Shown here in pieces: positions 1 to 64,000 of a stretch of DNA of 64,000 nt. This DNA is from Alteromonas sp. V450 (GTDB lineage Bacteria > Pseudomonadota > Gammaproteobacteria > Enterobacterales > Alteromonadaceae). The stretch covers positions 1,488,001 through 1,552,000 of the forward strand of contig NZ_MODU01000004.1 in NCBI RefSeq assembly GCF_001885075.1, given 5' to 3'. The translations under genes were made by a program, and so were the position numbers. Below the pieces are notes generated by a model that saw only the letters and a list, made by a program, of their open reading frames with translations, did no database searches and was not told the origin of the DNA. Each line of letters starts with the position of its first letter. The first letter of the stretch is position 1.

Positions 1-2
1 GT

Positions 3-917
3 GCGGTGTTAATTGTAGGTTTGGGTTGCGAAAACAATCAGCTTAAGAGTTTACTGCCTCACGTTGATAAACCGGCAAATCGCGTTCGCTTCTACAACGC
101 ACAAGAAGTGGTAGATGAACTGGAAGAAGGCGTCAATGCGGTTTATGACTTGTTAAAAGTAATGGCTAATGACAAACGTGAGCCCATCGACGCTAGCGAA
201 TTAACGTTGGGCATGAAGTGCGGTGGTAGCGACGCTTTTAGCGGTATTACTGCCAATCCAACAGTTGGGCGCGTTACCGATTTAATGTGTAATCTAGGTG
301 GCTCGGTCATTTTAACCGAAACGCCAGAAATGTTTGGCGCCGAACAGCTCTTAATGAATCGCGCTAAAAACAAAGACGTATTCGAGGCGTTTAACTCGCT
401 GATTGATGAGTTTAAGAACTACTTTATCGCCCACAACCAACCTATTTACGAAAACCCGTCCCCAGGCAATAAGGCAGGCGGTTTAACCACGCTAGAGGAA
501 AAGTCTCTCGGCGCGGTTCAAAAAGGTGGAACGTCTACTATCCAGTCCATCTTGCAGTATGGCGAGCCCAAGCAAGATAAAGGCTTAAGTTTATTACAAG
601 CACCTGGTAACGATGCCGTTAGTTCAACGGCGTTGGCAGCATCGGGGGCACATATCGTTTTATTCACCACAGGCCGAGGCACGCCCCTTGGTTTTCCTGT
701 ACCCACAGTCAAGATATCGTCAAATTCAGATATCGCTAATAAGAAGCCACATTGGATAGATTTTAACGCTGGACAAGTTCTGGAAGGCGTCTCTATCGAT
801 AAGTGTGCCGAAGCGCTACTCCAACACTGTTTGGCAGTGGCATCTGGTCAACAAACCTGCAACGAGAAGAATGGCAGCCATGAGATTGCTATTTGGAAAC
901 GTGGCGTCACCCTCTAA
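3..917 (+). CDS. uxaA: Altronate dehydratase, C-terminal part (5' end outside window)
   Basis: The frame is already open at the window edge, so this is the 3' part of a longer gene. About 300 residues are visible, against roughly 500 for UxaA. The visible part opens with LIVGLGCENNQ, contains MKCGGSDAFSGITANP and ends IAIWKRGVTL, all typical of the altronate/galactarate dehydratase family. UxaA dehydrates D-altronate to 2-keto-3-deoxygluconate (KDG) in galacturonate catabolism. The next gene, uxaC, begins 11 bases after the stop, and genes for the following KDG steps lie downstream in the same operon. The internal GTG near base 6 is not the true start. Confidence 0.92.
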   Translation, partial: AVLIVGLGCENNQLKSLLPHVDKPANRVRFYNAQEVVDELEEGVNAVYDLLKVMANDKREPIDASELTLGMKCGGSDAFSGITANPTVGRVTDLMCNLGGSVILTETPEMFGAEQLLMNRAKNKDVFEAFNSLIDEFKNYFIAHNQPIYENPSPGNKAGGLTTLEEKSLGAVQKGGTSTIQSILQYGEPKQDKGLSLLQAPGNDAVSSTALAASGAHIVLFTTGRGTPLGFPVPTVKISSNSDIANKKPHWIDFNAGQVLEGVSIDKCAEALLQHCLAVASGQQTCNEKNGSHEIAIWKRGVTL

Positions 918-928
918 AAGAGAGCGTT

Positions 929-2344
929 ATGGAATCGATATTATTACATGAAGATAGACTTTTTCCTGCCGATGAAGCAACCCGAAGTGTTGCAAAGGCG
1001 CTGTATAAGGAAATTCGAGATCTCCCTATCATAAGTCCACATGGCCATACTGACCCACGTTGGTTTGCACAAAACAATAATTTCACCAATGCAACCGAGT
1101 TGTTTATCACCCCTGATCACTATGTGTTCAGAATGCTGTATAGCCAAGGTATTAAATTAACCGATATTGGTGTGCCACGTTGGGACGGCGGCGAAACGGA
1201 AACAGATCCACATAAAATCTGGAAACTTCTGGCAGATAACTATCACCTGTTTGCTGCCACACCATCGCGTTTGTGGTTAGACACTGTATTTCACGATGTA
1301 TTTGGTTTGCGAGAGATGTTGTGTAGCGACAACGCAACGCATTATTACGACCACATCACTGCGCAGCTTCAAGGGGATGACTTTAAGCCCCGCGCACTGA
1401 TGGACCGCTTCAATATTGAAGTGATTGCTACCACCGAAGGTGCGCTTGATGCCCTTCCCCATCACGCGGCGATTAAAGATACGCCGTGGGCAAAGCGGGT
1501 TATTACCACCTTTAGACCTGATGATGTAGTCGATGCTTCACGCGAAGATATTGTTTCAAACATTGAGAAACTTGGTAAGCTCACCGGTGAAGACACGGCA
1601 ACCTGGCAGGGCTACCTGAACGCAATTCGTGCACGACGTGCCGTCTTTAGAGAACACGGTGCAACAGCAACAGATCACGGACACCCAACGGCGAACACAG
1701 CTGATTTAAGTGAAGCTGAGTGTATGGCTTTATTCGATAAAGTAAGAAGTGGAAACAGTAACCCTGAAGAGCAAGAGCTATTTAGAGCGCAAATGCTTAC
1801 CGAATTAGCGGGAATGAGTGTAGAAGACGGCATGGTGATGCAAATTCACCCTGGTTCGTTTAGAAACCACAACAGTCAGCTCTTTACGCAGTTTGGTCGA
1901 GATAAAGGCCACGACATTCCAATGCAAACAGATTTTGTTAAAGCGCTTCGCCCGTTACTCGGTAAATACGGTAACGAGCCTAACCTTGACATTATTCTAT
2001 TTACATTAGATGAAACCACGTACAGCCGAGAATTAGCACCACTTGCAGGCCACTACCCTTGCCTGAAACTTGGTCCTTCTTGGTGGTTCCACGATAGCCC
2101 TGAAGGCATGTTGCGCTTTAGACATCAAGTGACAGAAACCGCAGGTTTCTTCAATACTGTTGGTTTTAATGACGATACGCGCGCGTTCTTGTCTATTCCT
2201 GCACGTCATGATGTTGCCAGACGCATTGATTGTCGCTTCCTTGCCCAGCTAGTTGTGGAGCACCGCATCAGTGAAACAGAAGCGGCCAGCATTGCAAGAA
2301 AACTCACTTATGATTTTGCTAAACAAGCGTACAAACTGGGGTAA
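929..2344 (+). CDS. uxaC: Glucuronate/galacturonate isomerase
   Basis: This 471-residue protein matches the usual UxaC length of about 470. UxaC isomerises D-galacturonate to tagaturonate and D-glucuronate to fructuronate, the entry step to both branches. SPHGHTDP near residues 36-43 supplies the metal-binding histidines of this amidohydrolase-like family, and GPSWWFHDSPEGMLRFR lies near residue 390. The open frame extends upstream to 893 into uxaA, but the ATG at 929 follows an AAGAGAG Shine-Dalgarno-like stretch and gives the family length. The stop is 2 bases before the next start, so the genes are co-transcribed. Confidence 0.95.
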   Translation: MESILLHEDRLFPADEATRSVAKALYKEIRDLPIISPHGHTDPRWFAQNNNFTNATELFITPDHYVFRMLYSQGIKLTDIGVPRWDGGETETDPHKIWKLLADNYHLFAATPSRLWLDTVFHDVFGLREMLCSDNATHYYDHITAQLQGDDFKPRALMDRFNIEVIATTEGALDALPHHAAIKDTPWAKRVITTFRPDDVVDASREDIVSNIEKLGKLTGEDTATWQGYLNAIRARRAVFREHGATATDHGHPTANTADLSEAECMALFDKVRSGNSNPEEQELFRAQMLTELAGMSVEDGMVMQIHPGSFRNHNSQLFTQFGRDKGHDIPMQTDFVKALRPLLGKYGNEPNLDIILFTLDETTYSRELAPLAGHYPCLKLGPSWWFHDSPEGMLRFRHQVTETAGFFNTVGFNDDTRAFLSIPARHDVARRIDCRFLAQLVVEHRISETEAASIARKLTYDFAKQAYKLG

Positions 2345-2346
2345 TC

Positions 2347-3888
2347 ATGACAAAGCCGTTATCAATTTCAACGCTACCTCTTTTAAGTGACAGCGTAAGT
2401 AAACCAAACTACGATCTGGAAGCAACCGGTTGTGGCATTGTGCATATTGGTCCAGGCGCCTTTCACCGTGCGCACCAAGCGTATTACACCGAAAAGGCGT
2501 TGGCTTACGGTGGTGACTGGCGTATTCACGGTGTATCAATGCGCAGTGCATCACTTAAAGAAGCGTTGAATACACAAGACAATCTCTATGCGCTGTGTAT
2601 TGTTGATAACGAGCCTGAAACCCACATTATCGGCGCAATTAAAACCCTGTCTACATTAGCACATGATCGTGAAGACATTGTTGCTGCGCTGGTAAACAAG
2701 CAAACTAAAATAGTGACGCTTACCGTGACAGAAAAGGGCTATTGCCTTAATGCGCAAGGTCATCTGGATACCGACCATCCAGATATCAAAGCTGATTTAG
2801 TCACGCCTGAAACACCGGTAAGCGCTGTTGGCCTTATTGTGCAAGCGCTGTCTCAGCGAAAGCAGGCAGGCCACGCAGACATCACCATTATTAGCTGTGA
2901 CAATGTGTCAGATAACGGCAAGAAGCTTCAAAAAGCGGTAACCGAATTTGCTAATAAAACTGACGAGTCATTGGGTCAGTGGATCAGCGACAATATTTCC
3001 TTTCCCTGTACTATGGTCGACAGCATTACGCCTGCAACTGAAGACAGCTTTAAAGCTAATGTTGCCGATGAACTGGGTCTAACCGATAACTGGCCTATTC
3101 AGCGCGAGACATTTACTCAATGGGTAATTGAAGATAAGTTTTCTGGCCCAAGGCCCGCATGGGATAAAGTGGGCGTTACCTTTACCCATGATGTAAGCTT
3201 CTTTGAAAAGGCGAAGCTTCGCATCTTAAACGGTAGCCACTCAACATTAGCCTATTTAGGCTTACTACTTGGCAAAGAGACTGTCTTTGATGCGATAAGC
3301 ACCCCAGCCATCAAACAGCTGATTCAAACCATGTTACAAGAAGAAATCGTTCCATCTCTAAGTAGTGGTTGTGAAGATGACGCTCGCGGTACACAAAATT
3401 TCGACCTAAACGCTTATTCTCAAGATATTGTGAAGCGCTTCGAAAATAAGCATATCCGCCACCTTTTGTCGCAAATCGCTTGGGACGGCTCACAGAAAAT
3501 CCCATTTCGTATTCTCGACACAATACGCGATAACCTAAAAGCAAAACGAAATATTGATTTGCTCTGCACTGCCGTTGCTGCTTGGTGCCTATTTGTAAAC
3601 AACAAGGCACGTTTAAACGAAACTATCACCGACCCGCTAGATAGTATGTTAAGGGCTACAGCAAAATCGGTAGACTTTCAGGCAATAGAACTTGCAAAAA
3701 AATTGCTATCTCTTGAAACCATGTTCGCCGAACTGTCGGTAAACATTACGTTCAAAGAAAAAGTGCTCGAAAAAGTTAATCAGCTGCTTAACATTTTATC
3801 GCACGAAAACAGCAACGAAGGTCAGCAAGGTTCTGCTCCCACTACGTTAACAGAAAGTTCGCTAGATTCACTAAAAGGAACCGCGTGA
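2347..3888 (+). CDS. uxuB: Fructuronate reductase-type mannitol dehydrogenase family protein
   Basis: This 513-residue polyol dehydrogenase-family protein has the nucleotide-binding segment GIVHIGPGAFHRAHQA near residues 29-44 and KLRILNGSHSTLAYLG near 288-303. Those features are typical of UxuB (D-mannonate oxidoreductase), which interconverts fructuronate and D-mannonate with NAD(H). No uxuA (mannonate dehydratase) or separate uxaB is visible, while the neighbour is altronate dehydratase. It may therefore reduce tagaturonate as well, or uxaB and uxuA may lie upstream of the window; that is inference. Its TGA stop overlaps the ATG of eda by one base. Confidence 0.88.
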   Translation: MTKPLSISTLPLLSDSVSKPNYDLEATGCGIVHIGPGAFHRAHQAYYTEKALAYGGDWRIHGVSMRSASLKEALNTQDNLYALCIVDNEPETHIIGAIKTLSTLAHDREDIVAALVNKQTKIVTLTVTEKGYCLNAQGHLDTDHPDIKADLVTPETPVSAVGLIVQALSQRKQAGHADITIISCDNVSDNGKKLQKAVTEFANKTDESLGQWISDNISFPCTMVDSITPATEDSFKANVADELGLTDNWPIQRETFTQWVIEDKFSGPRPAWDKVGVTFTHDVSFFEKAKLRILNGSHSTLAYLGLLLGKETVFDAISTPAIKQLIQTMLQEEIVPSLSSGCEDDARGTQNFDLNAYSQDIVKRFENKHIRHLLSQIAWDGSQKIPFRILDTIRDNLKAKRNIDLLCTAVAAWCLFVNNKARLNETITDPLDSMLRATAKSVDFQAIELAKKLLSLETMFAELSVNITFKEKVLEKVNQLLNILSHENSNEGQQGSAPTTLTESSLDSLKGTA

Positions 3889-4526
3889 TGAAAAGTACCT
3901 TTTCTATGCTTAAAGGCGCTCCATTACTCCCTATTATTCAGCCTAAATCTGCTGACGAAGGGCTTCACCTAGCAGAAGCAATTGCAAATAGCGGTCTGTG
4001 CAACATAGAAGTAGTGAAACGCAGCGACGCTGCCTTTGAAGCCCTGTCAGCCATTAGAAAACAGTTTCCTGAACTCGTTGTGGGTATGGGCACATTGTTA
4101 AACCGCAACCACGTATTCGAGGCGCTAGATGCTGGCGCACAATTTTTGATAACGCCCACAAGCTCAGAGACTTTGCTCGATACACTGATTGCGTCTAATG
4201 CACCCTTTTTGCCGGGCGTCGCTACGCCTGCCGATATTCTTTTGGCGCACCAAAAAGGCATTCGCGAGATGAAGTTCTTTCCTGCGAGTCTTAGCGGCGG
4301 AACACCCTTTCTTAAAGCTATTTCAAGCGTATTTAGCGATGTTTGCTTCTGCCCTACCGGCGGCATTAATGGCGACAACGCGAATGAGTATCTCTCGCTT
4401 GGCAATGTTCGAGCAGTAGGCGGTACATGGATGATGCCCAAGGCAGCCATTGAAGCAAAAAATTGGCAAGCTATAACTTTGGCATGCCAGCAAAGCCTAA
4501 CATTGTTTGATGAGGCGGCGGCATGA
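3888..4526 (+). CDS. eda: 2-keto-3-deoxy-6-phosphogluconate (KDPG) aldolase
   Basis: This class I aldolase of about 212 residues cleaves KDPG to pyruvate and glyceraldehyde-3-phosphate. The family segments NIEVVKRSD (catalytic Glu region), VVGMGTLLN, KFFPAS (Schiff-base Lys near residue 128) and CPTGGIN are all present in order. A GTG three bases upstream would add one residue, but the ATG at 3888 overlaps the uxuB stop as TGATG, which suggests translational coupling. The 3' end overlaps kdgK in the same way. The pathway order kinase then aldolase is thus encoded by adjacent, coupled genes. Confidence 0.95.
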   Translation: MKSTFSMLKGAPLLPIIQPKSADEGLHLAEAIANSGLCNIEVVKRSDAAFEALSAIRKQFPELVVGMGTLLNRNHVFEALDAGAQFLITPTSSETLLDTLIASNAPFLPGVATPADILLAHQKGIREMKFFPASLSGGTPFLKAISSVFSDVCFCPTGGINGDNANEYLSLGNVRAVGGTWMMPKAAIEAKNWQAITLACQQSLTLFDEAAA

Positions 4527-5494
4527 GCGTAGTTGATACCAAACAAAGAATGGTTATTTTTGGCGAGTGCATGGTAGAGCTTCGAAGCACTCAGCGTGAG
4601 TCATCAGTTACTACGCGCGAAGAAAAAACAGATAATAACCTGATGGCGAAAAGCTTTGCTGGCGACACGTACAACACTGCGGTTTATTTAAAACGCTGCT
4701 TGCCTTCATCTTCCATTAGTTACTTAACGGCTATAGGCGCAGACTTTTTAAGCGATGAGCTGCTGTTTAAAATGGGGGAGCACGAAATTAACACTGATTT
4801 AGTATTTCGCTCGTCGTCGCGTAACCTTGGCCTGTATATGATCCGCAACGACAACGAAGGTGAAAGAACTTTTGCATATTGGCGTAACCAGTCTGCGGCA
4901 ACACAGACGCTCAACATTATGAAGGGCGCTGAATTTGCGTGTGATTGGTTTTATTTGAGCGGTATCTCTATTGCCATTTTAGATGACGAACAGCGCGCTT
5001 CACTTTTCGAACTGATTTCGTCCCTCAAGGCCAAAGGCAGTAAGATTGCCTTTGATCCTAATTATCGAGCTCGCCTTTGGTCATCTCAAGAAGATGCCAA
5101 ATACTGGACGGGTAAGGCATATGCTGAAGCAGACTTGGCGTTCCCAGGTGCAGACGACCATTTAATGCTGTTTGGCCACACTAATGCTGATGAAATATTT
5201 AGCTATTTAGCCGACAAACAGATTGAAGAAATCGTGATGAAAAACGGGGCGGTTGGCGTTCATATACTCAGTCAACAAGAACAATGTATTGTGCCTGTTG
5301 AGCGTGTTGAACAGGTGGTTGATACAACGGCTGCTGGCGATGCATTTAATGGCGGTTATATGGCCGCTCGACTTGCAGGTAGAAAGCCTGTTGAGAGCGC
5401 GAGCTATGGGGCAAAAGTGGCAGCGACTGTGATTACCTACCCCGGTGCCATTATATCAGGTGATGCCTTCACTAATCACATACCGTCGCTATAG
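4523..5494 (+). CDS. kdgK: 2-keto-3-deoxygluconate kinase (PfkB family)
   Basis: KdgK phosphorylates KDG with ATP to give KDPG, the substrate of Eda. The 323-residue product has the PfkB N-terminal segment VIFGECMVELRS and the C-terminal signature DTTAAGDAFNGGY near residue 266, where the Asp is the catalytic base. The ATG overlaps the eda stop as ATGA. It is the last gene of the uxaA-uxaC-uxuB-eda-kdgK operon. A 10-bp inverted repeat spans its stop codon. Confidence 0.95.
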   Translation: MSVVDTKQRMVIFGECMVELRSTQRESSVTTREEKTDNNLMAKSFAGDTYNTAVYLKRCLPSSSISYLTAIGADFLSDELLFKMGEHEINTDLVFRSSSRNLGLYMIRNDNEGERTFAYWRNQSAATQTLNIMKGAEFACDWFYLSGISIAILDDEQRASLFELISSLKAKGSKIAFDPNYRARLWSSQEDAKYWTGKAYAEADLAFPGADDHLMLFGHTNADEIFSYLADKQIEEIVMKNGAVGVHILSQQEQCIVPVERVEQVVDTTAAGDAFNGGYMAARLAGRKPVESASYGAKVAATVITYPGAIISGDAFTNHIPSL

Positions 5495-5505
5495 TCGGTA
5501 TGTGA
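5476..5505 (+). terminator. Hairpin at the end of the uronate operon
   Basis: TCACATACCG and CGGTATGTGA form a perfect 10-bp stem with a 10-base loop that contains the kdgK stop codon. The sequence after it is pyrimidine-rich (TTCCTCTTTCTTTTC) but has no uninterrupted U tract. It may be a weak terminator or an RNA 3'-end stabiliser. Confidence 0.5.
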
Positions 5506-5638
5506 CATTCCTCTTTCTTTTCTCTTCTATTTCCTGCCATTGTAACCATAAGCAAGCACGCTATTTAAGATGAAGGCGATCCCCCACTAAAGAACGCGGC
5601 ACGCCCAGGTTAACGCGCCACTTCATTTTTAGGTAAGC

Positions 5639-6622
5639 TTACAACGTGTCTCGATATACGTATTTTGCCAGTGGATGCGCTGTCGCTTTTAGCTCTCGCA
5701 CGAATATTTGCGCCATTTTAGCCGCCCCTACTACGTTCAAGTGAGTGTCGTCCGTTTTGCCTTCAGGGTAGCGCGCATAAAGGTCGGCGGGCACCTTAAT
5801 GAAGTAATGGTTGCTGTTAGGCTCGCCTACCTGAGCAAGAAAATCGCAAGTTAAAGCGTTCATAGGAATAAATGGCACGTTATTTTGTGCTGCCACTTTC
5901 TTCGCTGCATCGGCATACGCCAGCAACGTCCGTTTTAACACACCTTCCTCGGTGAAATGACGCCTGCAAATACTACTTGCGATAATAACTGATGCGCCTC
6001 TCGCTTCAACGTCTTGCACAAACTGTTTCAAATAAGCAGGATAGGCATTTTCCGGGTCGGCATAGCGAGCGGGGTCTGACTGTTTTTGATCGTTATGACC
6101 AAACTGAATAACCACAAAATCACCTTCAGACAGTTCGGATAACAAAAGCTGCCAACGTCCCTCATCCACAAATCGCTTTGTGCTTCTTCCGTTAGCCGCG
6201 TGGTTTTTAATATTAAGATTGGGCAGCATGAATTCAGGAAGCAATTGCCCCCACCCGCGCTCTGGATATGACAACATTGGCTTGTCTGACATGGTTGAAT
6301 CGCCGACCAAATGTAGGGTAACTGGCTTTTTGTAAGGTGGAGCTTTTACAGACTCTTCACCTCCTTTATTAGTAGCGCTTTGGATTGAAGCACTATGGGA
6401 ACCCGAACTGGTAAGTGCATAAGCGCTTGAGTGCGCCGCGTAACTAATGTGAAGTGTACTTGTGCCTTTTTGGTCTGCCACTGCAAAAGTACTCGACACA
6501 GCAAAAACACTTGCAAGACTGTAGCGCAGCGCGGTGAATATTTTCCCTGTGGTGGGTTTACTTGAAGTTTTCACACCTTTTTCCTTTTCACTATTTCTAT
6601 TGTTGCGATGCAAATTGCTCAA
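5639..6622 (-). CDS. Rhamnogalacturonan acetylesterase-like SGNH hydrolase (CE12 type)
   Basis: This SGNH/GDSL esterase has the catalytic-Ser block HLVGDSTMSDKP, the Gly block NHAANGRSTKRFVDEGRW, the Asn block VVIQFGHNDQK and the C-terminal DDTHLNVVGAAK with catalytic Asp and His. This set matches CE12 rhamnogalacturonan acetylesterases (RhgT/YesT group), which remove acetyl groups from pectin backbones. The N-terminus has a basic stretch then a hydrophobic segment ending AVADQ, consistent with export. The start is uncertain: a GTG about 16 codons downstream would shorten the cytoplasmic leader. It is convergent with kdgK and lies downstream of the TonB receptor on the same strand. Confidence 0.87.
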   Translation of the reverse strand: MSNLHRNNRNSEKEKGVKTSSKPTTGKIFTALRYSLASVFAVSSTFAVADQKGTSTLHISYAAHSSAYALTSSGSHSASIQSATNKGGEESVKAPPYKKPVTLHLVGDSTMSDKPMLSYPERGWGQLLPEFMLPNLNIKNHAANGRSTKRFVDEGRWQLLLSELSEGDFVVIQFGHNDQKQSDPARYADPENAYPAYLKQFVQDVEARGASVIIASSICRRHFTEEGVLKRTLLAYADAAKKVAAQNNVPFIPMNALTCDFLAQVGEPNSNHYFIKVPADLYARYPEGKTDDTHLNVVGAAKMAQIFVRELKATAHPLAKYVYRDTL

Positions 6623-6673
6623 AAAGTCAGGTAGAGGCGTGCTGAACTCCTCCCGACCTACATTTTTTGCACA

Positions 6674-6699
6674 TAAAAAAGGCCATCATTACGATGGCC
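6674..6699 (-). terminator. Terminator downstream of the TonB receptor
   Basis: On the minus strand, GGCCATC and GATGGCC form a 7-bp stem followed by TTTTTT. This is a standard intrinsic terminator reading leftward, placed between the receptor and the acetylesterase, so the two are probably separate transcripts or connected only by read-through. Confidence 0.72.
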
Positions 6700-6743
6700 A
6701 AACACACCCGACTTCACGGAACACAACATTTAATTATTATCTC

Positions 6744-6778
6744 AGGCCGGCCAACATAATTGGTCGGCCTGTTTTTTT
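6744..6778 (+). terminator. Second GC-rich hairpin, T-run on plus strand
   Basis: AGGCCGGCCAA pairs with TTGGTCGGCCT through 11 bp including one G-T pair, followed by GTTTTTTT on the plus strand. It lies immediately downstream of the receptor stop codon but its T tract faces rightward, so it would stop transcripts entering the receptor gene from the left. On the minus strand the same hairpin may act as a 3' stabiliser. Confidence 0.5.
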
Positions 6779-9476
6779 ACATAGTATAACGAGCGCCCAA
6801 GAAGAACTGACGGCCCGTGTGGTTGTACTCTCGTACCAAGTTCAAAGAGCCATCACCCGTGGTAAACAAACGCTCGTATTCATCGGTAAGATTAATGACT
6901 TCAAAGGTCAACGTTAGCTCGTCGTTTACGTTATAAAATGACGAGAAATCTACCTGCGTAGGTCCTGTCGTACCGTGCGCAACGTTACCATTGCTGCCAG
7001 TAAAGTCTGTCAGGTAATCGTCACGTTTGTTAACTGACACACGCGCACCGTATTGGTCTGTTTCGTAATACACCGTAAAGTTATACGATGTTTCACTCAT
7101 ACCTTCGATGTCGTCAGCATTAACGTGCGTATAGTTCGACACGATACCCATGTTTTCGAACAGGCCTGGTAGAAAGCTTAGCGGCTGCTGATAAATTAGC
7201 TCATACCCGCTTACACTTCTGTCTTCAGCATTAATTGGACTGCTATGCTCGTATGGAATAGTGCGTGGATCTAGCGCAATTACAGGGTCAAACTGTGCAT
7301 CGTTGTCGATAAAGTCGTAGTAAGCGCTGTCGACTAGACGCTCTTCTGATGCGCGAACAATCCAGTTATCAATGTCTTTGTAGAACACGGTTGCTGCTAG
7401 TAGTGCTTCGTCGTCGAAGTACCATTCAACACCAAAATCTACGTTATCAGACGTGAACGGATCAAGGAATGGGTTCCCCACGCTCACCGAGCCGTTAATA
7501 TAATCAAAGCTAGGGTTGCCAGGGTTTAAAGAGTTCAGGCTTGGGCGCGTCATAGACTGGGTTAAGCCAAGGCGAACAACCACGTCATCAGTTGCTTCAA
7601 GCGCTAAGTTAACTGCTGGTAAAAAGTTATTGTAGTCATTTTCAATTTGTACCGTTTCGCCTTGAATAAAGCCTTCAGAGGTGGTGGTTGTTTTCACATA
7701 GCGCACACCGTAGTTAGCGCGAAGCAGCATATCGCCAATCTCGTAGCTAGTATCCATCTCGATGTAAGCAGCAGAGGTTTCCTCACCTACTTGCCAGCTT
7801 TGTGCAGAGCGTGGTGTCCAAACAACGTCTAGCAATTGGCTGTTAATAGCGTCAAAGTCAGCCACAAGGAACGGTTCTAGTGGTCCATCAAAGCCGCTAC
7901 CAAAGTCATCTACAGGCATCATTTCAGCAAATCCCACCGCCGAATCTTGGTCTGGGAAGCCATTAATTTGCTCTTCGCTGTAGGTTACAACACGATCGTT
8001 GTAGGCGAAGCCTGCCTTGATCGTCACTTCATCACCAAGATAAGTGGCATCAAATTTAACCGTGTCGTTTTCACGCAACACATCGGTGGCACGTAAGCGA
8101 CCGTCGCTTAAATTATAGTTACTTGCATCGTTTACATCATAGCCGTATGTAAGTTGCGGAGCATTGATATTGTTGCTGAAATCAAAGCCATAGCTCGTTT
8201 CTTCAAGTAGCGTCATATTGTAACGATATTGCTCCGAGCGTGCGTCAGATTCAGCAGTACCAGCCATCATATCAAGTTTAAGGTTTTCACCGATAAACCA
8301 CTCGCCTGAGATAACAAATTGGCTAAAATCAGTGGTTGATTCTTGTAAACGGCTCTCTATGCGAGATTTAATACCCTCGTAAGTACCAGCCAGCACCTGT
8401 TTGCCGTTTGGATGTACTGTAATAGAGGTAGGCGTAATTTCGTCGAATGTACTTCTAAACATGTGGAAGAAGTTATACATGGTACGGGTGTTATCAAGCT
8501 TAGACACTAAACCGTCTAACGTTAGTGTGAAATTGTCTGTTGCAGCCCACTGAATAGACCCCGTAAAACCAGTACGCTCTTGGTCATTGCCAAAGTAATC
8601 AGGTCTTGGAAGGCGAGGTGTCCATAAACAGTTAACAGGATCTACAGATTCGCCCTGATATTGGCAGTCGCCGACGTCTGGCGTGCCGTTCACAACAGTA
8701 TCAGACGTGTCGGCAAAGATGCCGCCCCCGTCGCGAACCGGTGTTGTCCAACGAACCGTTCCGAAACCTTCCTGCCTTACTGTGCGCTCAGAAAACGCAG
8801 CAGAAAACAATACGCCCACTTTGTCATCAGCAAAGCGGTTGCTGATCATAAAGGCTGCACGTGGATCGGTCTCTTCAGTAATGCTGTTATATCCGCCCTG
8901 AAGAGACGATACGAATTTAAAACCGTCATAATCGAACGGTTTTGCTGAATAAAGATCAACGGTACCTGCAATGCCGCCTTCTTCCATTGAAGCTGTAGGC
9001 GATTTTTGAATATCTACGCGGTTGAACAATTCAGACGCGAAAATGTTAAAGTCAAAGCCACGTCCACCGTTTACGCCGCCACCTGAGTCTGTACCATCTG
9101 TACTTGCTGGCACTTCCATGCCATTAAGTGTTGTACGGGTAAATGAAGGGCTCAAACCACGCAAGGTAATTTGACGCCCTTCTCCACCTTCACGAGAAAT
9201 GGCTACGCCGGGTACGCGTTGAATTGACTCAGCAATATTTAAGTCCGGGAATTTACCAATGTCTTGCGCAGCAATTGATTCTTTACTGTTAACTGATGTT
9301 CGCTTTTCCATCAGTGATTTATTAAGTGATCCACGAAAGCCTGATACTTCAATGACTTCCATATTTTGCGCTTCGGTTTCACTGGCTTGTTCGTCTGTGG
9401 CTTCCTGCGCATGAATATGTGCGCCTGACAACGCTAGCGTAACAAGAACAGCGAGTTGCTTTTTCTTTGGTAACAT
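6777..9476 (-). CDS. TonB-dependent outer-membrane receptor, pectin-oligosaccharide type
   Basis: This 899-residue TonB-dependent receptor starts at the ATG preceded by GGAGAAACAACA. The longer open frame to 9563 lacks such a site. It has a Sec signal peptide ending HIHAQ, a TonB-box/plug region with SIAAQDIGKFPDLNIAESIQ and VPGVAISREGGEGRQITLRG, then a long beta-barrel ending FFLGARYTM. The SIAAQDIGKFPDLNIAESIQ plug is typical of carbohydrate receptors of Alteromonadales and Caulobacterales. Placement among pectinases suggests uptake of oligogalacturonides or rhamnogalacturonan fragments into the periplasm. The substrate is inferred from neighbours only. Confidence 0.9.
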   Translation of the reverse strand: MLPKKKQLAVLVTLALSGAHIHAQEATDEQASETEAQNMEVIEVSGFRGSLNKSLMEKRTSVNSKESIAAQDIGKFPDLNIAESIQRVPGVAISREGGEGRQITLRGLSPSFTRTTLNGMEVPASTDGTDSGGGVNGGRGFDFNIFASELFNRVDIQKSPTASMEEGGIAGTVDLYSAKPFDYDGFKFVSSLQGGYNSITEETDPRAAFMISNRFADDKVGVLFSAAFSERTVRQEGFGTVRWTTPVRDGGGIFADTSDTVVNGTPDVGDCQYQGESVDPVNCLWTPRLPRPDYFGNDQERTGFTGSIQWAATDNFTLTLDGLVSKLDNTRTMYNFFHMFRSTFDEITPTSITVHPNGKQVLAGTYEGIKSRIESRLQESTTDFSQFVISGEWFIGENLKLDMMAGTAESDARSEQYRYNMTLLEETSYGFDFSNNINAPQLTYGYDVNDASNYNLSDGRLRATDVLRENDTVKFDATYLGDEVTIKAGFAYNDRVVTYSEEQINGFPDQDSAVGFAEMMPVDDFGSGFDGPLEPFLVADFDAINSQLLDVVWTPRSAQSWQVGEETSAAYIEMDTSYEIGDMLLRANYGVRYVKTTTTSEGFIQGETVQIENDYNNFLPAVNLALEATDDVVVRLGLTQSMTRPSLNSLNPGNPSFDYINGSVSVGNPFLDPFTSDNVDFGVEWYFDDEALLAATVFYKDIDNWIVRASEERLVDSAYYDFIDNDAQFDPVIALDPRTIPYEHSSPINAEDRSVSGYELIYQQPLSFLPGLFENMGIVSNYTHVNADDIEGMSETSYNFTVYYETDQYGARVSVNKRDDYLTDFTGSNGNVAHGTTGPTQVDFSSFYNVNDELTLTFEVINLTDEYERLFTTGDGSLNLVREYNHTGRQFFLGARYTM

Positions 9477-9613
9477 TGTTGTTTCTCCGGTTTTTATATT
9501 TATAAGAGACGCGCATACTGACAAAAAGTGAAAATGCTTTTGAAACGTGTGTGAACAATTCAAATTTACACAAATTCAACATTTATCGTATTTAACCATT
9601 TCACTCCCCTTTA

Positions 9614-9628
9614 TGCCACCGGATAACA
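9614..9628. promoter_or_regulatory. Degenerate operator-like site upstream of the TonB receptor
   Basis: TGCCACCGGATAACA shares the left half (TATGCYACCGG) with two better sites at 9876 and 10105, but its right half is poorly palindromic. It lies about 138 bases upstream of the receptor start codon. It is a plausible weak site for the same regulator. Confidence 0.3.
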
Positions 9629-9875
9629 TTTTGGTGATTAACACCTTAAATGCTTTACAGCTATCCGATAGCACGTCTTGGCTGTTAAGGAAGCGAAAAC
9701 GCGTCAATGCTAATTCATTCTCTGTAGTGGTCTCGTAAACCACCAAAACCTTGAATAAGAAGCTTTGCAGGGTACAGCTATGTTTTCTAATTAACGCAAG
9801 ACTTCTCTTCGGCATTAATGTAAACCTCGAAAACAACACTCAAGCTTTACATTTGATTTACATCCTAAACAGTTA

Positions 9876-9889
9876 TGCTACCGGTGGCA
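9876..9889. promoter_or_regulatory. Operator-like palindrome TGCTACCGGTGGCA
   Basis: This near-perfect 14-bp palindrome with a central CCGG step resembles LacI-family operators. It shares 13 of 14 positions with the perfect palindrome at 10105. It sits in the divergent 0.68 kb region between the TonB receptor and the GH105 gene. The regulator gene is not visible in this window. Confidence 0.55.
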
Positions 9890-10104
9890 ACAAGTTTGTA
9901 GAAAAAATTTACAATAAGTAGAAATTTGGTAGTCAATAATGAGAAAGGAATATACTACTGGTGTTAACCTATCAAATAGAAAAAACAGGTATTAAACCAT
10001 AAAATACAGTAACTTATTAAGTTCAAGACACTTTATTGGCACGTAAAAGAAAAGTTAAAAAATGTAAACAATACCATTGACATATGAGCAAATAAAAACC
10101 ATTA

Positions 10105-10118
10105 TGCTACCGGTAGCA
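10105..10118. promoter_or_regulatory. Perfect operator-like palindrome TGCTACCGGTAGCA
   Basis: This perfect 14-bp inverted repeat lies 40 bases before the GH105 start codon, where a repressor would block the GH105-GH28-CE8 transcript. The form is typical of LacI/GalR-family operators. The rest of the 9477-10157 gap is AT-rich and I see no gene in it. Confidence 0.62.
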
Positions 10119-10157
10119 CAGAGTGTATTTACAATGTTATAAAAATAAGGGTTGGTT

Positions 10158-11363
10158 ATGCTAAAAGGTATTCTACGCGCAGCTTCCGTTGTAGCTTGCA
10201 CGGCGTTTGTTTCTTCCGCTGCTAATGCAAATGATTGGGTACAAATGCCTCTCGACAACACACAATCATGGTCAATGAGAATGATAGAGTCTGAGATGGT
10301 GCGTTTCCCAGAAGCTTGGCAAATCGATTGGGATGAGAAGCCCCAGTGGGATTACGTTCACGGTCTCAACCTCCTTGCCATAACAGAAGTCTATCAAGAT
10401 ACTAAAGATCCCCGTCTGCTTTCTTATGTAAAAGGTTACTACGACATGTTGGTTCAACAAGACGGAAGTATCAAAACCTATGATATCAATAAGTTTAATA
10501 TTGATATGGTTAACCCTGGCAAAGTGCTGTTTTTCCTTTATGAAGAAACCGGCAACCCTAAATACAAAAAAGCCGCTGACCTACTTAGAACTCAGCTTAC
10601 TACTCACCCACGTACCGAGCAAGGTGGGTTTTGGCATAAGAAACGCTATCCAGACCAAATGTGGCTTGACGGCCTGTACATGGGTGCTCCCTTCTACGCT
10701 GAATACATTGTTAAGTACGGCGATATGAAAGAGCTAGACGATGTATTTTTGCAATTTGAACTCATTGAAGAGCACCTTTACGACGAAAAAACAGGTCTCC
10801 CCTTACATGGCTGGGACGCATCTAAAAAGCAAAAGTGGGCTGATAAAGAAACAGGTCTTTCTCAACATCACTGGTCTCGTTCGCTAGGTTGGTATGCTAT
10901 GGCAATGGTGGATGTGCTAGAAGTTGTCCCTGCCGAACACCCAAAAACACCCTGGCTACAAGCGCGCTTTAAAGCGTTTATCGACGCTACGCTTACCTAT
11001 CAACATAATTCAGGCACCTGGTATCAGGTTACTGACTTGGGAAGCCGTGAAGGAAACTACCTTGAAGCATCAGGTACAGCTATGTTGACCTACGCTATGG
11101 CTAAGGGTGCAAGCCTTAAGTTTCTTCCAGAAGAATACAAAGCGCACGCAGAAAAAGGGTTTGCCGGACTTCTTGATCAAATGATATCGGTTAACCCAGA
11201 AACTAACGTTATCAGTCTTGAACAAGTTTGCGCTGTTGCTGGTCTTGGTGGAAATCCATATAGAGATGGTTCATTCGACTACTACATGAGTGAACCAATC
11301 AGAGCAAACGACGCGAAAGGCGTAGGTCCATTCATTCTGGCTGCACATTATTTGAATAAGTAA
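10158..11363 (+). CDS. Unsaturated rhamnogalacturonyl hydrolase-like GH105 protein
   Basis: This 401-residue glycoside hydrolase is of the GH88/GH105 (alpha/alpha)6-barrel type. Key segments are WDYVHGLNLLA, the catalytic-Asp region MWLDGLYMGAPFYAEY near residues 167-182, HHWSRSLGWYAMAMVDVLE and the late GPFILAAHYLNK. Such enzymes remove the terminal unsaturated uronic acid from lyase-generated pectin fragments. A Sec signal peptide ending SSAANA indicates export to the periplasm. I chose the ATG at 10158, which follows AAGGGTTGG; upstream TTG and GTG codons look less likely. GH28 begins 33 bases after the stop. Confidence 0.9.
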   Translation: MLKGILRAASVVACTAFVSSAANANDWVQMPLDNTQSWSMRMIESEMVRFPEAWQIDWDEKPQWDYVHGLNLLAITEVYQDTKDPRLLSYVKGYYDMLVQQDGSIKTYDINKFNIDMVNPGKVLFFLYEETGNPKYKKAADLLRTQLTTHPRTEQGGFWHKKRYPDQMWLDGLYMGAPFYAEYIVKYGDMKELDDVFLQFELIEEHLYDEKTGLPLHGWDASKKQKWADKETGLSQHHWSRSLGWYAMAMVDVLEVVPAEHPKTPWLQARFKAFIDATLTYQHNSGTWYQVTDLGSREGNYLEASGTAMLTYAMAKGASLKFLPEEYKAHAEKGFAGLLDQMISVNPETNVISLEQVCAVAGLGGNPYRDGSFDYYMSEPIRANDAKGVGPFILAAHYLNK

Positions 11364-11396
11364 AAAGCGCTAAATTGTAAATAAAAGGGGTATATG

Positions 11397-12863
11397 ATGG
11401 TCCGACCTAACTCACCGAATGCCAGACGTCACTTCTTAAAGTCTGGTCTCGCCACCACTGTTGCAGCTTCTGGGATGGCTGTAGGTGTTCCTACATTCCT
11501 GTCTGGATGTGCAAATGTGACCGAAACGGGAAGGACTCAACGCCAGTGGGACGCCGAAGCAAACCTTATTAAAGGGATGATAAAGCGCCCCACCTTTGCA
11601 AAGCGCGAAGCTAATGTTACCGACTTTTTAAAAGAAAATGGCAGTGACTTTAAGCAAGCGTTACATGCAGCTATCGACCAAGTCGCACGCCAAGGTGGTG
11701 GCAAAGTGGTTGTGCCAAAAGGCGACTGGCTATGCAGAGGCCCAATTCACTTACAGTCGAATATAAACTTGCATATTGAGGCAGGCGCAACCATTCGATT
11801 TTCTACCAACCCTGATGATTACAAACCATACGTTTTTACGCGCTGGGAAGGTATGGAGTTGATGGGTTACTCCCCTCTTATTTATGCTTTTGAGCGAACT
11901 AATATCGCAATTACCGGCAAAGGTACGCTTGACGGTAGCGCGGCAAAAGACAACTGGTGGCCATGGAAAGGTAAGTGGAAGGCTTCAACATGGGGTGACG
12001 ACCCGGTTGAGAACCAAAAATATACCCGAGACACGCTGCAAGAAATGGTAGAAAACGGGACGCCTGTTAGTGACCGCGTTTTTGAAAATAATTACCTTCG
12101 CCCTCCGTTTATACAACCTTACCGCTGTGAAAATGTACTTATCGAGGGTGTTACCATACTGCGCTCTCCATTTTGGTTAGTTAACCCTGTGCTTTGCAAG
12201 AACGTCACCGTTAACAACGTGTACTGTAAAAGTTTCGGACCAAATTCGGACGGTTGCGACCCTGAAAGCTGCACGAACGTTCTTATCTCTAACTGCACGT
12301 TTGATACAGGGGACGATTGCATCGCCATTAAATCTGGACGCAATGCAGACGGCAGAAGGGTCAATGTTCCCTGCAGTAATATCGTCATAGAACATTGCGA
12401 GATGAAAGCTGGCCATGGCGGTGTTGTAATCGGCAGTGAAATATCCGGTGGTGTAGAGAATCTCTATGCTCAGTATTGCACCATGAGTAGCCCTGATTTA
12501 GACCGCGGCATTAGAATTAAAACCAACAGTATTCGAGGTGGTCACCTAAAAAACCTAAACTATCGCAATATCGATGTTGGGACGGTGAAAGACGCCGTTG
12601 TTGTAAATTTCTTCTACGAAGAAGGTGATGCTGGTAACTTCCCTCCTCTACTGGAAGATATCACCATAGAGAACTTAAACGTTGCGTCAGCTAACCGGGC
12701 CTTTGTGCTTCGCGGGTATGACCATACGCCTATTTCTGGGTTGACGTTAAATAACATAACGATAAAGCGTGCACTTAAAGATGCCGTTATCGAAAACGTA
12801 GCGCACCTTTCAACTAACAATGTGTTTATTAATAGCCAACCATTTAACAAGAACGGACTGTAG
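11397..12863 (+). CDS. Polygalacturonase, GH28, Tat-type lipoprotein
   Basis: This right-handed beta-helix enzyme cuts galacturonan chains. GH28 signatures appear in order: NSDGCDPESC near residue 284, TGDDCIAIKSG near 303, GHGGVVIGSE near 340 and RGIRIKTNSIRGG near 372, covering the three catalytic Asp residues, the His and the RIK substrate motif. The N-terminus has a twin-arginine motif RRHFLKSG followed by a hydrophobic stretch and a lipobox-like LSGC. It is therefore predicted to be Tat-exported and possibly lipid-anchored, which is unusual for pectinases. An ATG at 11394 directly precedes the chosen start. The pectinesterase follows 13 bases downstream. Confidence 0.92.
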   Translation: MVRPNSPNARRHFLKSGLATTVAASGMAVGVPTFLSGCANVTETGRTQRQWDAEANLIKGMIKRPTFAKREANVTDFLKENGSDFKQALHAAIDQVARQGGGKVVVPKGDWLCRGPIHLQSNINLHIEAGATIRFSTNPDDYKPYVFTRWEGMELMGYSPLIYAFERTNIAITGKGTLDGSAAKDNWWPWKGKWKASTWGDDPVENQKYTRDTLQEMVENGTPVSDRVFENNYLRPPFIQPYRCENVLIEGVTILRSPFWLVNPVLCKNVTVNNVYCKSFGPNSDGCDPESCTNVLISNCTFDTGDDCIAIKSGRNADGRRVNVPCSNIVIEHCEMKAGHGGVVIGSEISGGVENLYAQYCTMSSPDLDRGIRIKTNSIRGGHLKNLNYRNIDVGTVKDAVVVNFFYEEGDAGNFPPLLEDITIENLNVASANRAFVLRGYDHTPISGLTLNNITIKRALKDAVIENVAHLSTNNVFINSQPFNKNGL

Positions 12864-12876
12864 AAGAATAAATGCT

Positions 12877-14064
12877 ATGGAATTTAATAAAGCACGTGTC
12901 AGTCTTCATTTAGCCTTTGTGTTGCTGGCGGGTATACTTTTAAGTGGATTAAGCGCGGCAATGCCAGCAACGACGGATATAGTGGTAGCTAAATCACATG
13001 ACAGTGACGATGACAGTGGCGTAAGTACGGACGCTTTACCTCGTTTTAACTCTGTGTCCCAAGCTGTTGCTTATATCGAGTCTCACGAGCCACAAAAAGA
13101 TAAAGTATGGACCGTCTTTATTAACGAAGGCATGTATCGAGAGCGTGTCGTCATTAACGTTGATAACGTTCACTTGATAGGCCAGTCGCAAGAAACAACG
13201 ACTATCGTTTTCAATCGATATGCAGGTCAAAAAGTCGCAGAGAATTCTGATGAAAAATGGGGAACTCGTCGCACCGCCACTGTAGAGATTTTAGGTGATA
13301 ATATCACTCTGGAAAATATCACTATCACCAATGATTTTGATTATCCCGGTAACGAGGTCAAAGCAAAAAACGACCCTACTCGATTATCAGGTACGCAGGC
13401 AGTAGCGCTTAAAACCGACGTGAATTCAGATCGCACTTACCTTAAAAATGTCGCACTCTGGGGTTACCAAGATACCCTCTATTTAAAAGGTGATCGCGCT
13501 CTTGTTGAAGGTGGAACAATTGCCGGACACATTGATTTCATTTTTGGTGAGGGCACCGCGTTTTTTGAAGGCGTTTCTATTGTTTCCCGTACACGTTATT
13601 CTGGCGGTGATAGCGAAGGACTAACAGGCTACATTACCGCCCCAAGCACTCATTTACAGCGTCCTTATGGATTAACGTTCAATAACTGCAGACTTGAAAG
13701 AGAAAACGGCGTTCCGGATGAAAGCGTGGCACTGGGAAGACCTTGGCATCCAACAACCACCTTTTCAGATGGCCGATATGCAAACCCTTACGCCGTAGGT
13801 AAATCTACATTCATAAATACTTACATGGACAGCCACATTGCAAACTTTCGCTGGGCTCCAATGAAGGGAAAAACAGCAGATGGAGTAACAAGGTTATTTA
13901 GTCCTCACACAGAGGCAAGATTTGCTGAATACGGCTCATACGGCCCTGGTACACCGCAACCTGCGGACTTACCGGATTATTCCTCCCACTTTTTATCTGC
14001 TCCCAGCGCTAGCTTTTATAGAAAAAGCTACATACTAAAAGGATGGGATCCCGTAACGGATTAA
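12877..14064 (+). CDS. Pectinesterase (CE8)
   Basis: Pectin methylesterase removes methyl groups from homogalacturonan so that polygalacturonases can act. The 395-residue product carries ALWGYQDTLYL near residue 192, GHIDFIFGEGTAFFEG near 217 with the second catalytic Asp, and LGRPWHPTTTF near 286 with the Arg/Trp pair. An N-terminal hydrophobic segment ending SGLSAAMPA suggests export. The open frame starts at 12820 inside the GH28 gene, but the ATG at 12877 follows AGAAGAATAA and gives a proper signal peptide. It is the last gene of the GH105-GH28-CE8 transcript. Confidence 0.93.
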   Translation: MEFNKARVSLHLAFVLLAGILLSGLSAAMPATTDIVVAKSHDSDDDSGVSTDALPRFNSVSQAVAYIESHEPQKDKVWTVFINEGMYRERVVINVDNVHLIGQSQETTTIVFNRYAGQKVAENSDEKWGTRRTATVEILGDNITLENITITNDFDYPGNEVKAKNDPTRLSGTQAVALKTDVNSDRTYLKNVALWGYQDTLYLKGDRALVEGGTIAGHIDFIFGEGTAFFEGVSIVSRTRYSGGDSEGLTGYITAPSTHLQRPYGLTFNNCRLERENGVPDESVALGRPWHPTTTFSDGRYANPYAVGKSTFINTYMDSHIANFRWAPMKGKTADGVTRLFSPHTEARFAEYGSYGPGTPQPADLPDYSSHFLSAPSASFYRKSYILKGWDPVTD

Positions 14065-14177
14065 TACCTTTATATCACCTTAACCTACCTTTATTGGCAC
14101 AATTAAGCGTATACACTCATTGCGTAACGCTATGACATCTATTATCTTTTAATCACAACAAAATAACTTTTGTGGTT

Positions 14178-16301
14178 ATGTCAATACGCTTTCGATACGT
14201 AATTGCACTATTCCTCACTGGCTCATTAATAACGCTTTCGTTTGTCGTTCTTTACGGGTTAATTGAAGAGCAAAAACAAGATGCGGAAATCATCAATATG
14301 GCGGGGCAACAACGAATGTTGTCCCAACGTATCACTCTGCTTGTCTCAACGCCAAACATCTGCGATGACGAGTCAAGCCGAACAATGCTCGAAAACGCGA
14401 TAACTATTTTTCAAGCAAATCATACAACGCTTACTTCATTGGCAAAGTTGCCCCAAAAAGTTCAGGATACCTATTTTGGCGCTGGTAACTTGGATGAAAA
14501 AGTAACGCTGTTTATCGAAAATGCAAAGCGCGTAGCCGCGTTGGAATCTTGCGCAGAGCCGCCCATCACTATCACAGACGCCACGGTTCTGTTGGCCGCC
14601 CTAGATGATGTAGTGACTTTATTTGAAATTAACGCAATGACAAGCGTTGACAGAGTATTAAACATTGAAACCTATCTTTGGTTAGCCACCCTTGCTCTCT
14701 TACTCTTGGAGGCAATGTTTATTTTTACTCCTATGGAAAAATCAGTTAAAAGTGCCTTTGAAAAACTCACTTCACTAAAAGAGACCGCAGAACAAGCCGC
14801 ATTACAAGCTCAAAAAGCGAGCAAATCCAAGTCTGAGTTTTTGTCCAGTATGAGCCACGAGCTTCGTACGCCAATGAACGGGTTATTTGGAATGATTGAA
14901 CTTGCCATCGATCATCCTGAAAAAAGCAATATCTACCTCAAAAAGGCGAAAAGTGCTGGGCGTCAGCTGCTTGTACTAATTAACGACATACTCGATATAT
15001 CAAAAATTGAAGCTGGAAAAATAAAAATTGAGCAAGCGCCGGTGGACTTGTTGCAAGTACTCGATGATGTTGTTTCTCTTCAACGTGTTTATTGCCAACG
15101 CAAAGGGCTCGCGTTTTTCTATAATAAAGATCCAGACCTCCCACATGTGATTAAGGGTGATGTGACACGGATTGCTCAAATTCTTCACAACTTGCTAAGC
15201 AACGCAATAAAATTTACCTCCAGCGGCTCAGTAACGCTTGAGGTTTTATACAAAAGCTCAGATGTTGGCAATGAAATTCGTTTTAATGTTATCGACACAG
15301 GTATAGGGATTGAAGCATCTAAAATAAACAGGGTGTTTGAAAAATTTGAGCAAGCAGACCAAACTACCACAAGAGAGTTCGGCGGTACTGGCTTAGGTTT
15401 AAGCATTGCAAAACAACTTGCCAAATTGATGCAAGGCGACATTACACTCGAGTCGGTGGTAGGTGAAGGCAGTGCGTTCAGCTTCAGAATGCCGGCACAC
15501 AAATCCGAGCTCCCAAAAATAGAGGTTAAGCCTTGTACAAGTTTGCGCTGCGCCATAGTTGATGACCTGCAGACTAGCCGGGAATATTTTGACCATGTCG
15601 TCACTTCGCTTTCAATCTCTTCTGATTGTTACGAAAACGCACAATCATTTTTAGAGGGCGATCCACTCTCTTACGATATCATTCTCCTTGACCTTTCTAT
15701 GCCGGAGGTAAGCGGAATAGATTTACTTAAAGCACTCAAAAAATTGAACCCTGAAAGGTTTCCGTTAGTCATTTTGATATCTGCAGAATTAGAAAGGCTG
15801 GAAGGAGAGACTGACGTTATGTCACTCGTATGGAAAACCCATGCGAAGCCAATCAACCGACGAGAGCTTGAGAACGATCTCAATAACTTGGTAGAAAATA
15901 AGCAGATTGAAGATAAACCAGATAGAATTCAGAACAAGAAAAAGCGGATTCTACTCGCTGAAGACAACGAAATAAACGCAGAAATTGTTAAGGCAATTCT
16001 ACAAGAACAAGGTTACACGTTCTTGCACGTAAAAAATGGGCAAGATGCGATAACTGCATGTAAAAACCACCGATTTGACCTTATTCTGATGGATTGTAAT
16101 ATGCCGGTTATGGGGGGTATAGAAGCATCGATTTACTTGCGTAACACGCTTAAAACAAGCTTACCTATCGTTGCTCTTACAGCGAACGCTTTTGCAGAGG
16201 ACAAGGAAGAGTGCCTAAAAGCAGGTATGGACGACTTCCTTGCAAAACCTCTCGAAAAAGAAACGCTGCTTCTATGTCTTAAGAAACACCTGACGGTATA
16301 A
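14178..16301 (+). CDS. Hybrid sensor histidine kinase with PilJ-type sensor and two receiver domains
   Basis: Domains in order are TM1 (residues 5-28), a periplasmic PilJ/NarX-like sensor with AGQQRMLSQRITLL near 41, TM2 near 165-187, a HisKA domain with phospho-acceptor MSHELRTPMNG near 226, HATPase_c with NLLSNAIKFT, VIDTGIGI and GGTGLGLSI, and two receivers (LLDLSMP near 503 and LMDCNMP near 637). The second receiver is canonical, with AEDNE, the Asp and a C-terminal KP. The first starts VDDLQ and also ends AKP. There is no DNA-binding output, so it needs a phosphotransfer partner. A GTG two codons upstream is an alternative start. It lies 113 bases after the pectinesterase, and any link to pectin is speculative. 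Confidence 0.9.
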   Translation: MSIRFRYVIALFLTGSLITLSFVVLYGLIEEQKQDAEIINMAGQQRMLSQRITLLVSTPNICDDESSRTMLENAITIFQANHTTLTSLAKLPQKVQDTYFGAGNLDEKVTLFIENAKRVAALESCAEPPITITDATVLLAALDDVVTLFEINAMTSVDRVLNIETYLWLATLALLLLEAMFIFTPMEKSVKSAFEKLTSLKETAEQAALQAQKASKSKSEFLSSMSHELRTPMNGLFGMIELAIDHPEKSNIYLKKAKSAGRQLLVLINDILDISKIEAGKIKIEQAPVDLLQVLDDVVSLQRVYCQRKGLAFFYNKDPDLPHVIKGDVTRIAQILHNLLSNAIKFTSSGSVTLEVLYKSSDVGNEIRFNVIDTGIGIEASKINRVFEKFEQADQTTTREFGGTGLGLSIAKQLAKLMQGDITLESVVGEGSAFSFRMPAHKSELPKIEVKPCTSLRCAIVDDLQTSREYFDHVVTSLSISSDCYENAQSFLEGDPLSYDIILLDLSMPEVSGIDLLKALKKLNPERFPLVILISAELERLEGETDVMSLVWKTHAKPINRRELENDLNNLVENKQIEDKPDRIQNKKKRILLAEDNEINAEIVKAILQEQGYTFLHVKNGQDAITACKNHRFDLILMDCNMPVMGGIEASIYLRNTLKTSLPIVALTANAFAEDKEECLKAGMDDFLAKPLEKETLLLCLKKHLTV

Positions 16302-16321
16302 AGAAATAAAGCTTTCTACAA

Positions 16322-17206
16322 TTATTGGTATATTGCATCGTCTACCGTGTAGCCTGGGGCAATGGCTAGATTGTCTGCATTTATCAAGCCTTGCTGGTTT
16401 CTCAACCAAAGCTGATATTCACCAGTGCGTAAACTCGCATGTTTTGTGCAATCAACATTCCAGCGGCGTAACAAATAACCTGCCATGGCAGCTCTAACAC
16501 TGAGTGTTAATACCCCGCCCTCCATGTTGTAATCAAGCTCGATAGCCGTCGGGTATTTAACGTTTTTTGGATGAGGAACAACCTCCAGAGGGATCATACG
16601 CTGCCATTGCTCGTCATTATCTATGGTTTCGTGTTCATCAGGGTTTGACTTCAACGAAACTTTGCTAATGCGGGTTAACACAAAGTCACGAAAACTCTGT
16701 GATTTACGGTCAAAAGCTCTAACGTGCCAACGTTGACCGTTATCTACAATACTATGAGGAACAAGTTCACGCGCACCACTTCCGCTAGAAAGCGACGTAT
16801 AAATAACGCTGATCGCTTTTTTGTTGACTATAGCTTGCACCACTTTAGCTACAACAAAGATATCTGGCACATTCAAAGAAGAAGCGCTTTCAACAGGAAA
16901 GTGAATATCTCCAATAGCATCAAAGCCATCAGAAATCTCATTTGCCAATTTTATAAGGGTTTTTCTAGCATCATGTTCAAAAACAGGGATGAAGTCTTCA
17001 GTTTGAAAATAACGCTTTTCTCTTGGATCATAAATAAGGTTGTAAGGGGCGAGCTCTTTATACAAGGTGAAATCACGTGAGCCCGCCGACAGGCCTACTT
17101 CAAAACGACTAATAAGATCCTGACGATATATTGCGCCTTTAAACATCAAGCAGAAGTCGATATATGCAAGCCGCTGACGTTGAGAAAAAGAAATGGTTTC
17201 AAGCAT
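16322..17206 (-). CDS. WYL-domain transcriptional regulator
   Basis: This 294-residue protein has an N-terminal winged-helix-like region (FSQRQRLAYIDF, YRQDLISRFEVGLSAGSRDF) followed by a central WYL domain: ISVIYTSLSSGSGARELVPH, then GQRWHVRAFDRKSQSFRDFV. WYL proteins bind nucleic acid or small ligands through this Sm-like fold and usually regulate transcription. The WCX-like C-terminus is present. It is convergent with the hybrid kinase, 20 bases from its stop, and has no visible defence genes beside it, unlike the BrxR type. Target genes are unknown. Confidence 0.8.
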   Translation of the reverse strand: MLETISFSQRQRLAYIDFCLMFKGAIYRQDLISRFEVGLSAGSRDFTLYKELAPYNLIYDPREKRYFQTEDFIPVFEHDARKTLIKLANEISDGFDAIGDIHFPVESASSLNVPDIFVVAKVVQAIVNKKAISVIYTSLSSGSGARELVPHSIVDNGQRWHVRAFDRKSQSFRDFVLTRISKVSLKSNPDEHETIDNDEQWQRMIPLEVVPHPKNVKYPTAIELDYNMEGGVLTLSVRAAMAGYLLRRWNVDCTKHASLRTGEYQLWLRNQQGLINADNLAIAPGYTVDDAIYQ

Positions 17207-17272
17207 AGTTGTTTGTACTTATTAATTTAAGGTTAGTGTGGTTTAATTTAACTCACATGTAAACACTTAAAT

Positions 17273-17295
17273 AAAAAGCACCCATCGGTGCTTTT
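17273..17295 (-). terminator. Terminator of the chemoreceptor gene
   Basis: On the minus strand AAGCACC and GGTGCTT form a 7-bp stem with a short loop, followed by TTTTTAT. It lies about 30 bases downstream of the chemoreceptor stop codon. The stem is also flanked by Ts on the plus strand. Confidence 0.65.
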
Positions 17296-17323
17296 CCATA
17301 AAACAGTAAAAAGCGTAATGCGC

Positions 17324-19243
17324 CTAAAAGTGAAACTTTCTCAGCTGCATTTGCATTTGTTTTATCTGCGAAACAAGTTCTTCGCAACTACTTGCTACCT
17401 CTTGAGCATACTCGCTATTATCAGCACCTACGCCCTGAATACTCGCTAAACCCGATGTAACATTATTGGTTACGGATTTCTGACCATCCGCCATTTCGGC
17501 TGCATCTTTATTCAACCTTGTGATAAGCGCAACTGCATTTAACGCCTCTTTTAAAGATTCGCCAGCATGCCTTGTAGACTCTACTGTTTTGTAGGCCGTT
17601 TCTTTGTTTTGCTGCATTTTTTCAGAAGCAACCCGACTCCCTTGCTGAAGCCGTTCAATCATTGTTCTTATTTCTTCAGTCGAACTTTGCGTTCTGCTCG
17701 CAAGCGAACGTACCTCATCGGCGACAACCGCAAACCCTCTACCCTGCTCGCCTGCTCGTGCAGCTTCAATTGCAGCGTTTAACGCTAATAAATTAGTTTG
17801 TTCCGCTATGTTGCGAATAACTTCCATCACGCCACTTATCTCTTCACTTGCTTGGGCAAGTTCGGTTATTACCTGTACTGACGTGTCTACGTCGTTTGCT
17901 TGTGACTCAATGTCTTTCATTGTCTCAGAGAGTACTTGCACACTTCGACGCGTATCCGTATCTGCAGTCAACGCGGCCTCACTCGAACTGCGAATATTCG
18001 TCGATACCGTCTCCGCGTTTTGTTGAAGCATTGTGATGGCACTATCAATATTTCGCGTTTCACTACTTAACCGTCTGACTGATTCATTGGCTTGGCCTGC
18101 AGTTGTATTTAAAGACTCAGATTTAGCGAGCATTCTATCGGTTGCTTCGTCAACGCTCTGTAGCGTTTCTTGTAATTGCGCTAAAAGAGCGTTGAACGCT
18201 TTAGCCATTGCCCCAAACTCATCTTTACTAGACGCTTGAAACCTAAACGTAAGGTCTCCATCACCGGAAGACAGGTTATTTACTACACCAATAAACTCTT
18301 CAATGGGCTTGCCAACAATATATTTGACAAGAAAGAAGACAGTTAGAAGGACACCCGCACTTGCTACCACAATTTTTAAAACTACGCCGAGAACAGCACT
18401 CGCCACCATTGACGATTTTTCGGACACAGACGCGGCAAGTACAATGTCGTAACCCCATGGCGAATAGCCAACAATTTCAATGTCCCAATTGCTGTTATTC
18501 GCTAAAGCGTCTGTGACGTCTTGACCATTTACGTGAGATGAATGCATGCGAATGTTGCCTTTAGCATCGCGTAATGCAACAAAACCATCTGTTAATACGT
18601 GGCTTTGCTCAATTGCATTTTCAAGCACGTTCAAATCTGCAGAATAACCTACGTACCAAATGCCAATGACTGAACCCGATGCATCGTACATTGGCTCATA
18701 GCCCGTTAAATAAGGGCTACCAAGAATGTCTACTGCACCATAGTATGCTTGCTGTTTAAGAATTTTTTGTATGGCTTTACCCGTGGGGGCGAGTTTGGTC
18801 CCTATCGCGCGTTGCTCATTTTTAATTACGTTTGTGCTAACACGTATAAAATCACTACCCGTTTTACTAAAAAGTGTCGCCGTCCCACCCATAATATCAG
18901 TTAACCCGTCAACCAAGGAAAACGCATTAGCTTGTGGAGTGTCACCTAAAAATAATTGATTAGCCTGGGTATCTTTTACAAATACAGCCTCTCCAAGTCT
19001 CGGTGTACCCAGCGCTTCTCCGCGCTGTTTTAGCAGTGCCATACTGCTCTTAACTCGCTCTAACATGATTGAGTCAGTTACGGTGAGAATATTTACCAGC
19101 CGATCAGCCGTATTCTTCTTTTGCTCGCTAATCTGAGAAGAAACATCTGAGGATGTTTTAAATACAGTGATAACAGCAATGATAAGCGCCAAAACACCAA
19201 TGACTGCCGACGTGTAAATCAAAAACTTTCGCTGAATTGACAT
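17324..19243 (-). CDS. Methyl-accepting chemotaxis protein with Cache sensor
   Basis: This 639-residue chemoreceptor has TM1 near residues 9-29, a periplasmic single-Cache (sCache_3-like) domain with [19 protein letters not shown] and [12 protein letters not shown]2 near 285-310, a HAMP domain and a cytoplasmic signalling helix pair. The conserved hairpin tip includes [20 protein letters not shown] and [16 protein letters not shown] near residue 494. It would couple a ligand to CheA/CheW and the flagellum. Cache domains of this type often sense small organic acids; the ligand here is unknown. The C-terminus lacks a CheR-tether pentapeptide. Confidence 0.93.
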
Positions 19244-19441
19244 TGTAGCCCTCTAGAGACAAGTAAAGCGGTTAACACTTCCCTATTACTTTCATGCTTG
19301 TCGAGCATGAGCTACCACTTCCAGTTGAATGTGTAGTCCCAAACAAACCTTGAGTGATTCCATGTTCTTCTTAATTTAGGCTTTTTTTTTGATAGCGCAA
19401 CTTTTTATTGGCTTTAATTTAATCAGAATCAAAACGTTATG

Positions 19442-19693
19442 TTATTTAAAGTACACTTTTTTACCTATTATTTTTAGTGAAGGAACCCCTCGAATCATTG
19501 TCGCTCTCGCAAAACTTTGATCACATGAAGGACAGATACCGGGCTCGCTTGTATTATCTTGTGTAATGCGTTCGATGAAACATTTAACAAGTGCGCCTTT
19601 GCCTCCTTTTCTATACTTCAACAAAAGGTATCGACACGAGGAACAATAAATTGAAATAGTTTGCGTTGGTCCTTTAGGGTTCGGTTTTGACAT
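19442..19693 (-). CDS. Small putative zinc-ribbon protein
   Basis: This 83-residue protein of unknown function has two CxxC pairs, CSSCRY and CPSCDQ, separated by about 35 residues, which suggests one zinc-binding site. The ATG is preceded by GAGGAG at good spacing, which supports translation. It is basic (KYRKGGKGALVKC), so nucleic-acid binding is possible. It stands alone between the chemoreceptor and the PstS-like gene. The 19244-19441 gap holds nothing I recognise. Confidence 0.65.
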   Translation of the reverse strand: MSKPNPKGPTQTISIYCSSCRYLLLKYRKGGKGALVKCFIERITQDNTSEPGICPSCDQSFARATMIRGVPSLKIIGKKVYFK

Positions 19694-19861
19694 GAGCTCC
19701 TCGGTTGATTTACAAGCACAAGGTTGTTTGCGTTTATATCGTAACGCCTCAAACTATTGTGTAAATGCGACAAATGCGCAATCTTGGTTATACTTCAGCG
19801 TGAGTGGGAAAGACGGGCTTTCCAACACTGTGGATACGTTCAATTTTCAAGGCATCTAACT

Positions 19862-20266
19862 ATGAAGACTCTTTTGGCACTTTGTTTTTTATTTCCAGCT
19901 TGCGCCTTCGCTGGTACCGCCGTTATTGTAAATTCGAATAACAGCTCAGGCATAGACATAGATACGGTAAAGAAAATATACCTTGGTAAAGCAAAAGCTT
20001 TTCCTGACGGAAGTAGAGCCATTCCCCTAACCTTCGAGCAGGGCAACCCAGTGCGCGATGCGTTTAACATGAACATCCTAGGAAAATCAGAATCTCAATA
20101 CTCGGCATTTTGGTCAAAATTAGTTTTTACAGGCCGCGGCACACCGCCAGAAATGATTAGCTCAGAAGATGAAATGCTTGAGTTAGTTGCTAAAAATCCA
20201 AATACTATCGGCTTTATTGACGAGTCCAAAGTCAATGCAAATGTGAAAGTCATCGGTACTTTTTAA
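19862..20266 (+). CDS. Exported PstS-like phosphate-binding domain protein
   Basis: This 134-residue protein has a signal peptide ending ACAFA and a short periplasmic-binding domain of the PstS-like family. The segments VKKIYLGKAKAFPDGSRA, PVRDAFNMNILGKS, FWSKLVFTGRGTPP and NTIGFIDES are typical of orphan PBP-like domains in marine gammaproteobacteria. It is about half the length of true PstS and has no transporter genes nearby, so it is unlikely to serve a phosphate ABC system. The open frame begins at 19757, but the ATG at 19862 gives a clean signal peptide. A strong terminator follows directly. Confidence 0.8.
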   Translation: MKTLLALCFLFPACAFAGTAVIVNSNNSSGIDIDTVKKIYLGKAKAFPDGSRAIPLTFEQGNPVRDAFNMNILGKSESQYSAFWSKLVFTGRGTPPEMISSEDEMLELVAKNPNTIGFIDESKVNANVKVIGTF

Positions 20267-20275
20267 AGCGACAAT

Positions 20276-20300
20276 AGAGGGAGTGTTTCTCCCTCTTTTT
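20276..20300 (+). terminator. Terminator after the PstS-like gene
   Basis: AGAGGGAG and CTCCCTCT form an 8-bp stem with a 5-base loop, followed by TTTTT. It is 10 bases after the stop codon. On the minus strand the A-rich flank means it may also serve the convergent LysR gene. Confidence 0.85.
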
Positions 20301-20312
20301 ACGTTCTTTTTT

Positions 20313-21221
20313 CTAATCTGGATAGGTTGCCATGGCGTTTATATTAGCAAACGCCATAATAACATCTTTCGCAAAATCAATTCTTGGGTGGCGAAGCGCC
20401 CCTTTTTTCCACACCAAATATATTTCATTTTCCGGCCCATCAGGCCCTATTTGTATTAACTCACCCTGCTTTATACCGTCCTTGCACAGGTAATCAGGTA
20501 GCACAGAATACCCTATTCCAGCCTTTATTATACTGCTTATTGCTCTGATATCGGGGCATACTGCTGCCACCGTTGATTCGCAAGGCGCGTTGAAGACTTC
20601 AGAAAAATAACTTCGGATTAAAGGAAGTTGCTCGTCGTAGGTGACAACTTTAAAGTCATTTAAACGTGCTGCCGTTACGTCTTCACTAAGTAGCATTTTA
20701 CCCTCAACACGGTTCATCACTAGAAGTAGACGCTCTTTGTCTAGTTTCAGGTACTCATACATCGGGTCAGTAGGTTCAGACGCAGTAATCGCAAGCTCAG
20801 CCACATCATTATTTAAAAGCTGATACGTATTGGTTTTATTCCCTGTATGGATGACAAGGTTTACTTTGTCTGCCTGCAGCAAATTGGCTAAAGCTGGCCC
20901 CGCAACAAAACTTAAATATTCAGCTGGACCTGCTAGATGTAGCGTACCGTGTACTGTTGAAGCTTTGCTGCGAATTGATGCTACTTTTTGCTCCAAGATA
21001 TCTACATGGTGAGAAACCTGTAGGGCCAAATCGTCTGCTGTTGGCGTTGGCTCTACCCCTCTTGCTTTTCGAATAAATAGTTCCTTTCCAACAATAGCTT
21101 CCATTGCCTGAATGTGTGAAGTTACGGCTGGCTGAGACATATGAAGACGCGCAGCAGCCCGCGTAATGTTGCCGCTTCGATAAACTTCTACAAAGGTTTT
21201 TAGCTGTGTTAGGTAAGACAT
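20313..21221 (-). CDS. LysR-family transcriptional regulator
   Basis: This LysR regulator of about 302 residues has an N-terminal winged HTH (GNITRAAARLHMSQPAVTSH) near residues 17-36 and a C-terminal substrate-binding-like effector domain. I chose the ATG at 21221 (MSYLTQLKTF) because it places the HTH at the usual distance from the N-terminus; the frame extends 12 codons further upstream. It is divergent from the DJ-1/PfpI gene, with about 110 bases between start codons, the classical arrangement for a LysR protein controlling its neighbour. The likely regulon is the DJ-1, YqhD-like and Old Yellow Enzyme genes. Confidence 0.9.
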   Translation of the reverse strand: MSYLTQLKTFVEVYRSGNITRAAARLHMSQPAVTSHIQAMEAIVGKELFIRKARGVEPTPTADDLALQVSHHVDILEQKVASIRSKASTVHGTLHLAGPAEYLSFVAGPALANLLQADKVNLVIHTGNKTNTYQLLNNDVAELAITASEPTDPMYEYLKLDKERLLLVMNRVEGKMLLSEDVTAARLNDFKVVTYDEQLPLIRSYFSEVFNAPCESTVAAVCPDIRAISSIIKAGIGYSVLPDYLCKDGIKQGELIQIGPDGPENEIYLVWKKGALRHPRIDFAKDVIMAFANINAMATYPD

Positions 21222-21330
21222 AATTCTCCACCCATCAGATTTTTGATGACTCATCATAATTTATCTGACTTCTGCTTTTAAACCAACAACTCTAAGATGC
21301 ACGCACTTTCAATTGCGACAGGAAATGCAC

Positions 21331-22197
21331 ATGAAAACATCATCATCAATTCTATCACTTGCGATCATCGCGGGGTTATCACAGTCAGCGTATGCTGCAG
21401 ACACTCAGTCGTCAAAAGCCAGTAAAGGTGAAATACTGGTACTCCTTTCCAGCGAAAATGTAATGCAGCTTGCAGAAGGAAAAACAGAACCAACAGGTTA
21501 CTACCTTAACGAGTTTGGCGTGCCAGCTAAAGCGCTGGTAGACGCGGGTTACAAACTCGTATTAGCAACACCAAAAGGCAATGCGCCATCAGTTGATGAA
21601 AAATCCGTAATTCCGCAATACTTTGACGGTGGCGAGTCACAAATGCGCGATATTCAAACGTTTGTGGCGTCGATAGATGGCATTAACGACACGCTGTCAC
21701 TAAGCCAAGTGATTGCACAAGGGCTTGATGAATTTGAAGGCGTATTTATTCCCGGTGGTCATGCACCGCTTATCGACCTGGCAAATAACCCTCAAGTAGG
21801 CGAGATTTTGTCTCACTTTCACAGTGAAGGAAAGCCCACTGCCGCTATCTGCCATGGTCCAATCGCCTTACTTTCTGGGCAATCCAACCCACAGGCATTT
21901 GAACTGGCATTGAAAACCAAAGAGCAGGCCACATCTGACAGTTGGATATACGAAGGCTACAAAATGACAATCTTCTCTACCCCAGAAGAGGAGTATTTTG
22001 AAAGCACATTAGATGATGCAACTCTTTTGTACTACCCAGCAGATGCCATGGCGCAAGCGGGCGGAGATATGGAATACAAAGAAATGTGGGCGCCTAACGT
22101 AGTGGTAGACCGTGAACTCATTACAGGCCAGAACCCCTTTTCTGATGAACTACTCGCTGAAAAGCTTTTACAACAGTTAAATTCACAAACTAATTAA
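21331..22197 (+). CDS. Exported DJ-1/PfpI family protein
   Basis: This 288-residue class I glutamine amidotransferase-like protein has GVFIPGGHAPLIDL and the nucleophile-elbow Cys in AAICHGPIALLS. Together with the C-terminal NVVVDRELITGQNPFS, this places it near the Hsp31/YhbO/glyoxalase III-like branch. Unusually, residues 1-23 form a Sec signal peptide ending SAYAAD, so the protein is predicted to be periplasmic. I chose the ATG at 21331, 6 bases after an AGGAAATG stretch. It is followed 14 bases later by the YqhD-like gene. A role in aldehyde or reactive-electrophile defence is inferred. Confidence 0.85.
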   Translation: MKTSSSILSLAIIAGLSQSAYAADTQSSKASKGEILVLLSSENVMQLAEGKTEPTGYYLNEFGVPAKALVDAGYKLVLATPKGNAPSVDEKSVIPQYFDGGESQMRDIQTFVASIDGINDTLSLSQVIAQGLDEFEGVFIPGGHAPLIDLANNPQVGEILSHFHSEGKPTAAICHGPIALLSGQSNPQAFELALKTKEQATSDSWIYEGYKMTIFSTPEEEYFESTLDDATLLYYPADAMAQAGGDMEYKEMWAPNVVVDRELITGQNPFSDELLAEKLLQQLNSQTN

Positions 22198-22211
22198 GGA
22201 CAGGCAACACG

Positions 22212-23366
22212 ATGCTTAATTTTACATTTAAAAATCAAACCGAAATTTTGTTCGGCAAAGGTCAACTAAGTGAAGTATCTTCACGTTTGCCGAAACAAGC
22301 AAAAGTGCTCTTCCTATATGGCGGCGGATCAATTAAGAAAAATGGTATTTACGACAAAGTAAATGCCGCATTAGAAGGTGCCGACATCATTGAATTTCAG
22401 GGTGTTGAACCCAACCCAGAATTCGAAACATTGATGAAAGCGGTAAATGTGGCCCGTGAAAACGACGTGAACTTCATTCTTGCTGTAGGTGGCGGAAGTG
22501 TTATTGACGGCGCGAAATTTGTAGCTGCAGCAGTAAACTTTGAAGGCGATCCTTGGGACATATTAGTTAAAGGGGCTGCGTTTGAAAACCCATTGCCTAT
22601 TGGCGCAGTGCTTACGTTACCTGCAACAGGCTCTGAAAGTAACGGCAACTCGGTAGTAAACAGAAAAGAGACGTCACAGAAACGCGCGTTTTCATCGGAA
22701 ACTGTACAGCCAGTGTTTGCTGTGCTTGATCCTGAGTTCACGTATTCACTGCCGCCTCGTCAGGTTTCCAATGGTGTAGTTGATGCATTTGTACATGTCA
22801 TTGAACAGTACTTAACTTACCCGGTAAACGCACCGCTTCAAGACCGCTTTGCAGAAGGTATTTTACAAACCTTAATTCAGGAAGGCCCTAAAGCCCTAGC
22901 GACACCTGAAGACTACGACGTACGAGCAAATGTAATGTGGTCCGCAACCATGGCGCTAAATGGGCTAATCGGCAAAGGTGTACCACAAGACTGGGGCACA
23001 CACATGATTGGCCACGAGCTAACAGCACTACATGGTTTAGACCACGCCGTAACCTTAGCTATCGTATTGCCATCGTTAATGTTCGTTCAGCGTGACAAAA
23101 AACAGGAAAAAATACTACAGCTAGGCGAGCGCGTGTTCGGTATTCAAGAAGATGACAAAGAAAAAGCCATCGACTTAACCATTAAAGCCGTTCAAGACTT
23201 TTTCGAAACCATGCAGATAAAAACCCGTTTGTCTGATCACAACATAGAAAAGTCTGCAATTGATGGGCTTATCGACAACCTAGAGCGCAACGGTTTAACC
23301 GCGCTTGGCGAGCATGGTGATATCGACCTTGAAAAAGCGCGCGAGATTTTAACTCTAGCAGCATAA
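22212..23366 (+). CDS. YqhD-like iron-containing alcohol dehydrogenase
   Basis: This 384-residue group III metal-dependent alcohol dehydrogenase has the GGGS nucleotide motif (LAVGGGSVIDGAKFVA), NADP-type ATGSE, and metal-ligand regions GVVDAFVHVIEQY and MIGHELTALHGLDHA. It resembles E. coli YqhD, an NADPH-dependent reductase of short and lipid-derived aldehydes, and the butanol dehydrogenase group. It is coupled to the exported DJ-1 gene upstream and followed by a terminator and the Old Yellow Enzyme gene. A role in aldehyde detoxification is inferred from these neighbours. Confidence 0.9.
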   Translation: MLNFTFKNQTEILFGKGQLSEVSSRLPKQAKVLFLYGGGSIKKNGIYDKVNAALEGADIIEFQGVEPNPEFETLMKAVNVARENDVNFILAVGGGSVIDGAKFVAAAVNFEGDPWDILVKGAAFENPLPIGAVLTLPATGSESNGNSVVNRKETSQKRAFSSETVQPVFAVLDPEFTYSLPPRQVSNGVVDAFVHVIEQYLTYPVNAPLQDRFAEGILQTLIQEGPKALATPEDYDVRANVMWSATMALNGLIGKGVPQDWGTHMIGHELTALHGLDHAVTLAIVLPSLMFVQRDKKQEKILQLGERVFGIQEDDKEKAIDLTIKAVQDFFETMQIKTRLSDHNIEKSAIDGLIDNLERNGLTALGEHGDIDLEKAREILTLAA

Positions 23367-23411
23367 GCGTGGTTGCATATGGCACAACGCACCTATGCTA
23401 TTTCAACATTT

Positions 23412-23440
23412 AAGTGCCCAGCATAGTCTGGGTACTTTTT
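23412..23440 (+). terminator. Terminator after the YqhD-like gene
   Basis: AAGTGCCCA and TGGGTACTT form a 9-bp stem with one G-U pair, followed by TTTTTATT. It separates the DJ-1/YqhD transcript from the flavin oxidoreductase gene. Confidence 0.78.
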
Positions 23441-23462
23441 ATTAATTATATTAGAGAGAAAT

Positions 23463-24569
23463 ATGACTGCACTATTTGAACAGTTTTCGTTAAAAGACGT
23501 AACGCTTCGCAATCGAATTGCCGTACCTCCTATGTGCCAATATTCGGCAGAAGACGGCTTTACAAACCAGTGGCATGAAGCTAACTATCAGTCGTTCGCC
23601 CGCGGTGGCGCAGGACTTGTTATCGTTGAAGCAACAGCAGTCTCTCCAGAGGGTCGCATTACCCCTAATTGCTTAGGCATTTGGAAAGACGAACACGTCA
23701 GTGGCTTAAAGAACATCGCAGAGCGCATTAAAAGCCAAGGCGCGGTTGCCGGAATTCAAATCGCTCACGCAGGGCGAAAAGCCAGTGCTAACCGACCTTG
23801 GGAGGGCGATGACCACATTCAGCCAAGTGAAGAAAAGGGCTGGCAGCCTATAGGCCCTTCCGCAGAAGCGTTTGGCGCTCACTTACCAGTAACGCCTACC
23901 GAAATGACTAAAGCCGACATTGAGCGCGTTAAGGCTGACTTCGTTAAGGGCGCCGAACGCGCACTAGAAGCTGGGTATGAATGGCTTGAACTCCATTTCG
24001 CACATGGTTATTTAGCCCAAAGCTTTTTCTCGAAACACGCGAATAAACGCACCGACGAATACGGCGGTGATGCTCAAGGTCGCGGACGCTTCTTACTTGA
24101 GACACTAAGCGCAGTGCGTGAAGTATGGCCAGAAAACCTGCCACTAACCGTACGTTTTGGCGTTATCGAATACGACGGTGAAGACGAGCAAACACTTAGC
24201 GAATCTATTGAGCTTATAAAACAGTTTAAAGAAATTGGTGCTGATTTTGTAAGTGTTAGCGTAGGCTTCAATACCCCTGAGGCAAATATTCCTTGGGGCC
24301 CTGCTTTCTTAGCGCCTATCGCCAAACGTGTACGCGATGAAGCTGGTATTCCCGTTGCGACGGCCTGGGGTGTAGACACACCAGAGCTTGCTAACGAGAC
24401 TATCAAAAACCAACAGCTTGATGTTGTTATGGTAGGCAGAATGCACCTTACTAACCCGCATTGGACGTACTATGCGGCAAAACAGTTAGGCGTTGAGAAA
24501 CCATCTTGGGTAATGCCTGCCCCCTATGCACACTGGTTAGAGCGCTATGCACCATCAGATGAACGGTAA
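23463..24569 (+). CDS. NADH:flavin oxidoreductase, Old Yellow Enzyme family (YqjM/XenA-like)
   Basis: This 368-residue TIM-barrel flavoprotein of the OYE family reduces activated C=C bonds of enals, enones and nitro compounds with NAD(P)H. YqjM-type segments are RIAVPPMCQYSAEDG with the FMN-modulating Cys, GIQIAHAGRKASANRPW, ELHFAHGYLAQSFFS with the active-site His/Tyr region, and VVMVGRMHLTNPHW. The ATG follows AGAGAGAAAT. Its place beside YqhD-like and DJ-1 genes suggests a shared electrophile response. Confidence 0.92.
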   Translation: MTALFEQFSLKDVTLRNRIAVPPMCQYSAEDGFTNQWHEANYQSFARGGAGLVIVEATAVSPEGRITPNCLGIWKDEHVSGLKNIAERIKSQGAVAGIQIAHAGRKASANRPWEGDDHIQPSEEKGWQPIGPSAEAFGAHLPVTPTEMTKADIERVKADFVKGAERALEAGYEWLELHFAHGYLAQSFFSKHANKRTDEYGGDAQGRGRFLLETLSAVREVWPENLPLTVRFGVIEYDGEDEQTLSESIELIKQFKEIGADFVSVSVGFNTPEANIPWGPAFLAPIAKRVRDEAGIPVATAWGVDTPELANETIKNQQLDVVMVGRMHLTNPHWTYYAAKQLGVEKPSWVMPAPYAHWLERYAPSDER

Positions 24570-24583
24570 ATTTACGCTTTGAC

Positions 24584-24612
24584 AACAGCAGAGCTTGAAG
24601 CGCTCTGCTGTT
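24584..24612 (+). terminator. Strong hairpin downstream of the OYE gene
   Basis: AACAGCAGAGC and GCTCTGCTGTT form a perfect 11-bp stem with a 7-base loop. There is no T run after it (AAACAATATT), so it may be Rho-assisted or a 3' stabiliser. The remaining gap up to 24760 is AT-rich. Confidence 0.55.
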
Positions 24613-24760
24613 AAACAATATTCGACTTGTATAACAGTACTGCACTGCTCTCTTATGCCCAAAAACTAACGTCAACAATTGGCTAAACTTGCTTTTTCAC
24701 TCGTTATGTTTAAGTTTGTATTACAATAACCAACATTGTGAAAAAACATAGATTAACAAC

Positions 24761-26629
24761 GTGAATTCTTCCGCCGTTGAAGCAAATGATTTAACCAAAA
24801 TTCGCAGACGTAGAGTCATTCAAATAAGTGCAGTAACGGCTATTGGCCTTTTTGCATCGCTGCTTGTTGCTCGCGGCGTAACCTATGACATTTTTTTATT
24901 TGGTATCATAAGCTTAGCGCTCACGGCTGCGCTAGCCTACAAGCATTACGTGACTACAAGCAGTTATTTGCTGCTAAGCGCAATGTCATCTATGCTGTTT
25001 GCGCTTGCTGTTACCGGTGCAGGTGCGTTTGATATTGCCATGCTCGGCTATCCCGGCGTCATAATTTTTGCAGCATTGCTGGGTGGAAGAACGTTATTTG
25101 GTAGCGTGTTGTCCTTAGTTATCCTTCAGTGTGTTGCGCTAACATGGCTAATCATGCACGACATAATATCACCCAACCCACCCAATCTGACTTGGTCGCA
25201 TGTACTATTTATTATCGTTATTTTCGTTGTTACAGGCTTCAGCGTTTTTATACTGGTGCAAGACATTCGACGCCTGATGCAATCACTGCAACAAGAAAAT
25301 GCTAAAGTTGAAAAAAATCGTGAGTATATACATCACTTGGCACATCACGACCCTTTGACGAATTTACCCAACCGGATCAAGGGAGAGCAACTTTTCAATA
25401 AAAAGTTGCGCGATAGTGAAGCAGAGGGCCATCAACTTGCACTATTATTCATAGACTTAGATAATTTCAAACCGGTTAATGACGCCCTGGGCCACGCTGC
25501 CGGCGACAGGTTCCTTCAAAAAATATCGCAAACCATCAGCGATAACCTTACTTCAAACGAATCTCTGATAAGATTTGGCGGCGACGAATTTATCGTATTA
25601 GCCTCACACATTGAGCATAAGTCACAAATTGACACGTTGGGCAGCAACATTGTCGCTTGGTGTGCTACCGAGTTTGAATTACTTCGTTCAAAAATCGTAG
25701 TGTCGAGCTCTGTGGGCGTCGCATTAGCGCCGAAAGACGGCACAAACTTTAAGCAGCTTTGCCGAAAAGCTGACGTCGCTATGTATGAAGCCAAGCGAAA
25801 TGGCAGAAGTAGAGTTGAATATTACGATGTTCAGCTTGATGAAGAAAGCGATGAAAAATTTACGCTTTTGCAGCGTCTTCGTCCTGCTGTAAAAAACAAC
25901 GAGTTAGAGGTGTATTATCAACCTCTTGTTAATTTAAACTCGGGCGAGGTTTACGCGGCAGAAGCATTACTTCGCTGGCCGCAGAAAGATAATACAACCA
26001 TCTTCCCTGACAAATTCATATCGATTGCTGAAAATAGCGGCTTGATTAATAACTTGGGTGCCTGGGTACTAAATGAAGCCTGTGCTTTCTGTGCCAGGCA
26101 GCAAAAAAACGGGCATGCTGAGTTTACCGTTGCAGTTAATTTATCGTTCGTGCAGTTCAAAGATGGATTGTTGCCCAGCATAGTAGAGCGCGCATTGGAG
26201 CGCGCCCAACTAGCGCCTCAGTATTTAGAGCTTGAATTAACAGAGACCATTCTTGCCGAAGAAGGCAGTAGTATTAACCAACAGCTTGAAAGTATTAAAT
26301 TGCTTGGTGTTCAGTTTGCTATTGACGATTTTGGCACCGGTTATTCAAACTTAAGCTACTTACGAAGATTTAGTGCACGCAAGCTAAAAGTTGACCGCGC
26401 TTTTGTTCACAGTTTAGGCACTGATAACACCAATGAATCTCTCGTTTTAGCCATTATCAACATAGCAAAAAGTTTGGGTATGCAAACCGTCGCTGAAGGT
26501 ATAGAAAATAAGGCAACGCTTGAGAAACTGAAGGAACTGGGATGCGAATTCGGCCAAGGTTTTTACTGGAGCAAGCCTATAACAGCTACCGAGACCGAGC
26601 ATTTTTTATCTCAACATAGGGCGTCTTAG
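24761..26629 (+). CDS. Membrane GGDEF-EAL protein (c-di-GMP turnover)
   Basis: This 622-residue protein begins with a GTG and has an N-terminal membrane domain of about six hydrophobic segments (residues 20-170). A GGDEF domain with intact active site LIRFGGDEFIVL near 270 follows, and then an EAL domain with AEALLRW near 400, LELTETILAEE near 490, DDFGTGYSNLSYL near 522 and VAEGIEN. All key residues of both domains seem intact, so it could make or break c-di-GMP depending on regulation. The membrane part resembles a MASE-type sensor; the signal is unknown. Confidence 0.92.
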   Translation: MNSSAVEANDLTKIRRRRVIQISAVTAIGLFASLLVARGVTYDIFLFGIISLALTAALAYKHYVTTSSYLLLSAMSSMLFALAVTGAGAFDIAMLGYPGVIIFAALLGGRTLFGSVLSLVILQCVALTWLIMHDIISPNPPNLTWSHVLFIIVIFVVTGFSVFILVQDIRRLMQSLQQENAKVEKNREYIHHLAHHDPLTNLPNRIKGEQLFNKKLRDSEAEGHQLALLFIDLDNFKPVNDALGHAAGDRFLQKISQTISDNLTSNESLIRFGGDEFIVLASHIEHKSQIDTLGSNIVAWCATEFELLRSKIVVSSSVGVALAPKDGTNFKQLCRKADVAMYEAKRNGRSRVEYYDVQLDEESDEKFTLLQRLRPAVKNNELEVYYQPLVNLNSGEVYAAEALLRWPQKDNTTIFPDKFISIAENSGLINNLGAWVLNEACAFCARQQKNGHAEFTVAVNLSFVQFKDGLLPSIVERALERAQLAPQYLELELTETILAEEGSSINQQLESIKLLGVQFAIDDFGTGYSNLSYLRRFSARKLKVDRAFVHSLGTDNTNESLVLAIINIAKSLGMQTVAEGIENKATLEKLKELGCEFGQGFYWSKPITATETEHFLSQHRAS

Positions 26630-26639
26630 CCGAGCACCA

Positions 26640-27311
26640 TCAAAAACCGTGATAGGTTACAAATTCTTCGTTATCGGCGCGTGTTGAACGAACGTCATTC
26701 GCGGGAAAGTCTGGATCGGGATATCCCAACGCTATACAAATCATTATAGCTTCGTCATCCGGAATGTTGGCATGCTTGTGCACAACGTCAGACTGCATTA
26801 TGCCCTGGCCGTTAATAACGCAACCAAGCCCTAGATCCCATGCGGCTAACACAATGCCATATGCTAACGACCCCAAGCCAAATTGCGTAATCCCCGCAGG
26901 CTCTAAAGACTTGTCGTAAGTAAGCACAAGAGATACCGGCGCATCAAATTGCCTGAAGCCTCGCATCATCCAATCCATGCGCTTTTCTTTGTCTTCGCGG
27001 GTTATCCCCATCACGTCGAACAGCTGAATAGCTACATCAATTTGACGCTGACGGTGAATCCCCTCGTAGTCTTCTTTGTAAGGAAAATCTCGAACGTGCG
27101 GTTTGCCTTCGAGCGTGTTTTTAGTGTTGCCTTCACGAATTTTATCAAGCACATCGCCCGTGACTGCATGAATTTTCCATGTCTGCGTATTGTAAGACGA
27201 CGGCGCCCACTTCGCTGCGTTGATAATTGCCTCTACCGTTTCTTTAGTAACAGGCTGGTCGGTAAACCCTCTTACACTCTTTCTTGATGCTGCAAACTCG
27301 GCAAAATTCAT
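26640..27311 (-). CDS. Nitroreductase family protein
   Basis: This 223-residue FMN-dependent nitroreductase-like oxidoreductase has ASRKSVRGFTDQPV at the N-terminus (phosphate-binding Arg and Ser), AAKWAPSSYNTQTWKIHAV, and the late GLGCVINGQGI and ICIALGYPDPDFPAND. This family reduces nitroaromatics, quinones or related electrophiles with NAD(P)H. It is convergent with the GGDEF-EAL gene, 10 bases from its stop, and divergent from the catalase gene. Confidence 0.9.
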   Translation of the reverse strand: MNFAEFAASRKSVRGFTDQPVTKETVEAIINAAKWAPSSYNTQTWKIHAVTGDVLDKIREGNTKNTLEGKPHVRDFPYKEDYEGIHRQRQIDVAIQLFDVMGITREDKEKRMDWMMRGFRQFDAPVSLVLTYDKSLEPAGITQFGLGSLAYGIVLAAWDLGLGCVINGQGIMQSDVVHKHANIPDDEAIMICIALGYPDPDFPANDVRSTRADNEEFVTYHGF

Positions 27312-27539
27312 ACACTTCCTTAAACGCTATTTAAAATTTTGTTAAATCAGATTAAACATGACGAGTTTGCTCTTCAATAGGGAGTACTGCGAATTCGGAT
27401 TGTTTGTTTTTATAGATATATATACAAGTTTGTAAACCCTTTTATATAGCAGTGCGTAGCAAAAATAATTCATGAGTCAGGCACACATGATGTTTATGGA
27501 AGTTTGGCTTTCAAAAAAGCAAATGAAAGGAGTTTTATA

Positions 27540-29042
27540 ATGGCTAAGAAACCGCAACTAACCACGTCGGCAGGCGCCCCTGTAGTAAGTAATGAAACGA
27601 CTAAAACGGCCGGAGAGCGCGGCCCAGCCCTCTTACAAGATTATCAACTTATTGAGAAGCTTGCACACCAAAACCGCGAACGCATTCCAGAGCGCGTAGT
27701 ACACGCAAAAGGCTGGGGTGCACAAGGTACGTTTACGGTCACTCACGACATTACCAAATACACATGCGCAGATCTATTCTCAGAAGTGGGTAAACAAACC
27801 GAAGTCTTAAGTCGCTGGTCTACGGTAGCTGGGGAGTCTGGTGCAGCGGATACTGAGCGTGATGTGCGTGGCTTTAGCTTGAAGTTTTACACCCAGCAAG
27901 GCAACTGGGATATGGTAGGCAATAATACCCCTATCTTCTTTATTCGCGACGGCTACAAATTTCCTGACTTTATTCGTACGCAAAAACGCCACCCGAAAAC
28001 TAACCTGCGCTCACCAGAAGCCATGTTCGATTTTTGGGCTGCACAGCCAGAAAGCGTGCACCAAGTGACTATTTTAATGTCGGATCGCGGTATTCCGGTG
28101 TCTCCCATGCACATGAACGGCTATGGAAGCCATACATTCAGTATGTGGAATAAGGAAGGCAAGCGTCATTGGGTGAAGTTCCATTTTAAAACGCAGCAAG
28201 GCATTAAAAACTATACCAATGAAACGTCTGAAAAAATCATTGGCAACACCCGAGAAAAGTACCAAGAAGAGCTGTATAACGCCATTGAAGAAGGCAACTT
28301 TCCAAAATGGACCATGTATATTCAAGCTATGCCAGAAGAAGAGGCAGGTCAACAAAACTACAATCCATTTGACCTGACAAAAGTCTGGCCGCACGATGAC
28401 TATCCGCTTATTGAAGTTGGCGAACTGGAAATGAATAAAAATCCAGAAAACTACTTTCAAATGATTGAGAATGCAGCCTTTAGCCCGTCAAATGTTGTTC
28501 CTGGTATTGGCTTTAGCCCTGACAAAATGCTTCAAGCGCGTATATTTTCTTATGCTGACGCCCACCGCTACCGATTAGGCACTCACTATGAAGCGCTTCC
28601 AGCCAATGCACCCAAAAATAGTAAGGTAAACCACTACCACAAAGACGGCGCAATGCGCTTCTTTACTAATGACTTTGGTAACCCTGACGCTTACTACGAG
28701 CCGAATCAGTACGAGGGGCCGGTAGCTGACTTTTCAATAAAAGAGCCACCGCTTCGCATTGATGGAGATGCCGACAGATATCATCAGGATGAAGCAGATG
28801 TGGATTACGTGCAGCCGCGAAAACTGTATGAGATGTTTTCTGATGAACAAAAAGAACGGCTATATAAAAACTACGCGGCTGCTATGGGCCCATGCTCAGA
28901 CAGCGTTAAAGCGCGATGGTACGCCGTGCTGGAAAAGGTACATCCAGACTACGCCGCTGGTGTTAAAAATGCTGTAGAAAGCCTAGATACTGATGTAAAC
29001 ACTGTGCCAATTACAGAAAATACACCTATTGAAGACAGCTAA
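27540..29042 (+). CDS. katA: Heme catalase (monofunctional)
   Basis: This 500-residue small-subunit catalase dismutates hydrogen peroxide. The distal His lies in [14 protein letters not shown] near residue 55, the distal Asn region is [18 protein letters not shown], and the proximal heme-ligand Tyr is in [14 protein letters not shown] near 333-346. I chose the ATG at 27540, which follows AAAGGAGTTTTATA; the upstream frame from 27504 has no ribosome-binding site. The 228-base gap before it is AT-rich and probably holds the promoters for catalase and the divergent nitroreductase. OxyR control is likely by analogy but I could not identify a site. Confidence 0.94.
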
Positions 29043-29051
29043 TTGCGAAAA

Positions 29052-29087
29052 GCCCTCTGATAATTATAGGGTCAGGGGGCATGCTTT
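29052..29087 (+). terminator. Hairpin downstream of the catalase gene
   Basis: GCCCTCTGA and TCAGGGGGC pair over 9 bp with one G-U pair, with an 11-base loop and a short downstream TTTT. It begins 10 bases after the stop codon. Confidence 0.55.
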
Positions 29088-29219
29088 TGCAGGGCAAAAC
29101 CATGCAAAAACATAATAAAATCCAAATATTAAACTTTAGGTCAAATGTCATGTTCTTAATTTGCTAATCGCTGATTTGTGACTTAACTTAAACTCACACA
29201 GTTGTGAGTTTTAATTACT

Positions 29220-30746
29220 ATGTCGCTATTCAAAAAAACAAATTCGAGTGCAAAAACCCCTGCCCTTGCTCCATGGAAGATTGCCATCATTGACGATGAA
29301 AGTGGCATTCATGATGTCACCAAACTAACACTTCGGAAATTCAAATTTGAAGGACGTGGGGTTGAGTTTTTACATGCTTACAGCGGTAAGGAAGGGCTGG
29401 CTTTATTTAAAGAACACAATGACATTGCTCTGGCTTTTGTCGACGTGGTTATGGAGAACGACGAAGCAGGGTTAACCTTAATAAACGACATTAGAAACGA
29501 GCTTAACAATCACACATCTCGCCTAATTTTACGCACTGGGCAACCGGGCCAAGCCCCTGAAGAAGAAGTTATACGCCGCTACGACATCAACGACTACAAG
29601 GCGAAAACCGAGCTTTCGTCAATGAAGCTAAAATCATGCGTCTACACGGCAATCCGCTCTTACAGAGATATCCAGACTATTGAGAAAAGCAAGCGAGGAA
29701 TGGAAGATGTATTAAAGTCTTCATCATCTGTACTGGCAAGCCAGTCACTTGTGCAATTCGGAAGCGCAGTGTTGAAGCAGATCCTCACTTTATTGAATTT
29801 AAACAACTCGGTGCTGTACCTTTCCACACAACACACCGATTTGTATGGCGACACAACCATGACAGTGCTTGGGGCAAGCGGAGATTTAATAGGTCTATGC
29901 GAGCCGGGTATTTCGTCAAAAATACCCGAAGCTATTGAGACCGAAGTAAAGCAAGTGTTGGAAAACAAAACGCACTTTCAATCTGACGAGCTTTTTATTG
30001 GCTATTACCCAACGGGAAAAAACAGCCACAACATTCTTTACGTAAAACTCGAGTCTCCCCTTGATAAAGTTCAATGTAAAACGTTGGAGATGTTTGCGTC
30101 TAACGTAGCCGTAATATTTGAAAACTTAACGCACAAAGAAGACATTCAGCAAACCCAAAAAGAATTGATAATGGTGTTAAGCGATGCCATTGAAATGAGA
30201 AGCAAGGAAACCGGTGGTCACGTACGACGCGTAATTCTCCTGTCAGAGTTTCTTGCTGAAAAGCTACATTTAAGCCAAGAGTTCATCGAAACCATACGCT
30301 ATGCTGCCGCGCTTCACGATGTTGGTAAAATCAGTATTCCTGAATCAATTCTTCATAAGCCCGGCAAACTAGACGCTGAAGAGTGGGAAATTATGAAAAC
30401 TCACGCTCAAAAGGGCTATGAATTGCTTGCTGGGTCGGATAAAACTGTTGCTAAAATGGGCGCTATTATTGCAAAAACGCACCACGAACGATGGGACGGA
30501 AACGGCTACCCTGACGGCCTAGCAGGCGATGACATTCCGCTTGAAGGACGCATTATGGCAATAGTAGATGTGGTTGACGCACTGCTGTCTACACGCTGCT
30601 ACAAGCCAGCATGGAGCGCCGAACAAGTCATAGACTACTTAAAAGAAAACGCCGGTACACAATTCGACCCCGTAATCACTCACGTTTTAATTGAACACTT
30701 TGATAAAGTGTTAGAAATTCGTGCGCTAGAGCCGGATGAAGAATAA
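29220..30746 (+). CDS. Response regulator with DUF3369 and HD-GYP domain
   Basis: This 508-residue protein has an N-terminal receiver (IAIIDDESG, phospho-Asp in AFVDVVM, TGQPG in place of the usual Thr/Ser loop, KAKTEL near 121). A DUF3369 region follows, then an HD-GYP phosphodiesterase with LHDVGKISIPESIL near 365 and HHERWDGNGYP near 421. HD-GYP enzymes hydrolyse c-di-GMP, and the motif appears intact. Its TAA shares a base with the ATG of the histidine kinase downstream, so the two form a coupled two-component pair. Confidence 0.92.
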   Translation: MSLFKKTNSSAKTPALAPWKIAIIDDESGIHDVTKLTLRKFKFEGRGVEFLHAYSGKEGLALFKEHNDIALAFVDVVMENDEAGLTLINDIRNELNNHTSRLILRTGQPGQAPEEEVIRRYDINDYKAKTELSSMKLKSCVYTAIRSYRDIQTIEKSKRGMEDVLKSSSSVLASQSLVQFGSAVLKQILTLLNLNNSVLYLSTQHTDLYGDTTMTVLGASGDLIGLCEPGISSKIPEAIETEVKQVLENKTHFQSDELFIGYYPTGKNSHNILYVKLESPLDKVQCKTLEMFASNVAVIFENLTHKEDIQQTQKELIMVLSDAIEMRSKETGGHVRRVILLSEFLAEKLHLSQEFIETIRYAAALHDVGKISIPESILHKPGKLDAEEWEIMKTHAQKGYELLAGSDKTVAKMGAIIAKTHHERWDGNGYPDGLAGDDIPLEGRIMAIVDVVDALLSTRCYKPAWSAEQVIDYLKENAGTQFDPVITHVLIEHFDKVLEIRALEPDEE

Positions 30747-32095
30747 TGAAAGAAAATCTAGAGAACATTCTTCTGCATGTAAGCCAAAGCCCTGATATTG
30801 ATAAAGGGGAATTGGAAACAGCAACTCGCCTTATCATCAATTCAGTAAGTGAAGGATTGGCAATTACGCGCGCAGGCATTTGGCTTTATGATGAAGCGCA
30901 TACCCTGGTTCAATGTAAGCTGTTAATTGATAAGGGAAACGATTTAGACAATGAAAGCCTTATTTTAACCAGAAAAGACTTTCCCCACTATTTTAAAGCA
31001 TTAGATAGCGGCAGAACGATAGCCGCACATGACGCCATTACCGACCCAGCCACCTTCGAGTTTGCTGAAGTCTATTTAACCCCATTAGGCATTTCTTCAA
31101 TGCTTGACGTTCCTATCAGGCACCGGGGAGAAATGATTGGTATCATATGCTGTGAACACCAGGGGCCGCAGCGGGTGTGGGATGCCGATGAAATAGTATT
31201 TGCAGCGTCGCTGGCTGATTTATACGGAAGAGCGGTAAGTGCAAACGAACGATCAGATTATGAAGCGCGATTGTTGGAAGCTAACCAAACGTTAGAAGAA
31301 AAAGTAAAAGCGCGAACTGAAGAGCTTGAAAACGCACAAGAAAAACTTGTCGAATCTGAAAAGATGGCAGCGCTTGGCAATTTAGTGGCAGGTATCGCTC
31401 ACGAAGTGAATACACCATTAGGCATAGCGCTCACCTCAGTCAGTAATTGTAAAGAAGAACTTAAGCACATTTATCGAGACTTCGAAGAAGGAGAGCTTAC
31501 GGAAGAAAGCTTTAAAGAATTCGAAGAAGTTTGCAGCGAAGGCCTACAACTTGCCGAATCAAGTTTAATGAGGGCCGCAAACTTGATCCAAGATTTTAAA
31601 CGCACATCTGCAGACCAAACCTCTTTGGAAATAGAAGACATCGCGCTTGACGAGTACATACCGCGCATTTGTAATCCTTTAAAGCCGATGTTGAAGAAGG
31701 AAAACATTGCAATAGATATTGTCGTTTCCTCATCAGTTGTGCTGACTACGTGCCCTGGTGTAATAGCACAGCTACTTACCAATTTAATCTCTAACGCACA
31801 GCGACATGCGTTTAGTAAAATTGACGACACTCGACAAAACAAAGTAAAAATTGAGTGTCGTGAATTTGAAGGCGAGGTTATTATCAGTGTTTCAGATAAC
31901 GGAAAAGGTATCCCACGAGCACTACACAAAAAGGTTTTCGAGCCATTTTTCACTACTGCGCGAGATAAAGGCGGTACGGGTTTGGGCTTAAACATTCTTT
32001 ACAACCTTGTTAAGCAAAAGCTCAACGGCGACATTATGCTTGAATCTGAAGAAAATAAAGGCACTACAATAACCGTTGCAATTCCGTTGCACTGA
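30746..32095 (+). CDS. GAF-domain sensor histidine kinase
   Basis: This cytoplasmic 449-residue kinase has an N-terminal GAF domain (residues about 20-165), a short coiled coil (EKVKARTEELENAQEKLVES), a HisKA domain with GNLVAGIAHEVNTPLGIA near 210-225, and HATPase_c with NLISNAQRHA, VSDNGKGIP and GGTGLGLNI. It has no transmembrane segment, so it likely senses a cytoplasmic ligand or redox state. Coupling to the HD-GYP regulator upstream suggests that phosphorylation controls c-di-GMP breakdown. Confidence 0.92.
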   Translation: MKENLENILLHVSQSPDIDKGELETATRLIINSVSEGLAITRAGIWLYDEAHTLVQCKLLIDKGNDLDNESLILTRKDFPHYFKALDSGRTIAAHDAITDPATFEFAEVYLTPLGISSMLDVPIRHRGEMIGIICCEHQGPQRVWDADEIVFAASLADLYGRAVSANERSDYEARLLEANQTLEEKVKARTEELENAQEKLVESEKMAALGNLVAGIAHEVNTPLGIALTSVSNCKEELKHIYRDFEEGELTEESFKEFEEVCSEGLQLAESSLMRAANLIQDFKRTSADQTSLEIEDIALDEYIPRICNPLKPMLKKENIAIDIVVSSSVVLTTCPGVIAQLLTNLISNAQRHAFSKIDDTRQNKVKIECREFEGEVIISVSDNGKGIPRALHKKVFEPFFTTARDKGGTGLGLNILYNLVKQKLNGDIMLESEENKGTTITVAIPLH

Positions 32096-32237
32096 TGTGC
32101 ACAACAAGTGAAATATAAAGCCACAAAACCGAAGTCGAGCGCATTTTATTGCTACGTTCGCTAGGCAATACTCAGCAAAGTAACTGCATGAGTTCAAACA
32201 ATAAAAATATAATTCAATTAAAAAGAACAGGAATGTT

Positions 32238-32855
32238 ATGGGTGTTTTAGATAAACGCATTTTCGACAAATTAGCGTTTGCTGACGTTGTCTCACTACCT
32301 TCAAGCTATCATGTATTCGATTTGTCATCAGGGCCAATGGTTATGCCTGAAGACCAGCAATATGCTGTAGGCAAATACAACGAACTTCGCCGTGATATAT
32401 ATAGCGCCGACCAATATAAAAATACTGACGACCCAGAGTCTGTCCGAAATATTCACATCGGCGTTGATATATTCGGACCGCGAGACACTCCCATTCACAG
32501 CTTTTATGACGGAGTAGTTTTTTCAAGAAAATATAACCACCTAGAGCTTGATTATGGTTATACGCTTATCATTGAATACGACATAGAAGGCCATAAGCTT
32601 TACGCTCTCTACGGTCATTTGAGCAAAGCGTCATTCGACAACAATCCACCCGGAAAAATTGTTTCAAAGGGCGAAGAGTTTGCCTGGATGGGCGGCGTTA
32701 ACGAAAATGGTGGGTGGACTCCTCACCTTCACCTTCAGCTTTGCACAGAAAAGCCTAATGAATGCGATATGCCTGGGGTTGTTAGCCAAAAAGATATCGC
32801 TACAATGCTTGAGGTGTATCCAGACCCAAGGTTGGTTTTAGGTAATCTTTACTAG
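32238..32855 (+). CDS. M23-family (LytM-like) metallopeptidase domain protein
   Basis: This 205-residue protein has the zinc-ligand pattern of M23 endopeptidases: HIGVDIFGP near 73-81, YALYGHLS near 122 and WTPHLHLQL near 160. No signal peptide or transmembrane helix is visible, which is unusual because peptidoglycan is outside the cytoplasm. Similar M23 domains occur fused to aminotransferase or kinase-like domains, so this may be a stand-alone version with a non-cell-wall role. The start is supported by ACAGGAATGTT before the ATG. Confidence 0.78.
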   Translation: MGVLDKRIFDKLAFADVVSLPSSYHVFDLSSGPMVMPEDQQYAVGKYNELRRDIYSADQYKNTDDPESVRNIHIGVDIFGPRDTPIHSFYDGVVFSRKYNHLELDYGYTLIIEYDIEGHKLYALYGHLSKASFDNNPPGKIVSKGEEFAWMGGVNENGGWTPHLHLQLCTEKPNECDMPGVVSQKDIATMLEVYPDPRLVLGNLY

Positions 32856-33083
32856 AGCGCGCAGGCCCTCAGCGTAACGATCCCGTGTGTATAGAAACGC
32901 CCTATGACTGGATCATAGTATCGTGCCTGCATATAAATTAGTACAAACTACGATCTTGAAGGTGTCATCATTCAAGTTGTCTGTGATAATTTCCGCCCTT
33001 GTCGTCTTTCAATTAAAAAATACTGATGCTGAACCGAATCTGGTGTAATACTGCACCACCTAATGTCTATTGGAGTAAATGTC

Positions 33084-33314
33084 ATGCCTCGTCAAAGTAT
33101 TACTCTGACTGAAAAAAACGATGCGTGGCTCAAGAGCCATGTTGACGATACGCGAGAATATGCAAACAAAAGTGAACTCGTGAATGATTTGATTCGCAGG
33201 GCCAGACGCGCTGAGGAAATAAATCAAAAGCTCGTCAGTGCAGAGAGAAGTGGGTTCATTGAACAATCGCCCGAAGATATGCTGAAAGAATTCAAGGCTG
33301 AGTTAAAAAGATAA
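33084..33314 (+). CDS. parD: ParD-like antitoxin
   Basis: This 76-residue ribbon-helix-helix protein begins PRQSITLTEKNDAWLKSHV, and NKSELVNDLIRRARR forms the second RHH helix. The C-terminal part (EQSPEDMLKEFKAELKR) is the toxin-wrapping tail. I chose the ATG at 33084, which is preceded by a GGAG. The toxin ATG follows the stop with no gap. It should neutralise the toxin and repress the operon. Confidence 0.88.
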   Translation: MPRQSITLTEKNDAWLKSHVDDTREYANKSELVNDLIRRARRAEEINQKLVSAERSGFIEQSPEDMLKEFKAELKR

Positions 33315-33602
33315 ATGGAAAGCTACAAGCTATCGCTCAATGCCAAGGAGGATCTCAGGCGTATTTATACATATGGATTTATAGAATTTGGCGAACTCCA
33401 AGCAGATAAGTATTTCGAAGGTTTTTTTCAGGCATTTGAAAAAATTGCAAGTAATCCATCCGCATATCGATCAGTTGATCATATTCGAGAGGGATATAGA
33501 CGCTGCGCTTATGGCTCAGACAGTATTTACTATCGATACAGTGGTATTGAAGCTGAGATAATGGAAATTCTGGGTGGGCAAGACATCGTTGACTGGCTCT
33601 AA
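33315..33602 (+). CDS. parE: ParE-like toxin (RelE/ParE superfamily)
   Basis: This 95-residue protein begins YKLSLNAKEDLRRIYTYG, has EIASNPSAYRSV-like and GYRRCAYGSDSIYYRY segments, and ends EIMEILGGQDIVDWL. ParE toxins poison DNA gyrase. It follows parD directly. The 33603-33861 gap has a weak inverted repeat (AGCCCA/TGGGCT) near 33825-33842 and nothing else I recognise. Confidence 0.88.
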   Translation: MESYKLSLNAKEDLRRIYTYGFIEFGELQADKYFEGFFQAFEKIASNPSAYRSVDHIREGYRRCAYGSDSIYYRYSGIEAEIMEILGGQDIVDWL

Positions 33603-33861
33603 ATCAAGCCAACTAACAAAAGCTAGCCTTTGAATAGCGGCTAATCGTTTCGTGGCGTTCTTCTTTAAGTAACCCTTTAATTTTTTTTTACGTAAAGCCT
33701 CAACTTGTTATTTCAGACTTAGGTACTGCGCTTTAAATTATGCCTGAGTATAAAGCGTCTACTCATTAACGACCATTGGCCTCGTTTTTTTGCAAACGTT
33801 CTCCCCCATTAGTCAACAAAGCCCAGCTTGATGGTGGGCTATATTTAAATGATATATAACG

Positions 33862-34710
33862 CTAAAAACAAACCACTTGGGCTGACATTCTCTCTTCATA
33901 TCCAGTAAACGTAAATTTATACTTCGAGGCCGCTACACCAAACAAACCTGAGTTAGCGCTGACATTGAGAAACTCTCTAAGTTGCGCCATGGAAGCGAGC
34001 TCTATATTAAAAGACGCCGTAAACTCTGCCTTCAACCCATTGCTACCGTTACTATTGCCAGGTAGAGTAAAGTCGGTCACCGTTTTGAAATTTTCTTCGT
34101 TACTGTCCCATGCAAGAATAAACTTTGGCGCATCATTTTCATCAAGTACAAATGTGAAACCGCCTTAGTTTCTACCGCTTTGTGAACTCCCAAATGCCCC
34201 CATTAGCTCTGTAAGCTGAGCCCTAATATCTAGCGCACTCTCCGCATTATCTAAAGTGGCAGACCAGTCGCGACCATTATTTCTGTTGGCTCTACCACGT
34301 TGAGCGGTACCATTTAGCATCGTCAACGTTGACGTATACCCTGAATTTGCATAGGCAGAGGTCATCATCTCAACAATGCGAGATTTAACCTCACTAGCTG
34401 AGTTACACCCACCGTTACACCGAAGGGTAACGTTATTATGTTTATATTTTTTTATTCCATCGCCCGCTTGAATAATGTCTGTTTTAAATTTCAGAACGTC
34501 GCCAGATCGACTTTGAGCTTCAGTTTCAATGGTTTTATATGTAAACCCATACGGTGTACAGAAGTCGTAATCTTCGTCATTAAAATTCTCAAAACATCGG
34601 TCAATAATATTTAGAACAGTGTCAAATTCCTCTCCAAAACCCGAACCAAGTGCATGTGCGGGTTTTGCTAACATTAGTAAGCCTATAATAATCATTGCGA
34701 TGTGCTTCAT
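33862..34710 (-). pseudogene. Secreted hypothetical protein interrupted by an in-frame TAA
   Basis: The upstream part (34165-34710, 181 residues) has a signal peptide MKHIAMIIIGLLMLAKPAHA and four to five Cys residues, and ends GSSQSGRN at a TAA. The same frame continues without another stop for about 100 codons (GGFTFVLDENDAPKF, then NGLKAEFTASFNIELASMAQ) to the TAA at 33862. The two halves read as one extracytoplasmic protein of about 282 residues. It is either a recent nonsense mutation, a read-through product or a sequencing error. I do not recognise the family. Confidence 0.6.
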
Positions 34711-34841
34711 TTTATTCCCTTTAAATTGAAACGTTGCTTTTTTAACAGTACAAAAACTTCACAAACGAATATATCAAAAAAAACTATAAACAAGATAACG
34801 TGGTACTGAGCCATAGGCTGTTTCTCAAACCTATGCACATG

Positions 34842-35801
34842 CTAAAGAATATGGGTTCTATTTCTTTTATCATCTACGCTAACGCGACCGGTTTGAATGG
34901 ACATAAACATGTGCTCAAACACTTTCCCCATCTGTCCATCATCTCCCGCTAAAAAGTACGAATGTCCTTTGGGATAATCATATCGATTATTCACATCATC
35001 ACAGTCAATTGCATAAACATTTGATTGAGTTTTATGCATATCTTCTGGCCCAGAATGCCCCAAACGCCTAGACGCTATTTTGTTCTTTAAATTCGATGCT
35101 TTACTCGCCCGCAGTGCTAAGTCATCGCTTGCGTGGTAAATTGATACGTTACGCGATGACTGAGAAATTAAACGGCCCGCGCCCCCCTGCTCCATTGTTT
35201 CATTAACAACGTCCGCAGCCATCATTATGCTATTTCTAAAAAGCAGCGGTACGCCATTTGCTAAATCATATCGGTTCCATAGCGCCAGCGTTTCACGAAA
35301 AACACGATTACCCATGCTATGCGCAAGCACGTTAATTCGTTTAATACAGGGGCTGTCAGAGGCTTCTTGGTCGCGCCATCTCATGAAAAATTGTAGTGCA
35401 CGCGAAAACGCAAAGGCGCTCATATCGGCAGATTTTTGATCGTCCCAATAGTCCTTTACTATGCCCGGGTCGTCATCGCACGGCCAAATAATAGGGACGA
35501 CAAGCACGCATTTATCTTCTTTTTGATCAAAATACCTTTGCAGTTCTTGTGCACAGGGAAATATGTCGGGCTCTGGCAAATTGGAAAAACCGTGGATGTA
35601 AAAAAGAAGCTGTTTATAGTTACAATCTTTAAGCCTTCCTAGCCACTGTTTATGGCCGAGCTCTACGTAATTTGCATCGCCTATCCGCTCACAACAATAG
35701 ATAGAGTTTGCAGGTGCATTTTTACGTAAGTCGAAGGTGAATTTGCGGTTTTTTTTAAATCGGATAGAGCCTAAAGGTTCGCGGTTGGTAAGAAATAACA
35801 T
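34842..35801 (-). CDS. Alpha/beta hydrolase (DUF900-like)
   Basis: This 319-residue protein has an oxyanion segment LLFYIHGFSN and the nucleophile elbow VLAHSMGNRV near residue 160. It resembles DUF900-type hydrolases of unknown substrate. No signal peptide is apparent. It stands alone between the interrupted secreted protein and the NfeD/SPFH pair. Confidence 0.78.
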   Translation of the reverse strand: MLFLTNREPLGSIRFKKNRKFTFDLRKNAPANSIYCCERIGDANYVELGHKQWLGRLKDCNYKQLLFYIHGFSNLPEPDIFPCAQELQRYFDQKEDKCVLVVPIIWPCDDDPGIVKDYWDDQKSADMSAFAFSRALQFFMRWRDQEASDSPCIKRINVLAHSMGNRVFRETLALWNRYDLANGVPLLFRNSIMMAADVVNETMEQGGAGRLISQSSRNVSIYHASDDLALRASKASNLKNKIASRRLGHSGPEDMHKTQSNVYAIDCDDVNNRYDYPKGHSYFLAGDDGQMGKVFEHMFMSIQTGRVSVDDKRNRTHIL

Positions 35802-35933
35802 GCCATGTTTTCCAATTTGCTATTGAGTTTAAGGAATACCTCAATGCACAACATTCCCTGATAATTTGGCCATTATGCGACCAAATCATCAACGAATGCA
35901 AAAGAAAACGCGACTCGCACTTAGCTTGAGGTG

Positions 35934-36386
35934 CTAATTGCTTGCTTGAACGTGAAGCACACCGACTTCCACTTTAACAACCTCAACCGTGGTTCCCTTT
36001 GCCAAGGTTGAAGCAGATTTAATGGTCCACATAACGCCAGAAAACTTTGCTTCGCCAGGCATACCCGGCGCCACATCTGTTTCCAAATCAAACTGTGTTC
36101 CAATCCAATCAGACTTCACCTCCTTTGGTGCTCTATCTCGCTGTAAAAGCTTCAGTGGTCGCCACAACACTAAAGTAAGTACGGCGTCAATCACGGCTAT
36201 GGCAATGAACGCGTCTAATACCGCCTCTTCAAGCACACCAATATAGATAAGGCCAGACGTCAGTAACATCGACAGCCCTAACGTAAGTAAAAGAATGGTG
36301 GTAAAGCCCATTAATACTTCAATTATGAGCAGTACCAAACCGATACCCAAAAGGAAATGAGGTAGGTTGGTAAACATATTGTCCAT
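35934..36386 (-). CDS. NfeD-like membrane protein
   Basis: This 150-residue protein has two to three N-terminal transmembrane helices (residues 8-75) followed by a C-terminal OB-fold: SDWIGTQFDLETDV, GMPGEAKFSGVMW, GTTVEVVKVEVGVLHVQ. This is the short NfeD type that partners SPFH proteins. It begins 2 bases after the SPFH gene stop, so it is the second gene of that operon. The pair is linked to membrane microdomains and quality control. Confidence 0.88.
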   Translation of the reverse strand: MDNMFTNLPHFLLGIGLVLLIIEVLMGFTTILLLTLGLSMLLTSGLIYIGVLEEAVLDAFIAIAVIDAVLTLVLWRPLKLLQRDRAPKEVKSDWIGTQFDLETDVAPGMPGEAKFSGVMWTIKSASTLAKGTTVEVVKVEVGVLHVQASN

Positions 36387-36388
36387 AA

Positions 36389-37333
36389 TTACGCCTTCTT
36401 ACCAATTGAATTAGCGATAGTCATCGCTTGCGCAACCACGTTGCCAATTTCTGTGCCGCTGTCAGGCAGTAAAACCACAGATGACTCTTTTGCTATCTTC
36501 TCTTTTGCTTGAATAGCGCCTTTAGCCAATTCTAGCTGCACCGCTTTTTGCCCTTCATCTGTGGCGGCCGCTTTACCCACGGTTTCAATGGCTTCGGCCT
36601 CAGCTTTAGCCACGCGAATAATGGCCTGCGCTTCACCATCAGCTTTCAAAATTTGCTCTTCTCTATCAGCTTCAGCCGCAAGAACGATGGCTTGTTTGTC
36701 ACCTTCAGCGCGGTTAATGGCAGCCTGACGATCACCTTCTGACTCAAGAATTTGCGCACGTTTTAGACGCTCTGCTTTCATCTGTTGTTCCATGGCGTCT
36801 AGTACAGAGTTTGGCGGATTAATATCTTTTAGCTCATAACGCAGTACCTGAACCCCCCACGGCGCAGCTGCTTCGTTCAAGGCTGAAACAATGTTTGTAT
36901 TTAGCAAATCACGTTCTTCAAAGGTTTTATCCAGCTCCATTTTACCTAGCTCAGAACGCATGGTGGTTTGCGCTAATTGCGTAACCGCAAACACATAATC
37001 TTCTACGCCATAGGTCGCTTTGTAAGGGTCAACCACTTTAAAATACAACACACCGTCAACGCTTAACGTAATATTGTCTTTTGTAATAGCAGATTGCTCT
37101 GGAACATCACCCGCTTGTTCTTTCAGTGAACGGTCGGCTGCCACAGTATCGATAAATGGCACAATAAAATTAAGCCCCGCTTCTAAGGTTGTATTGTATT
37201 TTCCAAAGCGTTCGATAATGAATGCACGATTTTGAGGAACAAATTTTATCGACGACTTCAGGCCGATAACAATAAGAACCAATAAAATGATCTGATACGA
37301 GAAGATATAGCCAAATAACGTTTCTAATTCCAT
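36389..37333 (-). CDS. SPFH/stomatin-like protein (paraslipin/QmcA type)
   Basis: This 314-residue protein has one N-terminal transmembrane segment, the SPFH/PHB domain (FVPQNRAFIIERFGKYN, LSVDGVLYFKVVDPYKATYG, ALNEAAAPWGVQVLRYELKD) and an Ala/Glu-rich coiled-coil region with many AEA and EGDKQA repeats near residues 195-270. It should form membrane-associated oligomers with NfeD, encoded next. The 37334-37621 gap upstream has repeated GCTATTGCAGCA-type words but no gene. Confidence 0.92.
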   Translation of the reverse strand: MELETLFGYIFSYQIILLVLIVIGLKSSIKFVPQNRAFIIERFGKYNTTLEAGLNFIVPFIDTVAADRSLKEQAGDVPEQSAITKDNITLSVDGVLYFKVVDPYKATYGVEDYVFAVTQLAQTTMRSELGKMELDKTFEERDLLNTNIVSALNEAAAPWGVQVLRYELKDINPPNSVLDAMEQQMKAERLKRAQILESEGDRQAAINRAEGDKQAIVLAAEADREEQILKADGEAQAIIRVAKAEAEAIETVGKAAATDEGQKAVQLELAKGAIQAKEKIAKESSVVLLPDSGTEIGNVVAQAMTIANSIGKKA

Positions 37334-37621
37334 TTAGGTGCTCCTAAGCTGTTAATAAATAACCCAAGTTAGGTTATATCACATAAAAACTTTGCGGTAG
37401 TGTATTTAAATGTTAAAAAACGTTACTGCCGTAACAAACCTATTGCACGCTATTGCAGCAATACACGTAATATTGCAGCTAACACGCCATCGCTTGTACT
37501 CAGCCTCATGGTTTATTGTTTTTGAATGTTAGGCGCAATGTTTGAATGTCGTTTATACGACAGACGCAGTTGCGTGCAGTGGGCATGCTTTTCACTTTAG
37601 TAACAGCGAGAACCCACACTC

Positions 37622-38479
37622 ATGCTCATTAATCAATGGCGCGAAAACGGCCAATTCTTGACGATAGATGGACAGCAAATTTTTTATAGAAGTGAAGGTG
37701 AAGGGCCTGTGCTTCTCTTCATTCATGGCTACCCTACAGCAAGTTTCGACTGGGTAAAAATCTGGCCGGCACTAACATCTCAATATCGCTGTGTAACCCT
37801 TGATATGCTCGGGTTTGGGTTTAGCAGTAAAGCGCCAAAAAAATATCTGATAAAAGAACAAGCAAGCGTAATAAACTCACTATTAAAGCACCTTCATATT
37901 TCACGCGCGCACATTTTATCGCACGACTATGGCGACACTGTCGCGCAGGAACTGTTAGCGCAGCACAATGAAAATACACTGTCGTTTACCATTGAATCGC
38001 TTCATTTATTAAATGGTGGCCTTTTTCCTGAAACACACTTGGCACTGCCTATTCAAAAGCTGTTACTTTCTCCGTTGGGTGGTTTATTAATACGTTTTCT
38101 TAATAAAAATGCTATCAGTAAGAGCATGCACAGCATATTTGGCCCCAATAGGCCCCCTACTGCACAAGAAATTGATGATTTTTGGTCATTGATCAGCGAA
38201 AACAACGGAAATCGATATATGCATTTGTTGCTGGATTACATGAAGCAGCGCAAAAAATATAGAGAAAGATGGGTAGGCGCACTTCAAAACACAACCGTAC
38301 CAATTCGATTAACAGCGGGCATGGCCGACCCCATTTCTGGTGCGCATATGGTGGCGCGCTATAAGGCGCTAATTGCCAATGCTGACGTCATTGAACTCAA
38401 CGATATCGGCCATTATCCGCAAATTGAAGATGCTCAGGCGGTGTTGGGCTCGGTACATACATTTTTCAAAGCACATTAA
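37622..38479 (+). CDS. Alpha/beta hydrolase, dehalogenase/epoxide hydrolase-like
   Basis: This 285-residue protein has the oxyanion motif FIHGYPTASFDW and an Asp nucleophile elbow LSHDYGDTVAQ, with a C-terminal His in NDIGHYPQIED. An Asp nucleophile points to the haloalkane dehalogenase/epoxide hydrolase subgroup. The substrate is unknown. Parts of its coding sequence recur at 43634-43800 just before the intact AraC gene, so hydrolase and AraC regulator were once neighbours. Confidence 0.85.
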   Translation: MLINQWRENGQFLTIDGQQIFYRSEGEGPVLLFIHGYPTASFDWVKIWPALTSQYRCVTLDMLGFGFSSKAPKKYLIKEQASVINSLLKHLHISRAHILSHDYGDTVAQELLAQHNENTLSFTIESLHLLNGGLFPETHLALPIQKLLLSPLGGLLIRFLNKNAISKSMHSIFGPNRPPTAQEIDDFWSLISENNGNRYMHLLLDYMKQRKKYRERWVGALQNTTVPIRLTAGMADPISGAHMVARYKALIANADVIELNDIGHYPQIEDAQAVLGSVHTFFKAH

Positions 38480-38541
38480 CTAGGTAAAAAACCTTTCGTA
38501 TGGTATTACGCTTAATAGACAGGTACTCGCTAACAAAACGC

Positions 38542-38661
38542 ATGAAGACCCCTTCAATCGAGCCTACCAAGCGTATTATTCCTGCCGCTAGCTTAAAGCA
38601 CCTTGATATTGGTTTTGTAACGCCCGCGCTAAACTGGTGGATGCTTTATTTGACCAACTAG
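38542..38661 (+). pseudogene. 5' fragment of an AraC regulator gene (duplicated end)
   Basis: The first about 28 codons match the intact AraC gene at 43886, sharing TKRIIPAAS and KHLDIGFVTPA, with a few substitutions. Similarity stops near 38625 and the frame ends soon after in unrelated residues. The upstream 60 bases also match the sequence before the intact gene. It marks the left junction of the duplicated segment. Confidence 0.8.
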
Positions 38662-39799
38662 TCGCGCTCCCTGTGACCATTGGTATCGTCAGTATCGATG
38701 ATTTTGACGATGCTGCGTATTCTCAAACAAAAAGAATCACAGGGGCTGAATGCAACTAATGGAACACCGTTGTGTAAGCAGCTGAGAAAAGTCTTTTTTT
38801 GTAAAGCCAGCCAGATAGATCGCGCCGAAATTCAGACGCGTCCCATCATCAGTAATCTCACAAATGAAGCGCTCATCCTCATTATTCCCTTTTTCAAAGG
38901 AAATACATCTGGCCCTAATGTTGCCGCTTCTCTTATCTCCAATCACAACGACCGCATAAGGGTCTATCGGCACAATAGGTGTAGACATCCTAATTAATAC
39001 GGCTATTGAGCCTTCTGGCTCTGTTTCTTCAAGAGAAAATAAGATGCTTCAAGCTCACTAGATTCCTCGTGGTAGTAATTTGCGCACACTTGCTGCCATA
39101 TACGGACAATATATTCATCTGGACTTCGACTACCGTCGGAAAAAATTTAGCCGAGCCACTATGAGTAAAAGACGGAATAGCCGTTTGCGCGAAGCTGTAG
39201 TGATGCCCTCTTGGCTCGTCGGAGATAAGAAGGTCCTCTAGAAATTCATTCTTCAGCAACCTTAGTGTGCTGCTCTTTGCTTTGATTGTTTGATTTACTG
39301 AAGAGCTTTTTTACCATTCCATTATCTTTCCCTTATTCCAACTTGATAACAACAAAGGTACCTTGCGTAATTGAAAGCCAACAATTCATACTCGTTTGAT
39401 GCACTCAACTTGGTTTACTTACTGTGCAAGCGAAAAGCGATTATTGAAACCACAGATTGGTAACGCCCAGTAAAGTAATCACTTGTGAGGAAAAGCGCGA
39501 AACTGCATTGCCAAAGCCAGTAAACTACAGTAAGAAATGGTCATCAATCAATCTGCTACCTACGATAGCCATCTTCTTTTTCTGAGTTGTGCCAAAAGCT
39601 GCCGTTCAATTATTTGTGATTAAACGGCAGAGGGGTATGTGAAGCAGCCCTACAATTAAAAGCAGTTAAATTCCTGCAATTCGCTTTAAGCAGCCTACAA
39701 GAATACAACCCCTGTAGGCGAGATACTCAGATTAGACCTGAGCTTGTAAAAAATTAGGTGTTCTTCTCAGCCCAACCCGTTTTCCCAAAAATTAGCCTC
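38625..39799. other. Gene-poor junction region with possible gene debris
   Basis: No confident full gene is visible. A plus-strand frame at 38628-38759 (VALPVTIGIVSIDDFDDA) reads like the C-terminal end of a lost protein. A minus-strand frame at 38737-38988 (83 residues, MSTPIVPIDPYAVVVIGDK) and another at 39029-39259 are possible small genes, but they have weak ribosome-binding sites and no family I know. The 39300-39598 stretch holds nothing I recognise. This is inserted or rearranged DNA to the left of the molybdenum hydroxylase genes. Confidence 0.4.
39599..39630 (-). terminator. Hairpin downstream of the molybdenum hydroxylase genes
   Basis: On the minus strand CTGCCGTT and AACGGCAG form an 8-bp stem with a 16-base loop, followed by CTTTTGG. 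It is about 170 bases beyond the stop of the [2Fe-2S] subunit and could end that transcript. Confidence 0.45.
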
Positions 39800-40273
39800 T
39801 TAGGTCGTCTGCTGAATCAAAGCTGCAGCATGTTTAATGGCTTTTCGAATTCTATGATAGGTACCACAGCGGCAGATATTGTCGCTCATAGCTTCATCAA
39901 TGTCACGATCGTTGGGATTGGGATTAGACTCCAATAGTTTGACGGCGGTTAAAATTTGTCCCGCCTGACAAAACCCACACTGAGCGACATCTTCGTTAAT
40001 CCATGCTTCTTGCACCGGATGCAGAATGTCATCGACCGCAAGCCCTTCAATAGTGGTTAGCGATGCACCCTCCACTTCTTCCATCGGAACAATGCATGGG
40101 CGAACTAGCTCACCGTCTTTAAAGATAGTGCAAGCGCCACACACGCCAACACCGCAACCATATTTTGGGCCAGTAATACCAAGTCGATCACGCAAGAGAT
40201 ACAGAAGCTCGTCATCGTTTTCAGCGTCGATAGAAACCGGGTTATTGTTAACATTAAATGTAATTTGTGGCAT
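39800..40273 (-). CDS. [2Fe-2S] subunit of a molybdenum hydroxylase (IorA-like)
   Basis: This 157-residue protein has the plant-type ferredoxin cluster motif CGVGVCGACT near residues 40-50 and the second cluster motifs CGFCQAGQ near 98 and CRCGTYHR near 135. This is the small subunit of isoquinoline 1-oxidoreductase and aldehyde oxidase-type enzymes. It lies 3 bases downstream of the large subunit. No cytochrome or flavin subunit is adjacent, so the electron acceptor is encoded elsewhere. Confidence 0.93.
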   Translation of the reverse strand: MPQITFNVNNNPVSIDAENDDELLYLLRDRLGITGPKYGCGVGVCGACTIFKDGELVRPCIVPMEEVEGASLTTIEGLAVDDILHPVQEAWINEDVAQCGFCQAGQILTAVKLLESNPNPNDRDIDEAMSDNICRCGTYHRIRKAIKHAAALIQQTT

Positions 40274-40276
40274 GAA

Positions 40277-42598
40277 TTAACCCTCTGGATAGAAATCACG
40301 AAGTGGAAAACGACGTGGTGCAATACCCGTCGCCCTGGCAAATGCGTTGGCTATCGCCGCTGCCGCCGCAGGCACTACTAACTCGCCTGCACCTCCCGGT
40401 GTTTCTCCGTTAGGCGGCATAAAATGCACTTCAATCTTTGGTGGCGTGTTGCGCATTCGAGCAATTTCAAAATCGCCGTAACTGCTCTCGCGTATTGCGC
40501 CATTGTCGAGGTGTAAACTGGTGCGAATCATGTAGGTAATGGCATCGGTTGCCGCACCGATAACTTGCGCCTCAAGGCCGGTTGGATTCAATACTCGGTT
40601 CACATCCAGCGCAACAACAATCTTAGTGACTTTACATTCTTTCTCCGGATTTTTGAACGTTTGTAATTCAACAAGCACTGCGGCTCGAGACTTATACTCT
40701 TTATGTAACCCGAGGCCCTGGGCACGTCCTCTTTTCATTCTCCTTCCCCACTTGCCCTCTCGAGAAACTTTCCGCAGAACAGCTTTGGAGCGCTCATCAT
40801 CAAGCATTTCTAATCTGAACTGGCATTCGTCTTTGTTCATTGCGCGTGCCAATTCGTCAACAACTATCTCGTTTGCGACGGCAGCTGTGCCGGAGTAGAT
40901 GCCGCGCCAAGAGGAGGTTGGCACAACGAATTTTTTTTCATTTAGTAGCAAGGAAGTTACACCAAACTTATATTGCACTAGTTGCGTTGAGTGCCAGACT
41001 GTCTGGCTGAAAGCAGCGGGAGCTAATTCTCCTCCCAATGCAGTAATACCCTCGCCAAAGCCATGTTCGAGATCCAATTCAGCGGTCGCAGCGCGATGGT
41101 CAAACGACAACACTTTTTTGCTAAATAAAAAACCCCTAGTGTAAGTCGCTTTTACGTTATGCAAGCTGAGCGGTCGTGCGCGGCCAAACTTTGTGTCGTC
41201 CTGTCGAGTAAACATAAGTTTGATGGGGCGATTTACAATTTGTGAAATACGCGCGCCTTCAACTGCTGCATCAAAAAATAAGCGACGGCCAAATGAGCCG
41301 CCGCTCTGAATTACATTCACCTCAACGTCAGTAGGTAAGACTCCAAGTTCACGCGCAATTTTGGCTTGTGCTGCAAGTGGCGTCTTGGCGCCAGTCCATA
41401 CCCTGATCTTTGAGCCGGTTGCATCGGCAACTGCTGTCATGGTTTCCATAGGGGCATGCGCCAGATAAGGAAAAATGAACTCGCCGCCAACCGAATCGGT
41501 AGCCAGAGGAATTTTAGGTAAGGTTGGCAGGTTTATCGCACGTAACTGCTCAATGACCTCGGCGTCAGATAGATGTTCGGCAGCACCCTCACTCCATGTA
41601 ATATTAAGTGCATCACGCGCCCGAAATGCTTCGCCAAAGGACCGCGCAACAACGGCCACGCCAGAGGAATTTGCATCAACATCCAACGGAACTTCTTTGA
41701 TGGCAAGGACACCGGGCAGGCCTATTGCCTCAGAATCGTCATACGTGATCACGCAACCACCTAAGCTGGGTGGCCTAGCGACCACAGTGGGCATCGCGTC
41801 TGGTATGTCGAGATCCATCGCGAAATCTAATTTGCCGGTAACAATATCGCGCGCGTCAGCGCGCTTTTGCGGCGTACCGATAATTTTGTATTGTGACGGA
41901 TCTTTAGGCTTTGCCAGTCGAGCTGCATCGTTGCGTCCCTCAACACCTGCGGTGAGCTCAGAGTAAGCAATGCGGCTGCCATCGTTACCAATTGCAAAGC
42001 CATTTTCTGTACTAATTTCGTTCACAGAAATCCCGAAATGCACTGCGGCTGACAATTTTATCTTATGTAACAGCGCTGCCGCGACCTTGCGCAACGGGTC
42101 CCAAAGAGAGGTTACCGCGTGAGAGCCTCCTGTAATTTGACCAGTCGCTCGTCTGATCTCTGCCGGAGATAAAGTCGCATCAATTGAGGACATTTCGACG
42201 TCTAGCTCTTCAGCAAGAATCATCATTGCTGCAGTTAATATACCTTGCCCTACTTCCATTCTTGGAAGCTCAAAACGGACACGGTTATCACTCGTTATCT
42301 TAATTAAATAATCATAGTAGAAAGGGTCACCGGAGATAAGCAACAGATCTGTTAAATCTAATTCATCTGCAAGTTCCGGTATTCCTAACAACCGGGCGTT
42401 GGCATCCTGAGGACGTATAGCGCCGCTAGTTATATGTAACGCAACAGCAAAACTCGACCCTTTAAGCATGTAACCAATAAACTTTCTTCGTCCGGTGTTT
42501 TCCAACTCGACAATGTGTTCGTCATTACTACCTGATTGGTCATGTTTCTGTGAGGAGGTAATCGTCTCTATTTGTTCTGCATGGTTGCTTTTTGTCAT
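40277..42598 (-). CDS. Molybdopterin-binding subunit of an IorB-type oxidoreductase
   Basis: This 773-residue protein belongs to the isoquinoline 1-oxidoreductase beta / xanthine dehydrogenase family. It has ELPRMEVGQGILTAAMMILA, the cofactor segment QSGGSFGRRLFFDAAVEG, and GGAGELVVPAAAAAIANAFA with the catalytic Glu. A twin-arginine motif NTGRRKFIGYMLKG precedes a hydrophobic stretch near residues 30-60, so the assembled enzyme is predicted to be Tat-exported. The substrate is unknown, probably an aldehyde or N-heterocycle. The gene pair lies inside the segment that interrupts the hydrolase/AraC locus, which suggests acquisition. Confidence 0.92.
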   Translation of the reverse strand: MTKSNHAEQIETITSSQKHDQSGSNDEHIVELENTGRRKFIGYMLKGSSFAVALHITSGAIRPQDANARLLGIPELADELDLTDLLLISGDPFYYDYLIKITSDNRVRFELPRMEVGQGILTAAMMILAEELDVEMSSIDATLSPAEIRRATGQITGGSHAVTSLWDPLRKVAAALLHKIKLSAAVHFGISVNEISTENGFAIGNDGSRIAYSELTAGVEGRNDAARLAKPKDPSQYKIIGTPQKRADARDIVTGKLDFAMDLDIPDAMPTVVARPPSLGGCVITYDDSEAIGLPGVLAIKEVPLDVDANSSGVAVVARSFGEAFRARDALNITWSEGAAEHLSDAEVIEQLRAINLPTLPKIPLATDSVGGEFIFPYLAHAPMETMTAVADATGSKIRVWTGAKTPLAAQAKIARELGVLPTDVEVNVIQSGGSFGRRLFFDAAVEGARISQIVNRPIKLMFTRQDDTKFGRARPLSLHNVKATYTRGFLFSKKVLSFDHRAATAELDLEHGFGEGITALGGELAPAAFSQTVWHSTQLVQYKFGVTSLLLNEKKFVVPTSSWRGIYSGTAAVANEIVVDELARAMNKDECQFRLEMLDDERSKAVLRKVSREGKWGRRMKRGRAQGLGLHKEYKSRAAVLVELQTFKNPEKECKVTKIVVALDVNRVLNPTGLEAQVIGAATDAITYMIRTSLHLDNGAIRESSYGDFEIARMRNTPPKIEVHFMPPNGETPGGAGELVVPAAAAAIANAFARATGIAPRRFPLRDFYPEG

Positions 42599-43019
42599 AA
42601 ATTCTCCGTTTCAGGTCAAGACCTTCAATCGTTAACTTAAGCTTAAGAAAAGTCGTTTATTTAACGTAGAAATTTGCAGCTTGCTACATAAATGTTAATG
42701 AGATGCTAACACTTCGTACGCTTTATTAAACATTAATAATAAATAATGCTAAATAGGGGGGTACCCCTATTGTAATAGCGACTTTACTCACTGCGAACGC
42801 GACTTTCTTGCTCAAAAGGGCAGAAGCTCACCACGGCCCGTGCTGGCTAATGGATAACTATCTGCTAGGGCATTGCTGGCTGCCATCAACGTGCCATCGC
42901 TGATTAAGGACGGAGCATAAGAAACATTAACGCTATAGGCCAGCCATAATGGCACCTGCATTAGAGTGTGATATGTTTTCTTGATAGATGTTTTGACGAA
43001 AATATAAGATGATTTGTGG
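42599..43019. other. AT-rich gap upstream of the molybdenum hydroxylase
   Basis: The stretch contains a palindrome around 42752-42772 (ATAGGGG/CCCCTAT flanking a GGTAC core) and AT-rich DNA that probably includes the promoter of the iorB-like gene. A minus-strand frame at 42812-43096 has no clear start or known family. The end of the adjacent transposase remnant is probably in this region, but I could not define a terminal inverted repeat. Confidence 0.4.
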
Positions 43020-43631
43020 TCAAGATGAGTAAGTGAACTGAGCTCTAATACTGAAACTCGAAATGAGATTTGAATCGACACCAATAATGTAGACACTTCT
43101 CAGCCGTTTTTGATATCGCTTTTCACACGCTACTGGTGAAAGCAGATCATTGGAACCATGTTTTCGCTTATTGTTATAAAACATCTCGATGTAATCAAAA
43201 ATATCGGTTCTAGCGTCATCCCTTGCGGAATAGATTTTTTGCTTTACTCGCTCCCGTTTCAGCAATTGGAAGAAGCTTTCCGCCACCGCATTGTCATGGC
43301 AGTTGCCGCGTCTGCTCATGCTGCCTTCAAGACCATTTACTTCAAGAAAGTGTTGCCAATCATGGCTTGTGTATTGACTGCCTTGGTCTGAATGAACTGT
43401 AACCATTTTCTTAGGATTGCGCCGCCATACAGCCATTAAAATGGCATCTAACACGATTTCCTTCATATTACGTTATTGCATCGACCAACCGATAACTTTG
43501 CGTGAGAGCAAATCGACAACCACAGCCAAGTAAAGCCTGCCCTCATGAGTACGGATATGGGTGATGTCGGTTACCCATGATTCATCTGGCGACTCAGGAT
43601 TAAATTGACGGTGTAATCGACTAGGCACTAT
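43020..43631 (-). mobile_element. IS3-family transposase remnant (orfB, 5'-truncated, stop-interrupted)
   Basis: The minus strand encodes the DDE integrase core of an IS3-type Orf[21 protein letters not shown], then [49 protein letters not shown] and IFDYIEMFYNNKRKHG. Both Asp residues and the Glu are present. An in-frame TAA at 43473-43475 breaks it after SMQ. The N-terminal part of OrfB and all of OrfA are missing, because the sequence switches at about 43632 to a fragment of the alpha/beta hydrolase gene. The element is dead and marks a recombination junction. Confidence 0.88.
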
Positions 43632-43633
43632 CA

Positions 43634-43800
43634 TCTTAATATCGCTGTATAACCCTTGATATGCTCGGGTTTGGGTTTAGCAGTAAAGCGCTAATTGCCA
43701 ATGCTGACGTCATTGAACTCAACGATATTGGCCATTATCCGCAAATTGAAGAAGCTCAGGCGTTGTTGGGCTCGGTACAAACATTTTTAAAAGCACATTA
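43634..43800 (+). pseudogene. Internally deleted copy of the alpha/beta hydrolase gene
   Basis: Bases 43634-43690 match 37773-37838 of the intact hydrolase, and 43688-43800 match 38366-38479. About 530 bases are deleted between the blocks. The junction falls at a short shared word (AAAGCGC against AAGGCGC), which suggests short-homology recombination. The intergenic sequence after it also matches that after the intact copy. Confidence 0.85.
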
Positions 43801-43885
43801 ACTAGGTAAAAAACCTTTCGCTGCGTTGAGCATCTGCACTAAGATGGTGTTACGCTAAATAGACAGGTACTCGCCAACGAAACGT

Positions 43886-44710
43886 ATGAAGAATCCCTCA
43901 ATCAAGCCTACCAAGCGTATTATTCCTGCCGCTAGCTTTAAGCACCTTGATATTGGTTTTGTAACGCCAGCACGTTGTTTACAAAAGTTTGTGCAATCTA
44001 TTTGGGTTATCGACACCACAAAAGTACCGTTACCTGCTACACAACGAGAGAAATTCTACCCTGATGCGGGTACAAGTTTAACCTTCTTTATTAACGGTAC
44101 CCAATGTGAAGCAAAGTGGTTTTATCACACTCAAACCTGCACTGTGCCCTGGGAATTGTACGGCCGACAAATTAGCATAAGATTCTGGCCGGGCGTGTCG
44201 AAACGGTTATTTGACGTAAAATTTAGCAATAGTAAGAATCAGCTTATCGATATCGCATTATTGATGACCAAACACCTCAACAGTTATCAACGATTACAAG
44301 CCAAGCTCATTGATAAAAGTCTCGACGAGCAGCTAATTGCTATACAACATTGGTTGAGCATCATTGCAAAAGAAAGTGATCAGGGCGCACATAAATGGGG
44401 CAGCCTACTACATCAATCGACTAGCTTATTGGTCCCTCCACAACGCCTTGCTGACCAATTTGGTATCGGTCGAAGAACACTGGAACGCCAATGTCGAAGC
44501 CACTTTGGCTTTTCACCAAACAAACTGTACCAATATGCACAACTACATCAAGCGAGGAAATTATTATCAACGAATACAGAAAGCTTAAGCCAGATAGCTT
44601 TAGCCTGTAACTACTATGATCAAGCGCATTTTACACATGCTTTTAGTAGCTTAGCGTTAGAAACTCCTCACCAATATAGAAAACGCAAGTTGTCGCAAAT
44701 TTACAATTAA
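43886..44710 (+). CDS. AraC-family transcriptional regulator
   Basis: This 274-residue protein has an N-terminal DUF6597-like sensor region (LQKFVQSIWVIDT) and a C-terminal AraC domain with two HTH units: LADQFGIGRRTLERQCRSHF and LSQIALACNYYDQAHFTHAF. It is followed 48 bases later by a carboxymuconolactone decarboxylase-family gene that it probably controls. Its 5' end is duplicated at 38542, beside the intact hydrolase. Confidence 0.9.
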   Translation: MKNPSIKPTKRIIPAASFKHLDIGFVTPARCLQKFVQSIWVIDTTKVPLPATQREKFYPDAGTSLTFFINGTQCEAKWFYHTQTCTVPWELYGRQISIRFWPGVSKRLFDVKFSNSKNQLIDIALLMTKHLNSYQRLQAKLIDKSLDEQLIAIQHWLSIIAKESDQGAHKWGSLLHQSTSLLVPPQRLADQFGIGRRTLERQCRSHFGFSPNKLYQYAQLHQARKLLSTNTESLSQIALACNYYDQAHFTHAFSSLALETPHQYRKRKLSQIYN

Positions 44711-44758
44711 ATCACACATAGGGCGCTTATATTTCTCCTATTACTTAAGGAGATAGCA

Positions 44759-45211
44759 ATGAGCAACCGTATTACACAACATGAATTCTATTCTGAGTAC
44801 CCTCACATTCTTGAACATTTAACCGAACTTGTGAACACCAATGACACAAGCATATTAAGTCATCGGCTAATTCACTTGGTGAGACTGCGCGCCTCGCAAA
44901 TTAATCAGTGTGGGTTTTGTCAAAAGATGCATGCCGACGAAGCAAGGGGTTCTGGTGAAGCACAAACCAAACTAGACGTACTTTCGGCTTGGAAAGAAGT
45001 GGACTGTTTCAGTTATGAAGAAAAAACCGCGCTGGCCTGGACCGAAGCCCTGACGCTTATTCATAGGTCCGGGATCACTACCGAACTTTACAATCGCGTA
45101 GAAGATGTATTCGGTAGACGAGAAATGGTAGCGTTAACAACGATTATTCTTCAAATTAATAGCTGGAACCGTATCTCCGTAGCGCTTCGCTTTCAACCTG
45201 CCGTAGATTAA
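44759..45211 (+). CDS. Carboxymuconolactone decarboxylase/AhpD-like protein
   Basis: This 150-residue alkylhydroperoxidase-like protein contains ASQINQCGFCQKMHADEA near residues 50-68, the CxxC-xxxH redox site of AhpD-type enzymes. The ATG is preceded by AAGGAG at ideal spacing. It probably reduces peroxides or acts on a lactone-like substrate. Coupling with an AraC regulator is common for this family. The gap up to 45391 shows nothing I recognise. Confidence 0.88.
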   Translation: MSNRITQHEFYSEYPHILEHLTELVNTNDTSILSHRLIHLVRLRASQINQCGFCQKMHADEARGSGEAQTKLDVLSAWKEVDCFSYEEKTALAWTEALTLIHRSGITTELYNRVEDVFGRREMVALTTIILQINSWNRISVALRFQPAVD

Positions 45212-45391
45212 AGCGTTTACGGTTTAACACGACCGACCTTTTGCGCGCTTAAACCGCGCGCTCTTGGTTCATTACTCTTAAGAAGCACTATAGTTTCTTA
45301 GTTGAAAAAAGACAGTTTGCATTTACTGCTGTTAATTGGGTTAATGAAGAAGAATTGGACAATATGTTAAATCACGTGGCTAGGATGCGAA

Positions 45392-45724
45392 ATGAAACAG
45401 AATGAAAAGCGCAAGTACAAACTACAAAAATGTAACCGAACTTGGGCCTCGCTAAATAAAATAGAGGGTGAAGCTGATGTTAGGTATTGCAACTTATGTT
45501 GTAAAACCGTGCATTGGTGCGACACAGAAGAACAAGTTGCCAACGCTGCCGAGAAAACATGGTGCATTGCGGCAGAAAATAGATTGGTATTCTCGACACC
45601 ACCCGAAGCCAACCTAATTAAATCTGCCGAGCACTTTCTTGGTAGTGTTGGTACTTCGTACAGGGTAGAAGCATCTGACGGGGAACCCAATGGCAAAGGC
45701 TTCTTAAGCATTGACGAATTGTAA
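45392..45724 (+). CDS. Small Cys-rich hypothetical protein
   Basis: This 110-residue protein of unknown function has the pattern YCNLCCKTVHWCDTEEQ near residues 32-48, a likely zinc or redox site, plus two other Cys residues. The composition and absence of a signal peptide suggest a cytoplasmic protein. The start is the ATG after GGATGCGAA. It is the last chromosomal gene before the left end of the tRNA-Pro element. Confidence 0.6.
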   Translation: MKQNEKRKYKLQKCNRTWASLNKIEGEADVRYCNLCCKTVHWCDTEEQVANAAEKTWCIAAENRLVFSTPPEANLIKSAEHFLGSVGTSYRVEASDGEPNGKGFLSIDEL

Positions 45725-45808
45725 TTAGGGCACAAAGCGACCGCATTTCAGTCACAATAAAAGTGGACCTTTTTGTGGACCTGCTGATTTGCTATGGATA
45801 AGAGTTGA

Positions 45809-45900
45809 ATTGCCGTACAGGCTAGAAGTCAAGCGGGGTAAGGAATTGGTCGGTGTGAGAGGATTTGAACCTCCGACCCCTGACACCCCATGACAGTGCG
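45809..45900. repeat. Left 92-bp attachment repeat with displaced tRNA-Pro 3' fragment
   Basis: This 92-bp block is identical to 54993-55084. Bases 45847-45900 are the 3' 54 nucleotides of tRNA-Pro(GGG), and 38 further bases beyond the tRNA end are also identical. The 5' 23 nucleotides of the tRNA are absent, so the copy is non-functional. It marks the left boundary of an element inserted by site-specific recombination. Confidence 0.95.
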
Positions 45901-45948
45901 TGAAATGCGAAATCAAACGTATAAAAATCAATGACTTAAAAAATAAAT

Positions 45949-45979
45949 GTGCCCCTTTATGTGCCCCATAGAGTGCCCC
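45949..45979 (+). repeat. Left arm-type repeats, three GTGCCCC at 12-bp spacing
   Basis: GTGCCCC occurs at 45949, 45961 and 45973, exactly 12 bp apart. The same pattern occurs at the right end just upstream of the integrase start. Paired direct repeats flanking the core repeat are the expected form of arm-binding sites of a tyrosine integrase. Confidence 0.72.
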
Positions 45980-46014
45980 CAAAGTTATGTAAATTCATAC
46001 AAAAAAGTTTTATT

Positions 46015-46578
46015 TCACTCTTCAGGCGGCGGATCTAGACTCTCTCCCTGTTCGTCACCCACACCGAGCAAGGGGAGATATTTATTACCCAAGCTCATCC
46101 CCATATTCTCTACCTCTTTTGCAACTCGCTCAATCTCACTATCTAATTCGCCAAGACCAACAGTTCCAGTCGCGGATTGTTGACGATAAAACGAAACTTT
46201 CAACTCAGCGGCTGACGCTTTGACCTGAGCAATCATTATTTCAGCTTGTGCTTTCTGAATCTGGTTCTGTCGTTCCAACTCACCTCGAGAGTCTCTCATC
46301 TCTTGACGTTGCATAGCGAGTTCTTCTCTCTGAAGTTGAAGCTCTTTCCTTTGCATCATTATCGTGTAAATAAGTCCAGCAAAAGCTAACCCACTGAAGA
46401 GCGCATTGACTGCCCCGAATGAATCTCCGACCTGAGCTCTCGTCGCGAGATTCTCTACACTCAGAGGATATAAGTACCCGTTAAACAACCACATGGCTAA
46501 GACGATAAAAACAGCACCTATAAACCACCAAATACTTGTACCTTTTATCTCTCTTTCGGTTTTCTTCGGTTCGCTCAC
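46015..46578 (-). CDS. Membrane-anchored coiled-coil protein of unknown function
   Basis: This 187-residue protein has two N-terminal transmembrane helices (about residues 17-35 and 55-72), a short segment VGDSFGAVNALFSGLAFAGL, and a Gln/Glu/Arg-rich coiled coil (QRKELQLQREELAMQRQEMR) near residues 76-130, and ends acidic. Proteins with this layout are frequent in prophages and islands. I do not know a proven function. As the first gene inside the left att site it could be cargo, for example in superinfection exclusion; that is inference. Upstream sequence offers CTCTCC rather than a strong ribosome site on this strand. Confidence 0.72.
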   Translation of the reverse strand: MSEPKKTEREIKGTSIWWFIGAVFIVLAMWLFNGYLYPLSVENLATRAQVGDSFGAVNALFSGLAFAGLIYTIMMQRKELQLQREELAMQRQEMRDSRGELERQNQIQKAQAEIMIAQVKASAAELKVSFYRQQSATGTVGLGELDSEIERVAKEVENMGMSLGNKYLPLLGVGDEQGESLDPPPEE

Positions 46579-46744
46579 GCTCTCTCCTTGTAAATGCTGA
46601 GACTAAGTTTCACTGAAGGTAAAAGAAATTCACCAGGAGAACAACACTAATTAACATCAAGCACGCGAAACTGAATGGTCTCACCTAATAAGCAACTGAG
46701 TGTTTCTCTCGGCAAGTTGTCTAAAATTCATAAAGTTAGGGGTG

Positions 46745-46774
46745 TTGACGACTCTCTTTCCGTCTATTTAGGAT
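46745..46774 (+). promoter_or_regulatory. Sigma70-like promoter in the element
   Basis: TTGACG and TAGGAT are separated by 18 bp, a good match to -35 and -10 boxes. It lies 36 bases before the ATG at 46810. It would drive the rightward genes next to the left repeat cluster. Confidence 0.55.
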
Positions 46775-46801
46775 GTCTCCCGACACGATAAAACAGGAGA
46801 C
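46775..46801 (+). promoter_or_regulatory. Inverted repeat covering the ribosome-binding site
   Basis: GTCTCC and GGAGAC form a perfect 6-bp stem with a 15-base loop. The right arm contains the AGGAG Shine-Dalgarno of the gene at 46810, so folding could limit translation. It could instead be a protein operator. Confidence 0.4.
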
Positions 46802-46809
46802 GTAAAACG

Positions 46810-47192
46810 ATGGAATTCAACACAAACAACAACCACTTATTCAATAACCTCGTACTCGACTCTCAAGCTGTCATTAGAGCGTCGATGGACTCTCAGTCAT
46901 CACCATTAGATTAGATTACATCACTGACCTTCCTCCCGAACTCCAAGACATGCTCATGGATTATCTTTTAGAGGACGAACGGTTTGATGCGAGAGGAGTC
47001 TGTCCGGAAGACTTCCCCGACTTACTCTTCGCCGCTCGTCCTGGGGATGTCTACAACATCAAACTGAAAGATATTCTCTACTATCACTGGGAACCCACTG
47101 GCAACATAAGGAGCATCAAAGCGTTGATCGCTGAAGGATGTCCCTTTGTGCTTCTCTCGCCTAACCTTGTTTACCTGAGGAACCGAAGATAA
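46810..47192 (+). pseudogene. Unknown element gene, apparently frameshifted
   Basis: A 34-codon frame starts at the ATG at 46810 behind AGGAG (MEFNTNNNHLFNNLVLDS) and stops at 46912-46914. A second frame, open from 46878, overlaps it and reads VITIRLDYITDLPPELQDML, then ARPGDVYNIKLKDILYY, to the TAA at 47192. The second frame has no good start codon, and a single -1 shift joins the two into a protein of about 125 residues. I see no classical slippery heptamer, so a one-base indel or an unusual start is as likely as programmed frameshifting. The family is unknown. Confidence 0.45.
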
Positions 47193-47206
47193 GCGTCGTG
47201 TTTGCA

Positions 47207-47527
47207 GGAGATCGCCAAAACGCTGAAACCCACGGCTAACGCGGTCTCCAGAATTGTCGCCTCACTTAGAAGAGAGAACACCGTACCGACTGCTCATAGT
47301 TGAGGCCAAATTCTTGGAGATCGCCGAAACGCTGAAACCCACGTCTGACGCGGTCTCCAGAATTGTCCCTCTACATAGAAGAAAGAACACACGGAAATGA
47401 ATCCCTAAGACTATCGAAAAGGGCTAAATCTCAGAGATCGCCGAAACGCTGAAACCCAGGCGGGACGCGGTCTACAGAATTGTCGCGTCACTTAGAAGAA
47501 AGAATACACGGAAATGAATACTAAAGA
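47207..47527 (+). repeat. Left cluster of hairpin-forming repeats (three copies)
   Basis: Three units begin GAGATCGCC at 47208, 47317 and 47434 (spacing 109 and 117). The core of about 75 bp is nearly identical in copies 1 and 2. In these, GGAGATCGC pairs with GCGGTCTCC over 9 bp with one G-U pair, and a 25-base loop. Copy 3 keeps 7 bp. Copies 2 and 3 share a tail (ACACGGAAATGAAT and CTATCGAAAAG) that copy 1 lacks. In one frame each unit also reads as an HTH-like peptide (EIAETLKPTSDAVSRIV), but without a start codon. Confidence 0.85.
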
Positions 47528-47539
47528 CTATCGAAAAGA

Positions 47540-48046
47540 TCAATCCTTGAAATCATCGATATTTGCAATATTACCTGAGAGTTTTTTCAAGAGGTGTCTT
47601 CGATTTGGGTGAGGAATTTCATTCCAATAGAGAAGTTTGATTCCAGCTTTCGAGTAGTCTCCGGAGATATCTTTACGCTTTAACAAGTCATTTTCGCTCT
47701 TGACGACGATATGAACTTTTTCGAGACGCTTGACCTCTGAGACGAACTCTTCGACATTTTCGCCTTGTTCTATGTGTTTGGAAATTAGCTGAGTAAGCGT
47801 TGTTTGTATTCGATGAGGGTGCTCTAATACTAGCCCGACCGTTTGTCCATGCGCAACCGCTGCCTCACTTACATATCCAGAGAAGTACCTAACGTCCTTG
47901 CTAAGTTCACGAGCGAACCAATGAGTGTAACCAGTGCGGGCTCCACGAGCATTCAGAAGTCCGACTCTAACAGTCTGCATGATTATTTCATAAACAAACT
48001 CAAGTTTCTCTTCGATAGTCGCGAGTTTAAGTTCAGTCTTGCTCAT
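47540..48046 (-). CDS. Unknown element protein between the repeat clusters
   Basis: This protein of about 168 residues starts at an ATG preceded by AGGGTGAATCTT; a GTG three codons upstream is an alternative. It is mostly alpha-helical with an N-terminal coiled segment (TELKLATIEEKLEFVYEII), a basic centre and an acidic C-terminus. I recognise no domain. It reads opposite to the repeats and separates them, and its upstream region removes the left arm of repeat copy 4, as if the gene was inserted into an original continuous array. Confidence 0.6.
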   Translation of the reverse strand: MSKTELKLATIEEKLEFVYEIIMQTVRVGLLNARGARTGYTHWFARELSKDVRYFSGYVSEAAVAHGQTVGLVLEHPHRIQTTLTQLISKHIEQGENVEEFVSEVKRLEKVHIVVKSENDLLKRKDISGDYSKAGIKLLYWNEIPHPNRRHLLKKLSGNIANIDDFKD

Positions 48047-48103
48047 AAGATTCACCCTAAAAAACAGATCTTAGTTTAACTAATGATATCTGATACTGCA
48101 TCA

Positions 48104-48395
48104 CAAACCCACGGCTAGCGCTGTCTCCAGAATTGTCCCCCCACTTAGAAGAAAGAACACCGTATCGACGGCTCAAAGTTGAGGGCAAAAACACGGAGAT
48201 CGCCGAAACGCTGAAACCCACGTCTGAAGCGGTCTCCAGAATTGTCCCCTCACTTAGAAGAAAGAACATCGCATCGATTGTTAAAAGTTAAGGACAGAAT
48301 CGAGAAGATCTCAGAAACGCTGAAGCCCAGCTCTGACGGGGTCTCCGGAATTGTCCCTGCACTTAGAAGAAAGAACACTCGAGTTTTTCGAAGAA
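48104..48395 (+). repeat. Right cluster of hairpin-forming repeats (three copies)
   Basis: Copies 4, 5 and 6 have the period 109 bp (virtual start 48087, then 48196 and 48305). Copy 4 is truncated at its left end and lacks the left stem arm. Copy 5 keeps the full 9-bp stem GGAGATCGC/GCGGTCTCC. Copy 6 has AGATCTC opposite GGGGTCT, where the G-C pair of other copies is replaced by T-G, so pairing is maintained although both strands changed. Copies 1, 4 and 5 share a spacer similar to ACCGTATCGACGGCTCAAAG. Confidence 0.85.
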
Positions 48396-48469
48396 AACAC
48401 AGGCAGGTCGTCATGCTTGTAGCCTTCGAGAGTAAAGCCCTGACGTAAGACCTTGCCCTTAACCTCACA

Positions 48470-48490
48470 AGGCTGTCAGGCAGCCTCTTT
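48470..48490 (+). terminator. Small hairpin after the repeat array
   Basis: AGGCTG and CAGCCT form a 6-bp stem with a 5-base loop, followed by CTTTTC. It separates the repeats from the capsid operon. Its strength is doubtful. Confidence 0.4.
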
Positions 48491-48573
48491 TCATTCTCAT
48501 CGATTCACTCATCAGAATATTTTTTTGCGAATTTACATAACGATTCACCATCAACGATACAGGAGTAAACACC

Positions 48574-48777
48574 ATGTCACACATAGCAACCCGAAATGAA
48601 TACGGTACTTCAAGACGCCGTTTCGCCTTCAGCGCAGACAGAACGACGGAAAGTCGAATTTTGGACGCACAGAAACGCCTCTCCGAAATCACCGGAGTTC
48701 AACCGAGTGTCTCAGCGGCAATCGCTTACCTCGTTAAACAAGGTCACGAAGCAACATCGCGAAAGAACTCTATTTAA
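48574..48777 (+). CDS. Small putative DNA-binding protein (RHH-like)
   Basis: This 67-residue protein starts at an ATG behind AGGAGTAAACACC. It has a basic N-terminus with GTSRRRFAFSADRTTESRIL and two predicted helices (ILDAQKRLSEITG and SVSAAIAYLVKQGHEA), a layout like ribbon-helix-helix proteins. It starts a run of co-directional genes leading to the capsid gene and may regulate that operon. The assignment is inferred from pattern only. Confidence 0.55.
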   Translation: MSHIATRNEYGTSRRRFAFSADRTTESRILDAQKRLSEITGVQPSVSAAIAYLVKQGHEATSRKNSI

Positions 48778-48800
48778 AAACATCTCAAAGGAATATACCA

Positions 48801-49172
48801 ATGACACCAAATGAAGCAACGGAGTTACCTCCAGCAATAAACAAAGCCCTGTCCAATGCAGCGGCTCCTACTCGCACCTATACACTGAAAGTTCACAAGA
48901 ATGTTTCTGAACTTTTCGAGATACTCAAGGATGACCTCGAGTCTGTCACAAAGACCTCGCTCTCACGCTCAAACGTGCTTAAACACCTAGTTCTTTTCTG
49001 GTTCGATATGGTCAATGAACATTCCAGCGACAGAGAATGTCTTGCCTACTACATGAATAGAATCATGGAGAAAAATCGACGCGCTGTCATGGCGAAAGAC
49101 TACAAGCATTTTAATCCTGAAAGTTCAGCCGTTAAGACTCACTCCCAAACAACTCCCCAGGTAAACGACTAA
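48801..49172 (+). CDS. Putative RHH-like protein upstream of the capsid gene
   Basis: This 123-residue protein starts at an ATG behind AAAGGAATATACCA, 23 bases after the preceding stop. RTYTLKVHKNVSELFEILKD followed by SLSRSNVLKHLVLFWF resembles a beta-strand and two helices of a ribbon-helix-helix fold. The C-terminal tail is polar and probably disordered. A scaffold role for the capsid is an alternative, given its position directly before the capsid gene and its size. Neither is proven. Confidence 0.55.
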   Translation: MTPNEATELPPAINKALSNAAAPTRTYTLKVHKNVSELFEILKDDLESVTKTSLSRSNVLKHLVLFWFDMVNEHSSDRECLAYYMNRIMEKNRRAVMAKDYKHFNPESSAVKTHSQTTPQVND

Positions 49173-49272
49173 TCACTGTAAATCCAACGCTCATGGCGCT
49201 GGTCTTCTCGACCAATTAGGGCAACGACATGAGTGCAACCTCCGCCCTTTATCATCAATACAAGGAAACAAC

Positions 49273-50292
49273 ATGGAACTACCAGTTCAAAACCGTACCT
49301 TTAACGACCTTATCGACAACGCTCAACCAGAGCAGATCCCCACGTTTGACAAGGAGTCTAATTTTAAAGGATTCCGTCAAGCCGCCCCCTCAACTATGAG
49401 TCTCTCAATCAACGCACCTCTGATTCAAGGCGATGAAGAAAGCAAACTTCTGGAGAACTCTCGTTCACTTCTTCGAGACCTAACCGTTGCGAATAGCCCT
49501 AACATCACAAATTCGAAGAAGAGAAACGATGTGACGTGGAGACACATCATCATTAGTGCAAACGTGTTGTCAAAAGCTGGGATGACCATCGACACGAGTG
49601 GACAGTTCGAAGGAACACCGTTCATCGCTGGATTCGATAGCGCGGTCAGTGCGACATGGCTAGGTGAGAATGCCGAGATCCCCGAGTCAACTCCAACGAC
49701 CATCAATTTCCCCTATGAGATACACACTATCGGTGCGTTCTCGATGGTATCTCGACGCATGAGAAAACTTGTTCCGGCATTAAACAGTGAGTTGAGTATA
49801 GCCCAGGCTAATGCTATTCGAGAGGCGCTTGAAGTCGCTTTCCTGACGGGAGACGCTTCGACTAACCCTAATCAACCTGATGGACTATTGAAGTCTATTT
49901 CGCAATCCCTGACGCCAAAGTCCAATATTACAGGCACAATCGCCGATGTTCTTGAGGTATTGGAAACGAAGAAACTAGGCGTTGACTCTCTTTCGACAAT
50001 CGTATCGGTAGACGTAGCTAAAAAGATGCGCCTGGAGACAGCTTCGCGAGTATTCAAAGACCTTGATATTCAGAATATACAGGTCTCTCCTCACCTTCCA
50101 AACGGCACTCTCATCGCTGGGCGCTTCGCTGACTTCATCGGCATTACTGGCAATCAAATCGAGTTCCTCGCTCACAGCTTCACGCCTGAAGGCGAACCAG
50201 AAACAGGAGCGACTCGAATCCGTTCAATGTTCGACGCTGACTGTAAAATCTTAAATCAAGACAGCTTCGTGAAAATCGAAGGCATTGTCTAA
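49273..50292 (+). CDS. HK97-fold phage major capsid protein
   Basis: This 339-residue protein matches the Phage_capsid family. Signature stretches are AGFDSAVSATWLGENAEIPE near residues 119-138, NFPYEIHTIGAFSMVSRRM near 144-162, REALEVAFLTGDASTNPNQP near 187-206 and a C-terminal beta region ending DSFVKIEGIV. The segment before about residue 75 is helical and charged and could be a scaffolding (delta) domain. The ATG follows AAGGAAACAAC. No prohead protease, portal or terminase gene lies beside it, which is unusual because head genes normally cluster. The next gene (50352) may belong to the same transcript. Confidence 0.85.
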   Translation: MELPVQNRTFNDLIDNAQPEQIPTFDKESNFKGFRQAAPSTMSLSINAPLIQGDEESKLLENSRSLLRDLTVANSPNITNSKKRNDVTWRHIIISANVLSKAGMTIDTSGQFEGTPFIAGFDSAVSATWLGENAEIPESTPTTINFPYEIHTIGAFSMVSRRMRKLVPALNSELSIAQANAIREALEVAFLTGDASTNPNQPDGLLKSISQSLTPKSNITGTIADVLEVLETKKLGVDSLSTIVSVDVAKKMRLETASRVFKDLDIQNIQVSPHLPNGTLIAGRFADFIGITGNQIEFLAHSFTPEGEPETGATRIRSMFDADCKILNQDSFVKIEGIV

Positions 50293-50351
50293 ATGACTCG
50301 CCCTGGGGACTCCCTCGGGGCAACACTCCCCACAAACAAAGGATTCAATCA

Positions 50352-50699
50352 ATGAGCAAACTTCAATTTGAAATCGCTATGCAACACGCGAAAGGCGCTA
50401 TCTTTTCGACCCGAGCTGGAGACATCGATCAGGACTTTAACCTCGAGGGAGCCGGAGCGAGGATCGTCGTTCAAGACTTCGGAAACTACAATCCATTTAT
50501 CCTAAACGACAACACGAAAAACTGGTTAAAGCGAGCATACAAACTCACCGAAAACGAAGCGACCCAAGTATATCGATATCTCGTTTCGTGTGCTCGAGAG
50601 GATATCCTGGAACGTCGTCGAATGATGACAAGACAGAGCCAACGTTCCTCTTTCTCTCATCCATACATCGAATGGTTGAAGGGTCAAACCAGACATTGA
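50352..50699 (+). CDS. Unknown protein downstream of the capsid gene
   Basis: This 115-residue basic protein starts at an ATG behind AAAGGATTCAATC, 59 bases after the capsid stop. It begins SKLQFEIAMQHAKGAIFSTR, has a helical centre (NWLKRAYKLTENEATQVYRY) and an Arg-rich C-terminal third. I recognise no family. Position suggests a head-associated, decoration or DNA-binding function, which is inference. Confidence 0.55.
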   Translation: MSKLQFEIAMQHAKGAIFSTRAGDIDQDFNLEGAGARIVVQDFGNYNPFILNDNTKNWLKRAYKLTENEATQVYRYLVSCAREDILERRRMMTRQSQRSSFSHPYIEWLKGQTRH

Positions 50700-50989
50700 T
50701 CTTAAAGATTGTCCTTTCGATGAAGTGACAAACGAAAAGACAGGGAGGTTCTTTGTTTTCATACCTCCCATTCTCTCGAACTTTACTTAAAGACTCTCGT
50801 CGAGCCCTACACGAAAGGACACTCTTTTGGGGTTTGTCGAAAGCGTTCACTCGACGACTAACTTTAAGACCGCTAATCCATTATTTCATTGGAAGAAAAA
50901 AGGTCTCTCGCTCGTCTCTTCGGGTCGTTTCGATCCCCTCGTTTCGTCAGTCTTTAAGTCCCCTTATATATACAAGACATATTAAAACT

Positions 50990-51499
50990 ATGGAAAAACA
51001 ACTCGAATTTTTCACTCTCTTAGATTTTGAGGAGTGCTTCTTAGAAAATGAAGTCCCCCCCTCCCCACGAGGTCGAGGGAAACCCCCAGTTTCGATAAAG
51101 AATCCCCTCAATGGGATCCCAGCGTCTAGCTTCATGAGTCTCGAAGGACGTCCTCATGTCTGGCTCGATGACTGTCTCATGGGCGCAATCCGAACGCTCG
51201 GAATAAAAGACAGCCGAGCGACCTCAACGAAGAACTACGTCAGTCTGAACAAGGTCTTCACGGTTCTTTGTTCGATGCCTGGTGAGATTACAACGCCACG
51301 AGTGAGAGACGCGCTGGGAGTTAGCCGAGACTATGCCTGGCGTATTGTAAAGGTAATTGAGTTTGCCTCCTGGTCAATCGAAAGAGCGTTAAGCGCCCCC
51401 TCGAGGATCAAGGAGTACCGCTCCCCAGGATGTTTCTCACTCCCTGCACACGTTCCGATTGAAACCCGAGAACAGAATTCCACGCCTTCCGATACATGA
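50990..51499 (+). CDS. Unknown element protein with HTH-like segment
   Basis: From the ATG at 50990 (MEKQLEFFTLLDFEECF) the product is about 169 residues. A helix-turn-helix-like stretch PRVRDALGVSRDYAWRIVKV lies near residues 102-121, preceded by LNKVFTVLCSMPGEIT. The frame runs upstream to 50753, but those residues look non-coding and have no ribosome site. TTTAAG and TATATA boxes at about 50953-50970 could be a promoter. It may be a regulator or replication-linked protein of the element; that is inference. Confidence 0.5.
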   Translation: MEKQLEFFTLLDFEECFLENEVPPSPRGRGKPPVSIKNPLNGIPASSFMSLEGRPHVWLDDCLMGAIRTLGIKDSRATSTKNYVSLNKVFTVLCSMPGEITTPRVRDALGVSRDYAWRIVKVIEFASWSIERALSAPSRIKEYRSPGCFSLPAHVPIETREQNSTPSDT

Positions 51500-51941
51500 A
51501 CTGAAGGAGCCCCAGAAGTAAGCGCGACGACCCTCTCTAGCTAAGCCAATAAGGGAGCACATTACTCACTCGTTTTGACAGCCGAAGAACAGAGTCACCG
51601 TTCCCCCCTGGAGAAAGCTTAGCATGGCTGACCATCGGTACACCTCGGTGAGAGCGCATCGCCAAAAGCTGTCTCCTCGAATTCATTGACGTTCGAGTAA
51701 CTTACTTCTTTTGCAGTCTCGAGAGCAAAGAGATGACCTGAAGTCCAGTCGCAGAGAGCGTAGGTACTTTCCAGGCTCTAGCTCGAGGGTGATTCGCGCC
51801 GCGTTCTTTCATTTGTGGGAGGGATCCTGGGGACAGCCTTTATGTTGTTACTCCTCGGGAGACCGCCATACATCCACCAATCGCATTATTTGAATGTAAA
51901 GCATAATTCCAATTCAATTATATAATCAAAGGTATACTGAT
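51500..51941. other. 442-base gene-free stretch in the element
   Basis: No convincing gene is present. Bases 51658-51683 (ATCGCCAAAA, then GTCTCC, then GAATT) follow the same word order as the core of the 109-bp repeats with the middle deleted, so a decayed seventh copy is possible. ACCTCGGTGAG near 51640 forms a small hairpin. In a compact element such a stretch may hold an RNA, replication origin or packaging site. Confidence 0.35.
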
Positions 51942-52379
51942 ATGAAAACTACTTCTTACAACGAACTGATGAAGCGTTACGCTGACCGCTATTACACCAG
52001 GAAAAACACCGATAGGATTCACGTCCTGGTTAATCATGCCGCATGGAGTGTGCTGAAAGGCCGCCCTCACGACGGAGCACAAGTCCACATCGAAAGCTAC
52101 GATGAGACAGGCGAAAGACTTCTTTTAACGATGACTCATGGGTCAGTTCGTCTTTTCAATTCTCGCCTTAAATCGGTGGATAAACTCGACGGAGACTGGG
52201 AGAAATCTCTAGCCGACGACGGAGGCTTCCTTGTGTTTAACTCAGAGGAAATCGACAAGGTTGCAGAAGCGTTCGGCATCAAGAAGAAGCAACAACGGGA
52301 AGCGCTGACGAGCGCTCAAAAAGATGAACTGGTAAAGCGACTAACTCATTCTGAGAATGACCGGAAAATTCTACCCTAG
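51942..52379 (+). CDS. Unknown element protein
   Basis: This 145-residue protein starts at an ATG behind AAAGGTATACTGAT. The first half looks like a small beta-rich domain (DRIHVLVNHAAWSVLKGR, then LLLTMTHGSVRLFNSRLKS) and the second half is helical and charged (EEIDKVAEAFGIKKKQQREA). I do not recognise it. It is the last rightward gene before the convergent ClpP-like gene. Confidence 0.55.
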   Translation: MKTTSYNELMKRYADRYYTRKNTDRIHVLVNHAAWSVLKGRPHDGAQVHIESYDETGERLLLTMTHGSVRLFNSRLKSVDKLDGDWEKSLADDGGFLVFNSEEIDKVAEAFGIKKKQQREALTSAQKDELVKRLTHSENDRKILP

Positions 52380-52443
52380 CTCATGGACGGTCAAAGTCTC
52401 CAAATATCATGATGTCTTTATGTGTCACAAGTAGTGACTATAC

Positions 52444-53379
52444 CTAAAAGAACTTGATCTTTCTCGTAGGCAGCGACTCAACACATCTTGACTCTCTGCC
52501 GCCTCTAAAATCAGGAAAGGCAGTTTTTGCGAAACTTTCACACTTGCTATAATCGGAAAAACCAATCTCATTTTGGCATTTACTAATCACAGCGTGAAAT
52601 CTGCGCTCTAGATCCACATAGTCAGCGCCGCAGTGCTTTATTTTCAATGCTTTTCTGTATTCTTTCGCTGCTATGTTGTCGGCTCCTAACCCGTATTCAT
52701 TGCGCTGCCGCAAAGAGAGGATTTTAATTTCATCTGAGGGAATAACGTTCATGTCATCTATCAGTTTAGGAGATACACCAAACTTTACTAAATAGTCTTT
52801 CAACGTGGGAGTTAACGTTTTATAAATACTTAGGTATTCGGAATATGAAGCGATAGATGGGTCCAATTCATGAGTGAATGGTCTATGGATACCTACTTTT
52901 CCGTACACATTTCTAATTTCAGCCGCTGCATATATGAATATACACGAGCTAAAACAAACACTTTCCTCGGGTACCTCTAGGGCAAAAAAAGCGGGCGAGT
53001 TGGCAACCATCTCCCCGATTTTAAGAGCAGGTTCTATTAGGCCGCCATTACTATCAACTACGAAATTCATATAATCTTGTGACTCATGAAGTAGATAGAA
53101 TCGGTTTGCTGTATTTAATGTTTTTCTGAACGTCTGAAGGGTTTCCCATGTAATTTCCCCTTCAATGTGAAGTGCTTCTATATTGCAGCCTTCTTCTAAA
53201 ATCGCAGTCCAATTTAAGACATCCGATATTGACTCTTCCGTAATTTCCGGAAACCTACCGTCACCATTGAAACAGTGCTCTTTGTTCAGTTTTAAATATA
53301 TCTGTGCATCAGAAGCAAACAAGCCAAACGACGTAACCAACAAAAAGACTGTAAACAACGCACGCGATAAGTTCGACAT
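52444..53379 (-). CDS. Exported ClpP/SppA-like serine protease-fold protein
   Basis: This protein of about 311 residues has a signal peptide (LFTVFLLVTSFGLFASDA). Residues about 108-125 (VVDSNGGLIEPALKIGEM), then VCFSSCIFIYAAAE near 143 and VGIHRPF near 165, match the crotonase/ClpP fold of COG3904-type periplasmic proteins, with Ser in SSC and a following His. I chose the ATG at 53379, which places the signal peptide at the N-terminus, instead of the frame start at 53442. Such proteins occur in many proteobacteria with unproven function. Here it is carried between capsid operon and integrase and is probably cargo. Confidence 0.75.
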   Translation of the reverse strand: MSNLSRALFTVFLLVTSFGLFASDAQIYLKLNKEHCFNGDGRFPEITEESISDVLNWTAILEEGCNIEALHIEGEITWETLQTFRKTLNTANRFYLLHESQDYMNFVVDSNGGLIEPALKIGEMVANSPAFFALEVPEESVCFSSCIFIYAAAEIRNVYGKVGIHRPFTHELDPSIASYSEYLSIYKTLTPTLKDYLVKFGVSPKLIDDMNVIPSDEIKILSLRQRNEYGLGADNIAAKEYRKALKIKHCGADYVDLERRFHAVISKCQNEIGFSDYSKCESFAKTAFPDFRGGRESRCVESLPTRKIKFF

Positions 53380-53559
53380 ATAAACTCCCTTTAATAATGT
53401 CAATAATAGTGGGGTTGAAGGTACCTTAGAGATATAAATCACTCAGCTTATAAACATACCCTAGATTTTTCACAAACAAAACCATTAGAGGTGTCATCAA
53501 ACTTTTTAACAAAACGACTTTCTTTTTGAAAATTGGTCTGTAATTAGCCAACGACTCGA

Positions 53560-54930
53560 CTAACTGCTGACCCAAGCCTGCATACACTTTGCTCGATGTA
53601 TTTGCTCAATATACTTCCATAGCTCGCTTTTGTTGCTGTACTTACTGTAAAGGCCATAAGTGAGAGATATACGTTTATGTCCGGCCAATGTAACAGCGAG
53701 GTCTTCGGGGCATCCAATCTCCTCAAGCGCTGTTGCGAAATGACCTCTCAAACTGTGTAGACTTACCTTGTAGCCCTCAATCTTAGCGAAGTTTCTCGTG
53801 ATAGATGAGACTTTACTCGAAATTGAATTGAGGGCTTGCTCTGGAGTCAAGCCTTCAGCCTCACCAACCTCAGGAAACAACCAGGGAGAACTCCCAGATC
53901 TCGCGATAGCGTCAAGCAACAAAGGTTCAATGACTGGACTCACTGGAATGATGCGTTTCGCATTCTTTGTCTTTCCTTTTCTCACCTCAAAGAAATAATG
54001 CCCATCATGTTCCTGAACTTGGTCTTTTAGAGCCGTACCGAGCTCACTTCGACGACACCCCAAGAATGGAAGTAGACGAGGAAGCGCATAAGTGGCGAAA
54101 GGATAAGGCCAAGACTCAGAGTTCATAGCTTCAAGACGCGTTTCTTTTAAAAGGGTCTCGGCCTCTTCTGTGGTTAAATTCCTGAAATGGGACTGCTCCT
54201 TCTGCTCAACGGGAGCCTCCACCTTGACGTCTTTCCATGAGTTTGAACCAGTGAACCTTTCTCTCGTTAGTCCCCACCTCCAAACTTCAGCGAGTTTACT
54301 TTTGTAATGTGAGACAGTGCCAGCAGAGAGACCTTTGGCGATTAAGCTGTCCAAAAAGCCTTGTGCATAACCTGGAGAAACGTTTTCCGGCAACTCATCG
54401 CCTCCTAGGAATTCAATGAGAAACTTTGAGGCAGTCTCAACAGTACTGCTGTATTTGGCGTTCTTAATCCCTTTGTTTGCTTTGAGCCACTCTTGAGTTA
54501 GTTCAGAGATAGTTAAACGGTACTGTTCAGGTACGTCCTCATGAACAATTGAATAGTACGCCGCCTTATATGTTTCGTCGTTTTCCTTCCGCTGGAGATC
54601 TGGGTCGAAAGAATCGAGAAAATAATTGTCATCCCATTTCCCTTCTCTTACCTTCCGGCGTCCTTCATCGTAGTGAGGTTTCATTTCAGAATATAAAGCT
54701 TGAAAACGGTTCTTCAGTGGCAACCCAGACTTTTCTTCCTCCAACTTCAAGTCGATCTGAGCGTTGAGAGCGTCTCGCTTCACTCTGGCCTGCGTCAGAC
54801 TCTTAGTCTCCAACGATTGCTTTAAGAAGGTTCCGCTATTGAAGTATTTACGTAGTTTTTCAGGTATACGACGACGAAACATCCACACGCCGGAATCGTT
54901 ACGAGTGAGATATTTAGTATCAGATTTCAT
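53560..54930 (-). CDS. int: Tyrosine recombinase/integrase of the element
   Basis: This 456-residue phage-type integrase has an N-terminal DUF6538-like arm-binding region (SGVWMFRRRIPEKLRKYF), a SAM-like core-binding domain near residues 150-250 and a C-terminal catalytic domain. Catalytic residues are visible: Arg in LGCRRSELG near 293, Lys in KGKTKNAKR near 320, HSLRGH near 391, His in LAGHKRISL near 416 and the nucleophile Tyr in YGLYSKYS near 425. Its 5' end faces the tRNA-Pro attachment repeat 62 bases away, the usual placement. Three GTGCCCC repeats lie directly upstream of its start codon. Confidence 0.93.
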   Translation of the reverse strand: MKSDTKYLTRNDSGVWMFRRRIPEKLRKYFNSGTFLKQSLETKSLTQARVKRDALNAQIDLKLEEEKSGLPLKNRFQALYSEMKPHYDEGRRKVREGKWDDNYFLDSFDPDLQRKENDETYKAAYYSIVHEDVPEQYRLTISELTQEWLKANKGIKNAKYSSTVETASKFLIEFLGGDELPENVSPGYAQGFLDSLIAKGLSAGTVSHYKSKLAEVWRWGLTRERFTGSNSWKDVKVEAPVEQKEQSHFRNLTTEEAETLLKETRLEAMNSESWPYPFATYALPRLLPFLGCRRSELGTALKDQVQEHDGHYFFEVRKGKTKNAKRIIPVSPVIEPLLLDAIARSGSSPWLFPEVGEAEGLTPEQALNSISSKVSSITRNFAKIEGYKVSLHSLRGHFATALEEIGCPEDLAVTLAGHKRISLTYGLYSKYSNKSELWKYIEQIHRAKCMQAWVSS

Positions 54931-54935
54931 GAAAT

Positions 54936-54966
54936 GTGCCCCTCAATGTGCCCTGAATTGTGCCCC
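54936..54966 (+). repeat. Right arm-type repeats, GTGCCC(C/T) at 12-bp spacing
   Basis: GTGCCCC, GTGCCCT and GTGCCCC occur at 54936, 54948 and 54960, exactly 12 bp apart, in the same orientation as the three copies at the left end. They lie between the integrase start codon and the right core repeat, so they may bind integrase for recombination and for self-regulation. Confidence 0.72.
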
Positions 54967-54992
54967 AGAGTTTTTCGTTGAAGAGATTTTAT

Positions 54993-55084
54993 ATTGCCGT
55001 ACAGGCTAGAAGTCAAGCGGGGTAAGGAATTGGTCGGTGTGAGAGGATTTGAACCTCCGACCCCTGACACCCCATGACAGTGCG
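54993..55084. repeat. Right 92-bp attachment repeat
   Basis: This block is identical to 45809-45900 and overlaps the 3' 54 nucleotides of the intact tRNA-Pro gene. The element between the two copies is about 9.2 kb. Confidence 0.95.
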
Positions 55085-55107
55085 CTACCAGGCTGCGCTA
55101 CACACCG
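55031..55107 (-). tRNA. tRNA-Pro (anticodon GGG)
   Basis: The 77-nt minus-strand sequence starts CGGTGTGTAGCGCAGCC and ends CACACCGACCA with encoded CCA. The acceptor stem pairs CGGTGTG with CACACCG, the T arm has GGTTCAAATCC, and the anticodon region CTGTCATGGGGTGTCAG matches E. coli tRNA-Pro(GGG) with a compensatory C-G to T-A change in the anticodon stem. It is the integration target of the element and is kept intact at the right end. Confidence 0.95.
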
Positions 55108-55243
55108 ACCGAAAGAGCCACCAAGTCTACTCATATTTGTTCACAATGCAACGACAATTAACAATAAGCGCGTTCAAGCGCTCAATTGCTAACCACATAG
55201 GCTGATTTCTGCTTTAAATCACAAGGTTATATATACATTTGGG

Positions 55244-56680
55244 TTAAGCCAGCGTTACATAACACACCGCAGTTACTACCAGTGCCACCAGCAAGTTTAG
55301 CATGATACCCTCTCTTGCCATGGTTTTAATATCAAACTTTTCTGTTGAATAAGCGATAGCATTAGGCGCTGTTGCTACTGGTAACATAAATGCGCAACTT
55401 GCACTAATAGCCGCGGGGATCATCAATAACTTGGGGTCTACTCCTACTGCAGTCCCCGCTGCAGCAAGAATTGGCATTAGTAACGTTGATGTTGCCGTAT
55501 TGGAAGTAATTTCCGTCAAAAAGGTCACGAACAGGCAAATACCAAGAACCAATAAAAGAACAGGAAGCGTAGAAAGTCCTGTTAACCATGTTCCCATAAG
55601 AACACTTAAGCCTGATGACATAAACGCTTTGGCGATACAAATACCGCCAGCAAACAATAACAGCATGCCCCAGGGAATATCGTTTGCGGTTTTCCAATCA
55701 AGTAGTTTGTCGCGATTGCCTTTTGCATCTACCTTACCGCTATCGTTTCCGCTATTGGTGAAAAACATGGCGGCAACACCTGCAACGGCTATCGTGCTAT
55801 CACTGATAGTAGTTATGCCTATCCATGCAGTCCAAAAAGGTCTGAATATCCACGCCATCGCAACCGTGCCAAATATAGCTAATACACGCTTTTCGGCTTT
55901 CGTCCATGTGCCTGGTACGGGCAAATCGATATTTCCAATTTTTGTAATACCGCGAGCTAACCATAAGGCCATAATAGGCACGCCCAATATGACAATAGGT
56001 ACACCTGTTTTCATCCAGTCGATAAAGCTGTATTCAATGCCTTGCGTCTCTTCATACACACTCATGAAGATGATATTAGGCGGTGTACCGATAGGCGTAC
56101 CTACCCCGCCCAAACTTGCCGAATAAGCAATACCCAGAATAAGCGCCACGCCAAATCGTGGGTTGTCTACAGCATTAATAATGGCGATAGCCATGGGTAA
56201 CATCATGAGAATTGTTGCCGTATTGCTGATCCACATACTGAGGATCGCAGTTGTTAACATGAAGCCAAGTACCAACTTAATTGGACTTCCACTGCCTGTT
56301 AAACGCAGCATGTAGATGGCGAAACGTTTATGTAAATTTGCGCGCTCCAGCCCTTTTGACAGCATAAAAGCTGCCATTAGCAAAATTATGACATGACTTC
56401 CTAACGCCGACGCAGCCTCGCTGTGCGACAGCACACCGAACAGCGGAAATAGCGCGAAGGGCAAAAGTGAGGTGGCCGGAATGGGGAGCGCTTCTGTAAC
56501 CCAAAGTACCGCCACAAATAATGTGATTGCGGCCGTAAAAATGATCTCATTGGGCTGGCCCACAACCCACAATCCCGTGCCACTGAGAACAGAGACAATA
56601 AACGCAAAAAGGATAATACTATTTTTTTGTGTTGGCGTTCGCTGTTGAATATCTGAAGAACGTTCAGGGTTTGTGTGCAT
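55244..56680 (-). CDS. SLC13/DASS family sodium:dicarboxylate or sulfate symporter
   Basis: This 478-residue inner-membrane transporter has about 11-12 hydrophobic segments. The two family SNT motifs are present in MWISNTATILMMLP and EITSNTATSTLLMP, and GGVGTPIGTPPNIIFM is the signature region. Members import C4-dicarboxylates, citrate or related anions with sodium. The exact substrate cannot be read from the sequence. The ATG is the first in frame. Confidence 0.92.
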   Translation of the reverse strand: MHTNPERSSDIQQRTPTQKNSIILFAFIVSVLSGTGLWVVGQPNEIIFTAAITLFVAVLWVTEALPIPATSLLPFALFPLFGVLSHSEAASALGSHVIILLMAAFMLSKGLERANLHKRFAIYMLRLTGSGSPIKLVLGFMLTTAILSMWISNTATILMMLPMAIAIINAVDNPRFGVALILGIAYSASLGGVGTPIGTPPNIIFMSVYEETQGIEYSFIDWMKTGVPIVILGVPIMALWLARGITKIGNIDLPVPGTWTKAEKRVLAIFGTVAMAWIFRPFWTAWIGITTISDSTIAVAGVAAMFFTNSGNDSGKVDAKGNRDKLLDWKTANDIPWGMLLLFAGGICIAKAFMSSGLSVLMGTWLTGLSTLPVLLLVLGICLFVTFLTEITSNTATSTLLMPILAAAGTAVGVDPKLLMIPAAISASCAFMLPVATAPNAIAYSTEKFDIKTMAREGIMLNLLVALVVTAVCYVTLA

Positions 56681-56818
56681 TGCGCTTCCCGTTACTAATC
56701 GCTTTATTATAAGTGCTAGAGCCTTAGCTATTGGCCCTTTTTATTGCTCTTATATTTTCTATCAGTAATTAGCGGGAAACGCACGAGGCTTTTCCGAAAA
56801 AGTTGTTTTTAGGTTGAT

Positions 56819-57412
56819 TTACTTACTTTCGTCGTCAGACGAGATTCGGCTTGCAACTGCGCCCGCTTGCCCCTTGTATTTTGCATCTACTCTCGCGTTG
56901 TACGGCTTTTCAGCCGGCGCTGAAAGTACCTCAAAGCTAAGTGCCCCTATCTTCATTTTAGGGCGAAGCGCTAGCGGTAACTTACCACTGTTGTAAAACT
57001 CAAGCACGATATTGCCAGACCAACCCGGATCGATTCTATGCGCCGTCACATGAACCATTAAGCCCAAGCGCGCGAGTGAAGAACGCCCATCTAACCAACC
57101 CACAATGTTGTCTGGTAACGTTACTGACTCGTGAGTAATGGCAAGTGCAAGCTCACCGGGGTGTAGAAAGAAAGCTTTGCCCTCTTCTAGTTCAATTTCA
57201 TCACTCATTACGTGGTCGAGCGCTTCTTGAACTTGCGCTTTCGGGCCACTTAAATCAATAAACGGTGCTTGATGGTCTTCGAACACGCGGAATTTATTAC
57301 CTAAGCGAATATCTACCGTAACACCACTTATTTGGTCATAGTTAGGGGTAGGCTCAATTTTAATTTTCCCATCTTGCAGGTGTTGGTAAATATCGCGGTC
57401 GCACAAGCGCAT
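56819..57412 (-). CDS. dcd: dCTP deaminase
   Basis: This 197-residue enzyme converts dCTP to dUTP for thymidylate synthesis. It begins [15 protein letters not shown], and contains [20 protein letters not shown] near residue 107 with the catalytic Glu and Ser/Arg regions and [16 protein letters not shown]. The length and motifs match the monofunctional E. coli-type Dcd. It is upstream of the SLC13 gene but separated by about 140 bases. Confidence 0.95.
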
Positions 57413-57627
57413 GGTATATTCCTCATTTCATTAGGCCGCTATTATGCGTATGTCGCGGCATGCATTCAACTACTCAAAGGCTTGTTTTACCTGCTTTTGC
57501 GCAATTTTTATTAAGTTTGTGGCGAATTTGAATTCAAGCGCTATAACTTGGCTCAATTTTTTCCCGGCTAAGCGTCGACTTTTTCAAACTTGCACGCCAT
57601 GCGTTAGCGCCTAACGCTATTTCCTTT

Positions 57628-58731
57628 TTAATTTTTACCTACAATGCCAATCGGGTTTCCCTTAATGTGTTTAGTTGCCCCCTTGCGTGGCGCAACATTA
57701 AACGCCAATTGCATCGACACTGCTCTAGCTGCCTCGCGGTAGCTTTCACTCAAAGTACTTTCAGGCGTGGAAATTAACAAAGGCGTGCCGGCATCGCCAT
57801 GTTCGCGAATATGAATATCAAGCGGTAGCTGCCCTAACAGTGGCAAACCATGGCGCTCAGCAAGCGCCTCGCCCCCACCCTTTGAAAACACATAGTCCTT
57901 GGTGCCACAGGCTCTGCACTGGTAATAGCTCATGTTCTCGATAAGCCCCAGCACCGGAACATTAACTTTTTCAAACATACTTATACCCTTTTGGGCGTCA
58001 GCCAATGCTAAGTCCTGTGGCGTAGTCACTACCACAGAAGCGGTTAGGGGCACTTGTTGTGCCATAGTAAGCTGAATGTCGCCGGTACCCGGTGGCATAT
58101 CTACGATTAAATAGTCGAGTACAGGCCATAGGGTTTCATCTAGCAACTGCTTTAACGCCCTGCTTGCCATCGGCCCTCGCCATACGGCCGCGTCTTCTTG
58201 GGGCACTAAGTAACCAATTGAGTTCGCCACCAGCCCATGTGCCATGAGCGGCTGCATGTGCTTATTATCTTCACTCTCAGGGTGTGCATTGGGGTTGCCC
58301 AACATGATGGGAATAGACGGCCCATAAATATCGGCATCTAAAATCCCAACTTTCGCGCCTTCTTGCATAAGCGCAAACGCTAAATTAATACTGGTTGTCG
58401 ACTTACCTACCCCGCCCTTGCCTGAAGCCACTGCTATTATGTTTTTAATGTTGGTGACCGGGGCAACTTCTGTTTCTCCACTGGCTACGTTTTGTTTGAA
58501 GGTAAGCTGATCATCACCAAGCGTACCTTCTAGCTGTTTGAGTACCTCTTGTTTAAGCGCGCCTAATTGAGTAGCTATACAAAATGGCAGTGTGACTGTA
58601 ACACCGGCATCTTCATTTTCTGGCTGGCTAAAAGCACACCATGGCACGGTATCTTCAACATCTAGCGAAAAATACTTGGCCAAAATTACAGCAACTTTTT
58701 GAGTTACCGGCTCTGCTTTACGAGAAAAGAA
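57628..58731 (-). CDS. mrp: Mrp/ApbC-type iron-sulfur cluster carrier ATPase
   Basis: This protein of about 367 residues has a short N-terminal DUF59-like part and a P-loop ATPase domain with ASGKGGVGKSTTSINLA near residue 100, DADIYGPSIP, and the CxxC motif YYQCRACGTKDY near 268 that binds a transferred [4Fe-4S] cluster. I chose the ATG at 58731 (MFFSRKAEPV); the longer frame to 58824 runs towards the metG promoter. It is divergent from metG with about 110 bases between start codons, an arrangement conserved in gammaproteobacteria. Confidence 0.93.
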   Translation of the reverse strand, partial: FFSRKAEPVTQKVAVILAKYFSLDVEDTVPWCAFSQPENEDAGVTVTLPFCIATQLGALKQEVLKQLEGTLGDDQLTFKQNVASGETEVAPVTNIKNIIAVASGKGGVGKSTTSINLAFALMQEGAKVGILDADIYGPSIPIMLGNPNAHPESEDNKHMQPLMAHGLVANSIGYLVPQEDAAVWRGPMASRALKQLLDETLWPVLDYLIVDMPPGTGDIQLTMAQQVPLTASVVVTTPQDLALADAQKGISMFEKVNVPVLGLIENMSYYQCRACGTKDYVFSKGGGEALAERHGLPLLGQLPLDIHIREHGDAGTPLLISTPESTLSESYREAARAVSMQLAFNVAPRKGATKHIKGNPIGIVGKN

Positions 58732-58842
58732 CATAAAATGCCTTACTAGTAGTAGAATTGTGTGAATTACGTAATGCAAAAAACGCGGTTTTCCGCTAGT
58801 ATTTGCAACCATTTTGAAACGCAAAGAATCAATAACGTCATT

Positions 58843-60870
58843 ATGTCAGAAAAACGCCGAATTCTGGTAACCAGTGCGTTGCCATACGCAAATGGCTCTA
58901 TTCACTTAGGCCATTTGCTAGAACACATTCAAACCGACATCTGGACCCGTTTTCAGCGCCTTCGCGGAAACGAATGTTACAGTGTTTGCGCCGACGATGC
59001 ACACGGTACGCCAGTTATGCTTAAAGCCCAAGAGCTTGGTATTACACCAGAAGAAATGGTGGCAAGAACGCGTGCTGAACATCACCAAGACCTTGTTGAT
59101 TTTCACGTAGATTACGACAACTACTACGTAACCCATTCGCCAGAAAACAAGGCGCTGTGTGAAGAAATTTACACCCGTTTGGATAACGCGGGTTACATCA
59201 GCAAACGCACCATTAACCAGCTGTTCGACCCTGAAAAAGAAATGTTCTTGCCAGACCGTTTCGTTAAGGGTACCTGCCCTAGCTGTGGCTCAGAAGATCA
59301 AAACGGCGACAGTTGTGACGTATGTGGCGCAACGTATAGCCCAACAGAAGTAAAGAACCCGCGCAGCGTTGTGTCGGGTGCTACACCAGTACTACGCGAG
59401 TCTGAGCACTTCTTCTTTGACCTGCCAAAATTTGAAGGCATGTTAAAAGAGTGGATCCGCTCTGGTGCTCTGCAGGAAGAAATGGCTAACAAGCTGCAAG
59501 AATGGTTTACTGAAGGTCTTCAACAGTGGGACATCAGCCGTGATGCGCCTTACTTCGGCTTTGAAATTCCAGGTGCGCCGAACAAGTTCTTCTACGTGTG
59601 GGTAGATGCGCCTGTAGGCTATATGGCGAGTTTCAAAAACTTCTGCGATCAGAACAATCTAGAGTTTGATGATTTCTGGAAAGCCGACTCAGACGCAGAG
59701 CTTTACCACTTTATTGGTAAAGATATTACCTACTTCCACTGCCTGTTCTGGCCTGCCATGCTAGAAGGCGCGGGATACCGTAAGCCGACCGGCGTAAACA
59801 TTCACGGTTTTGTGACGGTGAACGGTGCGAAGATGTCTAAGTCGCGCGGTACGTTTATCAAAGGCCGTACCTACCTAGACCACCTGAACCCAGAATATCT
59901 GCGTTACTACTTTGCGTCTAAGTTAGGTGATGGTGTTACCGACATCGACCTAAACTTTACTGATTTTGCTCAAAAAGTGAATTCAGACCTGGTTGGTAAA
60001 GTGGTTAACATTGCTAGCCGCTGTGCAAGCTTTATCACCAAGCGTTTCGACGGCAAATTGTCTGACAATGTGATTGAGCCAGAGCTTATTGCAGAGTTCC
60101 AAAACGCATCTGAAAGCATTGCTGCACTTTTCGAGAAGCGTAAGTACCATCAAGCTGTGCGTGAAATTATGGCCTTGGCCGATAAAGCAAACCAGTTTAT
60201 CGACAACAACGCACCTTGGGTAACCATTAAAGACGAGACTAAGCAGCAGTTCACACACGATGTGTGCTCGCTAGGTATTAACATGTTCCGTCTGTTGGTT
60301 ATTTACTTAAAGCCTGTACTACCGGTGCTTGCAGAAAAAGCAGAAGAATTCTTAAACGACAAGTTCGACTGGAATTCACTGCAAACCCTATTGAAAGGCC
60401 ACGCTATCAACAAATTTAAGCCAATGATGCAGCGTGTAGAAATGGAGAAAATCGACGCCATGGTTGAAGATTCAAAAGAAAGCCTAGCGCCAGCAGCACC
60501 AGCTATCGACCCTGACAGCCCGCTTGCAAAAGATCCTATCAGCGACACTATCTCGTTTGATGAGTTCGCCAAGGTAGATTTACGTATTGCACGTATCGCT
60601 AAAGCTGAACACGTAGAAAAAGCTGACAAGCTTTTACGTTTAGAGCTCGATTTAGGCGGCGAAACTAAGCAAGTTTTTGCCGGTATTAAGTCGGCCTACT
60701 CGCCTGAAGCACTCATTGGTAAGCACACGGTAATGGTAGCGAACCTCGCCCCGCGTAAAATGCGTTTTGGCATGAGTGAAGGTATGGTTCTGGCGGCAGG
60801 CCCTGGCGGTGACGAGCTATACATTCTTGAGCCGCACGAAGGTGCAAAGCCAGGCATGCGCGTTAAGTAA
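58843..60870 (+). CDS. metG: Methionyl-tRNA synthetase
   Basis: This 675-residue class I synthetase has [18 protein letters not shown] with the HIGH-like motif near residues 12-29, a zinc knuckle ([18 protein letters not shown]) near 145-162, KMSKSRG near 329, and a C-terminal EMAPII-like tRNA-binding domain from about residue 570 ([13 protein letters not shown]). I chose the ATG at 58843 ([15 protein letters not shown]) as in other gammaproteobacteria. Confidence 0.97.
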
Positions 60871-60925
60871 TGTAATAACGACTAAGCCAATTTGTTTTAG
60901 GCGAGGTTAACCTTACTTAAAATAT

Positions 60926-60962
60926 AAAGCCACGGCGGGAAGCTCCCATCGTGGCTTTTTTA
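60926..60962 (+). terminator. Terminator of metG
   Basis: AAAGCCACG and CGTGGCTTT form a 9-bp outer stem with an inner GGGA/TCCC pairing, followed by TTTTTTAT. It is a strong intrinsic terminator. Confidence 0.88.
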
Positions 60963-61056
60963 TGGTTTTCGTATTTTTGTATTGCGAGTTGTCGTCGGTT
61001 ACCACGTGTTTTGGCTACCCTCGCAACGGTCCAAAATAAAGGCCCATATTAAGAAA

Positions 61057-61890
61057 TTAGCGGCCGGAACGATTCACGGTAGACGTTCTTACACTTGCCC
61101 CAACAGCAGAAAAACGCGGCTTTACATTGCGTTTAGGTTTTATTGCCGTCATAGGAATAACGCGTTTTTTCGCGAGAATAACATATACCGCGCTGCACCA
61201 CGGCAGGTAGGAAGCTAGATACTCTTGAAGCTTGACCGCCCCTTTCCATTTTTGTTGAAAAAAAAGCGTTGAAAACATCACTTGGCGTTGTTCAACAATC
61301 TCAAACCCAAGCAGCTGAAGCCAATCTTTAATACGATACGACGTAAAGAAGCGCGCATCGTGCAAAATATTGCCGCGCTTAACAGGTAGAAACTTTGCAA
61401 TACCGGCTAAGCTTAATGGGTTAAAACCACTAATTATTACATAGCCATTTTGGGTAATAACGCGGTCGACCTCTCTTAGTATTTCATGCGGATCTTGAGC
61501 GAAATCTAGTTCATTAGCGAGTAGAAAGCCATCAATGCTATTTTCCGAAAAAGGCAAGCTGTGAGATTGTCCTACCACAAAGCTTGGCTGACATTGTACA
61601 AAAGGATCACGATGGCTACTGCTGCTGTCGTGTCGGTCACGTTCGTCACACACGTTCGCTTTTTTTAACGTCTTTTCATCAGGCACAAGATTAACGTGAT
61701 GACGAATAGGGCTGGCTTCAAGAGTAATCGCTGAACTGAGTGACCCGAGTTTAGCAAAATGATAGCCAAAAACCCGTTCTGCGTAGTCATTACATACGCT
61801 ATTAATGGCCTGACGAATTTGTTCACCTGCGGGGAACTCGCCCCAAGACTCTGGATAACGCGGGGGGATTTTTTGAAACGCTGATCTCAT
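61057..61890 (-). CDS. SAM-dependent methyltransferase-like protein
   Basis: This protein of about 277 residues has a Methyltransf_11-like core: LGSLSSAITLEASPIRH, then SLPFSENSIDGFLLANELDF and EILREVDRVITQNGYVIISG, with a Cys-free Arg-rich tail. The usual glycine-rich SAM motif I is degenerate, so activity is uncertain. I chose the ATG at 61890 (MRSAFQKIPP). It is divergent from gloB, an arrangement common in gammaproteobacteria. Confidence 0.82.
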   Translation of the reverse strand: MRSAFQKIPPRYPESWGEFPAGEQIRQAINSVCNDYAERVFGYHFAKLGSLSSAITLEASPIRHHVNLVPDEKTLKKANVCDERDRHDSSSSHRDPFVQCQPSFVVGQSHSLPFSENSIDGFLLANELDFAQDPHEILREVDRVITQNGYVIISGFNPLSLAGIAKFLPVKRGNILHDARFFTSYRIKDWLQLLGFEIVEQRQVMFSTLFFQQKWKGAVKLQEYLASYLPWCSAVYVILAKKRVIPMTAIKPKRNVKPRFSAVGASVRTSTVNRSGR

Positions 61891-61976
61891 TATTACACGT
61901 TTGCTCTTTGGTTGCCCTGCCGTAAACAAGCCCCTATAGTAACGCATAAATCTACCTATACAAGCAGGTAACCAAC

Positions 61977-62768
61977 ATGACGAATGACAGGCTTCCTTCA
62001 GGTATAACGGTATTCCCTATACCCGCATTTACCGATAACTATATATGGTGTATTCACGATAAGAACAATGCGGTGGTCGTAGACCCAGGTGATGCAGAGC
62101 CTGTGTTTACGTATTTGAAGTCAAATGGGCTTCAGCTTAGCGCAATTCTTATCACCCATCACCACAGAGATCACACTGGTGGTATTGCAAAGCTTGTTTC
62201 GGCCATTCCCGAGCTGCCCGTCATTGGACCAAGGGGCGGCCATATTCGCGGTATAACAAAGTCGGTTTCACAAGGCGACACAGTAACATTGCCTGTACTT
62301 CAAATGGCGCTTCAAGTAATGGAGGTACCAGGTCATACGCTTGATCACATTGCATTTTTCGGACACGGTGTTTTGTTTTGTGGGGATACATTGTTTTCAG
62401 CAGGGTGTGGACGACTTTTTGAAGGCTCACCAGAGCAGATGCACCACTCGCTAAATAAGCTAAAGCGCCTTCCCGACAGCACGAAAGTGTATTGCACACA
62501 TGAATATACTCAAGCAAATGTCGCGTTTGCGCTCGCTGTTGAACCCTCAAATACTAAGCTGCAACAATATTCTGACTGGGTCAATACACAGCGAAAAAAC
62601 AACCTTGTTACGCTACCGAGTACGCTAGAACAACAAAAAGATATTAACCCCTTTTTACGCGCCCATGAACTTTCTGTTAAATCGGCTGCCGAAGCCTACA
62701 GCAAAAATAGCCTAGCCGACGATGTAGCAGTATTTGCCGCAGTTCGCCGCTGGAAAGACGAGTTTTGA
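61977..62768 (+). CDS. gloB: Hydroxyacylglutathione hydrolase (glyoxalase II)
   Basis: This 263-residue metallo-beta-lactamase-fold enzyme hydrolyses S-lactoylglutathione to lactate. ITHHHRDHTGG near residues 58-68 is the THxHxDH metal motif, with GHTLDHIAF, FCGDTLFSAGCGRLFEG and VYCTHEYTQANVAFA supplying the other ligands. The length and C-terminal NPFLR match GloB. Confidence 0.95.
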   Translation: MTNDRLPSGITVFPIPAFTDNYIWCIHDKNNAVVVDPGDAEPVFTYLKSNGLQLSAILITHHHRDHTGGIAKLVSAIPELPVIGPRGGHIRGITKSVSQGDTVTLPVLQMALQVMEVPGHTLDHIAFFGHGVLFCGDTLFSAGCGRLFEGSPEQMHHSLNKLKRLPDSTKVYCTHEYTQANVAFALAVEPSNTKLQQYSDWVNTQRKNNLVTLPSTLEQQKDINPFLRAHELSVKSAAEAYSKNSLADDVAVFAAVRRWKDEF

Positions 62769-62832
62769 TGCAAAAGTAGGCCAATTACCGTAAAATGGTA
62801 GGTTTGCAATGCCCAATGAGGTTTCTTCATAT

Positions 62833-64000
62833 ATGCAGTTGAAGTGTTTTCCTTTATCGCCGCTAATATTAGCGATAGGTTTAAGCGGTTGCCAACTAAC
62901 CGGTATCAATAGTGACGAAGCACAGTTAGAAAGTAACGAAAATGCCTCATTAGAGGCGTGCAGCGACATTCATACTAACGAAGAGTCAATTAGTGATTGT
63001 GAAATAGCTCGTGACGGTGTCATCGAGGTTATTCATCCGCACGACGATGCTTTAGAAGAGATAGCGCAAATTACCGAGACGCCAGAGGTACACACGCAAG
63101 CGGTGATTACAGATGTATGGAAACGCGCAAGTAACAACTTTGCGTTATCTATACCGGATAACAAACGCATAGATGCGCAACGAAAGTGGTACCTTAAGCA
63201 TCCAGAATATATGGCTCGCGTAGTAAAACGCGCAAAACCTTTTCTTTACTACATTACCGAAGAAATTGAAAAACGCGGTATGCCAATGGAACTGGTTCTT
63301 TTGCCTATTGTAGAAAGCGCGTTTGATCCCTTTGCCTATTCTCACGGTCGAGCCGCCGGCATGTGGCAGTTTATTCCGGGGACCGGAAAGCGATTCGGCA
63401 TGCAACAAAACTGGTGGTACGACGGACGCAGAGACGTGATAGCCTCCACCAAAGGAGCGCTAGATTATCTTACCTATTTGAACAACATGTTCGACGGAAA
63501 CTGGCTACATGCACTCGCTGCGTATAACAGTGGCGAAGGGCGGGTTTTAAAAGCGATTAAAGCCAATAAAAGAGTAGGAAAGCCTACTGACTTTTGGAAT
63601 CTCAATTTACCACGAGAAACCCGTGCCTATGTACCAAAACTTCTCGCATTAGCGGATATCTTAAAGAACAAAGATAGCTATGCCTATGCATGGCCGGAAG
63701 TTGAAAACGTGGCGGTTATTGAGGTTGTCGATATTGATTCACAGGTCGATTTAGCCTTTGCTGCCGAACTTGCTGGTATGTCATTAAAAGAACTGCATGG
63801 ATTGAATCCTGGGTTTAATCGATGGGCAACATCTCCTGAGGGGCCTCATAGGCTTGTTTTACCGTTAAATAAAGCAGCAACATTTTCACAAGCGCTAGCT
63901 AAAATTGATCAAAAAGAGCGACTGAACTGGGTACGACACTCGGTGAAAGCCGGCGATAGTTTGGGAAAAATCGCGCAACAATATCACACCACAATCAACG
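62833..64000 (+). CDS. mltD: Membrane-bound lytic murein transglycosylase D (3' end outside window)
   Basis: The frame is open to the window edge. The N-terminus is a lipoprotein signal with LAIGLSGC, so the protein is anchored in the outer membrane. The SLT domain includes LPIVESAFDPFAYSHGRAAG near residue 155 with the catalytic Glu, MWQFIPGTGKRFGM and ALAAYNSGEGRV. A first LysM begins near the end (VKAGDSLGKIAQQYHTTIN). An ATG at 62809 is an alternative start. It cuts peptidoglycan glycan strands to anhydro-muropeptides. Confidence 0.92.
   Translation, partial: MQLKCFPLSPLILAIGLSGCQLTGINSDEAQLESNENASLEACSDIHTNEESISDCEIARDGVIEVIHPHDDALEEIAQITETPEVHTQAVITDVWKRASNNFALSIPDNKRIDAQRKWYLKHPEYMARVVKRAKPFLYYITEEIEKRGMPMELVLLPIVESAFDPFAYSHGRAAGMWQFIPGTGKRFGMQQNWWYDGRRDVIASTKGALDYLTYLNNMFDGNWLHALAAYNSGEGRVLKAIKANKRVGKPTDFWNLNLPRETRAYVPKLLALADILKNKDSYAYAWPEVENVAVIEVVDIDSQVDLAFAAELAGMSLKELHGLNPGFNRWATSPEGPHRLVLPLNKAATFSQALAKIDQKERLNWVRHSVKAGDSLGKIAQQYHTTIN

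Follow-up and report, generated by a model that had tools for sequence, protein, structure and literature searches.

We found a 9,184 bp element integrated at a tRNA-Pro gene of Alteromonas sp. V450 that is very probably an integrative cos-type satellite, switched on by the RNA polymerase (RNAP) of a helper phage, packaged by the helper's terminase, and using a homologue of the helper's capsid protein. The anatomy of the element, its conservation, the selection acting on it, and its matches to a phage cos site and a phage promoter motif are read from the sequence.

Boundaries, relatives and gene content of the element

The window, i.e., the whole stretch of 64,000 nucleotides that was analysed, contains the element between two 92 bp direct repeats that are identical at 92 of 92 positions and lie 9,184 bp apart (start-to-start). 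The left repeat (attL, 45809..45900) is the 3′ part of a tRNA-Pro gene. The right repeat (attR, 54993..55084; repeat search and ARAGORN) overlaps the intact tRNA-Pro with anticodon GGG (55031..55107, minus strand; ARAGORN), which is the integration target here and also in Aliiglaciecola. Just inside the two ends are GTGCCCC repeats (45945..45979 and 54932..54966) that probably serve as arm-type sites for the integrase. The tyrosine integrase (53560..54930, minus strand; PHROG_1 E 2.6e-34) has an 80% identical homologue in the Aliiglaciecola element. The initial annotation had outlined a 9.2 kb element with 92 bp repeats at tRNA-Pro, one tyrosine integrase, one HK97-type capsid gene and a repeat array, and this outline was confirmed by ARAGORN, PHROG, Pfam, AlphaFold and repeat searches. 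It had seen no gene for a terminase, portal, protease, tail, lysis or replication, and likewise none of these, nor any tail-assembly gene, was recognised in Pfam and PHROG searches of the scanned ORFs of the element. Coiled-coil matches to tail proteins (E 0.001-0.02) were weak and were disregarded. The capsid gene is single-copy in the strain's genome.

The capsid gene is carried by 3/299 genomes of the family, this one included, and by one other genome of the order; a class-wide genome sample contained no further carriers. The relatives are found in Aliiglaciecola sp. CAU 1673 (L004), which belongs to the same family as the host of the studied element, in the gammaproteobacterial MAG HF-Dia12 (L005), and in Neiella litorisoli (L007). 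The Aliiglaciecola element occupies the same tRNA-Pro between 60 bp repeats 9,242 bp apart, and its capsid protein is 73% identical to that of the studied element. The Neiella element is located at tRNA-Ser(TGA) between 36 bp repeats 8,486 bp apart. The repeats that bound the MAG element are 19 bp long and about 8,825 bp apart; they resemble the 3′ end of ssrA, and the contig has no ARAGORN call. The four elements are 8.5-9.2 kb in size, use three kinds of attachment site and have different integrases. They share a conserved core of the repeat array, the capsid gene and the gene at 50352. The three relatives are likewise without any other head or tail module, and the Neiella element alone encodes a Nu1-type small terminase (TerS; PHROG_57 E 1.7e-20). 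The core gene set was found at tRNA-Pro in Aliiglaciecola as well; within the genus, the ten other islands examined at the same tRNA match the integrase only and leave the element's other proteins unmatched. In an empty-site comparison, the left flank of the integration site is not conserved in the genus.

The initial annotation also raised the alternative of a decayed prophage that had lost everything but its capsid gene. Comparison of the capsid gene with its Aliiglaciecola homologue gave pN 0.17, pS 0.70 and a dN/dS of 0.098, with dS near saturation, and by this comparison it is a working gene under purifying selection. A single structural gene and att sites typical of prophages would fit decay, but the same reduced gene set is kept in the same order in four elements, none with another head or tail module, and the cos and promoter motifs described below are conserved in non-coding DNA. 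The integrase-only matches of the ten other islands also argue against decay. The gene content of related elements and the dN/dS had both been set as tests beforehand. Decay is therefore ruled out by the reduced set conserved in four elements and a dN/dS of 0.10, and it is the least credible of the readings that we considered.

The remaining genes of the element are small and mostly without a family match. The gene at 46015..46578 (minus strand) is accessory and encodes a small coiled-coil membrane protein, DUF6082/phrog_8999-like, with a homologue in the Aliiglaciecola element. A small uncharacterised protein (46950..47192, plus strand) is common to the Aliiglaciecola and MAG elements and has weak similarity to a 114-aa protein of G1024, the helper-like prophage introduced below. 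Within the repeat array is an accessory gene with an uncharacterised product (47540..48055, minus strand) that was not found in the three other elements. The small protein encoded at 48574..48777 (plus strand) is probably a ribbon-helix-helix DNA-binding protein, a fold class assigned by inspection only; it is present in 3/4 elements (65% identical in Aliiglaciecola, 60% in the MAG, not detected in Neiella). The capsid operon includes another uncharacterised protein (48801..49172, plus strand; 45% identical in Aliiglaciecola). An uncharacterised 115-aa protein (50352..50699, plus strand) belongs to the core; its gene invariably adjoins the capsid gene, and it is 63, 37, and 35% identical in the three relatives. 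Downstream of it, a protein that is probably helix-turn-helix (50990..51499, plus strand) occurs in 3/4 elements, and an accessory gene for a 145-aa protein (51942..52379, plus strand) has no family match. The gene at 52444..53442 (minus strand) is accessory cargo; it encodes a predicted exported protein, ClpP/SppA-like by inspection only, with no match in Pfam or PADLOC.

The repeat array, prophage G1024 and the cos site

The repeat array (47194-48407) has a unit of 109-117 bp. It contains six copies of a promoter-like motif, all on the plus strand (47246..47279, 47355..47388, 47472..47505, 48125..48158, 48234..48267 and 48343..48376), the sixth of which is directed at the capsid operon. There are two copies in the Aliiglaciecola element, five in the MAG element and four in the Neiella element, and in all four elements the copies are upstream of the capsid operon and face it. 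Within the motif is CACATAGGAGA, which resembles the T7 promoter's start region (CACTATAGGGAGA); overall, 10-11 of 23 positions agree. We found no occurrence of the array motif elsewhere in the 4.39 Mb host genome. Among 296 further genomes of the family that do not carry the element, one has a single match, which is about chance level. The array was rejected as coding repeats by inspection, as the 109 nt spacing is not a multiple of three, and as structured RNA, as its fold is not more stable than those of shuffled sequences (z +1.3).

Through the array motif we reached a single IMG/VR record, UViG_2888218590 (G1024), of 42 kb. G1024 is a prophage with pgsA at one end and an integrase near the other. 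An 805-aa gene encodes a T7-type RNAP (PF00940 E 2.3e-108), and a T7-type SSB and helicase-primase and a DNA polymerase A are also encoded. For the head and packaging, G1024 has a small terminase of the Nu1 type, a portal of the lambda family and a capsid protein that carries a fused S78 protease; the relatives of its terminase among isolated phages include Alexa and Mica. The host of G1024 is distant (in 198 genomes of the order, the closest pgsA matches are about 65-71% identical), and we thus take G1024 to be related to the helper without being it. A search for the G1024 terminase in the 299 family genomes at E ≤ 1e-100 found none, and no helper phage is known for this host; these points count against the satellite reading.

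A motif matrix trained on ten satellite copies only, with 30 block shuffles as a control, picks out exactly three sites in 40 kb of G1024, each of them on the sense strand. The sites at 3842, 4020 and 18045 score 22.0, 35.5 and 51.5 vs. a shuffle maximum of 9.3. Two are right behind the RNAP gene, which ends at 3746, and one is ahead of the late genes. In two phages whose RNAPs are 37% and 34% identical, the RNAP gene is followed by a different repeat, TTTTTGTCGGCCC-AAGGATTAACCA, which recurs a few hundred bases further on. A different repeat at the same place beside a diverged RNAP is the behaviour expected of cognate promoters. We consider the array promoter-like, a set of six putative helper-type promoters whose activity and polymerase specificity we infer from position and sequence only. 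The motif is also present in the phage fragments L148, L149 and L167, in which we found no RNAP, and this counts against the reading. When 2.9 million contigs were scanned with a looser motif, 118 stretches came up, with no convincing copy in the loci examined; the match in L011 was judged to be due to chance.

The repeats could instead be a part of the packaging or replication machinery, i.e., extra terminase-binding sites or an origin. Multiple direct repeats in an element without a replication gene would suit such a role. We think it unlikely, however, as the motif in G1024 comes after the RNAP gene, before the DNA-replication and late clusters and at least 2.8 kb from cos, and as related phages carry a different repeat at the same place. 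T7-type origins contain promoters, and the roles of promoter and origin can coincide.

A BLASTN of the elements against G1024 resulted in two common non-coding blocks, one of which is upstream of TerS. In the studied element this is a 63 bp block (51761..51823, plus strand) with a core, GGTGATTCGCGCCGCG, that starts at 51788. Positions 51763-51825 match 20795-20857 of G1024 at 79% over 63 bp (E 1.7e-7), and the other three elements match the same place in G1024 at E 3e-10, 1e-9, and 1.6e-7. The block is non-coding and present in all four elements (3570-3637 in L004, 83% identical to G1024; 7302-7390 in L005, 75%; 9453-9522 in L007, 79%), and an alignment of the cos blocks yields GGGTNATTCGCACCCCG...TTTCANTTCTGNGAGGG. 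The cos-like block of G1024 (20787-20881) is directly upstream of TerS, which starts at 20905. The arrangement in the Neiella element is as in the phage, with the cos block directly upstream of the element's own TerS, and this TerS is 40% identical to that of G1024. Genes with HNH or endonuclease VII-like zinc fingers are located near cos in the three relatives, and the studied element has no such ORF. The absence of the TerS and HNH genes of some relatives from the studied element counts against the satellite reading.

IMG/VR contigs of phages with related terminases (L168, L169, L170, L178, L191-L193, L156 and L157) begin exactly at the cos core, as expected of virion ends. The start of L168, L169 and L170 is GGTAATTCGCGCCGCG, compared with GGTGATTCGCGCCGCG in the studied element. 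In Achromobacter phage Mano, PhageTerm places a cohesive end at the equivalent position, with the same GGGTCCTTCC block upstream. A 19-base cos pattern has 4 matches in 2.9 million viral contigs, all of them in phages of this group; this pattern was built with the same sequences in view and the result is partly circular. Judged by these sequence matches, the 63 bp block is a cos site (packaging cut site) of the kind used by Nu1/GpA-type phages. The array was also tried as the cos site and rejected, as the true cos block adjoins TerS on its upstream side, whereas the motif is found after the RNAP gene. A helper-type cos and a helper-type promoter array, both conserved in four elements, strongly support the suggestion of the initial annotation that the element is a phage satellite.

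The capsid protein

The capsid gene (49273..50292, plus strand) is a core gene that encodes a homologue of HK97-fold major capsid proteins without a protease domain. The profile search proposed earlier bore out this assignment, with matches to Phage_capsid in Pfam (E 1.6e-13) and to PHROG_10 (E 7.9e-14). An AlphaFold model built from a 34-sequence alignment has a pLDDT of 71 and a pTM of 0.67 (pLDDT 32 with four sequences only). The model matches 377 solved chains at E ≤ 0.001, and the matches listed are HK97-fold capsids and encapsulins; HK97-fold matches were found in BFVD as well as in the PDB. By sequence, the protein had no match among solved structures.

A profile of the satellite capsid protein aligns with the C-terminal portion of the G1024 fusion, which is its capsid part (E 1.6e-7). 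The only isolated-phage matches of the protein are Mica and Alexa, both in the same terminase group as G1024. The alignment covers the HK97 core of the helper-type protein in full, at 14-19% identity to the aligned phage proteins. Before the conserved RDLT motif there are 67 residues in the studied protein and 67-69 in satellite capsid proteins, vs. 96 or more in the phage fragments of the alignment and 388 in the complete fusion of G1024, protease and linker included. Three scans of viral contigs in IMG/VR found no relatives of the satellite capsid protein; that no family members were found there counts against the satellite reading, as encapsidation is not seen directly.

The initial annotation did not know of a lone-capsid strategy as described, but there is a precedent. 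The cos satellite SaPIbov5 encodes a lone homologue of its helper's capsid protein, the HK97-fold protein Ccm, which takes up the pentamer positions of a T=4 shell and is unable to build capsids alone (PMC5052747, PMC8569155). The earlier proposal that the element substitutes the capsid shell stands as far as a satellite is concerned, and its other half, sole replacement of the shell, cannot be told by sequence from a Ccm-like partnership in which the protein forms part of a shell with the helper capsid protein. It is possible, if somewhat doubtful, that the satellite protein alone forms the entire shell in place of the helper's, with the portal, protease and terminase taken from the helper. 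The protein aligns across the HK97 core and folds as HK97, mixed capsomers may be difficult at such low identity, and a second conserved protein (50352) is always encoded beside it. Against this, the satellite protein has a short N-terminal region and no fused protease, and Ccm, the best-studied parallel, occupies only the pentamers and forms no capsids alone (PMC5052747, PMC8569155). By a volume estimate, a 9 kb vs. a 42 kb genome would suit a T=3-like shell, or a dimer in T=4.

Proposed cycle and comparison with known satellites

The induction, replication, packaging, capsid size and transfer of the element we infer as follows. The element would be silent at tRNA-Pro until infection by a suitable tailed phage, i.e., one whose RNAP is of the single-subunit T7 type, whose terminase is lambda-type (Nu1/GpA) and whose HK97-type capsid protein carries a fused protease. 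The RNAP of this helper would recognise the six-promoter array (47246-48376) and transcribe the capsid operon, from 48574 to about 51499. Excision would be carried out by the element's own integrase; because the element has no replication gene, enzymes of the helper or the host would copy it, perhaps with priming at the array promoters. The helper terminase would recognise and cut cos (51761-51823) and package the 9.2 kb DNA. The capsid homologue, with its shorter N-terminal region and no protease, may enter the shell together with the helper capsid protein, by analogy with SaPIbov5 Ccm, and the resulting heads would be too small for the 42 kb phage. The portal, protease, large terminase and tail would be supplied by the helper. 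As the cos, the promoters and the capsid homologue all indicate one phage type, the helper can be sought directly, and it becomes possible to test questions on the control of capsid size, on minimal gene sets of satellites and on the capture of promoters.

The same parts might serve an anti-phage interference island, in which the capsid homologue, expressed from phage promoters, poisons helper capsid assembly, cos is mainly a terminase decoy, and transfer is minor or absent. The phage would be harmed both by a promoter array and by a capsid homologue that it induces itself, and the accessory cargo genes differ among the elements. Yet the integrase, the intact att sites and the tight 8.5-9.2 kb size point to mobility, as do four distinct host lineages, three kinds of site and the Nu1-type TerS beside the Neiella cos, and we regard interference as improbable.

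As expected of a satellite, the element is small and integrative, has att sites and an integrase, holds an incomplete set of virion genes, and carries in cis a packaging site (cos) of a helper-type phage. P4 satellites are packaged via the helper cos, and their late genes are activated in a helper-dependent manner. The Sid scaffold, helper activator and own replication protein of P4 were not found in the element, and Sid, Psu, Delta and alpha primase had no matches among its ORFs. With cos SaPIs such as SaPIbov5, the element shares a helper-like cos, a lone HK97-fold capsid homologue with a shortened N-terminal domain, and the lack of other capsid genes. It differs from them in that it occurs in Gammaproteobacteria, has different integrases and no primase/rep or recognised Stl-type switch, and carries an array of promoters of the helper RNAP type. 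In addition, the helper-type capsid protein is fused to a protease, and at about 9 kb the element is smaller than most SaPIs. The Stl repressor and pri/rep families of the SaPI backbone were not found among the element's ORFs. The element works like a cos SaPI but does not belong to that group, because it has no SaPI backbone.

The four elements may tentatively be considered a new family, in which the on-switch is a helper T7-type RNAP acting via an amplified promoter array (perhaps also origins), the shell is made of the satellite's own capsid protein, and the helper provides the portal, protease, terminase and tail. The family seems to be unrelated to the SaPIs, and both the family and its promoter capture seem new within the open-access literature searched, in which we found no report of satellites using helper-polymerase promoters. 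The Ccm-like single-capsid strategy of cos satellites would also exist outside Staphylococcus, in an unrelated family of marine Gammaproteobacteria. The array suggests that satellite induction can arise by copying the promoters of a helper phage polymerase, so that the helper polymerase activates the satellite.

Other satellites resemble the element in part. PICMIs are likewise small marine satellites with minimal gene sets, but they have AlpA and a primase, are inserted next to fis, leave capsids unremodelled, and have their concatemers packaged in a headful-like manner (PMC10803314); AlpA and primase had no match among the element's ORFs of at least 67 aa. A satellite-encoded capsid protein is also known from cf-PICIs and MulchRoom, which carry a whole head and packaging module (capsid, portal and terminases, with a protease in cf-PICIs; PMC10690885), whereas the element has the capsid gene only, with TerS in one relative. 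From the set that defines cf-PICIs (capsid, protease, portal, connectors, TerS, TerL and HNH), the studied element has the capsid alone. A lone or near-lone capsid homologue is also found in PISP satellite-plasmids and in PICIs with capsid protein E (PF03864); unlike in the element, this homologue is of a different capsid family and is accompanied by a protease and TerS, and PISPs are plasmid-borne (PMC13230959).

Integration sites and possible neighbouring islands

Within the genus, the tRNA-Pro(GGG) gene serves as a hotspot for integration. Across the loci at this tRNA (L243-L252), extra copies of the tRNA-Pro repeat occur 2.5-20 kb or more distant in about 10 genomes, and the islands share at most an integrase with the window element. 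The left flank of attL (window 45752-45808) is not conserved across the genus and contains TGGACC repeats, which together suggest that a further island adjoins the element on this side. The related element of the gammaproteobacterial MAG may likewise be flanked by another integrated island, since a second integrase adjoins it (L005 3839-5140).

Internal repeats and accessory cargo

The promoter array of the window element is split into two groups of three by a minus-strand gene (47540-48055). Five direct repeats of 38-39 bp (L007 11504-11692) lie upstream of a helix-turn-helix-type gene in the Neiella element and are possibly an operator or origin iterons. Accessory slots of the Aliiglaciecola (L004 2158-2961, 8666-9136) and MAG (L005 5496-6380) elements encode DUF5677 proteins and one weakly restriction-enzyme-like protein, possible anti-phage cargo.

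Helper-type phages and their relatives

The temperate phage G1024 (IMGVR_UViG_2888218590; L143, L144, L256), a relative of the presumed helper, is integrated next to pgsA. Its RNA polymerase and its replication module are of the T7 type, combined with lambda-type packaging and a long tail. In related phages, a TTTTTGTCGGCCC-AAGGATTAACCA element is repeated 3′ of the RNA polymerase gene (L254 7513-8501; L255 4106-4805). These repeats are probably the cognate promoters of those phages' RNA polymerases.
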